From NCBI RefSeq assembly GCF_006517815.1, contig NZ_CP041198.1:1302001-1366000 (forward strand): 64,000 bases of DNA. Direction: 5' to 3'. How positions within the stretch are numbered: position 1 is the stretch's first letter; every line of letters starts with the position of its first letter. The notes beneath the pieces are model-generated. The model ran no database searches, was not told where the DNA came from, and saw only the letters and a list, made by a program, of their open reading frames with translations. This DNA comes from Pseudarthrobacter sp. NIBRBAC000502770. Its GTDB lineage: Bacteria > Actinomycetota > Actinomycetes > Actinomycetales > Micrococcaceae. A program made the translations under genes and the position numbers. Shown one piece after another: positions 1 through 64,000 of this stretch.

Positions 1-235
1 CGGCGGCAAGGCAGGGGTTGGTGTTGTTCGCTAGACCGTTGTTGACACCAACGATGGCGAAAGTCTGGGTCTTGGGCAGGGTTTGGCCGCACTGAGGCCA
101 GGACACGTCGTTGCCGGGACCAGCGGTGGTGACTGCCTGTGCTGGTCCGCCGACGAGCATCAGCACAGCGGCTGCCGATGCAGCCAAAAACGACCGGAAA
201 CGTGCAGAAGGGGGTGCATAGTTGGTGAAGAACAT
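1..235 (-). CDS. Secreted actinobacterial protein, N-terminal part (cut by window edge)
   Basis: The first 78 codons read MFFTNYAPPSARFRSFLAA and continue into an Ala-rich hydrophobic stretch ending GGPAQA, a typical Sec signal peptide with an A-x-A cleavage site near residue 33. The mature part begins with GNDVSWPQCG and then FAIVGVNNG. This opening is common in secreted actinobacterial proteins of the glycoside-hydrolase-like DUF1906 type, in which WPQCG starts a TIM-barrel-like domain. The ATG at 235 is preceded by GGAAGG at good spacing. The C-terminal part lies outside the window, so the fold assignment is inferred from the N-terminus only. Confidence 0.65.
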   Translation of the reverse strand, partial: MFFTNYAPPSARFRSFLAASAAAVLMLVGGPAQAVTTAGPGNDVSWPQCGQTLPKTQTFAIVGVNNGLANNTNPCLAA

Positions 236-416
236 CGTCGGCCTTCCGAGCGAGAGCTAACCACAACCAGGCAACCAGCATGAGCCCGCGGGCTGATGCG
301 GTCAAGGGAGTACCAGCTCTCCAGCCCAGGACTTTTCGTGCCAACTGCCGGAGCAAAAGACGCAGGGCCATCCAAGGCCTAGGTGAAGCTGCGTGTGGGA
401 GGAAGATGAGAAACCT

Positions 417-520
417 CTCCCCTGGCCGTTCAGGAAAGGCTGTGGATTGGCCCGGCCCAGCGAAGGTCTGAGGCGGCCCGGACGGACCGCCCTGGCTTGT
501 CCAAGGAAGTCGACCGTTGG
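417..520. repeat. Degenerate dispersed repeat A, copy 1
   Basis: About 100 bases here align with 4204-4305 in the same orientation at roughly 75 percent identity. Shared blocks include CGGCCCAGCG, ACCGCCCTGG and GGAAGTCGA. The copy lies in the 530-base gap upstream of the DUF347 gene, where I see no convincing gene. It could be a mobile intergenic repeat or the remains of a duplicated gene end. Confidence 0.5.
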
Positions 521-768
521 CATACGCGGCGAATCTTTCGTCTGACTGGGACCAGTCCACGTGCTCGAAATTTTGCCTGATCCGGTGAGTTGGGATCGTA
601 TGGGAAGAAGGACCCGCAACAATTCCACGAGCGCTGTGACGGTACTATCGCACTTCTTCCGACCATTTCTTTCTCTTGCTTCGGGTTTCCTCCCAGCCTG
701 CCGTGTGAGACTCTGCTCACACTGCCGTGTGGGCGGTCCTGATGGGAATCGAGTGAGGGAGTGCAACT

Positions 769-2049
769 GTGAGTACACAAGAGGTGACATCACCGCCCTT
801 CACGGGACGGATGTTGAGTAAAGTCCCCGAAATCACGGTCTGGTTCTGGGTTATCAAGATTCTTTGCACCACCGTGGGGGAGAGCTTCGCTGATTTCATC
901 AACGTGGCCCTCGGCGCCGGGCTGGTCCCGACCGCGAGCATCTTCACTGGGGTTTTGGCGGTCGTGCTCGCCGCGCAGATGCGTCTGCGGCGTTACGTGG
1001 CCGCGGTGTACTGGCTCACCGTCGTCGTGATGAGTATCACTGGAACCCTTTACACTGACCTGCTCACGGATCAGGCCGGCGTGCCGCTGTGGCTGAGCGC
1101 CGCAGTGTTTTCTGCCGTGCTCGCCGTTGTCTTCGGCATCTGGTATGCCAAGGAACGGACCCTTTCCATCCACAGCATCGTCTCCCTGCCACGGGAGGCC
1201 TTCTACTGGCTCGCTGTTCTGGTGACTTTCGCGTTGGGCACGGCCCTCGGGGACTGGACTCTGGAACTCACCGGCTGGGGCCCTGGCAGCTCGATCCTGC
1301 TGCCCCTGGCACTCATCGTTATCGTGACCGCCCTTTGGCGCTTTGGTGCCGACCCCGTTCTCGCGTTCTGGATCGCGTACATCCTCACCCGTCCCCTCGG
1401 AGCGAATACCGGAGACTGGCTCGGGCTGGCCCCGGGCGAGGGCGGACTGGGCCTTGGCACCCTGACGACGAGCATTGTCTTCCTCGTCGCTATCCTCGTC
1501 ACCGTGGTGTACCTTTCGATCAGTAAGGCCGATATCGCCCAAAGCACTCAGGGCGCGCCGGGCCCGACGCCCCGGGCAGTATCCCCGGCACGGCGGCGTG
1601 CAGCACTGGGGATCCTTGCCGCCGTCGCGGCGGCCACGATCGCGCTCCTCGGATACACGAACAGCTTGCCGCACGCCAGTGTGGCCGCCGAAAAGGAGTC
1701 AGCACCAAGTTGTGGTCCCGGATCCGACGCGCTAACCCAGGCAGAGGCTCAATCAGCGGCGCAGGCGCACTTCCCGGCCACGGACATCGAAGAGTTCCGC
1801 ACCATCGCCTCCGATACTCTGGCCCTGGTTCAAAAGGGCGACAAGTCCGCAGCCTCGACCCGGGTAACGGACCTTGAAACAGCGTGGGACCAGAAACAGG
1901 ACACGCTGAACGCCGCCGACTGCGCCGCGTGGAACTACATCGACAAGCAAATCGACCCGGTCCTGTCCGCTGTCCGCTCACACACCCCGAACCCGGCCAC
2001 AGAGCAGAAAACATTGAACAACCTCCTCACGACACTCGGGGGCGCTTAG
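769..2049 (+). CDS. COG4705/DUF347 membrane protein with extracytoplasmic C-terminal domain
   Basis: A 426-residue protein. Residues about 25-260 hold about eight hydrophobic segments in internally repeated units with G-D/N-W-type motifs (ALGDWTLELTGWGPG, GANTGDWLG), characteristic of the DUF347 repeat family of membrane-anchored proteins. A further helix (about 280-300) is followed by a soluble alpha-helical tail of about 125 residues (QAEAQSAAQAHFPATDIEEFRTIASD). Related proteins have been linked loosely to metal response, but no reaction is established. The GTG start at 769 follows a GAGGGAG element. The extra C-terminal domain is less usual than the membrane part. It stands alone, with no same-strand partner nearby. 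Confidence 0.75.
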   Translation: MSTQEVTSPPFTGRMLSKVPEITVWFWVIKILCTTVGESFADFINVALGAGLVPTASIFTGVLAVVLAAQMRLRRYVAAVYWLTVVVMSITGTLYTDLLTDQAGVPLWLSAAVFSAVLAVVFGIWYAKERTLSIHSIVSLPREAFYWLAVLVTFALGTALGDWTLELTGWGPGSSILLPLALIVIVTALWRFGADPVLAFWIAYILTRPLGANTGDWLGLAPGEGGLGLGTLTTSIVFLVAILVTVVYLSISKADIAQSTQGAPGPTPRAVSPARRRAALGILAAVAAATIALLGYTNSLPHASVAAEKESAPSCGPGSDALTQAEAQSAAQAHFPATDIEEFRTIASDTLALVQKGDKSAASTRVTDLETAWDQKQDTLNAADCAAWNYIDKQIDPVLSAVRSHTPNPATEQKTLNNLLTTLGGA

Positions 2050-2113
2050 GGCATGTTTCCCAAATCCTGACGTCGGCGTCTTGGATGCTCGACGGGCGTC
2101 TCGTACTTCTGTT

Positions 2114-2222
2114 TTGAGTGACGGGCAGTGGGCCCGCACCCAGCCGTTACTGCCGTCCTCTTCCCGCCGGCAGGATCGCCCTTTCCGGGACGACCGCCGG
2201 GTGGTAGAGAGCATCATCACTA
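2114..2222 (+). pseudogene. IS5-family transposase N-terminal remnant
   Basis: From a TTG at 2114 the frame reads LSDGQWARTQPLLPSS followed by RPFRDDRRVVESII, the typical N-terminus of IS5-group transposases (DUF4096-type). The similarity stops after about 36 codons, and the reading frame then runs into unrelated sequence and ends at 2353. No DDE motif or inverted repeat follows. It is a dead fragment of an insertion sequence. Confidence 0.7.
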
Positions 2223-2259
2223 GAATCGGTAACCGGGGCATCCAGGATGCCGGGGAAAT

Positions 2260-2600
2260 CACTGCAGCGGTCCAGGATTACCCAGGCGGGGCATCCGTGA
2301 TGCTCACCCTGATCCGTGGCGCAAAGAACACCAAGTCAACGCTAACCCTTTGAACTTCGCTAGGGTTCGCCTCCGGGCAGCTCTCAAGCCCGCGGGAACC
2401 TTGATCAAGTCCAAGCGCGAACTTGATAGCTTCTGGGCAGGGTTAACGAGGTCAGATCATGCAGAGCGGTGGCCATTCGGTGTATGGGGTACCGGCGATC
2501 GCTCGTCATTTTGAGGATCCCGTTGAGTACCAGCGCGAAGAGCCCTCAGGAGCGATCCACATTCGTCCACGAGCCCGCCCCGGTTCGACATGAAGCACCA
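2260..2600 (+). pseudogene. Decayed coding stretch of unknown origin
   Basis: Protein-like text continues through this stretch only if the frame is shifted. One frame reads NFARVRLRAALKPAG and TLIKSKRELDSFWAGL, then, after a stop near 2515 and a frame change, EDPVEYQREEPSGAIHIRP. Codon use resembles coding DNA, but no frame stays open. I do not recognise the family. It follows directly on the transposase remnant, so insertion-linked decay is plausible. Confidence 0.3.
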
Positions 2601-3049
2601 ACATCTGTGCCTGCAAGGCCAGGGGATGAGCAGAAGATCCCCGTACTGGCTCCACAGAACGATGGGGAGATTGCCGCAGATACCGGCGGCCCTGATCTGG
2701 CGATCAATTTCCTAACCGAATTCATAAAGTTGCTGCAAGTGAGGTTGTCGCGAATCCTGGGAGCTCTTAGCACCGAAGATTCTGAGGCGTCCGTTAACGC
2801 GACCCCGAGCCTAAAAACGGCCTCATTTATGGCCCTTGGAGCAGGCAAAGGCACAGCTCACCTCGAGTGCCTTCAAACCGGGGGAGGACGTGTAGGTGCA
2901 GACGGGTCAATGCGCGGATAACTCCAAGGCCGCAAGTTCATGGCTGAACAGTATGGGGCGGCCCTGGAGCGCGGACTGGACAACGCCAACGAGGCCGCCA
3001 CTAAGGTCCCGGGCGGATCACGCGTAGGTTGTTCAACCACCGTGGGCTG

Positions 3050-3739
3050 TTATTGGCCGAGCAGGGAGACGGCGTGGGCGATGACCAACGCCAGCAGGAC
3101 GAAGCCGCCGAAGGCTTCCAACCCCATCAGTCCCTTGGCCCGGGCTGAAAGCGGCATCGTATCCGTGGGGCTGAATGCCATGGAGTTGGACAGCGAAAAG
3201 TACAGATAGTCAATGAACGCAGCCGTCCAGCCGGTTTTGACCGAAGATCTGGCGGCAACTTCCTTGACGGCGTCGTGGTCTTCATCTTGCGGGAAGCGGA
3301 AGTCTGCTCTGGGCAGGTGGGGCCGCGGGGTGTGTCGGCGGGATACGGGTCCGCCGCGGTCCAGTTCCCAATAGACCAAGGCAAAAGCGATCACGTTCGT
3401 CACCCATACCTGAAGTGCGGCGAGCAAAAGGGTGGGCCCGTTGCTGTTGGTTGTCGTCAGGGCAATGACCAGCTGAACCAAGGCAGCCTCGTTGGCCACG
3501 ACCAGGAGGAGCGCCTGGCCAATGGAAAGAACTCTGGACCAGCGGGTTTCACGGGTGAGCCGGCGAGGATTCAGGACCACCAGCGGAATCAGGAGGCCAA
3601 GTCCGACCACCACGACGACGTAGCGGACGCCCGGCAGGAATGTCGTCGGCAGCGTCCCGTATAAGCCCAGCGCAGTGAGGAGGCCAATCACGGCGGGCCA
3701 GCGATGCTCGGCTTGGCCCTGCTCTTCGACTGAGATCAT
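3050..3739 (-). CDS. Integral membrane protein, possibly channel-like
   Basis: A 229-residue protein with about six hydrophobic segments: residues 15-33, 39-56, 70-92, 97-118, then a charged loop rich in His, Arg and Pro, and a final pair at about 160-178 and 205-227. The C-terminal module (DYLYFSLSNSMAFSPTDTM, then LGLEAFGG-like LMGLEAFGG) has the helix, short polar loop, helix layout of two-transmembrane ion-channel pores and of DUF1345 membrane proteins. No selectivity-filter TVGYG is present, so ion conduction is only a suggestion. It stands alone on the minus strand. Start ATG at 3739. Confidence 0.6.
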   Translation of the reverse strand: MISVEEQGQAEHRWPAVIGLLTALGLYGTLPTTFLPGVRYVVVVVGLGLLIPLVVLNPRRLTRETRWSRVLSIGQALLLVVANEAALVQLVIALTTTNSNGPTLLLAALQVWVTNVIAFALVYWELDRGGPVSRRHTPRPHLPRADFRFPQDEDHDAVKEVAARSSVKTGWTAAFIDYLYFSLSNSMAFSPTDTMPLSARAKGLMGLEAFGGFVLLALVIAHAVSLLGQ

Positions 3740-3777
3740 GATCAGGAGTCTAGGCTCGGTTGCCCCGTCGGCGCCGT

Positions 3778-4554
3778 TCAGAGCATCGACTGTGCGCCGC
3801 GTCGGCTTAACATCAGCACCCGGGGGTGCGGACCTTGAACCACCCGTGCTTCAGCCCCCCTGCACGAGAATTCCTCAACACACCGGGAGGGCTTTTTCGC
3901 GCAGAAAGTCCATGGGTGCTCCCAGCTGAAGCACTCTGAAAGCATTCCTGGCCGGGACTGCTGAGCGTTGTGGGCGCACTGACCAGGACGCAGCCCCCGC
4001 TTCGGAGTCCACGCGTTCAGCTCGTCCAATCTTTCTGTGACGGCCAGATCCCAGTGGCAGAAGTCGTCACAGGCCAGGCCAGACGGTGCGTACTGCGCCG
4101 GCACATACTGTCGGGAGACACCCCATTTGCAGGCATTCCCCCGCCTATTTTGAAACGCCGACAATGAAGACTCTGTAAAGCTGGCAGAAAAGGGGCAGTG
4201 GGAGCCCTCTCCGGCGCTCAGGAGAGGTTGTGTATTGCCCCGGCCCAGCGGGGGCTTGAGACGGCCCTGCGAACCGCCCTGGCGCGCGTGGAAGTCGATC
4301 TTTGGGGCACGTAGGGAGTCGTCCGTCGCGGCGGGGTCATCGTGGATCTGGGGCGGTGCGGAATTGGTGGTCGTTGTCGAGTGGTCGGTAATTAGTCCCA
4401 TTCCGGCGTACTCGCGGACGGCGGCGATGCCTGCCACGGCGTCGGTCTTGGTGTCGAAGGGCCTGGAGACGGCCATGATGGTGCCGTCCGGGGCTGTGAG
4501 TCGGAACCTGAAGGCTGATTCTGCATCGATAAACAGTTCGAACATTCCTGCCAT
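3778..4554 (-). CDS. DUF1508 (YegP-like) protein with unusual long tail
   Basis: From the ATG at 4554, behind a GAAAGGA site, the protein begins MAGMFELFIDAESAFRFRL and matches the DUF1508 unit (F-x-L-x-A-x-x-G-x-x-I, then AVAGIAAVREYAGMGLITD) over about 55 residues. Family members are small proteins of unknown role, often seen in stress-related contexts. After residue about 85 the frame runs through repeat A and then about 150 residues of low-similarity sequence before the stop at 3778. That tail is probably read-through of repeat and intergenic DNA after loss of the ancestral stop. The frame stays open further upstream to about 4773, but that part has no family match. Confidence 0.65.
   Translation of the reverse strand: MAGMFELFIDAESAFRFRLTAPDGTIMAVSRPFDTKTDAVAGIAAVREYAGMGLITDHSTTTTNSAPPQIHDDPAATDDSLRAPKIDFHARQGGSQGRLKPPLGRGNTQPLLSAGEGSHCPFSASFTESSLSAFQNRRGNACKWGVSRQYVPAQYAPSGLACDDFCHWDLAVTERLDELNAWTPKRGLRPGQCAHNAQQSRPGMLSECFSWEHPWTFCAKKPSRCVEEFSCRGAEARVVQGPHPRVLMLSRRGAQSML
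4204..4305. repeat. Degenerate dispersed repeat A, copy 2
   Basis: Partner of 417-520. This copy lies inside the C-terminal extension of the DUF1508 reading frame, where it encodes PKIDFHARQGGSQGRLKPPL on the minus strand. The same strand of copy 1 would encode the similar VDFLGQARAVRPGRLRPSL. Confidence 0.5.
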
Positions 4555-4914
4555 TGCGATCCTTTCGGTTTGCGGGATCCCGAGGGCTGCGTCCTTGCTG
4601 CCAGTAGGCGCAAGGCGTCTTTGCCTGCGCTTTTCGAGGTGTTTCCCGCTCCAAATTTTCATCAATTCAGCATGCGTTCCCCGAGTCTTTCGCAGGGACG
4701 CCTGTCGGCGCAAGGTTTCGCCTGTTATCCAGCCGAAGTGACCCTCCTCTCGGGAGCAGCCCAAAGACACCAACTCCTACCGGACCGAATGCGACACTGA
4801 TAGCCAACGTTCTGTACGGCTGGAGTTCCACAGCATGGGAGACGCCTCGTTCCCGAGGCATGCTTGCGGAGGCTGAAAGAATGGCCTGCATGAACGCTGC
4901 TGCCGTGATGAGCG

Positions 4915-5502
4915 CGAGTCGACATCGAGCCACAAATCTGGCGCCAGCTTGAAGTCCGGGGCTCCTTTACTCTCGACCGGATCCACAAGATCCTGCAAAT
5001 TGCCTTGGGCTGAGAGGACATCCACCTGCACAGGTTTACAGCCGATGACCCCTTCGCGCCGTTGAGGCCAGTGGATGGGCACATTCCAGAGACGCCGCAA
5101 TGGCTTCCCCGGCAGGAGTGCGACGAACCGGACGACAGGCCAGAGGAAGATCTAACCCTTGCTCAACTGCTGGCGCTGGGCGATGGCGCGGCCTTTTATG
5201 AGTACGATTTCGGCGACAGCTGTCTGCACAGGCTTGAGCTGGTTTCGCAACACTCGACGGGCGAACACACGCCGCCGGCCCGAGTTCTCGACGGTGCCCG
5301 CCGCGGACCGCTGGAAGACTCTGGAGGATTCCCAGGGTATGAAGTGATCCTGGAGGCCCTGGCCGACCCGACCCATCCAGACCACGCAGGGCACGCAGAG
5401 TGGGTCGCAGAGAGCACCGGCTCAACAGAACCTTATGATCCCGCCTTCCTGGACATCCCGGCCTTGAATCAAGCGCTGGCCGCACAGGTTCAAGCCTCCT
5501 AA
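4915..5502 (+). pseudogene. pRiA4b ORF-3 family protein, interrupted by in-frame TGA
   Basis: The frame reads RVDIEPQIWRQLEVRGSFTL and DRIHKILQIALG, then TGA at 5011-5013, then EDIHLHRF and the family core EYDFGDSCLHRLEL, followed by GGFPGYEVILEALADPTHPDH. In this IS1096 TnpR-like family the residue after the conserved Gly is normally Trp (GW-x-D-x-H-L-H), so TGA has probably replaced TGG. The initiator region is also lost, because two stops lie just upstream of 4915. The part after 5014 is open to 5502 and could be expressed as a truncated protein. Function of the family is unknown; it is often carried on mobile elements. Confidence 0.7.
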
Positions 5503-5590
5503 ACACAGCTAACCGCGATTCGGTCAAGGCGTTCAGCACGCATCTTTGCCCCAGCCGGGAGGGAGGGTCGCATGCCGCTAGCATCGGGGC

Positions 5591-6166
5591 ATGAGCCATG
5601 AAGACAACTACGTCCAGCGCGCCCTGGAGGTAGGGGAGAGGCTGACAGGTTTGAGCTTGGAGCAGCTGGGGTTTGAACCGCGGTTGGAGGATCTGACGGC
5701 GGAGCAGCGCAGCCTGCTTTGCCCCGATGACATCGAGTGGATGGACTCGATCACCCCCGAGGTTCGGGACAGAAGCCTGTTTCAGGCAAGACTGCTGGCC
5801 GGTGCTTTATGGGAGGCCTCTGCCGTCCTGATCGATCAGCTTTTTGAGGATCTGGCCGGCCTGAGAAAGCTTCACTCAATTGACCGCGAGGACATCGCTA
5901 GTACTTCGGTCCTGTCCTGGCTGCCGCCCAGGCTCGCTCATAAATACGATGTCGGCTTTGTTCAGAGGTTCCTCGTGGTTGCCGCGGACATGACCGGGGC
6001 GTTGGTGCGGGGATGGGGCCGCCCTTCCTGCGTGGCACAGGAGCTGGCGCTGCGCTGCCCTCTTGATCAGGTCGAAGTCATTCAGGATTCCTACGATCTG
6101 GACTTGGCTGACGACTGGCGGGGCCTGACCGAAGTTCCATACATAACCCGGCAGGGTAAACCTTGA
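5591..6166 (+). CDS. Conserved hypothetical protein, 191 residues
   Basis: Start ATG at 5591. The protein is acidic and mostly helical (ALEVGERLTGLSLEQLGFEP, LTAEQRSLLCPDD), with no signal peptide, membrane segment or metal site that I recognise. The middle (LFQARLLAGALWEASAVLID, QLFEDLAGLRKL) looks like a helical bundle. Codon use is normal for the window. It lies 88 bases after the broken pRiA4b ORF-3 gene on the same strand and converges with the serine recombinase. I do not know its function. Confidence 0.6.
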   Translation: MSHEDNYVQRALEVGERLTGLSLEQLGFEPRLEDLTAEQRSLLCPDDIEWMDSITPEVRDRSLFQARLLAGALWEASAVLIDQLFEDLAGLRKLHSIDREDIASTSVLSWLPPRLAHKYDVGFVQRFLVVAADMTGALVRGWGRPSCVAQELALRCPLDQVEVIQDSYDLDLADDWRGLTEVPYITRQGKP

Positions 6167-6199
6167 GGTTGGCTGGGAAAGCTGGGGAGGGTAAGGGGT

Positions 6200-6766
6200 T
6201 TACTTCAACGCCGCTTGGCGAAGGTACTGGTAGACCGTTTCCCTGCTGATTCCGTAGTCACGGGCGAGGACGACCTTTGGAACGCCGCTGTCGGCGCGCT
6301 GAACCAGCTCTGCCGCCCGTTCCGGCGTCAGGGTCTTTTTCCGCCCCTTATACGCGCCACGTTGCTTGGCCAGCGCGATGCCCTCGCGTTGGCGTTCCCT
6401 GATCAGAGAGCGCTCAAATTCGGCGAAGGCGCCCATGACTGAGAGCATGAGGTTGGCCATGGGGGAGTCCTCGCCGGTGAAGACGAGCTGTTCTTTGACG
6501 AACTCCACCCGCACCCCTCGCTTGGTGAGTCTCTGCACCAGGGCACGCAGGTCATCGAGGTTTCGGGCGAGCCGGTCCATGCTGTGCACGACTACCGCGT
6601 CCCCGTCGCGGACGAACCGCAGCAGCTCCGTTAGCTGCGGCCGAGCGGTGTCCCGGCCGGAAGCCTTGTCGGTGAAAACCCGGTCCAGGACCTGGCCGTC
6701 GAGCTGGCGGACCCCATTCTGATCCACGGTACTCACCCGCACATAGCCGATGCGCTGACCATTCAC
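6200..6766 (-). CDS. Serine recombinase (resolvase/invertase, Pin-like)
   Basis: A small serine site-specific recombinase. The catalytic domain opens with RIGYVRVSTVDQN (nucleophile Ser about residue 12) and contains VVHSMDRLARNLDDL and the E-helix region MGAFAEFERSLIRERQREGI. A C-terminal helix-turn-helix follows (LVQRADSGVPKVVLARDYGI, then SRETVYQYLR). At about 188 residues it has the length of Tn3-type resolvases and DNA invertases. The GTG at 6766 is chosen because TTGGAGG sits 5 bases upstream; a TTG at 6778 is in frame but badly placed. I found no matching crossover sites or transposase beside it. Confidence 0.9.
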   Translation of the reverse strand: MNGQRIGYVRVSTVDQNGVRQLDGQVLDRVFTDKASGRDTARPQLTELLRFVRDGDAVVVHSMDRLARNLDDLRALVQRLTKRGVRVEFVKEQLVFTGEDSPMANLMLSVMGAFAEFERSLIRERQREGIALAKQRGAYKGRKKTLTPERAAELVQRADSGVPKVVLARDYGISRETVYQYLRQAALK

Positions 6767-6981
6767 GGCGACCTCCAATGCTCGACTTGTGAGAACGAGT
6801 GTCAGGGTCCCCCAACGAACACGTCAAGACGCTCCGCTGCCCGGCGTCGCCCATACGTGCAAGAACAGCGGGCTCTCCGGGGGACCCATTGCTTGCCGTA
6901 CGGGACAAGCCCGAGATGGTGTACGTTGCTCTCTGGTCAGGACAGCAACCGGCACCACAGAAGAAAAGAGAACCGCCAAAA

Positions 6982-7284
6982 GTGGCTACCGATTACGACG
7001 AAGTCCGTTCCGACGTCAAGGAATCCCAGGACAACTCGCTGGAGGCGCTGAAGTCCGCCAGCGCCCCGGATGCCCGCAGCGTCGTCACCGAACTGGACGA
7101 AGCCGACGCCCTGGACGAAGGGCTGACCCCGGGCGGGGAAATCGTCTCCGAGGAACTCATCGTCCAGGTCATCCCGCAGGGCAAGGACGAGTTCACCTGC
7201 TCATCCTGCTTCCTGGTCCGGCACCGGTCCCAGCTCGCCCGCGAAGACAAGGGCCGCTCCTACTGCATCGAGTGCGAAGGCTGA
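6982..7284 (+). CDS. DUF4193 zinc-ribbon-like protein
   Basis: The product begins (V)ATDYDEVRSDVKESQDNSLEAL and ends in FTCSSCFLVRHRSQLA and YCIECEG. It thus carries the CxxC...CxxC pair of the actinobacterial DUF4193 family at its usual length of about 100 residues. The four Cys suggest zinc binding. The GTG at 6982 fits the family N-terminus (MATDYDEVR); the frame is open for 61 codons upstream, but that part has no family similarity. The role is unknown, though family members are highly conserved in Actinobacteria. Confidence 0.85.
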   Translation: MATDYDEVRSDVKESQDNSLEALKSASAPDARSVVTELDEADALDEGLTPGGEIVSEELIVQVIPQGKDEFTCSSCFLVRHRSQLAREDKGRSYCIECEG

Positions 7285-7351
7285 CGGACTGCAGCAGCGC
7301 CGGCTTGCCCGATGGCCGACGGCAGACCTGGCCGCCGCCGCTGCGGGCACT

Positions 7352-7567
7352 TTGCTGGCCGTTACCGCCTGGCGGGTACTGGCGAACGCATTCTCCCTGA
7401 ACGAGGCCTTCATACCGGCCGTCAGCGTGGCGGACGCAGTGTGCCTGATCGCGGGGGCCCTGCCGCCGGCCGTCGTCGCATCCGTCGACCGGGAGTTGCG
7501 GCGTCGAACCCTTCCGGCGCTTGCAGGCGGTCCGGTCGCCTTCATTGTCAACGTCATCATCCTCTGA
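7352..7567 (+). CDS. Small membrane protein downstream of DUF4193
   Basis: A 71-residue frame in +1 relative to the DUF4193 gene. It reads ADLAAAAAGTLLAVTAWRVL, then AFIPAVSVADAVCLIAGALP and a hydrophobic C-terminus ending VAFIVNVIIL, which gives two or three membrane segments. The frame is open from within the end of DUF4193, but the only recognisable initiator is the TTG at 7352. The start is therefore uncertain and may rely on translational coupling. It is not a family I recognise. Confidence 0.4.
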   Translation: MLAVTAWRVLANAFSLNEAFIPAVSVADAVCLIAGALPPAVVASVDRELRRRTLPALAGGPVAFIVNVIIL

Positions 7568-7913
7568 CCGAAACGAGAGAGCCACGAAAACCCCGCACCA
7601 CACGCAGGACGGCGAAGACCGTGGTCATCGCCGCTGGGACGTTGGCCCTGCTGCCGTTGACCCAGGTCCGGGAATCTCGCGGCGACCGGGGCGGGCGAGA
7701 ACTCTAAGAAACGGAGTCCGCGGACTCAGCACAAATAAATCGACAAGTGCTTACGTCTTCACCTGTCAGCCTGGTCATCAGATGCGTAAGCCTGTGTGGC
7801 GACTCCAAGGACAAGGTCCCAAGGGGGCTTTCGGATGTCTGGCACCATGCATTGCGTCAAGACCTTTCGCGGGGTCGCCGGGTCTGGCCGTGACGGGACC
7901 ATCGCGGGGTGCG
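7568..7913. other. Gap without a convincing gene
   Basis: No frame here shows a good start and family similarity. A short plus-strand stretch near 7610-7690 reads RTAKTVVIAAGTLALLPLTQ, which resembles a signal anchor, but no suitable start is present. An inverted pair GCTTACG/CGTAAGC lies at about 7752-7793 with a loop of roughly 28 bases. Confidence 0.3.
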
Positions 7914-8339
7914 CTACAGTACCTGGTCGAGTAGTTCAGCGCGGTATTTGACAGCGTTGACAAAGTCGTCCAGTTCCTGCCGCACATCGTGAGGAGGTCC
8001 GTGCGCTAAGCGGGCCACGAAGCCCGTAAAGTCTTCCTCCACACAAAAATGGGTGAGGTCCGCTTGTGGTGTGAGCGTGAAGGTGCGGATGACATCCATC
8101 AGGCCAAGGGGTAGGCCGGACGTTCAGCGCATCGCTTGTCCGGTAAGGTGCATCACGCAGGTGCGAATGGTCCGGGTATTTGTTCTGGCGGTTTTGATTC
8201 GGATCACGTTTCCGTCGACGGGTTCGCCGTCGATCCACGTAATTGCCGATGGCCACACGATGAAGTTACCGGCGTCCGTGATGATCTCCCAGACGGTGGC
8301 GGAGCGGGCTTTGATCAGAGCGGCTGCTGCAAAGGACAT
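7914..8339 (-). pseudogene. SRPBCC (START-fold) protein interrupted by in-frame TGA
   Basis: Read through one stop, this is a 141-residue SRPBCC protein that is collinear with the intact paralogue at 17893-18312. The upstream half is MSFAAAALIKARSATVWEII and ends GQAMR. The downstream half starts TSGLPLGLMDVIRTFTLTPQ and ends FVNAVKYRAELLDQVL. The stop, TGA at 8124-8126, sits exactly where the paralogue has Trp in VMTWTGGLPLGL, with no frame change. A TGG to TGA change is therefore the simplest explanation. Proteins of this fold bind hydrophobic ligands in a closed cavity; the specific ligand is unknown. Confidence 0.8.
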
Positions 8340-8349
8340 ATCCCGTTAG

Positions 8350-8880
8350 ATTAGCCGTTCCGAGGCCGCGGTGCCGCTGGTTGAGGCAATTGAGGCCAGA
8401 TGCTTTGGGCCCTATCGTCCGCGGCACAGAACCTAGCTGGAGACGGCGGGGCGCCCCGGGCCCTTCCGCAGCGTCAAGCGTCAAGTTGCGGGATCCCATT
8501 GCAGCCCCCATACACCAGACGTAAGGCTGCCTTATTCAGTTCGAGACGTCCCGTTCCTCAGTCAGCCCGCACCGGACCTCCTCGCGCAATGCGTGTTCAC
8601 GAACGGTCGTAAGCAGCTTCCAGCTGATTGTTCATGCTTCCGGTCACTAGCTGTGACCGTTCTCGCAAAATCTGTGCCGCGATGCTCCATAATGATCCTC
8701 GAGTGGGAAGCATCGTGCGGGAAGGGGTCGGCCGAAGCCGCCCAGTTTGTCCACATCACCGTACGGTCCTGCGATAAACGGTCACTTGACGCACGCTACA
8801 GGACAGCACCCCTGGGACGCGCTGGCACCGTTATTTGATCGCATTCTGCTCGGCGGATGGTCTGGTGGGACGAGAATGGG
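8350..8880. other. Noncoding gap between SRPBCC remnant and universal stress gene
   Basis: No reading frame here has both a plausible start and a recognisable protein. The last 20 bases carry the GGAGGGAGG ribosome binding site of the following gene. I see no further structured element. Confidence 0.3.
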
Positions 8881-8901
8881 CACGTTTGGAGGGAGGAATA
8901 G

Positions 8902-9414
8902 ATGATGCAGGGGTCGGATCCATCTTCCGCAGATGCCTGGAACGCCTCTTCCCCTATCGGGCCTGTAGTCCTTGGGGTTCCTTGGCGGGTGCCTCACCTG
9001 CTGGTTCAGACCGCGGCAAAGTTTGCTGCCGACCTGAGTGTCCACTTGGTGTGTGCTTATATCGAACCGTCCGGTGTTCTGACGGAGTGGGACCCGTACC
9101 AGTCGCGGACTGCGGCGTCCCTCGATCCGACCGTCAATGAAGAGGCGATGTACCCCGCCAGTTCAGTTACGGCCCGACTCTCAGAAATACTTGGGCCGCC
9201 CGGAACGCATTGGTCCTTCCGAGAGCTTCGCGGTGACATCAGCGCAGCGCTGTCCAGACTGGCCGACAGCTCCGACGCATGCATTCTGGTGGTCGGTAAC
9301 GGGCGCGAAGGTCTTTTCGCGCAACTCAACCGGATAATTGAAGGTCCTGTAGCCTCCAGGCTTACCCGAACCCAGAACAGGCCCGTCCTAGTCGTTCCCG
9401 AGCATCGAAGCTAG
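8902..9414 (+). CDS. Universal stress protein, UspA-like
   Basis: A 170-residue single-domain Usp. After a 20-residue leader it runs GPVVLGVPWRVPHLLVQTAA, then a strand LSVHLVCAYIE, and near the C-terminus VVGNGREGLFAQLNRIIEGP followed by SRLTRTQNRPVLVVP. The last part is the G-2x-G-9x-G-x-(S/T) type ATP-binding signature in slightly altered form. Such proteins bind ATP or act as dimeric stress regulators in the cytoplasm. A strong GGAGGGAGG site precedes ATG 8902. It is monocistronic by position. Confidence 0.8.
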   Translation: MMQGSDPSSADAWNASSPIGPVVLGVPWRVPHLLVQTAAKFAADLSVHLVCAYIEPSGVLTEWDPYQSRTAASLDPTVNEEAMYPASSVTARLSEILGPPGTHWSFRELRGDISAALSRLADSSDACILVVGNGREGLFAQLNRIIEGPVASRLTRTQNRPVLVVPEHRS

Positions 9415-9820
9415 CCTCATCAGGGCCAGCGCGCATGCGCCCGGCCGCGGTCTTCCTGTGGATTGCTCCAGCCGCACTACGAGCAGCGGTTCTCTGGTGC
9501 CGCCAAGTATGTCGGTGCTCACCAACTGACATATGTGGCGGTCCCCTCGCTGAGCCCTTGCGAAGTGAACAGGGACGGTGAAAATCCGAACGTCAGCACG
9601 TGATGAGGTCGAGGTCTACCTCACGAAGTTGTTGCTACCGAATCATTGTCCCGGGGGGCCTCGCAACGTGCGGCGTCGTCCAACCTGACAGGCTACCGAA
9701 GTAGACCGGACCATGGGATATTCGGGATTCCGGACATTCTGACCTGCGGTTGGCGCCATAGCGATCCGCCCGAACACGAAGCAATCCGCCTTCCACACCT
9801 TGGCATCCACAAGTGCCGGG
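9415..9820. other. Noncoding gap with a short inverted repeat
   Basis: No supported gene lies here. At about 9507-9533 the pairs TATGTC/GACATA and GGTG/CACC form a small interrupted palindrome that could be a regulatory site or a weak terminator between the convergent universal stress gene and the PPTase gene. Confidence 0.3.
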
Positions 9821-10534
9821 CTAGTCCGACTTGCCGCGATGATGTTGCCGTATCGCGACTGAGGCGGCGAAGTCTTCCGGAAGACCAACCTCGGCAGGCC
9901 CTAGGTCTTCTATGTTCCACAGTTCCTGTTCCGGCCGGCCGAGCCCAATTGGGGTTGATCCTGACACGTCAAGCAGCGATGGGGTTGTTGCCATGCCTGT
10001 GCCGAGTGCTTTGAGGACAGCTTCCTTGCGGACCCAGAGCCGGGTCTGGAAGGTCGTTCTCGATGCAGGGGGCAGCTTTCGCAGCTGTCGGCGCTCATTC
10101 GCCGTCATCGCGACAAACTGGAATCCCGCAAAGTCGGCCGCGGCTCCGTTCTCGATGTCCAGTCCGACATCGGCGATGTTCTCATCGAGGCTGGCGCCGA
10201 GGAGGCACCAGTTCCCGTACCTGCTGAGGCTGACGTGCAGGCTGCCGGTATATGACGGGAGCTGATACTGAGGGATTCCGTGTCCGTGATCGCTTCGGTT
10301 GCTGCAGGATGGACAAAAGTAGGTTGCCTTGAGGGCGCCGGGATTGTCACCGGTGATGGCGCTGATGTGAAGGCGCAGCGCTATGCGGCCGGCCACGAAC
10401 CGGTCCCGCAGGGCTGGGAAGCGGAACGTGTTGGCCCTAATAATCTCCGCTTCGTCCAGGATATGTATGAGGCCAAGGTCGACGTCGGACAGCCGCACCG
10501 CTGCCAGGGAGAGCCCATGAATGGTGGGTGTCAT
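9821..10534 (-). CDS. 4'-Phosphopantetheinyl transferase, Sfp type
   Basis: A 237-residue enzyme that would move the phosphopantetheine arm of CoA onto the carrier-domain Ser of the neighbouring peptide synthetase. The two hallmark motifs are present: DVGLDIENG (about residue 121, Mg-binding Asp and Glu) and RLWVRKEAVLKALGTGM (about 165-180, the W-x-x-K-E-A motif). A Cys/His cluster at ATYFCPSCSNRSDHGHG is unusual. Its start overlaps the stop of the M1 peptidase gene by 4 bases (ATGA), so it is the third gene of a coupled NRPS-peptidase-PPTase operon. Confidence 0.9.
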   Translation of the reverse strand: MTPTIHGLSLAAVRLSDVDLGLIHILDEAEIIRANTFRFPALRDRFVAGRIALRLHISAITGDNPGALKATYFCPSCSNRSDHGHGIPQYQLPSYTGSLHVSLSRYGNWCLLGASLDENIADVGLDIENGAAADFAGFQFVAMTANERRQLRKLPPASRTTFQTRLWVRKEAVLKALGTGMATTPSLLDVSGSTPIGLGRPEQELWNIEDLGPAEVGLPEDFAASVAIRQHHRGKSD

Positions 10535-11949
10535 GGTAGCGGAGGCAGTGCTGCCCGGTAGAGCCAGGGGGTGAATATGGTGCGGGCGTTGAATCCGGGG
10601 AGTTCGACGAAGGCCCGGTCCGCCGTGTCCATGAGGTCGGCTGTGGTGACTCCGCCATGGCGGTAGCTGTCCGCCCAGCTGCGAAGGAACTCGAAGAACG
10701 GTACGTCGCCGGACGCGCGCCGCAGGGCGTGGAGGGCCAGGGCGCCGCGTTTGTAGACCCGGTCATCGAACATGAGCTCGGGGGATGGGTCGCCCACGAG
10801 CAGATCCTGGGCTTGGGAGGAGAGTCCCTGCCACGCGGCCGTTGCCCGCTGCTGAGCTGTTGCTTGTCCCGAGGCCTCGGACCAGATCCACTCGGCGTAG
10901 CACGCGAAGCCCTCGTGCAGCCAGATGTCAGCCCAGGTCTTGACGGTTAGGGAGTTCCCGAACCATTGGTGGGCCAGTTCGTGGGCGATGAGCCGCTGGT
11001 CGTTCCACTGCTGGCTGAGGTGGTTTGGTCCAAAAACGGCCAGTGACTGGGCTTCCAAGGGGATTTCGAGGTCGTCATCCGCCACGACCACTGTGTAATT
11101 GGCGAACGGGTATGGGCCGAAGCAGGCCTCGAAGCTTTCCATCATCTGACCCTGGCGGCCCAGGGCTGCAGCGGCGGATGCCATGAGTGCAGGAGGCGCC
11201 GCGATGTACTGCGGTACAGGGCCGCGGCTGCCGTGCGGGGCATCTGCCCGGTGCGCCGGGTCATGGGTTTGGAAGGCCAGGGGACGTAGGTCGTAGCGGC
11301 CAATCTGCACGGTCGCAAGATAGGTGGCCATGGGCTCGGCCTGTTCAAAGACCCAGGTTTCGCGGCTGGCTTTGGCATGCCGCGAGACCAGCACCCCGTT
11401 GCAGATCACCCGATAGTTGGCCTCGGTGGTAACGGTGTACCCGAAGCTGGCCTTCTGGCTGGGGTGGTCGTTGCAGGGAAACCACGACGGCGCACCGGTG
11501 GGCTGCCCGGCTACCAGGACGCCGTCGGTAAGTTCTTCCCATCCGACGTCGCCCCAGTTGCCACGCAGGGGCCCGGGCGTGCCGTCGTAGCGGATGTCCA
11601 GGCTGAAGTCCGTCCCGGTGGCCAAGGGACGTGCCGGGATGATGATGAGCTGGTTTCCGCGCTGGCTGAACCGCTGGACCCGCTGTCCGTTGAGTTGGAC
11701 TTTCAGGACGCGCAGGCCAGCCAGATTCAGGACTATTCTGTCCAATGGAGCGCAGGACTGCGCGGTGATCGCGGCGTGACCGGACAGGCGGTTGGTGGTG
11801 ACCCGGTAGTCCAGGTAGAGCTCGTAGCGGGAAACCCGGTAGTCCGCGGACCCGTGCCCGGGTGTGTAGGGATCAGGCAGCGGGCAAGAGGCAGGGGCTG
11901 AGCTCAACCCGCTTGCCGGGCCCGGCGAATGCTCGTGGTGCGCGGTCAC
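10531..11949 (-). CDS. M1-family zinc metallopeptidase (aminopeptidase N-like)
   Basis: About 472 residues from the GTG at 11949. It has the beta-saddle N-domain (YELYLDYRVTTNRLSGHAAI) and the catalytic motif HELAHQWFGN followed 19 residues later by the Glu in LHEGFACYAEW, so the full HExxH-x18-E zinc site is present. The GAMEN-type loop appears as EIPLEAQSLAVF. It stops soon after the catalytic domain (about 470 residues against 850 in full-length PepN), as in many short actinobacterial M1 enzymes. The GTG overlaps the NRPS stop in a GTGA. Inference: it may trim or degrade the NRPS product, or act as self-protection. Confidence 0.85.
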   Translation of the reverse strand: MTAHHEHSPGPASGLSSAPASCPLPDPYTPGHGSADYRVSRYELYLDYRVTTNRLSGHAAITAQSCAPLDRIVLNLAGLRVLKVQLNGQRVQRFSQRGNQLIIIPARPLATGTDFSLDIRYDGTPGPLRGNWGDVGWEELTDGVLVAGQPTGAPSWFPCNDHPSQKASFGYTVTTEANYRVICNGVLVSRHAKASRETWVFEQAEPMATYLATVQIGRYDLRPLAFQTHDPAHRADAPHGSRGPVPQYIAAPPALMASAAAALGRQGQMMESFEACFGPYPFANYTVVVADDDLEIPLEAQSLAVFGPNHLSQQWNDQRLIAHELAHQWFGNSLTVKTWADIWLHEGFACYAEWIWSEASGQATAQQRATAAWQGLSSQAQDLLVGDPSPELMFDDRVYKRGALALHALRRASGDVPFFEFLRSWADSYRHGGVTTADLMDTADRAFVELPGFNARTIFTPWLYRAALPPLP

Positions 11950-14900
11950 TGTCGCTGGGCCTCCCGGGCAGGAAAAGTGGTGGCGGGGGAGGTCCACGGG
12001 CTGACCGGGTTGCCGATCCAGTAGCTGGCCGCCGGAACGGTTTCACCCCGCATCACCAAAGATGCCGGCCCAACGGTACCGCCGGCACCAATCCGGGCAG
12101 CCGGCAGGATGACCCCGTGCGGACCCATGGTTGCCCCCGGTTCCAGCGTAACGGTATCGATGCTCATCACGCGGTCGTGAAAAAGGTGGGTCTGGATAAC
12201 GCAGCCGCGGTTGACGGTTGAGTTCGCGCCGAGCGAGACCAGGTCCGCTTCCGGCAACCAGTAGCTCTCGCACCAGGCGCCGGGACCGATGGTGGCCCCG
12301 AGGCCGCGCAGCCACCAGACCAACGCAGGGGTACCCGCAGCGGCACGGGCAAACCAGGGAGCGGTCACCATTTCAATGAAGGTGTCCACCACCTCGTTGC
12401 GCCAGATAAATGAACTCCACAACGGGTGCTCGCTTGCCTCGATCTTCCCCACGAGCAGCCATTTGGCTGCCACCGAACTTGCCGCGGCCACACCGCCCGC
12501 GGCGAGCAGCACGGGCGCCCCGAGCAGCGCGGCGGCGGCGTATCCGGCGAAGCCTGCCACCCAGTCCAGGACCACCAGAATGGCTATCGCAATAGCGGCC
12601 GTGAGGACCACCGGAACGGCGCGGCACAGTTCCCAGCACGCCCGGTAAATTTTAAGCCGGAGAGGAGGGTTGAACGTCAGGCTCTGATCCATCTCCATCC
12701 GTGCCCGGCGCAGCCGCACGGGCGGGCTGCCCAGCCAGGATGTCCCGGACTTCGCCTTCGCCGGCGTCGCTGACAGCACCGCGACCAGGGAATTTTTGGG
12801 CACGCTTCGTCCAGCGCCCGTCATCCCCGAGTTGCCCAGGAAAGCGCGTTTGCCGATCTTCGCCGGAGCGATCCGCATCCAACCGCCGCCGAGTTCATAG
12901 GAGGCGATCATCGTGTCGTCGGCCAGGAAGGCCCCGTCCCCGACGGTAGTCATGGAGGGCAGCAGGAGCACCGTTGACGCCTCGACGTTCCGTCCCACCT
13001 TTGCCCCGAGCAGCCGCAGCCAGACCGGGGTAAACAGGCTTGCGTACAGGGGAAAGAGCAGGTCCCGTGCCATATCCAGTAGCCGCTCGGTGGCCCAAAC
13101 CCGCCAGCCAGTGAAGCTACGCACACGGTAACGGCCTTCGCGAAGTCCAAGGCCAAGCAAACGGACGACGACGGCGGTCAGGGTCATGTTGGACAGGAAC
13201 CACAGCGATGCTGCCAAAGGGACCGCCCACAGTAGCCGGACACCCGACGAGAACAGAGACTCGCCCCTCGGATGGCGGCGATGACGGGCAGCGCGCCCAC
13301 AGCGGCAGAGACGAACGGAATGAGCGCCAGCAGCCCTGCGGCCAGCGCGTAGGCGGCAAACGCCAGCACGGTCTTCAGGCCCGACGGCGGCCGTGCGGGC
13401 CAGTTTTGTTCGGCTTTGCCCAGGCGCTGGGCGGGAGAGCCCGCGAAGCGCTGGTTTGCCTTGACCTTGCCCAGGACGGCCGAGCCCGGGGCTACTTCCG
13501 CGCCGGCACCGATCCGCGCACCCGGCATCAGGGTGCTCCGCGACCCGACTGTGGCACCCGGGCCGACCCGGACATGGCCGATGTGTACCAGGTCGCCGTC
13601 GATCCACCAGCCCGAAAGGTCCACTTCGGGTTCGATCGAGCAACCGGAGCCCAGGCTCAACATGCCGGTGACTGGCGGGATGGAATGAAGGTCAACGTCC
13701 TTGCCCACCTTGGCGCCAAGGGCACGGGCGTAGTACGGGACCCAGGGGGCTCCGGCGAGGCTGACCGCCCCGGAAAGATCCGCGATGTGTTCAGCGAGCC
13801 ACAGTCTCAGGTGGACTTTTCCCGAGCGGGGATAGCTGCCGGGAACCACACCGCGGAGCAAGAGGCGGGCCGCCGCTACGGAGACTGCCATGCGGCCCAG
13901 CGGGCTTACAAAAACCACCCAGGAGGCCAGGACCCACCACCAGGACACGGTCGGGGCGCCGGTCAGCACACCCCACATGGAAAGGACGTTGTTGATGGTC
14001 ATCAGGTAGGTGAGCCAGCGCATCGATACGAGCACGTGCAGCGGGAACCCGGCTACGAACTGGAACACCTGGGACTTCCGGGCGGTGGGCCGCACCTGAC
14101 GTTCGGCCAGCGGGGAAGCCTCCATGCCGCCGTCGGGCATTGAAAGCCTGGCGTACTCGATCAAGGCGCCCAACCGCGGGCGCGCGTAAACGTCCGCCAC
14201 CGCAATGCTGGGATACCGCACCCGGAGAGCCGAGACGAGCCGGGCAGCGGTCAGGCTGCCGCCGCCATAGGCGAAAAAATCAGCGTCCAGGCTGTCGGGC
14301 GGGGTCCCCAGAACATCCACCCATTGCTGCACAATCCACGCTGTCGGACCGTCCAGGTCCGGCATCGCAGGTTCCCCAGCCTCTGAGGTGAGCGGCCAGG
14401 GCAGGGCGTGACGGTCTACCTTCCCACTGGTTTTCACAGGAAGGCCATCGATCACGGTGAGCAAGGGAATTAAGGCCGCGGGCAGCTGAGTGGCCAGCAG
14501 GTCGCGTGCCTGCTCCAGGTTCGCGGCCGTCCCCGGTGCCGGCACGAGGTAGCCCACGAGGACCTGGCTCCCAGCGGCGGTGTCCTTCACTGCGGCCGCC
14601 GCCCCTTGGATACCGGGCAAGGACTGGAGGGCCGCGTCGATTTCTCCGAGTTCGATCCGTCGGCCGCCGAGTTTCACCTGCTCATCGGCGCGGCCCACGA
14701 AGACCAGGCCCTCGCTTTCGTACCGGACCAAGTCCCCGCTGCGGTATGCACGGTCCCAGCCGAGGGTCTCCATAGGCGCATACTTCTCCGCGTCCTTGGC
14801 CGGATCCAGATACCGGGCAAGACCAACTCCGCCAATGATCAATTCACCTGTCCCGCCTTCGCTGACGGGGATCCCAGAAGGATCAACGACGGCGAGATCC

Positions 14901-15949
14901 CACCCGTCCAGCGGCAGGCCGATCCGCACGGGTGCGCTCCCGTCCATCCGGGCGGCGCAGGCCACAACGGTCGCCTCCGTGGGTCCGTATGTGTTCCAGA
15001 CTTCGCGTTCGTCCACGGCGAGCCGGGCAGCCAGTTCGGGCGGGCACGCCTCACCGCCGAAGATCAGAAGCCGGACCGCTTCAAGCGACTCGGCCGGCCA
15101 GAGGCCGGCCAGAGTAGGGACGGTGGAAACGACAGTGATCCCATTCGTGATCAGCCATGGCCCCAGATCCATCCCGGTCCGGACCAGTGACCGGGGAGCA
15201 GGCACCAGGCATGCCCCGTTACGCCAGGCCAGCCACATCTCCTCGCAGGAGGCATCAAACGCCACGGACAGGCCGGCCAGCACGCGGTCCGTGGAGTTCA
15301 CTGGATTCGCGGGGAGGAACAACCGCGCCTCGGCGTCCACTAAAGCGGCGGCCGACCGGTGGGTCACCGCGACGCCCTTGGGCCTGCCCGTGGAACCGGA
15401 GGTGAAGATCACCCACGCGTCATCCTCGACCCGGGGCCGCCGGGGTGCCGCGAAGGGTTTCCCCCTGCCGGGAACAGCGGAAATCCCGCCGTCGCGCAGG
15501 ATAGCCGCCACGCCCGCTTCTCCAAAGACGAGACTGGCCCTCTCCTCCGGGTCATCCGCATCCACCGGTACGTATGCTGCGCCCACCAAAAGTGTGCCGA
15601 GAATTGCTATGTAGAGTTCATTGGTTCCGGATGGAATCCGGATCCCCACCTTGTCTCCGGCACCGATCCCGTTCCGGTGCAGGCGGAGGGCATATTCCTT
15701 TGCCGCCGAATGCAGGTCGGCATAACTTAACGAGACCCGTCCGTCATCCAAAGCCGAAGCATCAGGAAACCGCCGTGCCGTCTCCTCAAAGACCTGAACC
15801 AGTGTGCGGGGCGGGGCGGCCTTCCCGGCGGCACCCAGCTGGGGCAAGTACGCTGCCACACGTCTATTCTGACCGGGAACCAGCCCTCGGGCACTCTCGA
15901 CAGAAGCTGCCTGTTTCCCGGCCGGTCCCGTCAGATCAGAAACATTCAC
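11946..15949 (-). CDS. Pls/PosA-type nonribosomal peptide synthetase (epsilon-poly-lysine synthetase-like), frameshifted
   Basis: Joined across one frameshift this is about 1,334 codons, close to the length I recall for S. albulus Pls. Order: adenylation domain (about 45-515; VIFTSGSTGRPKGVAVTHRS, NTYGPTEATVVA, KTSGKVDR), carrier domain with Ser in YGGGSLTAARL, then three units of paired membrane helices and a left-handed-beta-helix (hexapeptide) domain, and no thioesterase. Aligned to GrsA, the pocket residues are D235 A236 E239 S278 I299 G301 T322 V330 V331 K517. This is close to the known Lys code DAESIGSVCK. The frame breaks at a G4 run (plus 13264-13267): 921 codons end at 13184, and the rest reads on in another frame to 11946. 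One extra G restores IRGGESLFSSGVRLLWAV. GTG start. Confidence 0.85.
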
Positions 15950-16011
15950 TGCGCGAATTTACTCCGTCGCGGTGAACGGACGGTGAACAGCTTCGGCCGG
16001 GAAAGCCGGCA

Positions 16012-16120
16012 GCATCATCCGCGATGAGTCGAGGAATGGGGAAAGCTCCTTCGGCTAGGAGAAATTCGAATAGTTCAGCACGGAAATTGACTGCTTCGAT
16101 GTAGGACTCAAAGCACGAGC
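16012..16120 (-). pseudogene. SRPBCC C-terminal remnant
   Basis: The minus strand reads CFESYIEAVNFRAELFEFL. This resembles the C-terminal helix of the two SRPBCC proteins in this window (FTKYVQAVKARAELFG and DDFVNAVKYRAELLDQVL). No start or N-terminal half is visible upstream. It looks like a third, truncated copy left between the NRPS and the deacetylase genes. Confidence 0.4.
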
Positions 16121-16356
16121 CGGTGGATGTCAGCTAGCGCTTACTCGGTAGCTCATGGAGGGCGGTCCTCGTGTCGATTTTGGTTATTTGCTGGCTGCGG
16201 GTTCGTGCGCGGGCTTTGTTCATGTTCTGTTGGGGGCGATCGTTTATGATGCCGGTATTCTGATTGTTCTCGGGTTGTGGGATCAGCTGCACGGTGGACC
16301 TGGTTTCGGGGCCGCGCGGCCGTCAACCGACTTGAAACTCCGAGGAGTTTGTTTCG

Positions 16357-17853
16357 TTGGCAAGGCAAAACCCATGGCTCCGGCGCGGGCCGGTCGCGGC
16401 TGCCGCGCTGATCGCGGTGGGCTGGTTAGGTGCGCTGGGGCTTGTTTGCGCCGGCGACCGTGTTACCGGATCTCCGGTGGCCTTGCAGCGATCGCAGGCA
16501 ACCGTGACGATCGACGGGAATTTGCCGGCGCTGCCGCGGCCCCCGCGGCCCCCGCTGTCGGAGGTGTTCAGGGCCCCTGTTGCTGTGCAGGGTGGCTACC
16601 GGATGTCGTTGACCGCGAATGTCGGCGGACGCCGGGTGAAGGCGTCCTGGGCGTACGTGGACGGGATACCTGGCTTGAATGGGCACTTGGATTCGTGGCT
16701 GCTGGGCGTCCTGGACACCGCAGCGGCCCCTGGCGGCGGCCGCTATCGCCCGGCGATGGCATTGAATACGTCACCGCCCCGGGTCCCGGCCCTCACAGTT
16801 TCGGCGGAGCCCGTGTTGACGGCAGGAACTGTCGTTGTCTTCCGGGAAGAAACGGTTGATACGGGCTCGGATGGATCCCGGTCCGGGAGTTCGGCGACCG
16901 TCTACGCCGACATGGTTTCGGGAGAAGTTCGTCGTGGTGCCGAGCTGCTGCGGTCAGAGGCCCTGGACGGCATCCGATCGAGGGTGACTGGTGTCCCGGC
17001 CGGCATCGCCGGCCCACCGTCGCAAGCTCTGGCTTTGAATGATGTGGTGCTGGATGTTTCCGGCGACCTTCATATCAGCACGGAGCACCCGGCAGGCCGC
17101 GGCCAGGCCAGGCAGGGAACAACCATCGGTGCGCGGGACGCCGATGCGATGTTGAGTGAGGTTGGCCGAAGAGTTTTGGGCGGGTTGCGGGCCGCTCCGG
17201 TGTCCCCGCCGGCTGTGCCGCCGGCGCAGCGACACGTCAACTGTGATCTGGTCCCGTGCGCGGCGTTGAGCTATGACGACGGACCTGATGCCAGGACAAC
17301 ACCCCAGCTGCTGGCCATCCTCAAAGAGAAGAACGTGCAGGCGACATTCTTCATGACCGGCTCCAACGCGACCGCCAATCCGGCCATCGCCAGGCAGGTC
17401 GCGGACGCCGGGCACAGTATAGGCAACCACACCTTCAGCCACCCTTATCTGACCAAGCTGTCGCCGGCGGCGGTCCGGAGCGAAATTGACCGGACCGATG
17501 CCGCGCTCCGGGCTGCGACGGGCTCGGTCCCGGCGTTGATGCGGCCGCCGTACGGGGCCGCGGACGCTGCAGTCCAGATGGCGGTGGGTAAGCCGTTGAT
17601 TCTTTGGGCGGTCGACTCGCTCGACTGGCAGAGCAAAAACCCGGGGGTGTTTGTCCCGAAAATCCTCAAGGAAATCACCCCGGGCGCGGTGGTGCTGATG
17701 CATGATGTGGACCCCACGACGATCGCGGGCCAGCAGGAACTGATCACGACCCTGCAAACCCAGGGCTACCACCTGGTGACCGTCCCGCAGATGTTCGAAG
17801 GAACACCGCTGACTCCCGGGCATGTCTACCGGTCACGGCCGGAACGCAAATAA
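16357..17853 (+). CDS. Secreted polysaccharide deacetylase (NodB domain, CE4)
   Basis: A 498-residue protein with an N-terminal signal or anchor (GPVAAAALIAVGWLGALGLV). Residues about 60-285 form a DUF3298-like extracytoplasmic domain, and a CE4/NodB catalytic domain follows at about 295-475. The metal and catalytic motifs are LSYDDGPD (Asp-Asp), HSIGNHTFSHPYLTKLS (HxxxH) and RPPYGA; WAVDSLDW and VVLMHDV complete motifs 4 and 5. It should remove N-acetyl groups from cell-wall peptidoglycan or another surface glycan. The TTG at 16357 is chosen because GAGGAG lies 9 bases upstream. It stands alone on the plus strand. Confidence 0.88.
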   Translation: MARQNPWLRRGPVAAAALIAVGWLGALGLVCAGDRVTGSPVALQRSQATVTIDGNLPALPRPPRPPLSEVFRAPVAVQGGYRMSLTANVGGRRVKASWAYVDGIPGLNGHLDSWLLGVLDTAAAPGGGRYRPAMALNTSPPRVPALTVSAEPVLTAGTVVVFREETVDTGSDGSRSGSSATVYADMVSGEVRRGAELLRSEALDGIRSRVTGVPAGIAGPPSQALALNDVVLDVSGDLHISTEHPAGRGQARQGTTIGARDADAMLSEVGRRVLGGLRAAPVSPPAVPPAQRHVNCDLVPCAALSYDDGPDARTTPQLLAILKEKNVQATFFMTGSNATANPAIARQVADAGHSIGNHTFSHPYLTKLSPAAVRSEIDRTDAALRAATGSVPALMRPPYGAADAAVQMAVGKPLILWAVDSLDWQSKNPGVFVPKILKEITPGAVVLMHDVDPTTIAGQQELITTLQTQGYHLVTVPQMFEGTPLTPGHVYRSRPERK

Positions 17854-17892
17854 CCGCCTGGATGGATCCCGGCCGGCCCGGGGGAGGGGGGG

Positions 17893-18312
17893 TCAGCCGA
17901 ACAATTCGGCGCGGGCTTTCACGGCCTGGACGTATTTGGTGAAGGATTGCTGGGCATCGGGGACGGGCTTTGCGAGGAGACCGGCGAGGGGACCGGTGTG
18001 TTCTTCGGTCACGCGCAGGTGCGTCATCGCCGCTTGAGGGGAGAGGGTGAACGTCCGGACGTTCTTGTAGAGCCCGAGCGGCAGGCCGCCGGTCCAGGTC
18101 ATCACCTCGCCCGGGATTTGTTCCACACGGAGCCGGTACCGGCGGTCGCCGCTGCTGGTCGTCCGGACGCGGATGGTGCTTCCGTTGCGGACCTCCCCGT
18201 CGATGTCGGTGATCCCTGAGTCCCACACGGTGTAGTTGCCCGCGTCGGTGAGGATTTCCCATACGGTGGAGCTCCGGGCGTTGATCAGTGTCGCGGCCTC
18301 AAGAATGTGCAT
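17893..18312 (-). CDS. SRPBCC (START/PYR-like) protein, intact paralogue
   Basis: A 139-residue SRPBCC-fold protein: AATLINARSSTVWEILTDAG, then NYTVWDSGITDIDGEVRNGS, then YKNVRTFTLSPQAAMTHLRV and a long C-terminal helix ending RAELFG. ATG 18312 is chosen because it aligns with the start of the paralogue at 8339; in-frame GTG codons at 18321 and 18336 lie close behind a GGAGG and could also serve. The family binds hydrophobic ligands or acts in cyclase and hydrolase reactions, and the ligand here is unknown. It is the intact reference that shows the 7914-8339 copy to be broken. Confidence 0.8.
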   Translation of the reverse strand: MHILEAATLINARSSTVWEILTDAGNYTVWDSGITDIDGEVRNGSTIRVRTTSSGDRRYRLRVEQIPGEVMTWTGGLPLGLYKNVRTFTLSPQAAMTHLRVTEEHTGPLAGLLAKPVPDAQQSFTKYVQAVKARAELFG

Positions 18313-18406
18313 GATGCTCACGGTAACTGCAGACACCCTCCGGACGGTGGGGTTTGGGCCGCCGGATGGTGAATATCACCCGATATGTTGCACACCTCCT
18401 GTCGGC

Positions 18407-20091
18407 TCACCGTTTCCGTTGGAACGAGCGCACCGCCTGGGTCACTGTGGGGTAGAAGTGCTCCGGTGTGAAGCGGGAGCCCATGCCGTATTGCAGGAGT
18501 CTATCTTTGACCGGTCCTTGAGCTCGGCGAATACCAGGTCCACGCCGTGCCGGGCCAGCCATTCGTCAAGCTGCACCAGTTCGTCCAGGGCCGTGGTGTC
18601 TATTCCCGTTACGGGTTCGGCTGCGAGCACTACGCGTTCGGTGCCTGGCGGTGCCGCGTCCGTGGTGTCCCGCACGAAGGTTCGCAGGAGGGCGCCGTTT
18701 CCGAAGAACAGCGGTGCGTCGAAGCGCAGGATCAGCAATCCGGGGATGCGGTCGCCTTCCGGATGGCGGCTCGCATCGTGGTAGCCGGGGATTCCGCGGA
18801 CATCTACGAGTTCGGCGCGGTACGGGTCCCAGGCCCGCCGCAGGAAGTCCAGTATCGCGAGGCTGACGGCGACGGCGATGCCCGGGAGGACGCCCAGGAC
18901 CGTGACCCCCAGGAAGGCGGCAAGCATTACCAGTGATTCGCTGCGGCTCATGCGGATGAGCCGGCGCACGCCGGCGGGGTCGGCTATTCCTGCGGCAGCG
19001 GCGATGACGATGGCGGCGAGGGTGGTTGCGGGCAGGAATTCGGTGGCGTCGGGTGCGATGCGCATGAAGCCGAGCACCAGGATGGCGCCGACAACTCCGG
19101 TGAGTTGGGTTTTTGATCCGGACTCTACCGCTACGGGCGTCCGCGAGGCGCTGGCAGAGACGGGGAAGCCTCCCAGCAGCCCGCTGGCGGCGTTCGCTGC
19201 GCCGAGGGCTGCCATTTCGTGGTTGCCGGAGACCTTGCTGTCTTCCGCCGCGGCCAAGGACTGGGACAGGGTTCCGGTGTCCACGAAGACGATCAGGGTG
19301 ATGGCCGCCGCGGCCGGCAGGAGGGCCACTACATCTGCCCAGCCGAGGCCGCCGAGTGCCGGTGCCGGCAGCCCTTGCGGGAGGGCGCCGGTGACTTTGA
19401 GCTGGTCGTGGAGCCCCAGCACGGCAACGGCAACGCAGGAGGTGACGACGGCGATGAGCACGCCCCGGATCCTCCATTTCAGCATGCGGGGAATCAGGAT
19501 GAGCACCAGGGAGGCCAGCCCGACCGCTACGGCGGTCGGATTGGTTTCGCCGGCAAGAACCCGGGGCGCCGCCGCAAGGAGTTTCTCCCAGGGTGATCCG
19601 CTTTCCACGGAGATCCCCAGGAGGGTGGGCAGCTGGGACACCGTGACCAGCAAGGCGATGCCGTTGAGGTAGCCGAGCCGGATGGGCTTCGAGAGCAGTC
19701 CTGTTACGAGTCCTAATCTCAGCGCCGATCCGACCAGCATCATGGCTCCGATCAGGATCGCCAGGAGGCCCGCCAGTGCGACGAATTTTTGTTCGTTGGC
19801 TGCGGCCAGTGGAACTAGGGCGGCGACGATCATCGGGGCCAGCGCGGAATCCGGTCCCAATATGAGAACGCGGGAGGGCCCCACTGCTGCGTAGACAATG
19901 AGGGGGACCACGGTGGCGTAGAGGCCGGTCACCGGCGGAAGGCCGGCCGCCTGGGCGTAGGCCATGCCCGCGGGGACCAGCACCGCGAAGAGCGCGGCGC
20001 CTGCCACCACGTCGTGCCGCAGCCACTCGATCTTGTAGCCACGCAGGACCGGCGGAAGCCGCCAAGGTCGGATCCTCCCGGAGCGGCTCAT
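18407..20091 (-). CDS. SulP-family anion transporter with STAS domain (C-terminus frameshifted)
   Basis: SLC26/SulP transporter: N-terminal signature MAYAQAAGLPPVTGLYATVV, 10-12 membrane segments up to about residue 430, then a cytoplasmic STAS domain (LILRFDAPLFFGNGALLRTF, TGIDTTALDELVQLDEWL). It probably carries sulfate, bicarbonate or a similar anion. The frame as given stops at 18442 after an aberrant tail. Inserting one G near 18511 restores RVKDRLLQYGMGSRFTPEHF and YPTVTQAVRSFQRKR with a stop at 18407, which is the expected STAS ending. Start ATG 20091 (MSRSGRIRPWRLPP) fits the family; the frame is open to 20142. The lesion affects only the last 25 or so residues. Confidence 0.88.
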
Positions 20092-20171
20092 GGTCAGATC
20101 ATGGCCCATCTTGTAAGGGCCCGTCACCCACGTTTGGGTCACCTTGGTGGGTGCGGGATGTCGGGACGTGC

Positions 20172-21683
20172 TTAGACGCGGCGACCGCGGTCTTTCTTGC
20201 GGTGTGTGCGATATGCGGTTTCGGCGTTCGTTGCGGTCCGGGTTTCCTGCTCGATCAGGGTCTGGTAGACGCCGGCGGTTCCGGGCGCGATGTCCGGTGC
20301 CGCGGCTAGCCGGAGCAGGAAATCGCGGGCAACGATCGCGTCTTGGTGGTCGCCGAGGATGCTCTGGATCCGGTGGCTGGTCTTTTCCAGGGCGTGTGCC
20401 CGTTTCCCGTGGATGGTCAGGACGGACTCGGCGGCGTGACGCAGTCGTTTGGCGTCCTTGCGCACCCGGTGGAGGGCGGTGTCGTAGCCGGGAGTTTCCC
20501 TGGCCTTGGTAGCGGCCCGATGGGCCTTATCGAGTCGTTTGGCGACCTTGTTCACGAATCGTGCGCTGGCCTTACGGGCCTTCCTGGCGGCTTTGGCCTT
20601 GGCTGGCGGGGTGTTGCGGAAGTGTTCGAGGGCGTCCAGGAGCCGGTAGTACCGGTGTGATTCCAGGGTGGTGAGGGCGTGCTGGTAGCCGGCGTTGTAG
20701 GTGGTGTCGAGCTCGTGTTCCAGCTGTCCACGGGCGGGACCGGAGGCTTCCGCCGGGGCCAGGGTGTTCAGGTTCGCGAGGATCCTTCGGCGCATTACTT
20801 CGGCGTCCCGGGGCCGGCCCAGGATCCGGCCGAGCCATTGCAGTTCCCGTTCCAACCCGGCCACGGTCTCTTTATCGAACAGGGGGCGGTAGGTCCGCAG
20901 CACCGACCGGGTCCGGCGGGCGGCCGAACGCATCTGATGCACGGTGTCGGGGTCGCCACGTCGCACCCCGGGGTCCTGGGCGAGCAGGGCACTGATTTGT
21001 GCCCCTACGTAAGCGGTCACGACGTCACGGACCGGTCCTTTCTTCCGGGCCGGGCGGGTGCCGGTGGCCTTCGTTTCCGGCCAGGATCCGCCCAGGGCAC
21101 GGGCGAGCTTGGACGCGTGGGCTGAGGGGACGGCTCCGGCAGCTTTCAGCGCTGGTTTCGCGGCGGAGAAGAATTTCGGTCCGGCGTGGACGAGCTCGAT
21201 CTCCCATTCGCGCCACTGCGATTCCGGGCCCGTATCGCGCAGCGGGACGGCATGGACCACGTCGTCCGTGAAATCCGCGAGATGTTCACCGGCCGCCCCG
21301 TGCAGGGCGTAGGTGGTGCGCCGGGTGGAGAGCCGGGCAACGGGGGAGAGGTCGCGGCCGCGGGTGATGGCCGCGAGCCGGTCGAGCAGTTCCGCCGGGA
21401 CATGGTCGGGCTGTCCGAGCGGACTGTGAATTTCGGTGCGGCTGTCCGGGCCGGCGGGCAGTTTTAGGTGCCATCCAGGGTCGACACCGCCCGTGCGCCG
21501 GCGCAACGTCATGCCCCGGGCCGCGAGCTCCAAGGTGCCGGTGTCGTAATAGACAGCCTCCAACGACCTCTCGGAGGCCGCCCCGGCCTCCTCAACACCG
21601 GGGATCGAGGTCAGCTCCGGTATCCCGGGGCCGGGACCTGGATCGTACTTGCGCTCCGTTTCGGTGCTGTCCCCCGCTGTCAT
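20172..21683 (-). CDS. CYTH-CHAD domain protein
   Basis: About 503 residues from ATG 21683, behind GGGAGG. The CYTH part carries the ExExK-type start ETERKYDP, then YYDTGTLELAARGMTLRRRTG and WHLKLPAG, and ends in a basic beta tunnel. The CHAD part (about 280-500) is rich in His, Lys and Arg: VHQMRSAARRTRSVLRTYRP and LHRVRKDAKRLRHAAESVL. CYTH proteins hydrolyse or bind triphosphate or polyphosphate, and CHAD domains bind polyphosphate granules, so a role in inorganic polyphosphate metabolism or localisation is likely. The frame is open to 21974, but upstream text lacks family similarity. Confidence 0.88.
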   Translation of the reverse strand: MTAGDSTETERKYDPGPGPGIPELTSIPGVEEAGAASERSLEAVYYDTGTLELAARGMTLRRRTGGVDPGWHLKLPAGPDSRTEIHSPLGQPDHVPAELLDRLAAITRGRDLSPVARLSTRRTTYALHGAAGEHLADFTDDVVHAVPLRDTGPESQWREWEIELVHAGPKFFSAAKPALKAAGAVPSAHASKLARALGGSWPETKATGTRPARKKGPVRDVVTAYVGAQISALLAQDPGVRRGDPDTVHQMRSAARRTRSVLRTYRPLFDKETVAGLERELQWLGRILGRPRDAEVMRRRILANLNTLAPAEASGPARGQLEHELDTTYNAGYQHALTTLESHRYYRLLDALEHFRNTPPAKAKAARKARKASARFVNKVAKRLDKAHRAATKARETPGYDTALHRVRKDAKRLRHAAESVLTIHGKRAHALEKTSHRIQSILGDHQDAIVARDFLLRLAAAPDIAPGTAGVYQTLIEQETRTATNAETAYRTHRKKDRGRRV

Positions 21684-22134
21684 GCCCGGCCTCCCGACCC
21701 GGCCTTGGGTACAGGCTGTGATGGATGAATGTTGGCCACTGTACGCCTCCATAGTCTTGGCGCGGGCAACAACGGACCCCGCAGCGCGCCTTCTGCGCCG
21801 GCCGTGCACCGATTCTAGGGCCAGGCCCACGGGGCGACCAGTGCCGAAACTCCCGGAACCCGGGGCCACCGCCGGGGTGATCATCGGGTGGTCGACCCGC
21901 CCGGGAATCGGTCTATTCGATAGCGAAATCTCGTGCCCGTAGGGTTGAACTCGAAAGCCTGTCGGTCCCCCCACCGGCGGGCTTTCCTCGCCACCAGCTG
22001 CTGGTTGCTCTTCCAGGCGGGCGCGTCCGGGGCGTCGAAGTTTTTCCTCTGCACTGACCCGGCCGGGGCCCGTAGTCAGCGGCTACTCTTGGGTACCAAG
22101 GACGTCGGCCCGTGATCAGGACAGTGGGGTGGGG

Positions 22135-22656
22135 ATGGATAATGCTCAACAGCTATGGCGGACCGACGCCGCCACCCTGCGTGACTACATCGTTGATGCC
22201 ACAGCGGCGCGGGCGAGAATCCCCGTGTGCCCGGATCCCGAGAAATTATGGCTGATGACGCTGCTCGGTCAGGAGGAACAGGCACTGGAGGAAGGGCTGG
22301 CCCTGCTGAGGAGCTCGGCAGAGCCGTTGGAGTTGCTTCTTGTTCTGGCCGGTATCCTGCAACGACGCTACCTGTGGGGTGACGCCGCCCGGCTCCACGA
22401 ACAGGCCCTTCGTCTTGCCGGGACCCCGGTCCGGGAAGCGAGGGTCCGGCATCAGATTGGTCTGCGGTTGTTTGACGAAGCCCTCTACCGTGATGCGGCG
22501 GCGGAGTTTCAATGGGCCAGTGACCTCTATCGGGTCAGGGGCAAAACGGAACTCGCCGCGGCCTCGGATGCTGCCATGCACCGGGCCTGGCAGCTCGCCG
22601 CCGCCCAGCTGGACTACTTCCGGTCCCCGGGATCCAGCCCGAACCCCGGGCCCTGA
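22135..22656 (+). CDS. Helical-repeat (TPR-like) hypothetical protein
   Basis: A 173-residue all-helical protein: LWLMTLLGQEEQALEEGLAL, LLLVLAGILQRRYLWGDAAR, LHEQALRLAGTPVREARVRH and EALYRDAAAEFQWASDLYRV. The spacing of A, L and Y residues resembles three to four degenerate TPR units, which would make it a binding scaffold. No catalytic motif is visible. ATG 22135 follows a G-rich site (GTGGGGTGGGG); a GTG at 22129 is also possible. It is separate from its neighbours by position. Confidence 0.6.
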   Translation: MDNAQQLWRTDAATLRDYIVDATAARARIPVCPDPEKLWLMTLLGQEEQALEEGLALLRSSAEPLELLLVLAGILQRRYLWGDAARLHEQALRLAGTPVREARVRHQIGLRLFDEALYRDAAAEFQWASDLYRVRGKTELAAASDAAMHRAWQLAAAQLDYFRSPGSSPNPGP

Positions 22657-23066
22657 TCCCGGACCATCGGAGCGTTATGCACACCGGAGGTCACTGATCG
22701 CTTACTGTTCACCTGGAATTCGTTGTCTGACGACGGGGTTCTGCACGACGATAATGCGACGGTGTCTGCGCCGCACTACAGGGATGGGAACTCGCATCCC
22801 CAGCGTTCGGGGCAGGTGCCAAGAAAGGCGGGACTGGCTCCCGGTCTCAGCCAATGGGGGAGCCGGTCCCGCTGAAACCATCCGGACCACCGGATCGCAG
22901 CGGGGCCCAGCCGCAGAGGGGCAGTAACTGATACCGCAGCGGTACGCGGGCCGTGATGATCGTGGACCGGGATCCACGGTCCTGGATGCCCGATGGCCCG
23001 TCCAGGGGCTGATTCCCGCGCCAAATGGGCTTTTCGTAGTCCGCGCGGGTCAACGTGTGGTACCGG
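22657..23066. other. Gap without a recognised gene
   Basis: Frames on both strands are short and show no family similarity. The region is close to the average GC of the window. I see no clear terminator or promoter that I would defend. Confidence 0.3.
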
Positions 23067-23294
23067 CTAGAGGTGAGTGATGTCGAACTCGGTCAGGTCC
23101 AGGAGTCGTTGGGGCCCGCCCGGGCGGTCGGTGATCCAGAACAGTTCGTGTCCGGGAGCGATCCGGATGACCTGCCCTCGATGGGCTATGGCACCGCCAT
23201 ATGCCGCCTCGATATGATCCCCGCAGGTGAGGTCTGCAGTGGAGCGCACGGCGCGCCCTTTGGGGGTTGCGGGCGGGAATTCCGTGGTTTTCAT
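23067..23294 (-). CDS. Small conserved-looking protein, 75 residues
   Basis: Reads MKTTEFPPATPKGRAVRSTA then GDHIEAAYGGAIAHRGQVIR, with LFWITDRPGGPQRLLDLTEF at the end. It is a compact beta-rich sequence with a DxI-x-A-x-YGG pattern and no membrane segment. Coding character is good and the start is an ATG with a weak GGACG upstream. I do not recognise a named family. It is flanked by other small accessory genes. Confidence 0.5.
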   Translation of the reverse strand: MKTTEFPPATPKGRAVRSTADLTCGDHIEAAYGGAIAHRGQVIRIAPGHELFWITDRPGGPQRLLDLTEFDITHL

Positions 23295-23450
23295 GCGTCC
23301 AGCATGCCGCGGAAAGGTTGCAGCCCGGTATCCGCAGCATTAATGGGCCGATAGGGGGAGCAGCCCTTTGCGTTCGAGGGAATCTGCAGCATGGCGGGCG
23401 TCAGAATTGCAGTCTTGCAACATCTCTCGATCGGAGCTGACAATCCTTGA

Positions 23451-23642
23451 ATGGGAGTCAATGAAGAATTGCGGGCACTCAGCCATGTGGTGGACCGGCT
23501 CGTCGATAAGTATCCGGCTGTCCCGCGGGAGCATATCGAGGACATCGTGCAGCAGGAGCACCGATTGTTGGATGCAGGCAGGGTACGGGACTACGTGCCG
23601 ATTCTGGTTGAGCATGCGGCAAAAGACAGGCTGAACCGCTGA
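23451..23642 (+). CDS. Three-helix bundle protein, DUF3562-like
   Basis: A 63-residue protein, MGVNEELRALSHVVDRLVDK then VPREHIEDIVQQEHRLLDAG and VRDYVPILVEHAAKDRLNR. The pattern V-x-x-x-(H/F)-x-x-L-x-x-A-(R/K)-(I/V)-R-D-(F/Y)-(V/I)-P-(I/V)-L-V-E matches the three-helix dimerisation proteins of the DUF3562 type that are common in Actinobacteria. No enzymatic role is known. The ribosome binding site is weak. Confidence 0.65.
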   Translation: MGVNEELRALSHVVDRLVDKYPAVPREHIEDIVQQEHRLLDAGRVRDYVPILVEHAAKDRLNR

Positions 23643-23898
23643 CGGCGCCGGCACTTATCGGCGAGTGAAAAATTGTCCCCGGGAACCCATGCCATTCAAC
23701 GGCGGGGTTCTACCCCTGCCGGGTCGGACGGCCGTTGTCCGGGGCGAGAGGAGCCACCAACGGTGAGAATGCGCCGCGCATTTGCAGGGCGTGCGTTCGG
23801 AAACGTCCGCGGAAAAACCATCTTCGAGACACCTGCAGATAACCCTGCCCCGAGACCATAGGTCTTGGGGGTGCCCTTCGGACCTGAAAGGACGAACC

Positions 23899-24063
23899 AT
23901 GATCGATGAACCTGGTGTTATCGACTCGTGCCACGACCTACTGCTCCAACCGGACAAAAATCGTTCGAGAGGGTCCGCCCCCGCTGATGCTGGCGATGAA
24001 GAGTCCGGACGACTCCTCATCCAGCAGCAACCGCGGCGAAGGAAACGGAGGCCGGCTGTATGA
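23899..24063 (+). CDS. 54-residue protein coupled to a broken membrane gene
   Basis: ATG 23899 has a very good AAAGGA site 7 bases upstream. The product reads MIDEPGVIDSCHDLLLQPDK and ends RLLIQQQPRRRKRRPAV. Its TGA at 24061-24063 overlaps the ATG of the next gene (ATGA), the usual sign of translational coupling. The start is acidic and the end strongly basic. I do not recognise a family; the gene call rests on start signal and coupling. Confidence 0.45.
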   Translation: MIDEPGVIDSCHDLLLQPDKNRSRGSAPADAGDEESGRLLIQQQPRRRKRRPAV

Positions 24064-24501
24064 CACACGACGCCGCCGGGAAGGACCTGCCGGAGCGCTA
24101 CGGCCTGCTCCGTCCCGGCGTGATCCTCACCGCCCGCGCGCTCTTCAAGGGCTGGGCGATCACCACAAGCCTATGGTTGATGGGCCTGTATGCCGTCCTG
24201 GCTGTGACCACGCAGGGGTTCTGGTTTTAACCTGGGCCTGATGGTGCTGGTGTACGGGTACGGCGTCTCCTTCGTCATCGGCGTGCCCTTGGGCTGGATC
24301 CTTGGACGCCTGCTCCGGCCCGTCCGGAACCAGTGGACCCACCTGGGCGCGTTCTTCATCGTCCCAACGCTCTGCTTTTGCGCATTGGGGTCCCTGATTG
24401 GGTTTTGCTGGACACCGGAGGCTCTGGGGCTCTGAACTACCGTCGGACTGGCCGCCGCCGCCGGGCGTCTGGCCGTCTGGAAAGACGTCGTGGTCCGGTG
24501 A
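24060..24501 (+). pseudogene. Small membrane protein with one frameshift and one in-frame TGA
   Basis: The first part reads MTHDAAGKDLPERYGLLRPG, then LFKGWAITTSLWLMGLYAVL and GFWF, and stops at 24228. Dropping one T in the TTTT run at 24225-24228 lets it continue NLGLMVLVYGYGVSFVIGVP, then LGWILGRLLRPVRNQW and GSLIGFCWTPEALGL. It then meets TGA at 24433-24435 where Trp would fit (GLWTTVGLAAAAG), and ends in VWKDVVVR with a natural TGA at 24499. Three or four membrane segments result. The next gene may be coupled through a GTGA at 24498. Confidence 0.55.
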
Positions 24502-24566
24502 GCATCTGGGAGCACCTGAGCATTGCTGTCCGCCCTGGCCGCAACTCATGTGTAACACTTCATGGC

Positions 24567-25180
24567 ATGGACGATCCCAGAAGCCGTATCCTGCCGCTCC
24601 TGCGTCAAGGTGAAAGGCTTCTGTGGGTCGGTCAGCCGGATCCGCGGGTCCGCTTTACCGGCGCGGATGCCTTACTGGTGCCGTTCAGTATTCTCTGGGG
24701 TGGGTTCGCAGCGTTTTGGGAGTTCATGGTTGTGACCACGGCTAAGGAGCCCTTTTTCATGCTGTGGGGCATCCCCTTCGTACTGGTGGGCCTCTAATTC
24801 ATCTTCGGTAGGTTCATCTATAAGAAGCGGCGGAAGCTGCGCACGGTGTACGGCCTTACCGATCGCCGGGCGATCGTCTGCACGGGAAACAATTCCGTAT
24901 CTGATTCGCCCGTCAACGGCATGCCTACCAGGTCGATCGGTCCAAGGACGGCCGGCATGTGAGCGTCACTTTCGGGTCTCAGGGCATGGCCGGGGCGTTC
25001 GGCATGGGGATGTACCAGAACACTGGGATGGACTTTTTCAGCCTAGGCATGGGGCAAGCCATGGCCTTTTTTGACGTCCCGGACTCTGATGGGCTGCTCC
25101 GTGCCTTGGATCAAAGCAACAGTTGGCTAGGAGCCAAAGGCTGGCGGGCGCCCTCCGATCTTGGCGCGGGCTTACGGTAA
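24567..25180 (+). pseudogene. Membrane-anchored PH-domain-like protein, broken
   Basis: From ATG 24567: MDDPRSRILPLLRQGERLLW, two hydrophobic segments (LVPFSILWGGFAAFWEFMVV and FMLWGIPFVLVGL), then TAA at 24795-24797. Reading on in the same frame gives FIFGRFIYKKRRKLRTVYGL and TDRRAIV, the Y-x-L-T-x-R-R motif of bacterial PH domains, so the TAA probably replaced a Tyr codon. A frame change near 24930-24957 then leads into VSVTFGSQG and FFDVPDSDGLLRALDQ. At least two lesions are needed to explain the reading. Confidence 0.6.
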
Positions 25181-25220
25181 CCGCACTCTTTCGCCAGGAT
25201 GCGTGAGACCGGGGGCGCGC

Positions 25221-25358
25221 GTGCAGCACGAAGATGACGGGGACAAGAGAAGTTCGCTGGTGGGTCGCGTGGTTGCGTTCTGCCTTGTCTACCCGGAATT
25301 AATTGCATTCGTGGTGATACTTATCTTGGCCGTCGCTGGCCTCGCCTTTATCGAGTGA
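25221..25358 (+). CDS. Possible small membrane protein, 45 residues
   Basis: From GTG 25221 the frame reads VQHEDDGDKRSSLVGRVVAF then CLVYPELIAFVVILILAVAG, a single membrane helix with a charged N-terminus. There is no clear ribosome binding site, so it may be the tail of an older gene. Low confidence. Confidence 0.3.
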   Translation: MQHEDDGDKRSSLVGRVVAFCLVYPELIAFVVILILAVAGLAFIE

Positions 25359-25492
25359 CCAGGGCTCCCCCTGCCACCGTCCCGACGCCTTGCTGGCCGG
25401 CTTTCGAGGACTTCCTCATCCAATGCAGTCCGAATGTTACTGACCGGCGTCGACCTCTGCAGCCGGTGCCCAGCACGTAAGGTGCAAGCTTG

Positions 25493-25726
25493 TCAGAGGG
25501 ATCGTCGTCGGCCATTGCCGCCTTTCCGTCGTCCGAGTGCCAAGAACTGACGGACTGGCACGACCAGAGAGACGGTGAACGCGGTCCCGACTATCGCAGA
25601 CAGCCACCCGATGGGATTCTTGTCGTTCAGCACTTGCACCGGGAACTGGAATTCAAGGATGGGGGCGAGCACGATGAGCTGCGTTGACAGCGCTTTTCTT
25701 AGCTGAACTGCAGCCGCACGTTTCAC
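25493..25726 (-). CDS. Small membrane protein, second gene of a coupled pair
   Basis: A 77-residue protein with two hydrophobic segments (TQLIVLAPILEFQFPVQVL and IGWLSAIVGTAFTVSLVVPV) and a basic C-terminus (GRRKGGNGRRRSL). Its GTG at 25726 overlaps the stop of the upstream gene in a GTGA, so the two are translated together. No family is recognised. The pair looks like an accessory or phage-derived membrane module, but nothing shows its function directly. Confidence 0.45.
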   Translation of the reverse strand: MKRAAAVQLRKALSTQLIVLAPILEFQFPVQVLNDKNPIGWLSAIVGTAFTVSLVVPVRQFLALGRRKGGNGRRRSL

Positions 25727-26127
25727 TGACAGGTGTTCCGGCTGAGCGTGACTTGTCCCAGGATTTCCCGTCGAATGGCCTTTTGCTCATCGGCGTTAAG
25801 GGACATCGTGACATTCATCCTGCCCATGTTCACTGCGGAAGCAATGACCTTCGCGTTGTATGTGATGCCCGCGCCGATTGCAACAATCCCAGCCAGCATA
25901 GTCCCAGCGAACAGGTACGTATGGACGTTGGCCCACTCGCCCTGGAACAGCTGCATTCCGAGCGCAGCCCCGACAATGAACAGCAGCACGACAGCGGCGG
26001 GCAAGTACAAGCTGAAATAGGTCGTAAGGGCTTTGCCGAGACCCTTGTCGGCGACTCCCTGAGCGCGCCGTTCCGCCCTGGCCCAGCGATCCTCGGACTC
26101 AGCCAGCAAGTCGTCCAGCCCACGCAT
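25723..26127 (-). CDS. Membrane protein, first gene of a coupled pair
   Basis: A 134-residue protein from ATG 26127, behind AAGGGGGG. The N-terminus is charged (MRGLDDLLAESEDRWARAER), followed by two membrane helices (FSLYLPAAVVLLFIVGAALG, YLFAGTMLAGIVAIGAGI) and a polar helical tail (NADEQKAIRREILGQVTL). The frame is open to 26157. It overlaps the next gene by four bases. Not a family I can name. Confidence 0.5.
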   Translation of the reverse strand: MRGLDDLLAESEDRWARAERRAQGVADKGLGKALTTYFSLYLPAAVVLLFIVGAALGMQLFQGEWANVHTYLFAGTMLAGIVAIGAGITYNAKVIASAVNMGRMNVTMSLNADEQKAIRREILGQVTLSRNTCQ

Positions 26128-26392
26128 CCGTCCCCCCTTGTTCGGGCTGCGCCCCAAAAGCAGACGCTATTCGGGGGAAAGCTGTGTGGCAATCGTCTTG
26201 ATCAAAGCCTGGGGATGTGGATCGGCTGCCTTTGATGGGTCGAAGTGCCTACTTCTACGGGGGAGGGGCCACGGGAGATGGAAGATGTTGGTCAGGATCC
26301 AGCCGGCACCGCTGAAGAGGAAGAACTTGATTATCCGCGCCGGCCCGAGTGAGTTGGCCGTGGGGTGGAACTGCCACACATAGGATGGCCGG

Positions 26393-26647
26393 GTGACTGA
26401 CGAACCCAGAGCGCCCCGCTTCCTGACGCCCACCCAGGTCGCCGAGGAGCTGAACGTGAAGCCGAACCAGGTCCACGCGCTGATCAAAGCCGGTGGCCTG
26501 CGCGCTCTTCAGGTTGGTGGCCGCGGCATGTAGCGCATAGGGCGGCAGGACCTTGAGGACTACATCGCCGAAGCGTACCGGCGCACAGCCGAACGTATTG
26601 CCGCCGGCGAGCTGGAGGACGCCGGGTCGGACGCCGAGGAGGCGTAG
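26393..26647 (+). pseudogene. Excisionase-like helix-turn-helix protein interrupted by TAG
   Basis: From GTG 26393: PRFLTPTQVAEELNVKPNQV, HALIKAGGLRALQVGGRGM, then TAG at 26531-26533, then RIGRQDLEDYIAEAYRRTAE to a TAG at 26645. The family of MerR/AlpA-like winged HTH proteins has a near-invariant Trp after the GGRG motif (GGRG-x-W-R), so TAG stands where TGG is expected and the frame is otherwise intact. The protein would be an 84-residue DNA-binding regulator. The fragment before the stop lacks the wing and dimerisation helix. Confidence 0.75.
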
Positions 26648-26679
26648 CGGAAGCACGGGGTCGACCCTAGACTCTCGCC

Positions 26680-27228
26680 ATGAGGAAGTGGTGGCTTGAT
26701 CTGCCTCCAGGGCTGCGGGTGGCGATCATCGCTGTCGTCGCCTTTGCCTTCTACACAGGTGGCGCCTTGATCTTCGGAGAGAAGTTCATCAGCGCCCTGT
26801 TCAGTGGAATGTTCTACGCGCTTATTTTGGCCGGAGGGACCTACTTCGCCCAGAAGCGCTTCCGTAGGACCGCGGCAAGGCTCGAAGAGCATGGCCAGTC
26901 GCTGATGTTCCTGCGATACCCGAATGTCCTGCCGGGTTCCTTGAGCGGCGTCTGGCAGATGGGTGTGGCCACGCCCTCGCCAAGCCGGATCGACTTCCAG
27001 CCGGCCGTCTACGACCAACTCATTCCCAGCGGCCGCAGCAGGGCTCTCACCGGCCTCGGGACCACCGGACTGCCGCCACGGACAGCCGGCCGCTACGACA
27101 AGAAGCAGGCCGTGCCGTTCGACTTCGAGGTCATCACCTTGGACTCCGACGGGGGAGTCATCGAGATCGCCGCGAGCCCTGCGACGGTCAAGAAGATCCT
27201 GGAAGCCGTCGGGCCGGCATCTTCATAG
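26680..27228 (+). CDS. Membrane-anchored hypothetical protein, 182 residues
   Basis: ATG 26680. Two adjacent membrane helices (GLRVAIIAVVAFAFYTGGAL and ALFSGMFYALILAGGTYFAQ) are followed by a soluble domain of about 120 residues containing LSGVWQMGVATPSPSRIDFQ and VPFDFEVITLDSDGGVIEIA. The soluble part looks like a beta-rich ligand or PH-like domain, and no catalytic motif is seen. It follows the broken HTH gene by 32 bases and could have been its operon partner. Not recognised as a named family. Confidence 0.6.
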   Translation: MRKWWLDLPPGLRVAIIAVVAFAFYTGGALIFGEKFISALFSGMFYALILAGGTYFAQKRFRRTAARLEEHGQSLMFLRYPNVLPGSLSGVWQMGVATPSPSRIDFQPAVYDQLIPSGRSRALTGLGTTGLPPRTAGRYDKKQAVPFDFEVITLDSDGGVIEIAASPATVKKILEAVGPASS

Positions 27229-27292
27229 GCTCCGGGAGCAAGATCCGGTCAAGCCCCTTGCTCGGAGGCTTGGGTGGTGATTCAGTTCAGCC

Positions 27293-27610
27293 ATGGCAGC
27301 AACTCCGACAGGACCGAGGGGAGAAGAACAACCCCTGTCCGCCGCGAAGCAGGCTGCTACGCGTCGGCTCCGCAGGCTGAACTATTTCTCACTGCCCGCA
27401 CTGGCCGTTGCACTGGTCCTCACCTTCATCCCGAATCCGCCGTTGCCGCTACTGATCGCCAAACTGGCACTCATGGCCATCCTGGTCGTGGTCCTCGGGT
27501 TCGTGTCGATCCGATTCTCGCTCTGGCAGCGCGACGAATACTGGCGCGAGCGGGGCAGGGACCCCAAGCACCCGGAACGCTTCCCGGGGGACCCGCCGGC
27601 TGCGAAGTAG
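27293..27610 (+). CDS. Small two-helix membrane protein
   Basis: A 105-residue protein from ATG 27293. A basic N-terminus (AAKQAATRRLRRLNYFSLPA) leads into two membrane helices (LAVALVLTFIPNPPLPLLIA, LALMAILVVVLGFVSIRFSL) and a charged tail (RDEYWRERGRDPKHPERFPG). It lies 64 bases after the preceding membrane gene on the same strand, so the two may form a transcript. No function can be assigned. Confidence 0.55.
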   Translation: MAATPTGPRGEEQPLSAAKQAATRRLRRLNYFSLPALAVALVLTFIPNPPLPLLIAKLALMAILVVVLGFVSIRFSLWQRDEYWRERGRDPKHPERFPGDPPAAK

Positions 27611-27644
27611 CGGCAGGCCCAGAAACCTTCTACCGGCATGACCC

Positions 27645-28544
27645 TTACCCGCCCAGGTCGAAGTCCAGGTCCAGGTCCTCGGGGGAGTGCAGCTGCCGCC
27701 ATGTCGAGGTTACCCGGGCGCTGGGCAGCTCGGAAGCGATCGGCATCCGGTCCACAGCCACCAGCTGGCCAAGGTCCAGCCCGGTGAGAGCGGCGATGTC
27801 ACGGATGGGCACTTGGAATGTCCGGAATGGACCAAGCGGCGGAGCCTCGTCTGTGACGGCGGCCCTGGGCACTTCCGGCAGGTCAGCCAGCTCGGGTGTC
27901 TGGTCCACGACGTAGCCGGTTGCCGCCAGCTTCCCGCCCTGAACGAACACTGCGACCTTGAAGAACTTCAGTGGAATGTCCACGCCGCGGTATAGGGGGT
28001 CTTGGCGGCCGAAGACGGGCCCGGTGAAGACAACGATTCGCCGGCTGTTGTCGGCGGCGTTCTCCTGCAGGTAGGACTCCAGTCCCAGCCAGAGCTCGAT
28101 GCCCTGGTTGAACTTCGCCGCCTGCGGGGCCGCGTTCGTGTAGTGGAACGTGTCCTCGTTTGCCTGCTCGGCTTCGGCGCGGGTATCGCCCCACACGGCG
28201 GACGCGCGGCGGACCAGGTGCCCGCGGTCAATGTCGTTGCCCACATACACCCGTTCCCCGGTCTGCTGGTCTTCCGGCAGGCGGGGATCGAGGCGCCACG
28301 GGATCCCGGCCCGCGCGAGGTCCATCAGCTTCTTCCCGTCCATCGCCAGAGCGGTGACCGCGGCAAGGCGCTTGTCCGGACGCATCACGACCGAGAAGTG
28401 GGTGTAGTGCAGCAGCACGGTTTTCACACCGGCCAGTGTCGGAATCGGGACAGGGACGCCCAGGAATCCGGGGTTGTAGCCTGCCCGGCCGGCCAAGTCC
28501 CTGGCAGCAGCGGCCAAGAACTGGTCTGTCATCAGCTCATCCAT
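27645..28544 (-). CDS. DNA/RNA non-specific endonuclease (DRGH nuclease)
   Basis: A 299-residue beta-beta-alpha metal nuclease. The catalytic motif is NDIDRGHLVRRA (about residues 103-114; His general base), and an Asn-bearing helix follows at FHYTNAAPQAAKFNQG (metal ligand Asn). The order and spacing match the NUC1/Serratia nuclease fold. Unlike secreted family members it has no signal peptide, so it may act inside the cell or be exported by another route. There is no immunity gene (NuiA-like) visible next to it. The ATG at 28544 is used; another in-frame ATG lies at 28532. Confidence 0.85.
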   Translation of the reverse strand: MDELMTDQFLAAAARDLAGRAGYNPGFLGVPVPIPTLAGVKTVLLHYTHFSVVMRPDKRLAAVTALAMDGKKLMDLARAGIPWRLDPRLPEDQQTGERVYVGNDIDRGHLVRRASAVWGDTRAEAEQANEDTFHYTNAAPQAAKFNQGIELWLGLESYLQENAADNSRRIVVFTGPVFGRQDPLYRGVDIPLKFFKVAVFVQGGKLAATGYVVDQTPELADLPEVPRAAVTDEAPPLGPFRTFQVPIRDIAALTGLDLGQLVAVDRMPIASELPSARVTSTWRQLHSPEDLDLDFDLGG

Positions 28545-28623
28545 GACCGGACACTACCAGCCGCACATGACGGCGGGATGAAGTTTCGGCTACCACGGCG
28601 CAACATCTGGCAGGGGCTCCTCC

Positions 28624-28902
28624 TTGGTGCTTATAGTGCTCTCTTGCCCAATTTCAGGAGAGGACTTCTTCGTCCATCGCCACCAGGACACCATCATCGA
28701 GGAAGACCACCTCGACGTGTGGAAACCAATCCCGCGCCCAGAGAAGGACGCCACGATCCAGATCGACCAGGCAGACGGGGTGACGGCCGCCTTGTCATAC
28801 CGGGCCGAGCACGCCCCGGCCCTGGCCCGCGCGATCCTCGAAGCAGTGGGCCTGGACCCCCGGATGGTGTTCGCTGGCGATCTGGCGGAGCTGGACCCGT
28901 AG
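28624..28902 (+). CDS. Hypothetical protein, 92 residues, start uncertain
   Basis: The coding-like part reads IIEEDHLDVWKPIPRPEKDA, TIQIDQADGVTAALSYRAEH and ARAILEAVGLDPRMVFAGDL. This compact alpha-beta sequence shows strong coding bias. The GTG at 28624 lacks a good ribosome binding site, and the first 15 residues (MVLIVLSCPISGEDFF) look unrelated, so the true N-terminus may be lost. No family is recognised. Confidence 0.4.
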   Translation: MVLIVLSCPISGEDFFVHRHQDTIIEEDHLDVWKPIPRPEKDATIQIDQADGVTAALSYRAEHAPALARAILEAVGLDPRMVFAGDLAELDP

Positions 28903-29092
28903 TCCTGCTAGATCCTTTATCCGCCTTGCCGGCGGCTGTTCGCCCTCATCCCTTTGACCGTCCTCGCCGCCACACGGGAGGGACGTCGCTGAGATGGGTC
29001 TCCTTGACCGTTCCGGAGGGTAGGGAACCATTGAGGCCGCCCGAGGCATTGTCATGTCCGCCGTCCGGAGGCAAGCGATGCTCCCTAGCTAA

Positions 29093-29854
29093 AGCGTCTC
29101 AAAGCCCTCAGCAGCTTCCCGCTTTCTCTTTGCAGAGGAAGTCGCTTGGTTTGGTGGGTGGTGCTGGGACAAACTGGCACCCCAACTCCGTGCCTATGGA
29201 CATCAGGTTTACACGCCAACGCTAACGGGCCTGTCGGAGCGTGCCCATCTGGCTAGTCCGGATGTCGGGCTGCTGACCCATGTGGAGGACGTCACGGCTG
29301 TCGTGCTTTTCGATGACCTGCGCGACGTGGTGCTCGTAGGCTGCAGTTCCTCCGGTACCGTCATTACCGCCGTGGCTGCTCGGATACCTGATCGTGTTGT
29401 CTCGCTCGTCTACTTGGACGCCTTCGTACCGTCCGACGGCCAGTGCACCCGAGACCTGCTATCGCCCGAGCGGCGGCCGACCCTCGACTCGCTTGTGGAG
29501 ACCGAAGGCGGCGGCTGGCTCCTCCCACGGTTTGCCCCACCTCCTTGGCTGACAATCGTGCGCGAGATGTGGGAAATCACCAATGAGGCTGACATCAAAT
29601 GGGTTCTGCCTCGGCTGCGGCCTACCCCGTATCGTCACTTCACCGATCCCTTATCCCTTGCCGGCACCGACCTCAGTGCCATTGATCGGCTCTACGTTCG
29701 GTGCCCGCGCCAGCCGGCGCCTTTCGACACTTTCGCCGAGGCTGCGCGTTCGAGCAGGGTGTGGAGATATGCCGAGCTCGACGCCCCACACCTGCCCTAC
29801 GTGACTCATCCCGATCTGGTCACTGACGTGCTCCTGGATACGGCGTCAAGCTAA
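29093..29854 (+). pseudogene. Alpha/beta hydrolase lacking its N-terminus
   Basis: The frame from 29141 reads VAWFGGWCWDKLAPQLRAYG, HQVYTPTLTGLSERAHLASP and VEDVTAVVLFDDLRDVVLVG, then CSSSGTVITAVAARIPDRVV and VYLDAFVPSDGQ. This is the esterase-type alpha/beta hydrolase seen in many Actinobacteria. The oxyanion HG(A/G)WHGG block is degraded to EVAWFGG, there is no start codon before GTG 29282, and a stop lies at 29090. The nucleophile region reads VGCSSSG instead of the usual GHSxGG. The C-terminal His is present in DAPHLPYVTHPDLV. Probably a decayed gene, although translation from 29282 is possible. Confidence 0.65.
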
Positions 29855-29961
29855 ACGGCAACCCGGTGCTGTTCCTGGACACCCGGCCGGTGGACGATCC
29901 CTTCTGCCACGATCTGCTGGGGCCTGATGACCCGGCCGGCTTCTTTACGCTGCCGGAGTGA
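29855..29961 (+). pseudogene. Gene-end fragment of unknown family
   Basis: One frame reads NGNPVLFLDTRPVDDPFCHD then LLGPDDPAGFFTLPE and a stop at 29959-29961. It looks like the last 35 residues of a protein whose upstream part is absent. I do not recognise it. Confidence 0.3.
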
Positions 29962-29983
29962 AAGCCGTAAGGGCTAGTGGTGG

Positions 29984-30688
29984 TCAGCGGGTCGTAGGCC
30001 TTGAACCCAGTCCGGTGAGGACAGCTGCCGGCTTGAATCCCTTGAAGGTCAGGTAGAGACCCAATGACAGTTCCCAGAGGAAGATGGGAAGCGTCGCAAC
30101 CGCCGACAGCACGGAAACCTGGTCGTTGATTCCGAACATGGTCGTTATTGCCGAGATGAGCAGTAGCGGGGCGCCGATGAGACCCATCACCGGAATGAGG
30201 CGCGGTACGAGTTCTGAGCGGAGCAGCAGGTAGCCCAGCAGCAGAGCATTGATGGCCGGGACCATCCCGGGTCCTATGAGGAACGTCCAGTCCCGCACGT
30301 CCACGAGTGCCCGGGCGGCGGCGATCAGGGAGCTGTGGTCCGTTCCGGAAGTTCCTGTCTGCCTCAAGGTCACCACCGTCAGGAGGCTGACGACGCCGAT
30401 GGCGATAACGGCGGCTTCGAACATGCGCGAGGTGACCAAGCCCAGCGCGAGGCTCTCATTTTGCCGCCTAACCACTGGGAACAGGGCCACTGCGGTGCCC
30501 ACGCAGGCTGCGGCGTTGACCAGGTCGAGCAGGCAGCCCCAGACCACCCTGGTGTCATTGCCGGTGCTGGTGACGTAGTTGGGGTCGCTCAGCGCCGGTC
30601 CCAGAAGGAAGACGGCGGGAATAGAGCTGGCGAATGTCACGAGGTAAAACACACCGGCCGCAAGCGCTGCTCTTCTTGCTGAATCCAA
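29984..30688 (-). CDS. DUF4386 family membrane protein
   Basis: A 234-residue protein with six to seven membrane segments. The N-terminus ARRAALAAGVFYLVTFASSI followed by an extracellular loop and LALGLVTSRMFEAAVIAIGV is the DUF4386 signature. Later segments are VPAINALLLGYLLLRSELVP, RLIPVMGLIGAPLLLISAIT and FLWELSLGLYLTFKGF. Family function is unknown. The start is a TTG at 30688 with a GGGGGA element just upstream. It is not visibly part of an operon. Confidence 0.8.
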   Translation of the reverse strand: MDSARRAALAAGVFYLVTFASSIPAVFLLGPALSDPNYVTSTGNDTRVVWGCLLDLVNAAACVGTAVALFPVVRRQNESLALGLVTSRMFEAAVIAIGVVSLLTVVTLRQTGTSGTDHSSLIAAARALVDVRDWTFLIGPGMVPAINALLLGYLLLRSELVPRLIPVMGLIGAPLLLISAITTMFGINDQVSVLSAVATLPIFLWELSLGLYLTFKGFKPAAVLTGLGSRPTTR

Positions 30689-30779
30689 CGGTCCCCCATC
30701 TGAGTTTTCCTGTCATTCAAGCGAATGGCCACAGCCTAGCCGCCCCCAACTGAGCGCAGACAGGGGCCTGTGGACGGTT

Positions 30780-30915
30780 GACCTACCTCGCCGGTCCAGG
30801 CAACGGTTCCAGGATGACTTCCGCGACCAGCAACGCACCTCTCAAAAGGAGTGGGCAGAAGAGTACGGCCAGGGTATGCCGTGGACCCCTGACGGGGCCG
30901 CCTTCACCGTGACTT
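30780..30915 (+). pseudogene. Gene-end fragment beside the insertion sequence
   Basis: The plus strand reads DLPRRSRQRFQDDFRDQQRT and SQKEWAEEYGQGMPWTPDGA then AFTVT and a stop, just upstream of the IS481 left end. It is highly charged and coding-like, but there is no start or upstream half. It is probably the tail of a lost gene. Confidence 0.3.
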
Positions 30916-30930
30916 GAAGTAGGTTCGGCT

Positions 30931-32060
30931 GTCCTAGGTGTACTGCCCAGGCAGGTTGGTTAAGCGGCTGATGGGCGGGTGGCCTCCGATTGCGGTGTGG
31001 GGCCTGTGGTGATTGTAGTGGTGCAGCCATGCCGGGAGGGCGTTTCTGCGGGCTGATTCCGTGGCGTAGAAGCGCTTGAAGGCCCACCCGTCGGCAAGGG
31101 TTCTGTGGAAGCGTTCGATCTTGCCGTTGGTCTGCGGGCGATATGGCCGGGTCTTCTTTGCCCTGATCCCCAGTTCTTGGCAGGTGTCCCGCCAGAGATG
31201 TGATTTGTAGGCCGCCCCGTTGTCAGAGAGAACCCGTTCCACGATGACGCCGCGGGCAGCGAACCAGGACACAGCCCTTTGCAGGACTGCTACTGCGGTG
31301 GCCGCTGTTTCATCGCCATGGATCTCCGCGTAGGCGACCCGTGAATTGTCGTCAATGACCGTGTGTACGTAGGCGGTCCCGATCAGCGGGCTACGGTGTC
31401 TGCTGCGCGGCTTTGACGGAGTCGCAGCACGGTTCTGCTTGCCTTGCTGCCGCCCGACGTAGCGCCAGCCGCCGCCGTCGGGGATGTTGCCGAGCTTCTT
31501 CACATCCACATGGATCATCGCTCCGGGAGTCACGTGCTCATAGCGGCGGATGACTTCTCCGGTGCGCTTGTCCACGTGATGCAGGCGGTTCAGCCGGCAC
31601 CGGACCAGGACCGCGTGCACGGTCGAGGCCGGCATGGCCAGCTTCGCCCCGATCGCGACCGGTCCCAGCCGTTGCTTCCAGCGCCGGCGCACAACTTTGC
31701 GCACCAGCTGCTGCGGCGTCCGGTTGGCCACCCGGTACGGGCGGGAGGACCTATCAGCCATACCGGCCTCACCCATCGCGGCGTAACGGGCCGCCCACCG
31801 TTTCGCGGTCGGCCAGGAGCAGTTGAACTGCTCGGCAGCCCGGGATACCGGCCAGCCGTGGTCAACGACCAGACGCGCGACGCGCAAACGTTGGCGCGGA
31901 GTCAAAGCGGCATTAGCGTGGGACATGAGGACCTCCTGGTCGCTGCAGCGGTTGTCTAAGCAACTCCACTGTGCAACCGGAGGTCCTCACCTTTGGCTCA
32001 ACGACTCCAGCGAGTCATCACATTCACCGAACCAACGTCCCTGGGCAGTACAACTAGGAC
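30931..32060 (-). mobile_element. IS481-family insertion sequence, apparently complete
   Basis: About 1,130 bases with terminal inverted repeats that share GTCCTAG, one mismatch, then TGTACTGCCCAGG, followed by weaker matching to GTTGGTT. The single transposase gene fills the element and its TAG stop lies inside the left repeat. CTAGG also appears just outside TGTACT at both ends because CTAG is palindromic, so the outer boundary could instead be 30939-32053 with a CTAGG duplication. No clean target duplication is seen beyond the longer repeats. Confidence 0.75.
30934..31926 (-). CDS. IS481-family transposase
   Basis: A 330-residue DDE transposase with an intact reading frame. N-terminal HTH: RLRVARLVVDHGWPVSRAAE, QFNCSWPTAKRWAARYAAMG, with MADRSSRPYRVANRTP linking to the second HTH. 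The rve core carries HVDVKKLGNIPDGG (first Asp), VLSDNGAAYKS (second Asp) and RPQTNGKIERFHRT (Glu), then HHYNHHRPHTAIGGHPP. All three catalytic residues are present, so the enzyme may be active. It cuts and rejoins its own element ends. Confidence 0.93.
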   Translation of the reverse strand: MSHANAALTPRQRLRVARLVVDHGWPVSRAAEQFNCSWPTAKRWAARYAAMGEAGMADRSSRPYRVANRTPQQLVRKVVRRRWKQRLGPVAIGAKLAMPASTVHAVLVRCRLNRLHHVDKRTGEVIRRYEHVTPGAMIHVDVKKLGNIPDGGGWRYVGRQQGKQNRAATPSKPRSRHRSPLIGTAYVHTVIDDNSRVAYAEIHGDETAATAVAVLQRAVSWFAARGVIVERVLSDNGAAYKSHLWRDTCQELGIRAKKTRPYRPQTNGKIERFHRTLADGWAFKRFYATESARRNALPAWLHHYNHHRPHTAIGGHPPISRLTNLPGQYT

Positions 32061-32184
32061 CAGGAGGGCCACGCGTAGGGAGGGCACGCGGTCTAGGTTT
32101 AGTAAGGAGCGGGCAGATCGTCCGCTATAAAGCCCTGCGGCCATGACCTTATAGGCGGCGGACAAAACACTTTGGAGGAGTTCA

Positions 32185-33045
32185 ATGAGGATTGCAGTGA
32201 CGGGTGGAAGTGGGAAGTTGGGCAGGCATGTAGTGCAGCGCCTCAAGGATGAAGGACACTGGGTTCTGAATCTTGACCGCCTTGGGGATCGGAGCCCCGA
32301 ACTGGTTGTGGTGGACCTGCGGGACTATGGGCAGGTGTTGGATGCGCTCCTCGGTGTGGACCGCCGGCACACAGGCTTCGATGCCGTCGTCCATCTCGGC
32401 GCGGTCCCCGCTCCGGGTCTCATGGCGGACGCAGCAACGTTTGAGAACAACATGCTCTCCACGTACAACGTGTTTCAGGCCGCCCGGCGCGCCGGGATCA
32501 AGAAAGTGGTGTATGCCTCCAGTGAGACGGTGCTGGGCACGCCGTTCGACGTCGACCCGCCCTATATCCCGGTGGACGAGGAGTACCCGGCCCGGCCGGA
32601 AACGACGTATTCGCTCGTGAAACGCCTGGAAGAGCAGATGGCTGTCGAGATGGCACGCCGGGATCCGGAGCTGAGCATCGTCGGGCTGCGGTTTTCGAAC
32701 GTGATGGACCCGGAAGACTACGACGCCTTCCCCTCCTTCGATGCCGACGCCATGCTGCGCAAATGGAACCTTTGGGCCTACATTGACGGCCGTGATGGCG
32801 CGCAGGCAGTACTCCGGGCCCTGGAAAACGGCAAGCCGGGGTTCGAGGCCTTCATCATCGCCAACGCCGACACTGTCATGAGCCGCTCCAGCGCCAGCCT
32901 CGCAGCGGAGGTCTACCCCAACGTCAAGGTGACCAAGGACTTGGGCGAACACGAGACCATGCTCTCGATCGACAAGGCCCGCGGGCTCCTGGGCTTCGAA
33001 CCGGAACACACCTGGCGCACCAGCCAATCCACGACCAACAACTGA
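32185..33045 (+). CDS. NAD(P)-dependent epimerase/dehydratase (extended SDR)
   Basis: A 286-residue extended short-chain dehydrogenase. The Rossmann motif is VTGGSGKLGRHVVQ (TGxxGxxG), followed by LNLDRLG, DAVVHLGAVPAP and the catalytic YSLVK (Y-x-x-x-K) after VVYASSETVLG, where Ser is the third catalytic residue. GLRFSNVMDPEDYDAFPSFD belongs to the substrate domain. It probably acts on a nucleotide sugar or another hydroxy/keto substrate in the cytoplasm. GGAGGAG lies just before ATG 32185. The insertion sequence ends about 125 bases upstream, so its promoter may have been altered. Confidence 0.85.
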   Translation: MRIAVTGGSGKLGRHVVQRLKDEGHWVLNLDRLGDRSPELVVVDLRDYGQVLDALLGVDRRHTGFDAVVHLGAVPAPGLMADAATFENNMLSTYNVFQAARRAGIKKVVYASSETVLGTPFDVDPPYIPVDEEYPARPETTYSLVKRLEEQMAVEMARRDPELSIVGLRFSNVMDPEDYDAFPSFDADAMLRKWNLWAYIDGRDGAQAVLRALENGKPGFEAFIIANADTVMSRSSASLAAEVYPNVKVTKDLGEHETMLSIDKARGLLGFEPEHTWRTSQSTTNN

Positions 33046-33277
33046 CGAAAAGGTAGCCGCCCCGGCCTCTAGAAAAGGTGGCACGACCCTGTCAGGGCGG
33101 TGCGTCTGGAACTCCGTCGCCGAATGAACTCCAACGAACGTCACCAACCTGTGCCGTGCGTCACAGTTCGACCTAGCTGCGTCTTTCTCATAGCATGTCG
33201 GAGAGCCTGGAGCAGACGGGCACAAGGAGCGCAGCCCTATGTCATCCAACGCGGGTTGCCGGTCTGAATAAGGGGTC

Positions 33278-33712
33278 ATGGCATCTCGGAAGTGGACTGA
33301 CGCCCGCATGGTCGTGGGCATTGAGCCGCCGGAAGACTAGTCCGCCCCTCGGGTCACGATTACCCGTATTGGGGCGGACATGCTGCGGCTGGTTCTCCAG
33401 CCTCAGTCGCGGATCACCCAGGCCGACGGAGCTTGGACGAAAACGCGACTGCTGGCGCTCACCAAGGGCAGGCCCGTAGCAGTTCTCCTGGAAATCACGG
33501 GCGTCGAGTCCGTTAGCAGGGAAGCCATCGAGTTCTACAGCGAGGCAGCCACTGTCTCAGCGTTCGCGCTTCTCGGTCGCTCAGCGGTAGACAGAATGAT
33601 CGCTCACAGCCTCCGAGGGCTCGCCTGGCCCGGCTGCCCTGTTCAGTATTTCGAGGCCGAGCAGCAAGCTCTGACCTGGCTTGAGGAGTACGCCAAAGGT
33701 GCGACGGACTGA
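33278..33712 (+). pseudogene. SpoIIAA/STAS-like protein with an early in-frame TAG
   Basis: ATG 33278 has AAGGGG just upstream and starts MASRKWTDARMVVGIEPPED, then TAG at 33338-33340, then in the same frame APRVTITRIGADMLRLVLQP and AVLLEITGVESVSREAIEFY, FALLGRSAVDRMIAHSL and a stop at 33710. The domain resembles small STAS/SpoIIAA-like proteins (LLEITGV, then ALLGRSxVDR), which act as regulatory or anti-sigma-antagonist-like modules. A shorter protein could start at ATG 33380. Whether the TAG replaced a Trp codon (ED-W-SAPR) is an inference. Confidence 0.55.
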
Positions 33713-33740
33713 CCGTCAGAACTCGCAACTTCGGGGCACG

Positions 33741-33773
33741 AAAAAGGCGCGCCCCGTTCGCTGAGCGCGCCCT
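33741..33773 (-). terminator. Rho-independent terminator of the CsbD gene
   Basis: On the minus strand GGCGCGC pairs with GCGCGCC across a 12-base loop and is followed by TTTTT. It lies immediately downstream of the csbD-like stop codon. Confidence 0.8.
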
Positions 33774-33787
33774 TCCCGTGATGCCTG

Positions 33788-33961
33788 TCAGTGCTTGAAG
33801 GCGTCCTTGACCTTTTCTCCGGCCTGCTTCAGATCGCCCTTGGCCTGGTCTGCCTGGCCTTCGGTCCGCAGGCTTTCGTCGCCTGTTGCGGCGCCGGCCG
33901 TCTCTTTGGCCTTGCCGCCTGCCTTCTCGGCAGCGTTGTCAATCTTGTCGCCCAGTCCCAT
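33788..33961 (-). CDS. CsbD-family stress protein
   Basis: A 57-residue hydrophilic helical protein: MGLGDKIDNAAEKAGGKAKE, TAGAATGDESLRTEGQADQA, KGDLKQAGEKVKDAFKH. This is the CsbD pattern (GDK...GK-x-KE-x-x-G...L-x-x-EG-x-x-x-Q-x-KG), a general-stress family of unknown biochemical role. ATG 33961 is set by the strong GAGGAGGAAAC upstream; the frame stays open 16 codons further. It ends in its own terminator. Confidence 0.9.
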   Translation of the reverse strand: MGLGDKIDNAAEKAGGKAKETAGAATGDESLRTEGQADQAKGDLKQAGEKVKDAFKH

Positions 33962-34083
33962 GGTGTTTCCTCCTCTGGTTGGCAGCCGTTCGCATTCGGC
34001 TGTATCCATAGTAAGCAGGCTTAGGATCTGGTTGGCAAGTCTGCCGAGCAGAAGCTTTGGGCCTCGAAGCGCTGTCGGCCAGG

Positions 34084-35166
34084 CTACTTGGCTGCCGACA
34101 TGCCCGGTTCCAGGGTGTACTGCTTGGGCAGCTTCAGGGACCGTTCGGCCATTGCGTCGCGCAGCATGTTGGGGTAGTCGGTGATGACGCCGTCGACGCC
34201 GTCGTCCATGAGCTTGTGCATGGTCGGCTTGTCGTCGACGGTCCAGGGGATGACCTGCATGCCCTTGGCGTGGGCGCGGGTCACCATGTCCGCGTTCACG
34301 TAGGGGACGTAGCCTGGGTCGGTGACGGTGCCGTTCTGGGGCGTGCCGTGGACGGGGGAGATGGCGTCAAAGCCGAGGCTGCCGGCGGCGTCCACGAGGT
34401 CCCCTCCGAAGTCATCGGCGTCAATGCCGCCGAGCCATGGCGACTTGCCCGGCTGGCCAGCCTGCAGGAAGTCCTTATTGGTCAGTGCCACCGTGCGGAT
34501 GCCGGGCTGGCGTTCCTTCACGAGGCGCAGGGAGCCCCAGTCGAAGCTTTCGATGGAGACGCGCTCTGCCATGTGGGCCTTGTTGATTTCGCGCAGCGCG
34601 ACGTCGACGAACTGTTCGCGCGGGGCGGTCTGCTCCGGGGCGCCGGCCTCGACCTTGGTTTCGATGTTGAACTTGACCTGGCTGGCCCGGTAACGGTTGG
34701 CGAGGTCGAAGACCTCTGCCAGGGTCGGCATCTTGGCTCCGGGGGAGGCTTGCTGGCCGGGGAACTGGGGCAGCGTCTGGGAGCCGCAATCCAGGCTGCG
34801 GACCTGGTCGAAGGTGAGGTCCTTGATGTACTTGCCCACATAGGGGAAAGACGGGTCGCCGGGGGTGACGGGGGCGGTGTCCCTGCATTTCCGGCCATCG
34901 ATCTTCCGGTCGTGGGTGATGACTTCGCGGCCGTCCTTGGTGATCTGCAGGTCCATCTCCAAGGTGGACACGCCGGTCTCGATGCCCTTGGCGAAGGAGG
35001 CCAGTGTCGATTCGACGGTCAGACCGATGCCGCCGCGGTGTGCCTGCAGGTCAAAGTGATTGTCGGTGCCGTTAGGGTTCGTGTCCGCGGCGTGGGCCGG
35101 GAGGGATGTTCCCAGGGCAAGGCCGGCGGTGATGGCGGCCGCGGTCAGCAGCTTGGTGTACTTCAT
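34084..35166 (-). CDS. Secreted glycerophosphodiester phosphodiesterase
   Basis: A 360-residue exported enzyme. The signal peptide MKYTKLLTAAAITAGLALGT SLPAHA ends in an A-x-A site near residue 26. The GDPD barrel starts with LQAHRGGIGLTVESTLASF (catalytic His, substrate Arg, metal Glu) and continues TLEMDLQITKDGREVITHD (metal Glu/Asp and second catalytic His). The end GMQVIPWTVDDKPTMHKLMD, GVDGVITDYP is also typical. It splits glycerophosphodiesters from deacylated phospholipids into glycerol 3-phosphate and an alcohol outside the cell. It lies downstream of the phospholipase gene on the same strand with a hairpin between them. Confidence 0.93.
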   Translation of the reverse strand: MKYTKLLTAAAITAGLALGTSLPAHAADTNPNGTDNHFDLQAHRGGIGLTVESTLASFAKGIETGVSTLEMDLQITKDGREVITHDRKIDGRKCRDTAPVTPGDPSFPYVGKYIKDLTFDQVRSLDCGSQTLPQFPGQQASPGAKMPTLAEVFDLANRYRASQVKFNIETKVEAGAPEQTAPREQFVDVALREINKAHMAERVSIESFDWGSLRLVKERQPGIRTVALTNKDFLQAGQPGKSPWLGGIDADDFGGDLVDAAGSLGFDAISPVHGTPQNGTVTDPGYVPYVNADMVTRAHAKGMQVIPWTVDDKPTMHKLMDDGVDGVITDYPNMLRDAMAERSLKLPKQYTLEPGMSAAK

Positions 35167-35192
35167 GGGTTCTCCATAGGTGTTGGGGTGGT

Positions 35193-35220
35193 GCGGGGCC
35201 GGTTTGGGCGCCGGCCCCGC
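35193..35220. terminator. Hairpin between phospholipase and GDPD genes
   Basis: GCGGGGCCGG and CCGGCCCCGC form a perfect 10-base stem with an 8-base loop. There is no strong T run on either side, so it may attenuate rather than end transcription from the phospholipase gene into the GDPD gene. Confidence 0.5.
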
Positions 35221-35263
35221 GTAGGGGTCCCTGCCGCTGCCCCGGGGAGGGCAGAAGCTAGGC

Positions 35264-36952
35264 TCAGCGGCCGTTGTGGGTGATGGTGGCGACGGCGCCG
35301 GTCTGTTCGTTGAGCAGGACCTTGTCGTTACGTTCGTGGTGGAAGTTGAACATGCCGTTCATGGACCCAGCTGCCGCGTCAGCCGAGGCGTCGCCGATTT
35401 GGGCGGTGTGCCAGTTGTCTTCGATGAAGCGCAGGATGGATGCCTGGTCGGTCTCGTTGTGGTCCACGAAGTTTTTCTTCGCGTACGGGGAGATGACGAC
35501 CAGCGGCTGTCGCGGGCCGGGGCCGCAGCGGTCGGCGTAGCCCCGGGCCACCGGAACACCGGCTGCAGCTGCGTTCTGGCACCAAGCGGCGTCGTCGGGG
35601 CTGTTGGAGGCGTTCTTCACCTTCGCGGCGACGTGGTCGTACCAGCCATCGGAATCGTCGTAGGCGAGGACAATGGCGGTGTCCTCCCAGTTCTTCGACT
35701 GCTGGATCTCGTTGACCGTCTTGGTGACGAAGTTCTGCTCATCGACCGGGTCGGAGTAGGCGGCGTGGCCGTCCTGGAAGTTGGACGCTTTCAGGAAGGA
35801 CACCGCGGGCATGTTGTCGCTGTTGACCACCTTGTTGAAGTCGGTCAGGTCGTACTGGTGGTTGGCCTGGCCGTTGTGCCCGATTTCCGCGTCGTTCGCC
35901 GGGGCCAGGTGGTGCGGGTTGGCGGTGGAGACGTAGTACTGGAACGGCTGGTGGTGCGGGTTGTAGTCCGAGCTGGAGACTCCTGCCACGTTGTTGTGGG
36001 TGCTCTTGCAGGTGGCCGGGGTGGTGCTGGTAGCCGGGGTGGTGGGGGCGAAGCCGCCCTGGAACCAGCCCCAGGACACGCCCTGGTCATTGAGGAGATC
36101 GCCGATGTTCTTCCCGGTCATGCCGGCAAGGTTGTTGGCCTTGGCGTGGCTGTTGTTGGAGCAGTCGTCGTAGACCGGGTCCGGGTCATTGATCATGGTG
36201 CCAACGCCGTTGGCGTCGGGGACGCGGACCGTGTAGTCGCTGGTGGCGGGCTTCACTGGTTGCCCGGTGGCGGTGAATTCCTGGACACCGTGGGTCTGTC
36301 CGGACACCAGATTCAGCGCGCCCGGGGTCGACGGGCCGAAGACGGTGCTGAAGTGGTTGTCGCTCATGGCATAGTTCTGGGCGTAGTTCCAGATCCCGGT
36401 GACGGTGTTGCCGTCGTAATAGTCCATCGTCAGCCCCGGGCGCCCGTACTGGTTGGGCGCGCATGCATCCTTGCTGGTGAACTCAACGAACTTGTCCATC
36501 AGCCCGCCGTTGTAGGCCTTCTGTTCGGCCGTGTACTCGTGGTCCTGGTCGCAGGTGACGGCCTGCATCGGCGACAGGCGTGCCGGCTGGACAGAGTTGG
36601 GGTTGTTCGGTGCCAGCAGGCCCGCGTTGGCCAGGGTGTTGATGTCCTTGGGCGTGTCCTCAGATGGTTTGAACGCGGCAGCTGCGGCGCCGGTGCCCTG
36701 CTGGGTCTCGCCGGGGGTGTTGGCAGCATTGGGGTAGGTGGCGAAGTAGTGGTCAAAGGAGACGTTCTCCTGGAAAAGCACCACCACATGCTTGATCGGT
36801 GTTGCCGTTCCCGCTGCGTTTTCGGCGGCGGTCGCGGTGTCGGTGCCGACACCGAACAAGCCTGACGTCAGTGCCGACGCTGCGAGGACGGCCACGCCGG
36901 TAGCCGCGGCGCCTTTACGGGTGAATCTGCGTTGAGCCTGGAGATGAGGCAT
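35264..36952 (-). CDS. Secreted phospholipase C / acid phosphatase-type phosphoesterase (PF04185)
   Basis: A 562-residue exported enzyme. The N-terminus RRFTRKGAAATGVAVLAASA is a signal sequence with an RR pair but not a canonical Tat motif. The phosphoesterase fold starts HVVVLFQENVSFDHYFATYP (metal-binding E-N and the S/T nucleophile region). It continues GRPGLTMDYYDGNTVTGIWN, YAMSDNHFSTVFGPSTPG, LAYDDSDGWYDH and VVISPYAKKNFVDHNETDQA, SILRFIEDNW. Family members hydrolyse phospholipids or phosphomonoesters. It is divergent from the YncE-phosphoesterase gene and followed by GDPD, which suits extracellular phosphorus acquisition. ATG start at 36952. Confidence 0.9.
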   Translation of the reverse strand: MPHLQAQRRFTRKGAAATGVAVLAASALTSGLFGVGTDTATAAENAAGTATPIKHVVVLFQENVSFDHYFATYPNAANTPGETQQGTGAAAAAFKPSEDTPKDINTLANAGLLAPNNPNSVQPARLSPMQAVTCDQDHEYTAEQKAYNGGLMDKFVEFTSKDACAPNQYGRPGLTMDYYDGNTVTGIWNYAQNYAMSDNHFSTVFGPSTPGALNLVSGQTHGVQEFTATGQPVKPATSDYTVRVPDANGVGTMINDPDPVYDDCSNNSHAKANNLAGMTGKNIGDLLNDQGVSWGWFQGGFAPTTPATSTTPATCKSTHNNVAGVSSSDYNPHHQPFQYYVSTANPHHLAPANDAEIGHNGQANHQYDLTDFNKVVNSDNMPAVSFLKASNFQDGHAAYSDPVDEQNFVTKTVNEIQQSKNWEDTAIVLAYDDSDGWYDHVAAKVKNASNSPDDAAWCQNAAAAGVPVARGYADRCGPGPRQPLVVISPYAKKNFVDHNETDQASILRFIEDNWHTAQIGDASADAAAGSMNGMFNFHHERNDKVLLNEQTGAVATITHNGR

Positions 36953-37173
36953 GAGGGATCCAGTCTTTAGTGGCTGAAGGGGGTGGCTGTGAAGCGCCCT
37001 CCAATTGTTACTAATCGGTAGTTACTCCCCGGCGACTGCTTCGTGAACACGAGGTGACGTCCGGTCCACGGCCTTCGGGAGCAGACCCACGGCACGGGTT
37101 GGGCGATAAACCGTTGCCTGAAGTAACCAAAACGGCCACGTGGATTTAATCCACGACCCGTAGGTTCGCTTCC
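36953..37173. promoter_or_regulatory. Shared divergent promoter region with GTTACT direct repeats
   Basis: A 221-base intergenic region between two divergent secreted phosphoesterase genes. Near 37014-37030 the hexamer GTTACT occurs twice, 14 bases apart. It could be a phosphate-responsive (PhoP-type) operator, but it does not match the direct-repeat PHO box that I know from Streptomyces, so this is only a candidate. Confidence 0.35.
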
Positions 37174-40074
37174 GTGAAAAGACCCACAGAGTCCGCCAGT
37201 ACATCCACCACTGAGCAAGAACCGAACGCCTCCAGCCTGCGAAAGCTGTCCGCCTTCGTACGTGGCCGCAAGCCGCTCGCGATCGTTGCAGCCAGCTGCA
37301 CGCTGGCCGTTCTGGGCGGCGCAGGCATCGCGGCCGCCTCCACCATCCCGTTCGGCAAGCAGCAGGTCGGCTCCGAGGACGACAGGGGGGAGCAGGTCTC
37401 CTCGAACCAGGAGATCAAGCCCATCGGTGACCGCCTGATGACGCCCTTCGGGAAGATTATGGGCTCTACCGTCAGCCCGGACGGCCGCTACCTCGTCGGG
37501 ACGAGCGCCGACCGCTCGGTTGACCTGCAGGTGTTCGACCTCACGACCTATAAGCCGGTGGCTGCCGCCGGCACCCAAGCCGCGACCGCATTTGCCACCG
37601 CGGCGTCCAACGCCGGGTACGCGAACATGGCATACCAGCACATCACGGACGGTTCGGTCGGCCAGGATGGGCCGGTTTTCTCGCCCGACGGCAAGTTCCT
37701 CTATGAACCTGTCGCGACCGGGATTGTCCGCTATCCGTTCAATGCGGACGGCTCGCTCGGCGCCGGTACGAAGATCAGCATCCCCACCGCCGATGACAAG
37801 CAGGCTCTGACGGCCGGCATGGCGTTTTCCCCAGACGGCTCGACGCTCTACGCCGCCGTGAACGGACAGAACACCGTTGTCGCGATCGACCCCGTCGCCG
37901 GCACGATCAAGCAGACCTTCGGCACCGGGATCGCCCCTCGGCAGCTGAAATTCGTCGGCGCCCGGCTCTACGTCTCCAACGAAGGCGGCCGCCCGGCCCT
38001 CCCGGGGGAACCGACCATGAACTCCTACGGCACGGACATCCCGGCGGACACCAACCTCGGCACCACCACGACCGGTACGCTCAGCGTCATCGACACGGCC
38101 AACGCCGCCGCGCCGGTTGCCTCGATCGACGTGCAGCTGCATCCGACGGCGATGTTCCTGGATGGCGCCGCGCTGTACGTGGCGAACACCAACAGTGACA
38201 CCGTTTCCGTCGTGGACACGAACGGCAACAAGGTCCTCCAGACCATCGCCACCCAGCCTTGGGCCTCCTCCCAGGTCGGCTACGAGCCCACCGCGATCAC
38301 CATGCAGGGCGACCACCTGCTGATCTCGCTCGGCCGGGCCAACGCCATCGCGGTCTACAAGGTCAACAACGAAGACCCGAAGGACCCGGCCAGCTACATC
38401 GGCCTCCTGCCCACGGACTACTACCCGGGCAACGTCACCGCGGTCAACGGCCAGATCGTGGTCACCAACATCCGTGGCATCGACGCGCGCGGCCCCGAGG
38501 TGACCATCAACGAAGGCCCGAACACCACGGCTGCCACCGGGCACGGCACACACTCCACCACGGCATCCCTCACCAAATTCACCCTGCCCAGCGATGAAGA
38601 AATCCAGAAGAACACCGAAACGGTCTTCGAGCAAAACGGTTGGGACGGCAGCTCGGTCAAGGAAGCGACAGCTGCTGAGGCCGCCAAGATCCCGGCAGTC
38701 GCCGTGCCGAAGCGGATCGGCGAGCCGTCCACGATCAAACATGTCTTCCTGATCGTCAAGGAAAACCGCACCTACGACCAGGTTTACGGCGACATGAAGC
38801 AGGGCAACGGCGATGCAGCGCTTGCACAATTCGGCGCGAAGATCACGCCCAACCAGCACGCGCTGGCAAGCCAGTTCGGCCTCTACGACAACACCTACGA
38901 CATCGGCACCAACTCTGCCGAGGGCCACAACTGGATGATGCAGGGCGACGACCCCGCCTACACCGAGACCAGCGCCGGTGAGTACAAACGCTCCTACGAC
39001 ACCGAAGACGACGTCCTGGGCCACCAGCGCTCCGGCTTCCTCTGGACCGCCATCAAGGACGCAGGCAAAACCGCCAGGAACTACGGCGAGTTCGACTCCG
39101 AGGAAGGCAAGCCCGCAGGCGCGACCTGGCAGCAGTACTACTGTGCAGCAACCAGCACCATGGCCGGCGGCGACCCCGCCCAGCTCTTCACCCCGGCACT
39201 GCAGATGCACGCCAGCTCGGCCATCCCGTCCCTGAACGAGATCACGGACCCGAACGCGGCACCCTTCGACACCTCGGTGCCGGACATCTACCGCTATGCA
39301 ACCTGGAAGCAGGACTTCGAGAAGAACGGCCCGAAGAACTTCCAGATGACCTGGCTCTCCAGCGACCACACCGGCGGGACCGCCGACCCCGAAGCCCAGG
39401 TCGCCGACAACGACCTCGCCGTGGGCAAGATCGTGGACGAGATCTCGCACTCGGAGTACTGGAAGGACTCCGCGATCTTCATCGCCGAGGACGACAGCCA
39501 GAACGGCACCGACCACGTTGACGGCCACCGCGCCCCGGTTCAGGTCATCAGCCCCTATGCCGTGCACGGCAAGACCGTCAGCACCTTCTACTCCCAGATC
39601 AACATGGTACGGACCATCGAGCAGATTCTGGGGGCCCAGCCGCTGAACCAGAAGGTCGCGGCCGCCACGCCGATGTTCGACGCCTTCACCAACAAGGCCG
39701 ACCTGACATCGTACGCTGCGGTCCCGAACCAGGTGCCTCTCACCGAAGGCGTCAAGACAGTACCGGCCTGCGGGCCCGACACCCTGGGCCAGACCGGAGC
39801 CGCTGCCGCCGCGGTCAATGACGCCGCAGCCAAGGCCGCCGCCGTCCCGGCCCCGATGAAGGACACCGCCGAAAAGTGGGACGACTGGTCCGCGAAGCAG
39901 CACCTGACAGGTAACGGTGCGAAGGAAGACTACGCGGACCCCAACCTGTTCAACCGCTGGACCTGGTACCAGGCCCACAACTGGGCAACCCCGTACCCCG
40001 GGGATGAGAAGATCTACGGCCCCGACGACGTCCCGGGCATCCCTGCCGGATCCACGAACCACGAGGACGACTGA
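37174..40074 (+). CDS. YncE-like beta-propeller fused to a phosphoesterase domain
   Basis: A 966-residue two-domain protein. After a cytoplasmic N-terminus, a membrane anchor or signal (LAIVAASCTLAVLGGAGIAA) starts near residue 30. Residues about 75-450 form a seven-bladed propeller with repeats such as STVSPDGRYLVGTS, FSPDGSTLYAAVNGQNTVVA and DGAALYVANTNSDTVSVVDT. From about 525 follows a PF04185 phosphoesterase domain (IKHVFLIVKENRTYDQVYGD, NSAEGHNWMMQG, FIAEDDSQNGTDHVDGHRAP, VQVISPYA). It should act at the outer surface on phosphate esters, with the propeller as a binding module. A strong terminator follows. Confidence 0.9.
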   Translation: MKRPTESASTSTTEQEPNASSLRKLSAFVRGRKPLAIVAASCTLAVLGGAGIAAASTIPFGKQQVGSEDDRGEQVSSNQEIKPIGDRLMTPFGKIMGSTVSPDGRYLVGTSADRSVDLQVFDLTTYKPVAAAGTQAATAFATAASNAGYANMAYQHITDGSVGQDGPVFSPDGKFLYEPVATGIVRYPFNADGSLGAGTKISIPTADDKQALTAGMAFSPDGSTLYAAVNGQNTVVAIDPVAGTIKQTFGTGIAPRQLKFVGARLYVSNEGGRPALPGEPTMNSYGTDIPADTNLGTTTTGTLSVIDTANAAAPVASIDVQLHPTAMFLDGAALYVANTNSDTVSVVDTNGNKVLQTIATQPWASSQVGYEPTAITMQGDHLLISLGRANAIAVYKVNNEDPKDPASYIGLLPTDYYPGNVTAVNGQIVVTNIRGIDARGPEVTINEGPNTTAATGHGTHSTTASLTKFTLPSDEEIQKNTETVFEQNGWDGSSVKEATAAEAAKIPAVAVPKRIGEPSTIKHVFLIVKENRTYDQVYGDMKQGNGDAALAQFGAKITPNQHALASQFGLYDNTYDIGTNSAEGHNWMMQGDDPAYTETSAGEYKRSYDTEDDVLGHQRSGFLWTAIKDAGKTARNYGEFDSEEGKPAGATWQQYYCAATSTMAGGDPAQLFTPALQMHASSAIPSLNEITDPNAAPFDTSVPDIYRYATWKQDFEKNGPKNFQMTWLSSDHTGGTADPEAQVADNDLAVGKIVDEISHSEYWKDSAIFIAEDDSQNGTDHVDGHRAPVQVISPYAVHGKTVSTFYSQINMVRTIEQILGAQPLNQKVAAATPMFDAFTNKADLTSYAAVPNQVPLTEGVKTVPACGPDTLGQTGAAAAAVNDAAAKAAAVPAPMKDTAEKWDDWSAKQHLTGNGAKEDYADPNLFNRWTWYQAHNWATPYPGDEKIYGPDDVPGIPAGSTNHEDD

Positions 40075-40117
40075 CACTAACCGGCCCAGGTCCCCAGCCC
40101 GAGAGGGTTGAGAAAAG

Positions 40118-40155
40118 TTAATGGGGCTGGACGCAAAACCGTCCAGCCCCATTAA
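40118..40155 (+). terminator. Strong 16-base-pair hairpin terminator
   Basis: TTAATGGGGCTGGACG (40118-40133) pairs perfectly with its complement at 40140-40155 across the loop CAAAAC. It lies 44 bases after the YncE-phosphoesterase stop. The 3' flank GATTTCG has few T residues, but stem length and position make a terminator the best reading. Confidence 0.8.
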
Positions 40156-40214
40156 GATTTCGTCACGTAGACGTTTGACTTGTCCCGGGGAGCAGAAACG
40201 GTAGCTGACTTCGT

Positions 40215-40340
40215 GGCCGGCGTCAGAATAGTGCGAAATCCAGTTTCATTGACAGTGGCTCATGATGTTCCCAGATCCCACCCTGACGGTCGAAGGCCAA
40301 GAAATAGGGCTGGGGAGGCTTGGAATAGTCGAATAGGGCA
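40215..40340. repeat. Dispersed repeat B, copy 1
   Basis: This stretch and 59540-59670 share GCCGGCGTCAGAAT, then GTGGCTCATGA/CTGGCTCATGA, CAGATCC, ACCCTGAC and GAATAG-type blocks in the same order over about 120 bases. On the minus strand it encodes YFLAFDRQGGIWEHHEPLSM ending in a stop, so it may be the end of a lost gene. The rest of 40156-40600 shows no gene. Confidence 0.45.
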
Positions 40341-40600
40341 GTGAATCTGGACTTGCGAGCTTGCATGGTGGCTATGTCACATGTTGTGGCTGGATCGCCG
40401 CGTCGGAGAACAAGGGGAAGCTCCGGCTGCAGGCGGAGTCCTCCCATGTCAGGCGCTTTGGGCGTCAGGTTTCGGTGTACTTTTAGGCAGTTCAGTTACT
40501 CAGGAAATGGCGGTTAGGTCGGCAGTTTGAATGGCGGTTTACGTTCATTTTGTTGGAGCCCGCTGCGTCCCCAAGCATTTTCGAGTCGAGAGTCGGGGCG

Positions 40601-41608
40601 TTAGGGTCGTCTTGCGTCCGCGTTGGTGGTCCAGCCGTAGCGGTCGCGGTATTCGGAGGGGGCGAGGCCGGTTTGTTCTTTGAATGCGCGGCGGAATGCT
40701 GTGGGGTCGCGGTACCCCACTTGGCGTCGGATGTTTTCGATCGGCTGGTCGCCTGTCTCCAGGAGCTTGCGGGCGGTGTCCACGCGGCAGTACTGGATGT
40801 AGGCCTGCGGTCCCTGTCCGACGGCGTCGTGGAAACGCCGCGAGAGCGTGCGACTGCTTAGCCCTACTTTTCCGGCCAAGTCTTCTACCCGAAGCGATCC
40901 TGACAGCTTGGTGTCGATCAGGTTTTGGGCCTTGCGGACCAGATCATCGTCGTGGTCCCGGTATTCGGCTCCGGTCGTGACGTAGGGCAGTTGGCTGGTG
41001 CGGGCGCCGTCGATCAGCAGGACTCTGGCGGCGGCGTTGGCCCGTTCCCGGCCGGCGAATCGTTCGACCAGGTAGAGGGCAAGGTCAAGGAAAGTTGTCG
41101 CGCCTCCGCTGGTGATCACGTCGCCGTTGTCGATGATCAGCCGGTGGGCAGCGAGCCGCGCCGCCGGGAACCGTCGGCGGAAATCGTCGGCATAGAGCCA
41201 GTGTGTTGTTGCTGTGCGGCCGTCGAGCAGCCCGGCTTCTGCCATCAGGAACGCGCCGCTGCAGCTGGCGGCAACAACGGATCCGGCCGCATGCCATTGC
41301 GCCAGCCATGGCGCCCAAGCGGCGTTGAGGGCGAATGAAGGGCCGAGATCATCATCCAGGCCCGGGACAATCACGAGATCTGGGGCATTGACGTCGTCAG
41401 CGGCGAGGTCGACGTTGACCGTCACCCTGTCCTGGTAGTGGACGGCCTTCCCGTCGAGGCTGGCCAGTTTCACGTCGAAGACTGTGTCCCGGCCGGGACG
41501 GCCGTGCAGTGCGCCGAAGGCCCTGTCGGCTTTTCCGATGACATCGAACAGTCCCGTCATAGTGATTGAGGCTGTCTCTACTGGCGCGATTACAACTACA
41601 CGAACCAT
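40601..41608 (-). CDS. GlxA-type transcriptional regulator (DJ-1/PfpI domain plus AraC HTH)
   Basis: About 335 residues from ATG 41608. Residues 1-170 form a class-I-glutamine-amidotransferase-like domain (PDLVIVPGLDDDLGPSFALN, then SVVAASCSGAFLMAEAGLLD, with Cys in the nucleophile elbow, and RTATTHWLYADDFRRRFP). Residues about 215-320 hold two AraC-type HTH motifs (VEDLAGKVGLSSRTLSRRFH, ENIRRQVGYRDPTAFRRAFK, EQTGLAPSEYRDRY). Such regulators usually control adjacent catabolic or detoxification genes. The nearest divergent genes are a SpoIIAA-like and a small membrane protein. Promoter sequences were not resolved. Confidence 0.9.
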   Translation of the reverse strand: MVRVVVIAPVETASITMTGLFDVIGKADRAFGALHGRPGRDTVFDVKLASLDGKAVHYQDRVTVNVDLAADDVNAPDLVIVPGLDDDLGPSFALNAAWAPWLAQWHAAGSVVAASCSGAFLMAEAGLLDGRTATTHWLYADDFRRRFPAARLAAHRLIIDNGDVITSGGATTFLDLALYLVERFAGRERANAAARVLLIDGARTSQLPYVTTGAEYRDHDDDLVRKAQNLIDTKLSGSLRVEDLAGKVGLSSRTLSRRFHDAVGQGPQAYIQYCRVDTARKLLETGDQPIENIRRQVGYRDPTAFRRAFKEQTGLAPSEYRDRYGWTTNADARRP

Positions 41609-41730
41609 CTCATCATTGAACCACTGCCCGGGAAACCGCCAACGGTAAAACAACATCGCGTCCGATTACGCCCCAGGGTTGTCCGATTGGACGCTAGTGC
41701 CGGGGACGCACGGCCGATAACTTCGAAAGC

Positions 41731-42168
41731 GTGAATACTGAAATCATCGCCCCCGAAGAACTGGCCCGTTACAGATTTGGATTTGTTCTCAGGCAGGCAG
41801 AGTCCGCCGTCCTGGAGCTGACGTGGCTGCCAACAAGTGCTGCCATGTCTGACGAGGACTGGATGACCGGCCTGATGATGCTCGCGGCAGAAGCCGAGGC
41901 AGCAGAGATATCCGCGATCCTGATCGATGCCACAGCCTTTCGGCACGGGTTTGAAGACCAGGAGTCCGCGATGTCCTGGCGGGATGCAAGGGTCATCCCG
42001 CGTTACAACAACGCTGGCGTGCACAAATTCGCTTTCGTGATGCCCGAGGGATACCCCGGACCTACAGCGGAATCCGGGGCTGCCCCTATCTTCGATGGCC
42101 CTGCGGCCCAATTTCCCACCCAATGGTTCAGGACCCGAGAGAGCGCCATGACATGGCTGGTGGGCTGA
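41731..42168 (+). CDS. SpoIIAA/STAS-like hypothetical protein
   Basis: A 145-residue protein with alternating strands and helices: YRFGFVLRQAESAVLELTWL, MSDEDWMTGLMMLAAEAEAA, EISAILIDATAFRHGFEDQE, and VHKFAFVMPEGYPGPTAESG, ending in WFRTRESAMTWLVG. The layout (strand, helix, ILIDA strand, KFAFV strand, final RTRESAMTWL helix) is that of small STAS/SpoIIAA-like proteins. It is divergent from the GlxA regulator. The start is GTG 41731. Function is unknown; it could be regulatory. Confidence 0.55.
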   Translation: MNTEIIAPEELARYRFGFVLRQAESAVLELTWLPTSAAMSDEDWMTGLMMLAAEAEAAEISAILIDATAFRHGFEDQESAMSWRDARVIPRYNNAGVHKFAFVMPEGYPGPTAESGAAPIFDGPAAQFPTQWFRTRESAMTWLVG

Positions 42169-42173
42169 CGCCG

Positions 42174-42701
42174 ATGGACCTTCTCACCGCCAACCTCATC
42201 GCCTCGATACTCTCGCTTGTTGCGTTCGCCATGATCGCGGTCTGGTACCTCGCTCCCGCCCTCAACCGGAAACCGCTCACCGTGGCGCTCACGACATTGC
42301 TCTGGTTCCATGCCTTCCGCTACGTAGCACTGCAGATCTTCAGCGCAGCCGCTGTCGGAGGCCTGAACGCGACCAGCGGGACGCTGCAGACGATCGCATT
42401 CGGAGACCTGATCACGGCCGTACTGGCGCTGATCTCGATCGCGGCACTCCGTCGCGGGCCGGGCGTGGCCAGAGTCCTCGTCTGGGCAACGGCGATCATT
42501 GGGACCGCAGATCTGGCATCCGCCACCGTCGCAGGAATTAGCGGCCACCTGATTGACACCGCCAGCAACTGGTCCTGGTTCATTCTGGCCGTATATGTAC
42601 CCATCCTGTGGATTACCGCCGGCATGATTTTTTGGCAGCTTCTCGCACGACGAAACGCTCCTCTCACCAGCGCTGCTGTGACTGCCTCAAAGACCCCATA
42701 G
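42174..42701 (+). CDS. Small integral membrane protein
   Basis: About 175 residues with five membrane segments: LTANLIASILSLVAFAMIAV, VALTTLLWFHAFRYVALQIF, TIAFGDLITAVLALISIAAL, VLVWATAIIGTADLASATVA and WFILAVYVPILWITAGMIFW. It starts at ATG 42174 or 42153, only a few bases from the end of the STAS-like gene, so the two are probably co-transcribed. The W-F-H-x-F-R-Y motif in segment 2 recurs in small hypothetical actinobacterial membrane proteins. No function is known. Confidence 0.6.
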   Translation: MDLLTANLIASILSLVAFAMIAVWYLAPALNRKPLTVALTTLLWFHAFRYVALQIFSAAAVGGLNATSGTLQTIAFGDLITAVLALISIAALRRGPGVARVLVWATAIIGTADLASATVAGISGHLIDTASNWSWFILAVYVPILWITAGMIFWQLLARRNAPLTSAAVTASKTP

Positions 42702-42721
42702 GCACGGAAGTTCCGCGGTAC

Positions 42722-43050
42722 CTAGCTAGAACGCGGGACACGTGAGGGGAATGCGCGGGCCATGGCATGGTTGATCTGCAGAGTTCCGTCCCTGGCCACG
42801 AAGGATGGCTGGCCAGCAGTTCCTGCATGGCCTCGATTGAATCGGCTTTCATGACGGAGTAGCCAACAATCTCAGCAGCGGGAGAGGGTGCCCCTGCGGA
42901 GATCTGGTCCGTATAGGCCACGGGTGCGCCTGGATCTGCAACGGCCGATCCGGCATTCCCCAGCCATGCCATGAAGTCTTTGCGCGCGCTTTCCATTCCT
43001 GCCGCGTCCGGGTGGCCTGGTCCGTGATAAGTCACTAGAAACTTCGCCAA
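42722..43050 (-). CDS. YCII-related (DGPF/YciI-like) protein, C-terminus frameshifted
   Basis: Starts MAKFLVTYHGPGHPDAAGME and carries EIVGYSVMKADSIEAMQELL, the typical YCII ferredoxin-like fold. The given frame runs to 42664 with an atypical tail. Adding one T near 42800 restores HPFVARDGTLQINHAMA, close to the family ending (HPH/F-L/V-...-G-x-I-E-V-x-x), with a stop at 42722. The fold is shared by small enzymes and putative sigma-factor partners; a conserved His-Asp pair is often proposed as catalytic. It is divergent from the ArsR operon that carries a second YCII protein. Confidence 0.65.
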
Positions 43051-43210
43051 AGCATCTCCTAAGGCTATTGGAGGCCGCGGGAACTCCCACGGTCACCGAC
43101 ATGTAGACACTGGTCAATTATTCGCAGAGCTACTGTCAGCGGCCTTCGCGTGTGAACAGCCTTGTGCATGACGAGGACAGGTATATGTGGAACAACTTCA
43201 GGGTTCCTGC

Positions 43211-43330
43211 CTAAGTCAGACCATTGAACTCGAGATTGGAAGCGTTGGGGGGCTTCAATCCTGAAGTCGAATTTTTCACTGGTGTCTTGACGGTCAGTTG
43301 CCAGTTTGGCGCCACTCGTACGAGATCCGA
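43211..43330. repeat. Dispersed repeat C, copy 1
   Basis: Matches 58200-58349 over about 120 bases with a small gap. Shared blocks are AATCAGACCATT/AAGTCAGACCATT, TGTCTTGA, GGTCAG, GCCACTCGT and GAGATCCGA. On the minus strand both encode a similar peptide (GSRTSG and GSHTSG, FRIEAPQRF and LKLQAPDGF, WSDLG and WSDLD), so both are likely remnants of one gene family. It lies upstream of the ArsR gene. Confidence 0.5.
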
Positions 43331-43384
43331 CCACAAAGGCAATACGGGCTGGAGCAAATGCGCCAGAAGCGCCTTGCGAAATAG

Positions 43385-43400
43385 GTTAGTGTTCGCTAAC
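43385..43400. promoter_or_regulatory. Palindromic operator candidate for the ArsR regulator
   Basis: GTTAGTGTTCGCTAAC is a 7-2-7 palindrome with one mismatch, flanked by ATA and TAT three bases out on each side. It ends 9 bases before the GTG start of the ArsR-family gene, a position that suits autorepression. Confidence 0.6.
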
Positions 43401-43409
43401 GTATTTCTT

Positions 43410-43790
43410 GTGTTGGATGCCTTGGAGATAGCAGCGGAGCCGAACCGGCGACGCCTGCTGCATCTGCTTGCGAGTCACGAACAGGCGGTGGGGGAGTTGG
43501 CCGCCCATTTCACGGTGAGCCGCTCCGCGGTTTCCCAGCATCTGCTGTTATTGGAGCAGGCCGGACTGGTATCTGCGCGCAAAGAGGGCCGGAACCGGTA
43601 CTACAGGCTCGACCCGGGGGGCATGGGCCGGCTCCGTGAACTCGTTGAGCAGTTCTGGACCTCCGAACTGGATCTGCTGGCATCAGACGCGGCGGCGCTT
43701 GCCGCACTGCGTCCCGGGCTCCCGGAACACATTTCGGCCAATTCCGATTTTTCGCCTCAAGACAAGGACCACTCTCATGACGTTCGATAA
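43410..43790 (+). CDS. ArsR-family HTH repressor
   Basis: About 126 residues from GTG 43410 (VLDALEIAAEPNRRRLLHLL). The winged HTH reads EQAVGELAAHFTVSRSAVSQ, HLLLLEQAGLVSARKEGRNR, YYRLDPGGMGRLRELVEQFW. No Cys-based metal site (ELCVCDL type) is present, so it probably senses something other than metals, as usual when this repressor type sits beside an AHSA1/SRPBCC gene. Its stop overlaps the start of that downstream gene by 14 bases. A palindrome lies just upstream. The frame is open to 43224, but the extension is repeat C. Confidence 0.85.
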   Translation: MLDALEIAAEPNRRRLLHLLASHEQAVGELAAHFTVSRSAVSQHLLLLEQAGLVSARKEGRNRYYRLDPGGMGRLRELVEQFWTSELDLLASDAAALAALRPGLPEHISANSDFSPQDKDHSHDVR

Positions 43791-44757
43791 GACCATCCAC
43801 CTGCCCGTTGGCCCGGACGAGGCCTTTGCACTCATCACCGAGCCGGAACGGCTGCGCCGCTGGCAGACGGTGGCGGCCCGGGTTGACCTGCGGATTGGCG
43901 GCGAATACCGCTGGACCGTCACTCCCGGCCATCACGCGGCCGGTACGTTCCAGGAGATCGAACCGGGAAAGCGGGTCGTCTTCACCTGGGGGTGGGAGTC
44001 CGGTATGGACCTGGCGCCGGGCGCGTCCACCGTGACCATCACGTTGGAGCCCGACGCTGATGGGACCATGCTCCGTTTGGTCCACGACGGGCTGAACGCG
44101 GAACAGGCCGCAGCACATGCCGAGGGCTGGAACCATTATCTGGACCGGCTGGTCGCCGAAACTTCGTCGCCGGCCGGCGCCGGTCCGGACGAGTGGTCAG
44201 CGGCCCCCGACCCGATCGATCACATTAGTTGTGCTGAGGCATCCCTCGCCGTGCTCCTTGGCGTGCTGCGCAAGCTCACACCGGAAGACCGGGACAAAGC
44301 CACTCCGTGCGAAAACTTCACGGCCCACGAACTGCTGGAGCACCTGGCCGGTTCACTGAAGCAGATCGGCGGTGCCTTGGGCGCAGACGTGAAGGACGAC
44401 GCCGGGGCAGGCCCGGAAGTGCGCATCGCCGGACTCGCGCAGGCCACCCTGGAGGCGTTCAGCCGCCGCGGCGTTGAAGGCAACATCGACATGGGCTTCG
44501 CGCAATTGCCGGCCACAGTCGTTGCCGGGATCGTCAATCTCGAGCTGCTCGTGCATGCCTGGGACTTCGCTAAGGCCACCGGCCAGGACCTTGTCGTCTC
44601 CGATGTTGTCACCGACCACGTTGAGGCCCTGGCCGTGCTGACCATCTCTGATCAGGTCCGGGCCAGCGGCAGCTTCGCCGCTGCCCGGCCGGTCGAGGAA
44701 ACCGCCAGCAGCCTGGAGCGCCTGATCGCGTTCACCGGCCGAAGCATCACCGTCTGA
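43777..44757 (+). CDS. Fusion of AHSA1-type SRPBCC domain and TIGR03086-like DinB/MDMPI domain
   Basis: A 326-residue two-domain protein. Residues 1-125 are an AHSA1 SRPBCC domain (KTIHLPVGPDEAFALITEPE, RLRRWQTVAARVDLRIGGEY, FTWGWESGMDLAPGASTVTI). Residues about 145-320 resemble the TIGR03086 metal-binding group of DinB/mycothiol-dependent maleylpyruvate isomerase proteins (KATPCENFTAHELLEHLAGS, NLELLVHAWDFAKATGQ). The His of ELLEHL and the H-x-W-D-x-A of HAWDFA are the usual metal and mycothiol contact points. ATG 43777 has AAGGA 8 bases upstream and lies inside the end of the ArsR gene. It probably detoxifies or binds a small hydrophobic compound. Confidence 0.85.
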   Translation: MTFDKTIHLPVGPDEAFALITEPERLRRWQTVAARVDLRIGGEYRWTVTPGHHAAGTFQEIEPGKRVVFTWGWESGMDLAPGASTVTITLEPDADGTMLRLVHDGLNAEQAAAHAEGWNHYLDRLVAETSSPAGAGPDEWSAAPDPIDHISCAEASLAVLLGVLRKLTPEDRDKATPCENFTAHELLEHLAGSLKQIGGALGADVKDDAGAGPEVRIAGLAQATLEAFSRRGVEGNIDMGFAQLPATVVAGIVNLELLVHAWDFAKATGQDLVVSDVVTDHVEALAVLTISDQVRASGSFAAARPVEETASSLERLIAFTGRSITV

Positions 44758-44808
44758 ATTTTTCCATCCGCTACCCCTCAAACACACTCCAGGAAAGCAG
44801 GAACAACT

Positions 44809-45147
44809 ATGTCCAAGTTCGTCTTTATCTACCACGCCCCGATGACCCCCGCAGAGGCCGCGCCACCCGCACCGGAGGACATGGCAGCGGTCATGGAACA
44901 GTGGAACGTCTGGGCCGGCAAGGTCGGCAACGGTCTGATCGACTTCGGAACGCCTCTGGCCAACGGCGTCCGTGTATCCCCTGGCGGAGCCACGGCGCCG
45001 AGCCAGCGCGAGGTCGCCGGATACAGCATCATCGAAGCCGACAGTCTTGAAGCGGCCGTGGAACTCGCCAAGATCCACCCGCACTTGACCATGCCCGGCG
45101 GCTGCGAGATCGAGGTCCACGAGGCCCAACAAATCCCCGGGATGTAA
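44809..45147 (+). CDS. YCII-related protein
   Basis: A 112-residue single-domain protein: MSKFVFIYHAPMTPAEAAPP, then MEQWNVWAGKVGNGLIDFGT, VAGYSIIEADSLEAAVELAK and IHPHLTMPGGCEIEVHEAQQ. This is the full YCII pattern with the HPHL motif intact. It follows the SRPBCC fusion gene by about 50 bases and closes the ArsR-controlled operon. The AGGAAAGCAGG leader supplies the ribosome binding site. The molecular role is unproven; related proteins bind small ligands. Confidence 0.85.
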   Translation: MSKFVFIYHAPMTPAEAAPPAPEDMAAVMEQWNVWAGKVGNGLIDFGTPLANGVRVSPGGATAPSQREVAGYSIIEADSLEAAVELAKIHPHLTMPGGCEIEVHEAQQIPGM

Positions 45148-45470
45148 CAGCGGGCAGAGATAGTGCCACGCGTGTCCGCGACCGCCTCCACAGGGCAGCC
45201 GCGGACACGCCGCAATTTCACTTGCTCCACAGCCCAAACATCAGACAACGACGAGGCCGTCGCCGGCACCACCAGTTCTGGTTCCCTGGAAAAAGGAGAT
45301 CCCGCGGGGCGAAGCTCAGGGGTGACCATGAACACCTTTGGATGAAGAAAGCCGGGGCCGGGTCCCTCGAGCGCGGTGGTCCAGGTATTCGGGTCCAACG
45401 GCCTATTGATTCTTGCTCCGGCAGGGCTACCATCATCCGCGTCAGGACAATTTCAAGAAGGAGATGTGTG

Positions 45471-45902
45471 ATGTCACGCGCTGAAGTCGAGCAGCTTGAC
45501 GACCGCGGGATGGCGGCCTGGGACCAGCACGATTCGGCCGGATTCGCTGGCCTCCTGGCTGACGAGTTCACCTTTTCGGATGTAATGGCCCCCGAGCCCT
45601 TCCGGACACGGGACCAGGTCCAGTCCTACATGGACGCGTGGTTCTCGGCCTTTCCCGACATGCATGTCAAGACCACCAGCCGGGTAGTCAGTGACAACGA
45701 CGTGGCCGCTGAAGTGGAATTCACTGGCACCAACACCGGTCCCTTGCGCATGGGTGACCAGGAGATTCCGGCAACGGGCAAGTCAGTGGTCGGCACGGGA
45801 ACCTACTTCGCCTCGGTCAAGGACGGAAAGATCGTCTCGTTCCGCGCCCACCCCGATGTCGCTTCAATGATGGGGCAACTCGGCCTGATGCCCCGTATGT
45901 AA
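45471..45902 (+). CDS. SnoaL-like ester cyclase
   Basis: A 143-residue cone-fold protein: VEQLDDRGMAAWDQHDSAGF, AGLLADEFTFSDVMAPEPFR, MDAWFSAFPDMHVKTTSRVV and AEVEFTGTNTGPLRMGDQEI, with GTGTYFASVKDGKIVSFRAH near the end. W-x-x-x-(D/H), the buried His/Asp set and the KIVSFR-x-H strand are typical of the SnoaL/NTF2 superfamily. The start is ATG 45471 with AAGGAG 6 bases upstream; the frame is open further back but lacks similarity. Substrate is unknown; some relatives cyclise polyketides and others have no shown activity. Confidence 0.8.
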   Translation: MSRAEVEQLDDRGMAAWDQHDSAGFAGLLADEFTFSDVMAPEPFRTRDQVQSYMDAWFSAFPDMHVKTTSRVVSDNDVAAEVEFTGTNTGPLRMGDQEIPATGKSVVGTGTYFASVKDGKIVSFRAHPDVASMMGQLGLMPRM

Positions 45903-46043
45903 AGCGCAGTACTTACTGCCAACTGCAACGGAAAACCCACCGAAGCTCCGCACAAACGTCGGCCATGGCCGTCCTCAACAGGCCAGCAGCGGGCCTGGCA
46001 ATAAATGATCCCTTTTTACAAATACTGATGGAGGGTGCCTGAA

Positions 46044-46436
46044 ATGGGTGCTCAGGAAAACACAGAACTCATCCGTCGCGGCTACGATGCCTTCAACGCC
46101 GGAGACATGAATACCCTCGCCGAACTCTTTGCTGATGATGCCGTCTGGTATGCGGCAGGCACTGGCGTCTTGTCCGGAAAGAAGGAAGGACGGGACGCCG
46201 TTCTGGCCTACTTTGGGGAACTCGGAAGCCGGTCACAAGGGACCTTCCAGGCGACCGTCCAAGACATCGTGGGAGGCGAAGAGCACACGGTCGGGATCCA
46301 GCAAAGTCACGCCCACAACAACGGAAAGACCCTGGACGCCGCAACAGTTATCGCTTTCGTGCTGCGGGATGGCAAGGTAATAGAGGGCCGGGAATACTTC
46401 ACCGATACAGCCAGCGCCGACGAATTTTGGGCATGA
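46044..46436 (+). CDS. NTF2-like (SnoaL fold) protein
   Basis: A 130-residue protein: ENTELIRRGYDAFNAGDMNT, LAELFADDAVWYAAGTGVLS, GRDAVLAYFGELGSRSQGTF, and VIAFVLRDGKVIEGREYFTD. It has the W-Y pair and the final GREYFTD strand of the SnoaL-2 group. ATG 46044 is preceded by GGAGGG; a GTG at 46035 is also possible. It lies 140 bases after the ester cyclase, on the same strand. Its role could be binding or turnover of small stress metabolites, but that is an inference. Confidence 0.8.
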   Translation: MGAQENTELIRRGYDAFNAGDMNTLAELFADDAVWYAAGTGVLSGKKEGRDAVLAYFGELGSRSQGTFQATVQDIVGGEEHTVGIQQSHAHNNGKTLDAATVIAFVLRDGKVIEGREYFTDTASADEFWA

Positions 46437-46626
46437 AGCTGCCTCCAACCCGGTTTACGGACCCACCAGAGCCCCTCAATCGATCGCCGTGGCCGCACTC
46501 CACCCAGAGACGGTCCCATCTGGCGCCGGAACGACTAGCGGCGTCAGGCCACGCTCCCCCCACAGTGGGCGCGAGGAAGGCTGGAGCCTCCAAGAGCACC
46601 CGCCTGCGGGCCTGATACTAGAGACC

Positions 46627-46935
46627 ATGGATGACGTTTGCTGATCATCTCTGACTCCCCAAACAGTACTCCGGCTCTGGACCTGTTCCGTCGGGCATTG
46701 GCTGCTGAAGACGCTGCTGGAGACATGCGTGTGGTGCATGAGCACACTGAAACAAGCCAAGTCGCTACACTTCCACGGTTCGCCCTCGTTCATGCTGGGG
46801 GGGCAGGATCTGTTCCCTGCCCTGACGCCACCGGCCCTAACATGCAGGCTCTGCGGAACAAGCGCCGGATTGGCAGGTTTACCCTCTCTGGAGGATCTCA
46901 AGGACGCCCTTCGCGTAAAGCCCGCAGCTCACTAA
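46627..46935 (+). pseudogene. Thioredoxin-fold protein remnant with frameshifts
   Basis: One frame reads LLIISDSPNSTPALDLFRRA, LAAEDAAGDMRVVHEHTET. The adjacent frame reads KQAKSLHFHGSPSFMLGGQD, LFPALTPPALTCRLCGTSAG and LAGLPSLEDLKDAL. Together they resemble the alkylmercury-lyase/thioredoxin-like family with the FxGSPS motif. The expected start (ATG 46627) is out of frame by one base with the first part, and another change is needed near 46740. In this state it cannot make the full protein. Confidence 0.55.
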
Positions 46936-47065
46936 AGAGCTCACCGCACCGAGACAGCGGTAGACCCATCCCAACGGGCACGGGTAACGATGCCGGCCAC
47001 GAGGACGGGCTACGCCCAAGCGAACCCTTCGTCAGCAGAGGACGATTTCCTGGCGGCTGCGCGGG

Positions 47066-47743
47066 TTAGCCTTCGGTGGCCAGGGCGTCGAGGAGGTGGG
47101 GTAGATTGGCCACCGTGTGGTCAGGCGCCTGGAAGTACTGGGGATACTGGGCCCCTTCACGGTTGATCCAGGCCGTTGAGAGGCCGGCGCGGGCGGCGCC
47201 GTGGATGTCCCACGGATGGACAGAGGTCAGGATCATCTCCGCCGCGTTGACGCCGCAGATGGTAGCGGCGTATTCGTAGGACGTTCTGTCGGGCTTCCAG
47301 ATCGCGGCGTCTTCGACGGAGAGCAGCTTCTCGAACTTGTCCCTGATGCCGGCGGTGGTGAAAAGTGTTTCGGCGAGCTGGGTGGAGCCGTTGGACAGCG
47401 TGACGAGCCGGTAGCCTGCATCGTGCAGGGCTTGAACACCCTCGACCACATCCGGGTGCAGGCCGAGACCTGAAAAGCCGGTCATGACGTGCTCGACGGC
47501 GCTCTCGGTGTCCCGGTTCAGCTTCATTCCGGTGAGCATGCCGCGGAGGACTTCGGCTCCGATGTCAGCGAACGACCCGTTGTCGCCGGCGGCGGTGAGG
47601 GCGAACCCGTCCCGAAGCAGGGTTGCGAACCAGAGCTTGGCCATGTGCTCAGCTGCCCCGACGTCGGCAAAGCGTTGGGCCATGGGGGACATGTCCGAAA
47701 TGGTCTCGTTCACGTCGAAAACAATGACTGCAGGCTTCTTCAT
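47066..47743 (-). CDS. Haloacid dehalogenase type II (HAD superfamily)
   Basis: A 225-residue enzyme from ATG 47743. Motif I is VIVFDVNETISD (nucleophile Asp at residue 9, with the N-E-T of L-2-haloacid dehalogenases in place of D-x-D-x-T). Motif II is LVTLSNGSTQ, motif III lies in AAIWKPDRTSYEYA (Lys), and motif IV in ILTSVHPWDIHGAARAGLST. This pattern predicts hydrolysis of short 2-halo acids or a related small substrate. It is followed at a 100-base distance by a peroxiredoxin-like gene on the same strand, probably with its own promoter. Confidence 0.85.
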   Translation of the reverse strand: MKKPAVIVFDVNETISDMSPMAQRFADVGAAEHMAKLWFATLLRDGFALTAAGDNGSFADIGAEVLRGMLTGMKLNRDTESAVEHVMTGFSGLGLHPDVVEGVQALHDAGYRLVTLSNGSTQLAETLFTTAGIRDKFEKLLSVEDAAIWKPDRTSYEYAATICGVNAAEMILTSVHPWDIHGAARAGLSTAWINREGAQYPQYFQAPDHTVANLPHLLDALATEG

Positions 47744-47842
47744 ACAGGCTGACCTTTCGTTGGTGGGTTCGGCCCGTACGCCTTCGCAGCGGACAGCCGA
47801 AGGCGTAAGGGCCGGGGGAGAGTGCAAGCGTGGCTGCGGAGC

Positions 47843-48367
47843 CTATGCTGCTCCGCGGGCGGGGTAGTCGTGGTCATGGGCGTAACGGACTCCGGCCATG
47901 ATGTCGTCCAGCGACGGGCGGCCAAAGGGCATGGTGGCGGTGCTGGACCAGAACAGCGTTCCGTCGTCATCGAGGATGAAGATGCCCGGTTCGTTGAAGA
48001 GGTCCGGCTCGCCGTCCTTGATCGCCCGGGACAGGTTCAAACCCCATGACCGTGCGGCGGTCTCGCTGAGTCCGTAGGCGACGGGGAGATTGGCCAGGTG
48101 CCAATCGTTCATGACGCGGGTGCTCCGCTCGGCTGTTTCCATGCTGACGGCGACGGTTCGGCCGATGCCCGCGGCCTGCAGGTCTTCGATCCGTTTGTCG
48201 ATCTCGGCCAGTTGCTTGCGGCAGATGGGGCAGTGCAGGCCCCGGTAAAAAACCACCAGGGTGAAGTGGCCGTCCGCCCCGGTGCCCAGGTTCAAGTCGT
48301 CGGTGGTTCCTCCGCCGACCAGTTCCAGGCCAAGGTCGGGGGCTGTCTGTGTGGGAAGAAGTGTCAT
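47843..48367 (-). CDS. Peroxiredoxin-like (AhpC/TSA) protein
   Basis: A 174-residue thioredoxin-fold protein: TLVVFYRGLHCPICRKQLAE (Cys pair C-x-x-C), RTVAVSMETAERSTRVMNDW, and EPGIFILDDDGTLFWSSTAT. The C-P-I-C motif and the AERS block match the redoxin group annotated as AhpC/TSA or peroxiredoxin-like. ATG 48367 follows a near-ideal AAGGAGCGAAACG. Likely a thiol-dependent reductase for hydroperoxides, acting in the cytoplasm. The next gene on the strand encodes the HAD dehalogenase. Confidence 0.88.
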   Translation of the reverse strand: MTLLPTQTAPDLGLELVGGGTTDDLNLGTGADGHFTLVVFYRGLHCPICRKQLAEIDKRIEDLQAAGIGRTVAVSMETAERSTRVMNDWHLANLPVAYGLSETAARSWGLNLSRAIKDGEPDLFNEPGIFILDDDGTLFWSSTATMPFGRPSLDDIMAGVRYAHDHDYPARGAA

Positions 48368-48404
48368 CGTTTCGCTCCTTGTGAGAAGCTGATGCGCCCG
48401 CGGC

Positions 48405-48570
48405 CTAGGCGGTGGGTTCAAGTTCCCAGTCCTTGACGTCCGCGAGGGGTGCGAACACGCTTCCGTCGAGTTCTTCGAGGCTTTTCGTTGCTGCGGCCTG
48501 CTTCCGGTTCGTCCAGGTTGCCGTTGGCGATGACCGGTAGCCCGGTGTGCTGTTTGGCGAGGGCCGCAAG
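48405..48570 (-). pseudogene. NADH:flavin oxidoreductase (OYE) C-terminal remnant
   Basis: The minus strand reads LAALAKQHTGLPVIANGNLD and EPE, then needs a one-base shift to continue AAATKSLEELDGSVFAPLAD and VKDWELEPTA to the stop at 48405. The G-L-P-V-I-A-N-G-N-L-x-x-P-E block is characteristic of old-yellow-enzyme-type oxidoreductases. The N-terminal two thirds of the gene are missing, replaced by a short tandem repeat. Confidence 0.55.
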
Positions 48571-48574
48571 TGAG

Positions 48575-48620
48575 GGCCCTTCGTCGCCGAAGGCGGGGGC
48601 CCTTCGTCGCCGAAGGCGGG
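48575..48620. repeat. 23-base tandem repeat, two copies
   Basis: Two exact neighbouring copies, each containing CCTTCG, a 4-base loop and CGAAGG, so each unit can fold into a small hairpin. They abut the OYE remnant, on the side where the rest of the gene is missing. Confidence 0.6.
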
Positions 48621-48777
48621 GGCGCCAGCGCGGTACTCGGCCGCAGGCAAAGTGCGGCCGCATTTCCCGTTGCACGTGGCGGGGCTGCCCTTCTGAGCGT
48701 TACGTCCGGGGCGTAAAGAATTAGCCGCACCCACCTGATTCCTACCTCGCGTGGTGTGGTTATCCCGATGAACTCAA

Positions 48778-49212
48778 TTATGTCGTTTCCAAGATGTTCT
48801 TGAGGTTGTCTAGTTGGTCGACCTCGGCCCGCATGGTCCGCTTAATCACTGGTTCAACGAGTTTCATCAGGCCTTTAGGCTGCAGGTCCAGTGTGAAACG
48901 GACAACGGTCCCGGTGGCCGCTTCGGTCAGCTGGTACTCACCGGTGGGGCGCGCCGGACCGGCGATGACTTGGAAGCCCAGGCATTTCCCGGGGTCGGAG
49001 GCGGTGATCGTGTAGTCGCCAGCGATCGGACGGCCGCCCGGTCCTGTGAGTGTCTGGCTGTAGACCGCGCCCAAGGCCCCGGGAGTTCCACCTGTCAAGG
49101 CAACCGACTGAACTCCCCGGCGCCACTGCGGGTTGTGCAATCCGTCCGCGAGGAAGGCGTAGACATCCTGTGGTGAGCGGCGGATAGTGATCTCACTTTC
49201 GGCGTGGGCCAT
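48778..49212 (-). CDS. SRPBCC-family polyketide-cyclase-like protein
   Basis: A 144-residue START-fold protein: MAHAESEITIRRSPQDVYAF, LADGLHNPQWRRGVQSVALT, GDYTITASDPGKCLGFQVIA and EAATGTVVRFTLDLQPKGLM, ending in a long helix KRTMRAEVDQLDNLKNILET. The N-P-x-W and the final helix fit the SRPBCC/Polyketide_cyc2 group. It is not close in sequence to the SRPBCC paralogues at 7914 and 17893. It is monocistronic by position. Likely binds a hydrophobic molecule; the ligand is unknown. Confidence 0.85.
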   Translation of the reverse strand: MAHAESEITIRRSPQDVYAFLADGLHNPQWRRGVQSVALTGGTPGALGAVYSQTLTGPGGRPIAGDYTITASDPGKCLGFQVIAGPARPTGEYQLTEAATGTVVRFTLDLQPKGLMKLVEPVIKRTMRAEVDQLDNLKNILETT

Positions 49213-49445
49213 TTTTACCTTTCAACTAGTAGCAGTGTGAACGTTTTTGGCTGAGCCCGAAAAGCAGCCGCCAACTGTAAGCAAGGCAGGGCCTTCCCGC
49301 CAGCAGTCCGTTCGCTGGCGTGCAGGGACCCTTTCCGGTTCGCTGGCCGGGCCCGCCAGCCCCTCACCTGTAAAGCCGTTGTTTGTTCGCCTCAGGGACC
49401 TCGGAGGGTAGCCGGCAGGATGGATACCGGCTACCCACCAGCGTC

Positions 49446-50255
49446 TCAGGCCTGGTCACTATCCGTGGGCTGGGTGACGGGTGGTTGGATTATGCCGAAG
49501 ACTTCGCCCTGGGCTCCTTGGAGGACGGCCATTCGGCCGAAAGGGCTGTCGGTGGCGGGGAACAGGACGCCGGCTCCGAGTCCGGTGGCTTGCTCGATGG
49601 TGGCGTCCGGGTCGGCGACGGCGAACCAGGTCAGCCAGTAGTTGGGCATTCCCTCGGCCAGGGAGGTGTCGTGGCTGATGCCGCCGACGGTCTGAGAGTC
49701 TGCGGCGCGTTCGATGGTGGCGTAGGTGAATTCGTCCCCGCCCTCGAGGTCGGTGTAGGTGTAGCCGAAGACCTGCGCGTAGAAGTCCCGGGACCGCTGG
49801 TAGTCGCGAGTGTGCAGCTCATTCCAGCTGACGGATCCGTGTTCGCCGTGGCGGGCGATGCCGTGGTGCGCCTTGGCCTGCCAGAGCCCGAATGCGGCGC
49901 CGGCGGAGTCGAAGGCCACGGTCATCCGGCCTTGTTCCATGACGTCGAATGGCGGCATCATCAGCGATCCGCCGGCTTCGGTGATTTTCGCTGCGGTGGC
50001 ATCGGCGTCGTCAACAGCGATGTATGTGCTCCACACCGAAGGCATGGGACCGGCGTTCTCTGGTTTTGGGCCGATTCCGGCCACGACGGATCCGTCGAGA
50101 AAGGCCATGTGGTAGCCGCCAGCGCCGGGTCCGGCGTCCTGAATGTCCCAGCCGAACAAGGTGGAGTAAAAGCTCGCGGCGGCCTCAACATCGTCCACCT
50201 GGGCGTCGATCCAGTTCGGTGTTCCTTCAGGCCAGGCTTCGTTTCGTACGGGCAT
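49446..50255 (-). CDS. Two-domain VOC (glyoxalase/bleomycin-resistance fold) protein
   Basis: A 269-residue tandem VOC protein. Domain 1: GTPNWIDAQVDDVEAAASFY then STLFGWDIQ and AAKITEAGGSLMMPPFDVME, QGRMTVAFDSAGAAFGLWQA. Domain 2: GSVSWNELHTRDYQRSRDFY, AQVFGYTYTD and EVFGIIQ. The paired beta-alpha-beta-beta-beta units and the FY-x-x-(L/V)FGW/Y motif are typical. Such proteins hold a metal or small ligand between the units; the activity here is not known. ATG 50255 follows GAGAGGATC. It has the same strand as the nearby SRPBCC gene but is separated by about 230 bases. Confidence 0.88.
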   Translation of the reverse strand: MPVRNEAWPEGTPNWIDAQVDDVEAAASFYSTLFGWDIQDAGPGAGGYHMAFLDGSVVAGIGPKPENAGPMPSVWSTYIAVDDADATAAKITEAGGSLMMPPFDVMEQGRMTVAFDSAGAAFGLWQAKAHHGIARHGEHGSVSWNELHTRDYQRSRDFYAQVFGYTYTDLEGGDEFTYATIERAADSQTVGGISHDTSLAEGMPNYWLTWFAVADPDATIEQATGLGAGVLFPATDSPFGRMAVLQGAQGEVFGIIQPPVTQPTDSDQA

Positions 50256-50556
50256 AGTGATCCTCTCAAATGGGTGGTAACGGCACGGTGGCGCACTAGT
50301 AGGAGGCCCCACCAACACAGCCTTCCACAGGTCACGGGCGGGTGGAGGCGGTGAAGGGAAAATCTCAGTGAACTCCCAGCCGACGAGCGAAGGGATTGAA
50401 CGTGTACGCCCGATACTGACGCCAGGTTTCCGGCAATGTGGTCCGACGGCCTCGGCCGCGCCAGCATCCGTTCCGTTCAGGTCCTCGCTGTTGCAGCCCT
50501 GGCCTGGACTGTCATTTGGGCCCTGACCTGCGTGCCTCTCCCTAGAGCAGGGCTCA

Positions 50557-50900
50557 GTGGTGCCCCAAGTAGCTCAGCGCCTGCTGGCCCTCTTCACCAG
50601 CGGTGACATTCGCTTGCGTCAGGCTCCCTGCCGAGCGGACACTCGCCGCTCGCTTGGCGTAGGCCGTTCCGCAGTACGAGAGGCACTGGCAGCCCTGGAA
50701 ATCCTAGGCAACGTCGTGGTCCGGCCGGGATGCGGCAACCTACCTTCGCGACGGCGTCTCCGAACTCCTGCCCCGCGCCCTCAGCTGGGGCCTCGTGTTG
50801 GGCGCGCCCCGCACACGCGAACTCGGTCAGTTCGGGTGGCCGGGCATCCTTCAAGGCTGCCGCGCCAAGGTCCAGTATTCCGAAGCTGTGTGCCATGCCG
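50557..50900 (+). pseudogene. FadR/GntR-family regulator remnant
   Basis: The frame from GTG 50557 reads VPQVAQRLLALFTSGDI, then SLGVGRSAVREALAALEILG and VVVRPGCGN, which is the winged HTH of GntR regulators. The part between (expected RLPAE-type wing start) is out of frame. After the wing another frame carries YLRDGVSELLPRALSWGLVL, GAPRTRELGQF. At least three shifts are needed, and the effector domain is absent. Confidence 0.6.
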
Positions 50901-50991
50901 ATGAAGTGCGGATGAAGGACAGCGATGGACCGGGAGTCTGTCACGGAGCAGTAGTTGCCGGTCAGTTTTGGCTAACGTCGCTGTGCGGGCG

Positions 50992-51345
50992 TCAAGCCAC
51001 TCCCGGGGCCTGCGCTGCGTCCTCGACTTGGCCTTCGCGCAACAGGCGGGCCGGCGGGACGTCGCCCGGCTAGGGTTTCATGCCCTGGAACCACGCCTGA
51101 ACCACGGACCTAGAGTCCCGCTCGGCCAGCAATGCCGCCACGCGGTAGGCATGGCGCAGCCGGGTCATGACCTCGGCTGACGGTTTCCGTTCGCCGTCGG
51201 CCCGCTGGCGCACGGCCCGAGTCTCCTTCACCGAGCCGATGTGGGCAACGAGCTTCGCGCCGAGGATGTCCCGCGGGTCGGTCCAGCTCCGGTTCGGACA
51301 CCCGGATGGAATCTTGTGCCTTGAGACCTCCGCGGGCTCCTGCAA
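50992..51345 (-). pseudogene. MbcA/ParS/Xre-like antitoxin interrupted by TAG
   Basis: The frame reads DPRDILGAKLVAHIGSVKET, RAVRQRADGERKPSAEVMTR, LRHAYRVAALLAERDSRSVV and QAWFQGMKP, then TAG at 51070-51072, then PGDVPPARLLREGQVEDAA. The two halves are in one frame, and the second is the PARLLREG tail of Xre/MbcA/ParS antitoxins (DUF2384 type). In the family the residue after Gly-x-(N/K)-Pro is commonly Gln, so CAG may have become TAG. No RES-domain or other toxin partner lies next to it. Confidence 0.65.
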
Positions 51346-51557
51346 CTGCTTTCAGGACTTCTGTTCGCTAAAAACGGGCAAATCACACCCCGAATCACAC
51401 GACCGAAGCGCCGATAACTTATGTCATTTAAGTAAATGCTTAGAGAGCCGTCCCGTTCCGCACTGCCGGCCTGCACCCGGCACTATTTGTCAGACCCTGC
51501 AAATAGCTTCCTAAACGGAAGCATCGTGCTGCCGCCAAAGGATGAAGGGGACTATTC

Positions 51558-51806
51558 ATGAAGCAGGAACAAAGCGTGCGGACTATTTTCCGATGCCGCA
51601 CGGGTCACGAACACGAGCTCTGCGTCGAAGTCCATCGAGGAGTACCCCCGGAGCTTCGGTGCCCACCAGCGCAGCCCCAGGGTTACGGCCCCGGCAATGG
51701 AGGGGGCTGCCAGGTTCCTGGCTACCTCCAAGAGCAAGTTCAGCGAGAGCTTCGCTACTCATTTCAAGAGAGTAAGCGGCGCGGGTATGTGCTGATTCAC
51801 GGTTGA
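51558..51806 (+). CDS. Small conserved actinobacterial protein, 82 residues
   Basis: MKQEQSVRTIFRCRTGHEHE leads into LCVEVHRGVPPELRCPPAQP, QGYGPGNGGGCQVPGYLQEQ and RELRYSFQESKRRGYVLIHG. Cys at about 13, 36 and 52 together with His residues suggest a metal-binding ribbon. The same layout occurs in a small hypothetical family widespread in Actinobacteria. ATG 51558 follows AAGGGG at 8 bases. A strong terminator follows at once. Function is unknown. Confidence 0.7.
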   Translation: MKQEQSVRTIFRCRTGHEHELCVEVHRGVPPELRCPPAQPQGYGPGNGGGCQVPGYLQEQVQRELRYSFQESKRRGYVLIHG

Positions 51807-51809
51807 GGT

Positions 51810-51849
51810 CTTGGGTTCACTCCCGGCTGTAGCCGGGAATGAACCCAAG
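51810..51849 (+). terminator. Hairpin terminator after the small conserved gene
   Basis: CTTGGGTTCA, a C, TCCCGGC pairs with GCCGGGA, an A, TGAACCCAAG across a TGTA loop, giving an 18-step stem with one mismatch. It begins 4 bases after the stop of the small gene. Confidence 0.8.
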
Positions 51850-52312
51850 AGTACGCCCCGGACAGGGGCTCTTTCCCTCGGGCTCCTCACCGCCGCTCAG
51901 GCAAGGAAGCCAAAGCTGAAACCTAAGCGAAATGCCGGATGAGGATCTGCAGGTGCTCGACAGCTAAAATCAGCACCGAATGGACCGGGAAGTCGTCCGC
52001 GACGGCGAAGTTGGACCAGGAAACGGAGTTCCACCACTACCAACCCGATGACGAGTTCAGCGACCGCGACGCTTCTGAGGGTTAAACCACGACCAGCCCG
52101 CCGCCACACCGTCGAACGCGCGCCGACCATGGCGGAGGAACGATTTATCCACCTTTTGTTTGTCTTAATCGACTCCCCGGATCCGACAGATCCACGGGCT
52201 CCAAAAGAGCCGATAATGAAGATTTCGTCAACCTATGGGTTATGTCAGTCAACGGGGTGTAGCCAAGCGTCAGGGAACCAGCTAGGGACCGCCGCTGCAG
52301 TCTGGCAGTCTG
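51850..52312. other. Gap without a recognised gene
   Basis: No frame combines a start, a ribosome binding site and protein similarity. The region from 52140 to 52260 is locally AT-richer than the window average. Nothing else is visible. Confidence 0.3.
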
Positions 52313-52468
52313 TTAGGACTTTGGTCTTGCTCGCTGAGCAGCGGCATTACGACCGTCGTTGACGACGCCGTCCGGGAACTCGTCGTCCAGCTGATTGGGG
52401 TTGAAGAAGAAGCGGGTGTCGCAGTAGCGCGGGTCCGGCATCGAGCCGACGGTTGCTGCGTGATTCAC
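52313..52468 (-). CDS. 51-residue protein coupled to rifampin phosphotransferase
   Basis: GTG 52468 overlaps the TGA stop of the rph gene (GTGA), and the product reads VNHAATVGSMPDPRYCDTRF, FFNPNQLDDEFPDGVVNDGR and NAAAQRARPKS. The sequence looks like protein rather than random frame, with an acidic, Asp- and Pro-rich core. I do not recognise the family. The tight coupling suggests that it is made in fixed ratio to the phosphotransferase and may be a partner or chaperone of it; that is an inference. It could also be the truncated start of a longer lost gene. Confidence 0.45.
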   Translation of the reverse strand: MNHAATVGSMPDPRYCDTRFFFNPNQLDDEFPDGVVNDGRNAAAQRARPKS

Positions 52469-54981
52469 GCTGTTTCTCCGCGGAATACAGCGCCAGCCGA
52501 GCCGTCGACGAGGACGTGTTGCCCGTTGCTGAGGACTGAGGTGCCCCTCCCGGTTCCCATGACGGCGGGGATGCCATACTCGCGTGCGACGATGGCGGCG
52601 TGCGATCCAGGCCCGCCTGTGTCGACCACCACAGCGGCGGCGCGCTGGAACAGGGGTGTCCACGAGGGGTTGGTGTAGGGACAGACGAGAATCTCGCCGG
52701 CGGCCAATTGGCCGAATTCGTTGGGCCCGTGGATCACGCGAACTGGGCCTGACACTCGTCCGCGGCTGGTTGCGGTTCCGGATACAAGGGCGCCTTCCGT
52801 TGCAGGTCGGTCTTCGAGTAGAAGCTGTGGGTCGAGCAGCGGAAAAGGTTCGAGGCGGTGGCGTTCTTCCTTGCGAGCCTGGACGAGCGGCCGGTATGTG
52901 TCGCGGACCCAGGCAGGCAGAGCCCCATCCTCGTCTGTGACTGCGGCGAGCTCGGCGTAAGTGAGGTGCCAGACGTCGTCGGGGGTGTCGAGCACGCCGC
53001 CGTGAGTGAGGCGCCGGCCAAGGTCCACAAACGCGCGGCGCAGGGGTGGGAGGACCATGGTCGCGTAGAAATGCGTGTCTTCACGGAAGGCCAGTCCGGC
53101 ACGGGCCCGTTCGACAGTATCGGTCAACATGCGCCGCAGCGGGGTGATGGCACGGACGAGAGGGTGCCCGCACAGCTCCGTAAGAGCGTCGGCAGTCCGG
53201 TCGGTCGTTTCGGTGGGGCCTTTGCTCAAGAGCGTTCGGACGATGCCGAGGACGGTTTCAGGAGCATCTCGCCAGGTGGGTGCACTTGCGATGGCGACGC
53301 TTATGGTCTCGCGATGGCCGTATTCGGCGAGGAACGCCTCAAGCTCTGCCCGGAACACGGTAAACCGGTCTTCGGTCCTGACTCGGTGGAGGACGGACAG
53401 GGGTGGTTCGTCGACGAGGGCGCGGGACAGTTCCGGGTCCGAGGTTGCCTGCCGGGCGAGGGCTTCGAGCGCTTTGTTGGCAGCGTTCGTTCGCGTCGGG
53501 GCGCCGGCGACGAGGGCCGGCCCGAGGTTCCGGCGGCCGAGCAGCATGAGGGATAGCCGTAACGAGACTTGTGGGAGGAAAGCACTTGGCAGATAGGAGA
53601 CCCGCAGATCGGCAACAATGGCCAGCGCGGCGAGGGCGTCTTCCGCGGCGCCTGTTACCTCTGACCAGGCGAGATCATCCAGGACGATGGCGTTAAGCCT
53701 TCGAATTTCGGCGAGGAATGCGTCCAGCCGGGGGTCTTCTGTCCAGTGTCGGGCGTCGTAGCGGCGGGCGCGGGCCAGGACAGAAGCCGGGGCGGTGAGG
53801 ATGCGCAGCGTGGGCCGGGGGAGGGGCGGCACCAGTTGGACGACGACGCCGTCTTCCTGGGGCAGGAGTTCCGACTCATCGGGGAAGACGACGCCGATGC
53901 TGCCGGTCATCCGGCGGAGCATCTCCAAAATTCCTGGACGGAGCCACCCGGTGACGTCCAGTGGATACGGCCGCGTCTGGAACATCTCGAGGAAGAGGGG
54001 GCCTGTGACCTTGCGTTGGATGCGGTTCAGGTGCGGCGGCTGGGGCGGCAAACCTGTCAGTGGGCGGGATTGAACGAGCCACACGACGTTCTCTGAGATG
54101 GCCCACTCGATGTCTTGCGGCCGCCCGAAATACTCTTCGGCCGAGCGTGCGAGACTGGCCAGTTCAGCGAGCTGGGCGGGCATCAGGAGCGGCGGGGCGT
54201 CCTCGGCCCCTGAAGGTGGATGCTCGACAACAGTCCCGCCGGGGAGGGCAGGACGCACCACGGCTTCTCCGCCGCCGGAGAGGTGCTCTAGGACCTTGCC
54301 GCCGGCTCCCAGGACCCAGTGTTCCGGTGTGACCATACCTGAGACGACGGCTTCTCCGAGCCCTGCGGCAGCGTCAACGAAGACGTGGCCGCGTTCGCCT
54401 GTCACCGGGTCCGCCGTGAAGAGCACACCTGCGGTTTCGGCCGGAACGAGCCGCTGCACGACGACGGCAATGCTCACGCCAGCCTGGTCGACTCCTGCCC
54501 GCTCACGGTAGGCGACCGCCCGGTCTGTCCACAGTGATGCCCAGCAGCCGACCAACGCATCAAGGACAGCATCCAGGCCGACAACATTGAGGAAGGTGTC
54601 CTGCTGACCGGCAAAAGCGGCACCTTCGAGGTCTTCGGCGGTCGCGCTTGAGCGGACGGCAACGGGACCGCCGCCGAGCTCATCGTAGGCACGCGCGACC
54701 GCCTCCCGGACCTCCTCCGGTACACCAATACCCTGAACGGCCGCGCGCAGCTGACCGGACGAATCGCCGGTGGACATTCCCTCACCGACAGCCTTCTCGA
54801 CCAGCCTGCCGAGTCCCGCGCGTCCGGCCATCGCGGCGTAGGCGGATGTCGTGACGACAAAGCCCGGAGGGACACGAAACCCTCCCCGCACGAGCTCCCC
54901 GAGGTTCGCGCCTTTGCCACCCGCCAGGGGAATATCCGTCGCACGCAGGGAATCAAGGGGACGAATAAATGCGTCAGACAT
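52465..54981 (-). CDS. rph: Rifampin phosphotransferase-type PEP/pyruvate-binding enzyme
   Basis: An 838-residue three-domain phosphotransferase. The N-terminal ATP-grasp domain has LAGGKGANLGELVRGGFRVP, VAVRSSATAEDLEGAAFAGQ and RPQDIEWAISENVVWLVQSR. The central rifampin-binding domain (about 330-740) is helical. The C-terminal swivel domain holds the phospho-His in VVVDTGGPGSHAAIVAREYG. The reaction uses ATP to inactivate rifamycins by phosphorylating the C21 hydroxyl, giving AMP and phosphate. It is similar in order and length to known Rph enzymes, whereas PEP synthase has a further PEP-binding domain that is missing here. It overlaps a 51-residue gene downstream. ATG start. Confidence 0.88.
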   Translation of the reverse strand: MSDAFIRPLDSLRATDIPLAGGKGANLGELVRGGFRVPPGFVVTTSAYAAMAGRAGLGRLVEKAVGEGMSTGDSSGQLRAAVQGIGVPEEVREAVARAYDELGGGPVAVRSSATAEDLEGAAFAGQQDTFLNVVGLDAVLDALVGCWASLWTDRAVAYRERAGVDQAGVSIAVVVQRLVPAETAGVLFTADPVTGERGHVFVDAAAGLGEAVVSGMVTPEHWVLGAGGKVLEHLSGGGEAVVRPALPGGTVVEHPPSGAEDAPPLLMPAQLAELASLARSAEEYFGRPQDIEWAISENVVWLVQSRPLTGLPPQPPHLNRIQRKVTGPLFLEMFQTRPYPLDVTGWLRPGILEMLRRMTGSIGVVFPDESELLPQEDGVVVQLVPPLPRPTLRILTAPASVLARARRYDARHWTEDPRLDAFLAEIRRLNAIVLDDLAWSEVTGAAEDALAALAIVADLRVSYLPSAFLPQVSLRLSLMLLGRRNLGPALVAGAPTRTNAANKALEALARQATSDPELSRALVDEPPLSVLHRVRTEDRFTVFRAELEAFLAEYGHRETISVAIASAPTWRDAPETVLGIVRTLLSKGPTETTDRTADALTELCGHPLVRAITPLRRMLTDTVERARAGLAFREDTHFYATMVLPPLRRAFVDLGRRLTHGGVLDTPDDVWHLTYAELAAVTDEDGALPAWVRDTYRPLVQARKEERHRLEPFPLLDPQLLLEDRPATEGALVSGTATSRGRVSGPVRVIHGPNEFGQLAAGEILVCPYTNPSWTPLFQRAAAVVVDTGGPGSHAAIVAREYGIPAVMGTGRGTSVLSNGQHVLVDGSAGAVFRGETA

Positions 54982-55168
54982 GTTTGCCGTCTGCCTTGGC
55001 CGCAGCCGTGGGGACCAGGTCGTGCCCGGCGCGATTGCCGCACAATGAGAATTCTCGCTTCACGGGCAAACGCCATGCCTTATCACTTGGAGAGCGCAAC
55101 CTTTGTTAATCCTTTCTCTAGTATTCGCCCACACGGATTGATCCCGAATGGCGCGCGGAGTCAGCGTG

Positions 55169-56308
55169 TTAGATGTCCGCGATGGCGGGGGCGTTTCGGA
55201 AGTGGCCGAAAGCGATGAGGGCTGCCCCGGCTACGGCCCATCCGGTTAGCACGAGCCACGGGAAGGCTGTGGATGTGTCGGGGAAGTAGGAGAGATCGCG
55301 CAGCAGCGTCCCGGTGGCGCCCGGGACCAGCCACTGGCCCACATCTCCCCATGGTGCGGGGAGGAACTCTTTGGGCTGGGTCAGGGAGGAGAGCGGGTTG
55401 CCGATGAATAGGGTGATGACCGCGCCCACCGCGATGCCGGCCTTCCCGATAAGCGCGTTCAGGCCGACGATGATCGCCGCTGTAGCGACAATTCCCAGCC
55501 CGATGGCACCCGCGTTGGCCCAGAAGCTGCCTTGGAGGGTGTGGAACCAGTCCTGCAGGATGCCGGCAAGTGCGAGCCCTGCGGTGGCGCCGTAGGTGAG
55601 GATCGCTCCGAGCCGGCGCCATGTGCCTGAGACGAGCAGTGAGATGAGCACGCCGCCGATCATGCCGCCCATAGCGAGTGGCAGACCGGCGACGGCGAGT
55701 CCGGTGCCGCGGGCGTCGTCAGGGGAGAGGGGCACGACGTCGGTCACGGCCACCTGGGGGATCGCGGCGGCCTGGGCGCCCTGCTGGGTCTGGGCCGGTT
55801 GCCCGTTCACGGGTGTTTGTCCTTTCGCAGCCGCCTGCGCGGCCTGTGCGGCTTGGGCCAGTGCAGCCTGGAGTTTGGTAATGACCTGGGCCTGGATCTG
55901 CGACTGCATCTGGGCGGCCATTTGGGTCAGGGCCTGCGATGCGACAGGACTTCCGGCGCTGGCGATAAGGATCTCGGGCGAGGTGCCGAGAACGATGGCA
56001 CCGTAGACCTGCCGGTGCTTGATGAGCGCAACTGCCTCGTCGCGGCTCGAAGCCGTGCGCACATCCAATGCCCCTGCCGGAGCGTTCGAGATGATTTGGG
56101 AGACCTGCTCTGGACTGCCAACGGCGGCGACAGGCAGGTTCTGAACCTTCGCCGTGACACTCGGCCACGCGAAAGCCAACAAAACTATGCAGACAGCAAC
56201 CGCTGCGAGCAAGGCTGTGCGCAGGGCATGCGGCCACGGCGTGTGGGGACCCGTTGTTGGATCGGGTGTCCGTGCCGGAACCTTGGCGCGTTCAGCTGTC
56301 GTGGACAT
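55169..56308 (-). CDS. YhgE/Pip-like membrane protein under TetR control
   Basis: About 379 residues from ATG 56308, behind AAAGGA. A short cytoplasmic start leads into one membrane helix (ALRTALLAAVAVCIVLLAFA), a large outside domain (about 55-205, with a coiled Ala/Gln-rich helix at AQMQSQIQAQVITKLQAALA) and five C-terminal helices (GGMIGGVLISLLVSGTWRRL and following). This is the layout of YhgE/Pip and ABC-2-type proteins, but shorter than usual. It is divergent from a TetR gene with palindromic operators in between, so it is probably an inducible efflux or envelope-stress component. Confidence 0.75.
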   Translation of the reverse strand: MSTTAERAKVPARTPDPTTGPHTPWPHALRTALLAAVAVCIVLLAFAWPSVTAKVQNLPVAAVGSPEQVSQIISNAPAGALDVRTASSRDEAVALIKHRQVYGAIVLGTSPEILIASAGSPVASQALTQMAAQMQSQIQAQVITKLQAALAQAAQAAQAAAKGQTPVNGQPAQTQQGAQAAAIPQVAVTDVVPLSPDDARGTGLAVAGLPLAMGGMIGGVLISLLVSGTWRRLGAILTYGATAGLALAGILQDWFHTLQGSFWANAGAIGLGIVATAAIIVGLNALIGKAGIAVGAVITLFIGNPLSSLTQPKEFLPAPWGDVGQWLVPGATGTLLRDLSYFPDTSTAFPWLVLTGWAVAGAALIAFGHFRNAPAIADI

Positions 56309-56332
56309 GCTGGTCCTTTCGGAAAGCGGGAA

Positions 56333-56350
56333 AAAGAACGTTCGTTCTTT
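56333..56350. promoter_or_regulatory. TetR operator candidate 1
   Basis: AAAGAACGTTCGTTCTTT is a perfect 8-2-8 palindrome in the 109-base gap between the divergent membrane-protein and TetR genes. It overlaps the leader of the membrane-protein gene. Confidence 0.7.
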
Positions 56351-56377
56351 ATAGTCGCGCGTTCGTGTCCCACGGTC

Positions 56378-56399
56378 AAGAACGAGCATTCGTTTTCTT
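56378..56399. promoter_or_regulatory. TetR operator candidate 2 (imperfect)
   Basis: AAGAACGA, a 4-base spacer and TCGTTTTC resemble the half-sites of operator 1 but with different spacing. It lies just upstream of the TetR gene start, where it could serve autoregulation. Confidence 0.5.
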
Positions 56400-56417
56400 T
56401 CCGCTATGGTGGGTGCT

Positions 56418-57008
56418 ATGCCGAAAGTAAGTGCCGAGCACAGGGTCGCAATGCGGGAGCGCATCCAGCAGGCCGCCTTGGCATGCGTGGCGGAGAAGGG
56501 CCTGTCGAACGTCTCGATGGGGGACATCATCGCCGAAGCCGGCCTCTCGGCCGGTGCTGTCTACGTTTATTACCGCAGTAAAGAGGAACTGATTGTCGAC
56601 GCCGGCCGACGGGTCTTCGAAGAACGCATGGAGGCCCTCGAACAACTAACCGGCCATGATTCGGTCCCGCCGCCTGCGGAGGCAGTGGTGGCGCTCATGT
56701 CCAGTCTGATGCAGATGGACTTCTTTCCGGGCGTCGCGGTGCAGGTGTGGGGTGAGGCCGTCCGGAACGACAAGTTAGGCGCGGTCGCAAGGGACATTCT
56801 CGCCCAAATCCGCAGCCGCATCGAACACTATCTCGAGGCATGGCTGCGTACATCCCACCCTCCGGAGGATGCTGCCTCACAGGCGCGCCGCCTCGCCCCC
56901 GCCGTCATGGGACTGATACAGGGCTATGCCATTCAATCTGCCCTCGGAGCAGAAGGAGCAGGGCCGGCCTACCTCGAGTCCGCCCGAACTCTCCTCGCCG
57001 GCCTGTAA
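56418..57008 (+). CDS. TetR-family regulator
   Basis: About 196 residues from ATG 56418 (MPKVSAEHRVAMRERIQQAA); an ATG at 56406 is in frame too. The HTH is LSNVSMGDIIAEAGLSAGAV, YVYYRSKEELIVDAGRRVFE, which is a standard TetR N-terminus. The ligand domain is helical (MQMDFFPGVAVQVWGEAVRN, LEAWLRTSHPPEDAASQARR) and ends ALGAEGAGPAYLESARTLLA. It probably represses the divergent membrane-protein gene and itself through the GAACG...CGTTC palindromes. Inducer unknown. Confidence 0.9.
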   Translation: MPKVSAEHRVAMRERIQQAALACVAEKGLSNVSMGDIIAEAGLSAGAVYVYYRSKEELIVDAGRRVFEERMEALEQLTGHDSVPPPAEAVVALMSSLMQMDFFPGVAVQVWGEAVRNDKLGAVARDILAQIRSRIEHYLEAWLRTSHPPEDAASQARRLAPAVMGLIQGYAIQSALGAEGAGPAYLESARTLLAGL

Positions 57009-57069
57009 AAGAGAAGGGCTGAGAGTGTGCGCGCCGATCACAACCGATCTCCTGCCCGGTTGCCCTCGG

Positions 57070-57747
57070 CTAGAGCCCTGGTTCAAGCGGGGTGGTGGGT
57101 CTCCCACGGCCCTGTCGCGCTGCTCGCGGGGTCGGCCATTGGCCCAGTACTTCGTGGATGCAGAGCTCCTCGGCCGCCGCCACCAGTTGGGCGGCGAGGA
57201 TTGCGACTTTGATGTTGGTGTTTTGGCTTTGTTCGGCGAGCCGGTCGAAGGCCTCGCTGGGGCTGACGTTGAAGTAACCCATGATGATGCCTTTGGCTTG
57301 TTCGATAATGCCGCGGGTGGCGTAGGCGTTGACAAGGGCCTCCGCGGCGGCACGTCCGCTCTCGACGGCGATCGCGCGGGTCAGGTCGATGGTCAGACCA
57401 TGAATGGCCGAAACTTTCCCGGTTTCGTCCCGGTCCGCCTCTGCGACGGTCAGGACGCGGTGTTCATGGCCCTTGCTGTCCAAGATCCTGTGAAAGTTCG
57501 AACCTTGGCCGCCCTCACGGGTGAGGGTTTGAATGAGTTGGCGTGCCGCGTCCCGGTCCTGCGGGTGCTTGTGGGAGAGAACGAGCTCTACAGTGGGCAC
57601 GACCTCACCCTTGGTATATCCGTGGATGAGGTACATGCCCTCGGACCACTCAGTCAGGCCGGTACTCATCGACAGCCTGAAGGTCCCGGTAGGGCATCCC
57701 TCGCCAGCGGGAAGGGGAAAGCCGTACGACACACGATCCTCGGACAA
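57070..57747 (-). CDS. PAS and ANTAR domain RNA-binding regulator
   Basis: A 225-residue protein. The PAS domain covers about 20-125 (TGTFRLSMSTGLTEWSEGMY, LIHGYTKGEVVPTVELVLSH, LDSKGHEHRVLTVAEADRDE). The ANTAR domain follows at about 140-195 (ALVNAYATRGIIEQAKGIIM, GYFNVSPSEAFDRLAEQSQN), with the conserved A-K-G and the three-helix pattern. ANTAR proteins bind paired hexaloop hairpins in nascent RNA and prevent termination, here under control of a sensory PAS domain. TTG 57747 is chosen for the AGGAG 7 bases upstream. The target transcripts are not evident nearby. Confidence 0.88.
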   Translation of the reverse strand: MSEDRVSYGFPLPAGEGCPTGTFRLSMSTGLTEWSEGMYLIHGYTKGEVVPTVELVLSHKHPQDRDAARQLIQTLTREGGQGSNFHRILDSKGHEHRVLTVAEADRDETGKVSAIHGLTIDLTRAIAVESGRAAAEALVNAYATRGIIEQAKGIIMGYFNVSPSEAFDRLAEQSQNTNIKVAILAAQLVAAAEELCIHEVLGQWPTPRAARQGRGRPTTPLEPGL

Positions 57748-58177
57748 ACGTCATACTCCTTGGCACGATCAGGGCCGCTGGCACGGCCTCCTCACGATAC
57801 CAACGCCCTGCCCGCCTGCGAATACTCCCGCAACCATTCACGAATTACTTGCCTCCATGGTGCCGGTATTTTGAATATTTCGGCCCGTAGATTCCTGTCA
57901 GTTTGACCAGGCACAGCAGCAGAGGAGAAGGTATGGGCAGCCGTTAAGCAGCAGCGGTGTTTTGGCTGGACAACTTCTGCAGCAGCTCGGGAGCCCGCCA
58001 GAACTCAGCGGTCCGCGGTGAGCTTCCCGCGCATCGGACTGAAACCTTGTCGGCAGCTAAAAGAAGCCCTTTTCGAAATCTCCCCCGCGCACCCCAAAGC
58101 GCCGATAGTGGATATTCCGTCAACCTAAAGGCAGGGATTGACTGTGCTTGCTGACGAGGTCCACACGTAGAACAGCT
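57748..58177. other. Gap between PAS-ANTAR gene and repeat C
   Basis: No supported gene. Short frames on both strands lack similarity and good start signals. The stretch 57850-57900 is AT-richer and may contain the PAS-ANTAR promoter. Confidence 0.3.
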
Positions 58178-58360
58178 TTAGCGGGTCGGCTTCCACAGGT
58201 CTAAATCAGACCATTCCACGGGAAAGCCCATGCTCAAGTCGGGCGACAGGAGTTCGAAGCCGTCCGGCGCTTGAAGTTTGAGATCGAGCTTTTTTACTTG
58301 TGTCTTGAAGGTCAGGTGCCAGTTGGTGCCACTCGTGTGAGATCCGAGCATGTACGCCAA
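58178..58360 (-). repeat. Dispersed repeat C, copy 2 (gene-end remnant)
   Basis: Homologous to 43211-43330. The minus strand encodes LGSHTSGTNWHLTFKTQVKK, LDLKLQAPDGFELLSPDLSM and VEWSDLDLWKPTR with a stop at 58178. This is a coherent 60-residue protein end, but the frame begins directly after the stop of the Abi gene and has no own start signal. Either a coupled small gene or a remnant of a larger one. Confidence 0.45.
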
Positions 58361-58375
58361 AACGGCCGCGTAAAT

Positions 58376-59221
58376 TTAGAGCCTGCGGTTTGCTTTGGGG
58401 GTTCTCGTGAAGCCGGGCTCGAGCAAGTGCTCTAGCAGCGTTCCCGCGGTGTCGTGCTTGCCCAGGGAAAGTGATCTTTTGAAAGCTCGGTTGAAGAGCC
58501 GCGATCCGTGTGCACATGCGTTGCGAAAGTCCACCATCATACGCACCACAGCGCCGAAACGGCTGGGGTGGTTAAACCCGAACATCCGGGCCACCTCACG
58601 CGCGTCCGGGGTCTGCATGAGTTCATAGAGGAACGGAAGACTTCCGAAGCTCAAAACTTCGGTGACGGCCCAGATGGGCACATCCTGCTCTGGATACTTC
58701 AACAGGTGGTGCTTAAGGAAGTCTTCATCCTCCGCAGCGGACGCTACAGCTTCCCTCCACGTCTTAGACCATGCTTCAAACTTCGTTTTCTCACCCGCGG
58801 GCCTATCGCAGCTTTGCGGATCAAGAAATTGCTTAGAGGCATGAGCTGCAACGTCCTTCGAAGCCAGCGTGTGGGCGATAGCTGCCCTCAACCGGACTTC
58901 GAATTCCAGCAGGCCTTCCTGGCAGATCCGAGCCAGCTTGAAGTCGAATGCTTCTAACTTCATGACGTGCTCAATGCTCGCGTCAGGGATGTAATCGTCC
59001 GAGCGGTACTGGTGCAGCCGTTCGTTAATCTGGTCCGCCGGGAGCAGGCGACGGAAGACGTATCTGTACGCGCCGGAGCGGAAGTAGCCAACGCGGGTGA
59101 GGAAGTTCAGGGCTGCATCGCGGTCAGGAACGGCGAGGCCACGGTCTTCGAGTTGTTGAAGCAGCTCGTCGCGCTCTTTGAATTCCTTCGTATACTCCAC
59201 GCTGCACAGTTTGTCGCACAA
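58376..59221 (-). CDS. Abi_2-family abortive infection protein (AbiD/AbiF-like)
   Basis: A 281-residue phage-defence type protein. The N-terminus reads VEYTKEFKERDELLQQLEDR, GLAVPDRDAALNFLTRVGYF, RSGAYRYVF, the typical Abi_2 opening. It continues DASIEHVMKLEAFDFKLARI, and near the C-terminus FRNACAHGSRLFNR gives the R-x4-H motif of HEPN ribonucleases (about residue 240). It probably kills or arrests infected cells by cutting RNA. TTG 59221 is used with a G-rich site upstream; GTG 59200 (VEYTKEF) fits the family N-terminus better, but lacks a ribosome binding site. A strong hairpin lies in the leader. Confidence 0.85.
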   Translation of the reverse strand: MCDKLCSVEYTKEFKERDELLQQLEDRGLAVPDRDAALNFLTRVGYFRSGAYRYVFRRLLPADQINERLHQYRSDDYIPDASIEHVMKLEAFDFKLARICQEGLLEFEVRLRAAIAHTLASKDVAAHASKQFLDPQSCDRPAGEKTKFEAWSKTWREAVASAAEDEDFLKHHLLKYPEQDVPIWAVTEVLSFGSLPFLYELMQTPDAREVARMFGFNHPSRFGAVVRMMVDFRNACAHGSRLFNRAFKRSLSLGKHDTAGTLLEHLLEPGFTRTPKANRRL

Positions 59222-59226
59222 TGAAA

Positions 59227-59262
59227 ATCGCCCCCTTGAGCCGAGGCTCAGAGGGGGGCGAT
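59227..59262 (-). ncRNA. Hairpin in the leader of the Abi gene
   Basis: On the plus strand ATCGCCCCC, T, TGAGCC, a two-base GA loop, GGCTCA, a GA(G) bulge and GGGGGCGAT fold into a nearly perfect 15-pair stem. Read in the Abi direction the stem is followed by TTTTC and starts only 6 bases before the TTG. It could be a terminator/attenuator or a small RNA paired with the Abi protein; structured RNAs (the abiF RNA motif) are known beside some Abi_2 genes. Confidence 0.55.
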
Positions 59263-60149
59263 GTCTGATGGATAAAATCTAGCACAATCAACGCGCGTTG
59301 CGAGTAAGGTGCGCTCTCCTGGAAGCGAACACTGACCCGCGCGATGGCTAACACCCAGTCCCATGCGTTCCGCGCGCTCAGCGCTCATGCCTCTCCGCGA
59401 GAGCCGAAGCCGTAAGAGGGCGCGGCCTGTCGGAGGTCGCCTTACTGCAGAGCCGGCCGAACGGGGGAGCGGGGGAGCGGGCTACTTGCGGCGCCGGTCT
59501 GCCGGTCTCCTACGGTAAGCGAATCTCGACTTGACGGTCTGCCGGCGTCAGAATGACTCGAAGTTTTAGTTTTCTTGACACTGGCTCATGACGGTCTCAG
59601 ATCCAACCCTGACAGTCACAGGCGCAGGAAACCGAGGTTCGGTAGCCCGAGAATCATCGAAATAGCCCTAGGAAACGGGGGCAAAGTGGAACGCGTAGGA
59701 CGAAAGGGGCGGCGGTGGGACTCGGCGGCTCGGCAGGTGTCTGAGAACCAGCCCGGAGCTGCACCGACAGGTCATTCCTCCCTTGTCAGCACACCCTTGC
59801 GTCAGGTTGGGGTGTAGCTCCGTATGACGGTAGGAGGCCAATTCGGAGGTTGAACCACGTCCACCTGACGGCCTCATTTTACGATGATCAATCAACGTCT
59901 CACTGGCCAGGAAGGACCGCGTCCAAAACCTGAGAATTGGTCCAGTGCTCCCACTTCGTTCGGCGCATGGCACCGCACTTGAGCGATTGTTCTTCGCTAA
60001 GGGCCTGGGCCCTTTCGATTGGCTCTGGAGGGAGTCTCGAGCTACGGCGAGTATTTCCGTAGTAGCAGGGTCCTGCAGTGTGAGGGCGACGGGAGCGGCG
60101 AGGTTGTCCCTGAGTATGCCCGAAATTCTTTTGTCAGCCGGAGCAACGA
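59263..60149. other. Long gap upstream of the Abi gene
   Basis: Almost 900 bases without a convincing gene. It contains repeat B copy 2 (59540-59670) and a short GGGGGAGCG tandem near 59465. The long minus-strand frame at 59668-60351 overlaps the true gene at 60242 antisense to no known protein and has poor codon bias. Confidence 0.35.
59540..59670. repeat. Dispersed repeat B, copy 2
   Basis: Partner of 40215-40340 with the same block order (GCCGGCGTCAGAAT, TGGCTCATGA, CAGATCC, ACCCTGAC). It lies in the noncoding gap upstream of the Abi gene. Confidence 0.45.
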
Positions 60150-60180
60150 GCGGCCCCAAGCCTTCAGGTCTTGGGGCCGC
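60150..60180 (-). terminator. Hairpin terminator of the catabolic operon
   Basis: GCGGCCCCAAG pairs with CTTGGGGCCGC across a 9-base loop. It lies about 60 bases downstream of the last gene of the minus-strand operon that starts beyond the right edge of the window. No long T run follows. Confidence 0.7.
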
Positions 60181-60241
60181 GGTTGTGGCGAGGATTCCGG
60201 AGGACTGGTGTCTTCCGGAATCGTCAGCTTGGCTTATGTGG

Positions 60242-60541
60242 TTAGAAGCCCACGTAAGCGTGCTGTAGGTGCTTGACGTGGGGTGGGGACGCGAAGTGTG
60301 GCCCGACGAGTTCGCGCCATTGCTGGAATTCCGGTGATTCGCGGAATCCAACGGTGTGGTCTTCGAGGGTCGCCCAGCCTACGGTGAGGGTGTATTCGTT
60401 GGGGGTTTCGATTGTGCGGTCCAGGCGGAAGCTCAGCGCGCCGGGTGTTTTCTGGAAGTAAGGGACTGCTTGGGCGGCTGCTTCTTCGAAGTCTTTTTCT
60501 GAGCCGGGTTTGATGGTGAGGGTGGCGATTTCGTGGATCAC
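60242..60541 (-). CDS. Antibiotic biosynthesis monooxygenase-fold (ABM/Dabb-like) protein
   Basis: A 99-residue ferredoxin-like protein from GTG 60541: IHEIATLTIKPGSEKDFEEA, AAQAVPYFQKTPGALSFRLD, RTIETPNEYTLTVGWATLED, HTVGFRESPEFQQWRELVGP. The W-x-x-x-E-D-H-x-x-x-F-R-x-S pattern is that of the ABM family, whose members are small cofactor-free oxygenases or isomerases. The start overlaps the stop of the cupin gene by 4 bases (GTGA). It is the last gene of the operon. Likely acts on an unstable intermediate of the same pathway. Confidence 0.85.
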   Translation of the reverse strand: MIHEIATLTIKPGSEKDFEEAAAQAVPYFQKTPGALSFRLDRTIETPNEYTLTVGWATLEDHTVGFRESPEFQQWRELVGPHFASPPHVKHLQHAYVGF

Positions 60542-60996
60542 TGGGTGGCTCCTTCGGTGACGGGGGGCTGGTTGGCTTGTTCTTCGTCGATCCGGTTCCG
60601 GTCGGTGGTGCCGGCCATGGTGCGGGTTGCGTCGATGGAGGCGTAAGTCCAGAAGATTTTCATCTCTTTGGTGTCTGATGCGTTGCGGAAGCGGTGAACG
60701 ATGTTGGCCGGGACGAAGGTGGTGTCGTAGGTCTCCAGGTGGTGCTCTGTGCCGTCGATGTCGACGTAGGCGGTGCCTTCGATGACGGCTACTGATTCGA
60801 CGCAGTTGTGTGAGTGGTGTCCGATAGCGGCCCCGGGGGCGAAGGTGGTGATGCCGTTCAGGAACGTTGTGGAGCCCAGGTGGGATCCGACCAGGGGGAC
60901 GGTGGAGGCGCCGTTGCCGCGGTCTTTTCGTGGCAGCTCCTTGGGGCGAAGTATTACAGCATCCAGGGAGGAGATTGAGGTTGGTATGTAAGTCAC
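60538..60996 (-). CDS. Small cupin-domain protein
   Basis: A 152-residue single cupin. The metal-binding motif 1 is FAPGAAIGHHSHNCVESVAV IEG (two His, then Glu) and motif 2 ends in TTFVPANIVHRFRNAS (His). TMAGTTDRNRIDEEQANQ forms a flexible tail. Such proteins act as isomerases, dioxygenases or ligand sensors. Its start lies 3 bases after the stop of the dehydrogenase gene and its stop overlaps the ABM gene, so all three are one translational unit. Confidence 0.87.
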   Translation of the reverse strand: MTYIPTSISSLDAVILRPKELPRKDRGNGASTVPLVGSHLGSTTFLNGITTFAPGAAIGHHSHNCVESVAVIEGTAYVDIDGTEHHLETYDTTFVPANIVHRFRNASDTKEMKIFWTYASIDATRTMAGTTDRNRIDEEQANQPPVTEGATQ

Positions 60997-60998
60997 GG

Positions 60999-62405
60999 TT
61001 ATTCTCCTGTTGTGTCGTTGACGGCGCCTGTTGGGGCGGTAGTGGGGCCGTACCAGACGGTTTTGACGTTGACGAACTCGCGCAGGCCCTGGGGTCCAAG
61101 CTCGCGCCCATAGCCGGACTTCTTGATCCCGCCAAAGGGAAGGCGTGCGTCGGAGGCGACCATTCCGTTGACGAATACGGCACCGGCGTCGATGGCGCGG
61201 ACGAGTTTGTCGGCCCGGGCCAGGTCGGTGGTCCAGAGTGCTGCGCCGAGGCCGAATTCGGTCTGGTTAGCCAGTTCGATGGCCTCGGCAGGGCCGGAGA
61301 CGCGGATGATCGCTGCGACCGGACCGAAGGTTTCCTCGGTGAAGGCGGCCTGGTCCGCGGTGACGTTGTCGATCACCGTGGGCTCGTAGTAGTAGCCGTC
61401 GCCTTCGCCGGGGCGGCCGCCGGTGAGCAGCGTGGCTCCAGCTTCGAGGGTGCGCTGGACCTGGCTGTGAAGGTCGCTGCGGAGGTTGCCGCGGGCCATG
61501 GGTCCGATTTGGGTTTCGGGGCTTCTGGGGTCACCGACTGTGAGGGCTTGGACATTGCTCGTGAAGGCCGCGACGAACTCGTCCGCGACGGCGTCTTCGA
61601 TGATGAACCGCTTGGCGTTGACGCAGCTTTGGCCGGCGTTGGTGAAGCGGGCCTTGACTGCAATCTTTGCCGCTTCTTGCACATCGGCGTCGGCTAGGAC
61701 GATGAAGGGGTCGGAGCCGCCCAGTTCGAGGACCTGCTTTTTGAGTGCTGCACCGGCTTGGGCGGCGACGATTTGCCCTACTTCGGTGGAGCCGGTCAGG
61801 GTCACAGCCGCGATTCGGTCGTCTGCGATGATGGCGGCCACATCGGAGGCCTCGATCAAGAGGGTTTTGACGAGCCCCGCGGGGGCGCCTGCGGCGTTGA
61901 CGATCTTCTCGACCTCGAGGGCGCAGGCCGGGACGTTGTTGGCGTGTTTGAGGATCGCGCCGTTGCCTGCGGCCAGGGCGGGGGCGAGGAAGCGGAAGAA
62001 CTGCCAGAACGGGTAGTTCCAGGGCATGATCGCCAGGACGACGCCAAGGGGGTCGTAGACTACGCCGCTGCGGATGGCGTTCGAAGGGATTTCCTCGAAG
62101 TCGAGGAAACGGGCGGCGTTTTCGGCATAGTAGTCCAGGGTGACGGCACACTTTTCGATTTCGGCCTGCGCTTCGGTGATGGGCTTGCCCATTTCCTCGG
62201 TGATGAGGCCGGCATAGCGGGCGGCATCGGCGCGCAGCACGGATGCGATGGAGCGCAGCAGCTGTGAGCGTTTGGCAGGTTCGGAATTGCGCCACTCGGA
62301 TTGGGCCTTGGCGGCGTCCGAGAGTGCCGCGTCGACTTCCCGTGACGAGTGGAGGTCGTAGTCGGCGATCTTTTCCCCGGTCGTGGGATTGATGGCGGTG
62401 ATCAT
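60999..62405 (-). CDS. NAD(P)-dependent succinate-semialdehyde-type dehydrogenase
   Basis: A 468-residue aldehyde dehydrogenase of the GabD/Sad type. Key features are MPWNYPFWQFFRFLAPALAA, LTGSTEVGQ (Rossmann), LELGGSDPFIVLADAD (catalytic Glu) and FTNAGQSCVNAKRF (catalytic Cys). The end PFGGIKKSGYGRELGPQGLR is characteristic. Short chain and GS-E-V-G motifs favour a succinate or related semialdehyde as substrate. It would feed an acid into central metabolism. It starts at ATG 62405, 27 bases after the permease gene, and is followed by cupin and ABM genes, so it is part of one catabolic operon. Confidence 0.9.
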   Translation of the reverse strand: MITAINPTTGEKIADYDLHSSREVDAALSDAAKAQSEWRNSEPAKRSQLLRSIASVLRADAARYAGLITEEMGKPITEAQAEIEKCAVTLDYYAENAARFLDFEEIPSNAIRSGVVYDPLGVVLAIMPWNYPFWQFFRFLAPALAAGNGAILKHANNVPACALEVEKIVNAAGAPAGLVKTLLIEASDVAAIIADDRIAAVTLTGSTEVGQIVAAQAGAALKKQVLELGGSDPFIVLADADVQEAAKIAVKARFTNAGQSCVNAKRFIIEDAVADEFVAAFTSNVQALTVGDPRSPETQIGPMARGNLRSDLHSQVQRTLEAGATLLTGGRPGEGDGYYYEPTVIDNVTADQAAFTEETFGPVAAIIRVSGPAEAIELANQTEFGLGAALWTTDLARADKLVRAIDAGAVFVNGMVASDARLPFGGIKKSGYGRELGPQGLREFVNVKTVWYGPTTAPTGAVNDTTGE

Positions 62406-62432
62406 TGGTCTGTTTTCCTTTCGTGAAAGCGT

Positions 62433-63686
62433 TTAGATACCAATGGCGATGGGGTAGATCGCCATAAGGGCGGGAACGACTGCTGCCGTGACCCCGGTGA
62501 CGGCGAACATTTTGCGGTAGGCGCGCTGCTGGTCGTGGGCGTTGCCGATGATGAGCGCTCCGCCGATGTGGACGGGGCTGATGGCGACGACGGCGGCGGA
62601 CATGACGACGGCGACGAGCATGGCGAGCTGCGCCATGGGATCGTGGCCTGCGACGCTGAACCCGATGGGGACCATGATGCCCAGGACGACGAGTGTGGAG
62701 GACTCGACGTTGGAGACCGCCGCGGTCAGGTAAGTCAGGACGACGATGAGCAGCAGGGGGCTGCCGATGTGGCTGACGGCGTCCTGGACGCCTCCCAGGG
62801 TACCGATCTTTTCCAGCAGGCCCAGGTAGACCACGAGGCCGGAGAGCAGAAGGACGACCGACCACGGCACCTTGGCGATGAGCTCGGATTCCTTCGGGCG
62901 GAAGACGAGCTGGAGGACCAGCGCCAGCGAGATTGCGGTGAGGCCGATGTCGAGTTTGAAGCCGACAGCGCCAATAACCATGGCGGCAAGTCCGATAAGT
63001 GAGGCGATGGAGTAGGCGTTGAGGGGCGTGCGTTCAATGATGGAGGCGGGGTCGATCTTTTCAGCCGCATTCACTCCGGTGGCCCGCTGGCGGATACCGC
63101 CCTTGACGTAGAAAAGGACGGCGCAGAGGACCGCGTGCAGGCCCATGATGATGCCGTAGACCTCCCATGGGGAGTACGTCACGTTGGCCTTTGCCGCGAG
63201 GGTCTGGACCAGGGCGCCGGCCGGGCTCAGCGGCGACAGGCCGGCGGCATTCGAACCCCAGACGCAGATGATGGCAAGGACGAGGTAGTTCAGCCGGTAG
63301 GCCTTGGCCAGGCGGGCCAGGATTGGCAGCAGCAGGCTGATGGGTGCGGTCGGGAACGCTCCGATCGTGGACAGGGCCGCCCCGGCGAAGAAGCCGATGC
63401 AGGGCACGAGCCAGCGGCGGGTGCCGATCGGTCGCAGGGATACACCGATCAGCCAGTTGATGGCTCCGCTGCGTTCAGCATGGGCGAAGAGCAGGGTGAC
63501 GCCGATGATGAGGATGACGAGGCTGGCGGGGAAGGCGCTGAATGTTTTCGTGGGGTCCTGGGCTGAGATGAGCGCCAGGACCAGGGTGGCTGCGTAGGCG
63601 AGGACGCCGACGTTGACTTTTCGCCAGATGGAAAGGGCGAGGATGATCCCGAGGATCACCAGGGAGATGATTTGGATTGCGGGCAT
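62433..63686 (-). CDS. SLC13/MatC-like dicarboxylate permease
   Basis: A 417-residue transporter with about eleven membrane segments: IQIISLVILGIILALSIWRK at the N-terminus (the MatC_N-like start KVNVGVLAYAATLVLALISA), GAFPTAPISLLLPILARLAK, and late AAVSNVESSTLVVLGIMVPI and AISPVHIGGALIIGNAHDQQ. The central loop is short and polar. Members carry malonate, succinate or other small dicarboxylates. It starts at ATG 63686 and is followed closely by the semialdehyde dehydrogenase, so it probably imports the operon substrate. Confidence 0.85.
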   Translation of the reverse strand: MPAIQIISLVILGIILALSIWRKVNVGVLAYAATLVLALISAQDPTKTFSAFPASLVILIIGVTLLFAHAERSGAINWLIGVSLRPIGTRRWLVPCIGFFAGAALSTIGAFPTAPISLLLPILARLAKAYRLNYLVLAIICVWGSNAAGLSPLSPAGALVQTLAAKANVTYSPWEVYGIIMGLHAVLCAVLFYVKGGIRQRATGVNAAEKIDPASIIERTPLNAYSIASLIGLAAMVIGAVGFKLDIGLTAISLALVLQLVFRPKESELIAKVPWSVVLLLSGLVVYLGLLEKIGTLGGVQDAVSHIGSPLLLIVVLTYLTAAVSNVESSTLVVLGIMVPIGFSVAGHDPMAQLAMLVAVVMSAAVVAISPVHIGGALIIGNAHDQQRAYRKMFAVTGVTAAVVPALMAIYPIAIGI

Positions 63687-63726
63687 GGCCGACCGGACTT
63701 CCTTGTACTCGGTGGTGGCTGAGGTC

Positions 63727-64000
63727 TCAGCCGAGGGGGGATGGGGTGAATACCGTGCAGACAGGGCTTCCGGTCTGCAGGGTGAAGGGTTCTCTCTGCA
63801 GTTCGCCGGTGCGGGGGTCCACGGCGAAGGAGATGATGGTGCTGCTGAGCTCGTTGGCTACATACAGCCTGCTGCCGGCGGGGTCCAGGGTCAGGAACCT
63901 GGGGCAGTCACCTTCGGTGGGGTACCAGCCGGCGGGGGTCAGTAGCCCGCTGTCAGGGTCCACCCGGTAGTGGGCGACACTGTTGTGTCCCCGGTTGGAG
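63727..64000 (-). CDS. Lactonase-family beta-propeller, C-terminal part (cut by window edge)
   Basis: The last 90 residues are visible: RGHNSVAHYRVDPDSGLLTP, AGWYPTEGDCPRFLTLDPAG, SRLYVANELSSTIISFAVDP and RTGELQREPFTLQTGSPVCT. These are the final blades of the seven-bladed 6-phosphogluconolactonase/YkgB-type family (R-x-L/F-x-x-D-P-x-G-x-x-L-Y-V-A-N-x-x-S). It would hydrolyse a sugar- or acid-derived lactone in the cytoplasm. It ends about 40 bases before the permease start and thus seems to lead the same operon. The N-terminus is beyond the window. Confidence 0.88.
   Translation of the reverse strand, partial: SNRGHNSVAHYRVDPDSGLLTPAGWYPTEGDCPRFLTLDPAGSRLYVANELSSTIISFAVDPRTGELQREPFTLQTGSPVCTVFTPSPLG

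Follow-up and report, generated by a model that had tools for sequence, protein, structure and literature searches.

A probable second epsilon-poly-L-lysine synthetase operon, of a minor pls lineage and with its synthetase frame broken as sequenced, in Pseudarthrobacter sp. NIBRBAC000502770

Genes and adenylation pocket of the locus

The window, a stretch of 64,000 nucleotides of contig NZ_CP041198.1 from the soil bacterium Pseudarthrobacter sp. NIBRBAC000502770, carries at 9821-15949 three genes that all lie on the minus strand in its list of open reading frames (ORFs): a synthetase gene of the pls type, a gene for an M1-family peptidase, and a gene for a phosphopantetheinyl transferase (PPTase) of the Sfp type (Table 1). 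The synthetase has an adenylation (A) domain of PF00501, a carrier (T) domain of PF00550, and then the Pls/PosA terminal domain TIGR02353, which is split across two reading frames. The C part of that domain by itself scores above the cut-off of 423 bits, and this part of the protein is 92% identical to its counterparts in L009, G009, and G021.

Table 1. Positions of the operon's genes, domains, and overlaps within the window
Feature	Position	Strand	Evidence
pls N part, second lineage: A, T, first membrane helices, C1; 921-codon ORF	13184..15949	-	domain and structure matches
A domain, residues 41-522, pocket DAESIGTVVK	14384..15829	-	match to 7wew, 634 bits
T (carrier) domain, residues 538-599	14153..14338	-	PF00550; GGGS motif near residue 562
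Stretch of coding-frame change, between membrane helices 3 and 4	13230..13290	-	alignment with relatives and hydropathy
pls C part: C2, membrane helices, C3; other frame (ORF listed 11946-13643)	11946..13262 (start approximate)	-	TIGR02353 positions 279-695, 470 bits
GTGA overlap, pls stop/M1 start	11946..11949	-	sequence read
M1-family metallopeptidase, 472 aa, pldII-like by position; HExxH-x18-E	10531..11949	-	domain match and motif
M1 stop/PPTase ATG overlap	10531..10534	-	ORF coordinates
Sfp-type 4'-phosphopantetheinyl transferase, 237 aa	9821..10534	-	PF01648, 44 bits; GLDIE at 124, WVRKEAVLKA at 167

The original prediction had read the ten residues of the adenylation pocket as DAESIGTVVK, and that reading was correct. 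With GrsA position numbers set via motif anchors, the letters fall at residues 232, 233, 236, 275, 296, 298, 320, 328, 329, and 510 of the N-terminal ORF. The best solved relative is 7wew, the A domain of an epsilon-poly-L-lysine synthase, and its letters at the ten places, read from the alignment, are identical to those of the window. The same code is common to all 88 aligned rows, which comprise 80 genome-contig loci, seven further regions, and the window; as the 80 loci rank highest among 581 confirmed relatives, this count covers the nearer members of the family. The closest solved relative thus has the same pocket rather than a different one, and the agreement with 7wew and with all 88 rows makes lysine the likely substrate of the window A domain, judged from sequence. 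In PosA, the mutants D217A and E221A had undetectable activity, and S. albulus Pls has Ala at the place of PosA's Met218, according to the available text of PMC10522769; the window residues at the places of D217, Met218, and E221 are D, A, and E. A structure predicted for the A domain with AlphaFold was of insufficient quality to serve as pocket evidence: its mean pLDDT was 62.4, with values below 50 at 206-262, where three pocket residues lie, and its alignment held 29 sequences, each at least 71% identical to the first.

It had been proposed that the enzyme makes a homopolymer of a basic amino acid, as enzymes of this architecture make epsilon-poly-lysine or poly-diaminobutyrate. Assignment of the gene to the family of epsilon-poly-lysine synthetases held up, as did the lysine type of the pocket; poly-diaminobutyrate is an unlikely product and was set aside on the pocket letters and gene context.

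The coupled peptidase and the linked phosphopantetheinyl transferase

Translational coupling of the M1 peptidase to the synthetase through the GTGA overlap, as first proposed, was supported by reading the sequence. A zinc peptidase directly behind pls, one trait of PldII, is therefore present in the window, and the motif HExxH-x18-E stands in its M1 protein and in all 88 rows. Every one of the best 80 of the 581 relatives has M1 behind pls and in the same orientation, usually at a short distance (2.2 kb in L075), and the window protein is 47% identical to the pls-linked M1 of a Kitasatospora plasmid. In S. albulus, pldII overlaps pls by 4 bp (PMC4361855) and is described as translationally coupled to it (PMC9223678), and a peptidase also neighbors pls in Corynebacterium (PMC8117764). 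The role of the peptidase differs between the available accounts: inactivation of Pld and PldII left output and chain length unchanged (PMC8506220), in contrast to the longer chains seen when pldII was repressed (PMC9223678). A coupled peptidase behind pls is already known from these descriptions of pldII, and most of the coupled unit originally proposed has already been published, given the S. albulus coupling and the presence of Pls homologues in Arthrobacter (PMC8117764).

The third gene offers more that is new. Its product shows what was looked for in an Sfp-type PPTase, namely, a domain of the ACPS superfamily, a length of about 230 residues, and the motifs G.DIE and W.RKEA; we take its GLDIE and WVRKEAVLKA to be the motifs of that type. 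An association of the PPTase with Pls, part of the original prediction, is backed by gene order and co-occurrence, and the order synthetase, peptidase, PPTase does recur in relatives. With an iterated profile, a PPTase was found near pls in 35 loci among the best 80 of 581 relatives. It lies on the opposite strand in 34 of them and on the strand of M1 in one, L009 of P. polychromogenes; the match in L067 is weak, and in L044 and L055 the PPTase is upstream of pls. No PPTase was found near pls in the Rhodococcus, Nocardia, and Mycolicibacterium loci among the 80, so the link is a feature of Micrococcaceae and their near kin.

The co-directional form seen in the window also occurs in G009 and G021, and the window PPTase shares no more than about 35-40% identity with its convergent counterparts. 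A PPTase at least 60% identical to it was present in eight of the 206 genus genomes searched, including its own, and in seven of these it is the next gene after M1, in the same orientation. In the eighth, G237, a lone PPTase about 60% identical to that of the window (L159, about 6177-6866) has neither pls nor M1 in the 13 kb examined, and no PPTase was found in the region examined around the second-lineage pls of G020. More distant PPTases of the genus (41-52% identity, L147-L157) had no M1 in any of 11 short loci, and in both larger stretches examined (G201 and G002) an NRPS-like gene lies a few kilobases away.

Co-occurrence across genomes points the same way. Across 99 genomes, with kinship uncorrected, at least two PF01648 genes were found in 59 of the 60 genomes with a Pls-family match versus 3 of the 39 without; the corresponding counts were 50/51 versus 0/10 within the same genus and 9/9 versus 3/29 in other families. 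The sole Pls-bearing genome without a second PF01648 gene is G027, which is 68% complete. The genome under study has three PF01648 genes: two of them adjoin the two pls copies, one each, and the third occupies a frame of 138 codons, the size of AcpS. Because kinship is uncorrected and NRPS-like enzymes in general should require a PPTase of this kind, the co-occurrence is to be read as an association only. The link to Pls is mildly new. A limited search of the literature on polylysine synthetases and PPTases turned up no Pls-linked PPTase, which does not imply that none has been described, and the available portions of PMC11078813, PMC12025171, and PMC10628120 do not bear on the PPTase.

A frame change in the synthetase and a second pls copy

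The architecture A-T-TM-C1-TM-C2-TM-C3 had been assigned to a gene of about 1,334 codons. The domains are there; the single gene is not, as they lie in two frames. The distance from 15949 to 11946 is 4,004 bases, which is not a multiple of three. A stop at 13184 closes the N-terminal frame, and a different frame is open through the C part; TIGR02353 positions 2-258 match the N-terminal ORF and positions 279-695 match the ORF ending at 11946. Alignment of the window to three close relatives located a single frame change, between the third and fourth of six expected membrane helices by simple hydropathy (five of the six exceeded the threshold, as did two stretches of the A domain, presumably falsely). 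Since the break separates C1 from C2, translation would terminate past C1 and the third membrane helix, which makes any product of the window copy doubtful.

One continuous frame of about 1,300 codons is expected in the Pls/PosA family, and its absence from the window synthetase is unusual, given that 50 of the 51 other strong matches (at least 683 bits) lie in open frames of at least 1,315 codons. The exception, G030, has 706 codons and comes from a genome with 6% contamination. The frame was open to its own end in 28 of 29 relative loci checked (L090-L118), L115 being without the anchor used. A single stop within the match is counted for 12 of the 51 rows; direct inspection of nine of them showed a frame open to its own end, with the match running beyond a slightly earlier stop. 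Comparison of the window with the three relatives gave dN/dS values of 0.05-0.06 for the part after the break and 0.09-0.11 for the part ahead of it, and the relatives among themselves gave 0.05-0.06 and 0.10-0.12 for the same two parts. This similarity indicates that the break, if not an error, arose very recently.

A further Pls is encoded elsewhere in this genome, at C2:978,734-980,803 (L001, L119), in a 1,364-codon frame without stops, followed by M1 and then a convergent PPTase. In a tree of 88 rows, made by a quick method without bootstrap, this copy stands beside P. chlorophenolicus in the main clade. The window copy clusters with G009, L009, G021, and the second of the two G020 copies (SH-aLRT 98-99), a placement that puts the window pls in a minor lineage; in close relatives, pls of this lineage has an open frame. 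Similarity of DNA to relatives spans the operon and little of the flanks compared, which fits transfer or relocation. A universal stress protein gene (PF00582; 8902-9414, plus strand) adjoins the PPTase; in L009 and L121, DNA like this gene (66-67% identity) is found at the opposite end of the operon, which suggests rearrangement. A resolvase-family recombinase (PF00239, PF02796) is encoded on the minus strand at 6200-6778, a few kilobases from the operon. Among 72,556 plasmid records, 53 carry relatives of Pls, the best being on a 1.35-Mb Arthrobacter plasmid (NZ_AP024648.1, L138), with M1 and a convergent PPTase.

We consider it probable that the locus is a second epsilon-poly-L-lysine synthetase operon (pls, a pldII-like M1 peptidase, and an Sfp-type PPTase) of the minor lineage, with its synthetase broken as sequenced, in an Arthrobacter-group genome that also has a pls-M1 pair of the common lineage. 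The main competing account, which we doubt but regard as a real possibility, is that the break is a sequencing or assembly error and that the second epsilon-poly-lysine operon, in the window, is complete and working. Purifying selection before and after the break, the open M1 and PPTase frames, and the rarity of broken copies among the strong matches would all fit; low dN/dS is equally expected from a sequencing error, and the assembly alone cannot tell. Against an error stand two weak arguments, that the genome was assembled in 2 contigs at 100% completeness and that the other genes scanned nearby have no split domains. A comparison of the window with G009 for frame errors aligned two stretches, too few for an error rate, and no second strain of the species was found among the best 120 of 7,837 matches to the N part, the closest of which was 89% identical. 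Overall, we somewhat favor a recent mutation, in a copy that is redundant, over a sequencing error.

Low dN/dS in both parts could also be read as the mark of a functional split synthetase, working as two proteins or joined by translational frameshifting, but this is very unlikely: no examined relative is split at the same place, the break falls inside a membrane hairpin, and about 25 unrelated residues end the N-terminal product. A programmed frameshift was set aside because relatives are open through the break site. More improbable still is a different cationic polymer, such as poly-diaminobutyrate or poly-ornithine. Enzymes of that kind do occur in the family, as the available text of PMC10522769 has it, but the window pocket is that of 7wew and has Ala where PosA has Met, and a coupled M1 is the context of pls and not that of diaminobutyrate or diaminopropionate synthetases as described in PMC8117764.

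Interpretation and comparison with known systems

Epsilon-poly-lysine is an antimicrobial polymer. In Pls of S. albulus, L-lysine is adenylated by the A domain and then held as a thioester on the phosphopantetheine arm of the T domain; the tandem domains C1-C2-C3, bound to the membrane, link lysines through their epsilon-amino groups into chains of about 25-35; the coupled peptidase cleaves the polymer. In the window operon, the association and position of the adjacent PPTase suggest that it would attach the phosphopantetheine arm. The window synthetase as assembled, truncated after C1 and the third membrane helix, should not polymerize, and any polymer that the strain makes would be the work of the open copy. 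The expectation that this locus makes a homopolymer through a working synthetase is not supported, given the broken frame and the open copy elsewhere in the genome.

A plausible biosynthetic lead is now placed as a known kind of locus, broken in this copy. The window copy as sequenced is not to be taken as a working synthetase, and the open copy or the open orthologues are better to study. What interest the locus retains is modest and comes from its link to a PPTase and from its redundancy. A genome with two pls lineages, one of them broken, offers a small example of redundant antimicrobial genes being lost. A tentative and rather unlikely extension is that the Pls of Micrococcaceae is served by a dedicated PPTase partner for which AcpS is no substitute, and that the window lineage captured this partner into the operon, making synthesis, trimming, and priming one translational unit. 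If so, lack of the right PPTase, and not promoter choice, could be one reason why Pls is silent in some hosts; in Corynebacterium glutamicum, Pls protein without product has been reported (PMC8117764, in its available text). The association is a cheap, testable idea about what Pls needs from its host.

Compared with the pls-pldII locus of S. albulus, the window operon shares the enzyme family, the domain order, and a peptidase coupled by a 4-bp overlap (PMC4361855), but its synthetase frame is broken, its PPTase follows the peptidase on the same strand, and its genome carries a second pls-M1 pair. The ten pocket letters are those of the solved epsilon-poly-lysine synthase A domain 7wew. Like the pls-M1 loci of the Arthrobacter group, it has pls and then M1 (80/80) and, as in 35/80, a PPTase nearby, which here is co-directional whereas theirs is on the opposite strand in 34/35. 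PosA, the delta-poly-L-ornithine synthetase of Acinetobacter baumannii, also belongs to the TIGR02353 family; it has Met where the window synthetase and Pls have a pocket Ala, and, unlike the window operon, it is described as a single-gene operon in the available text of PMC10522769.
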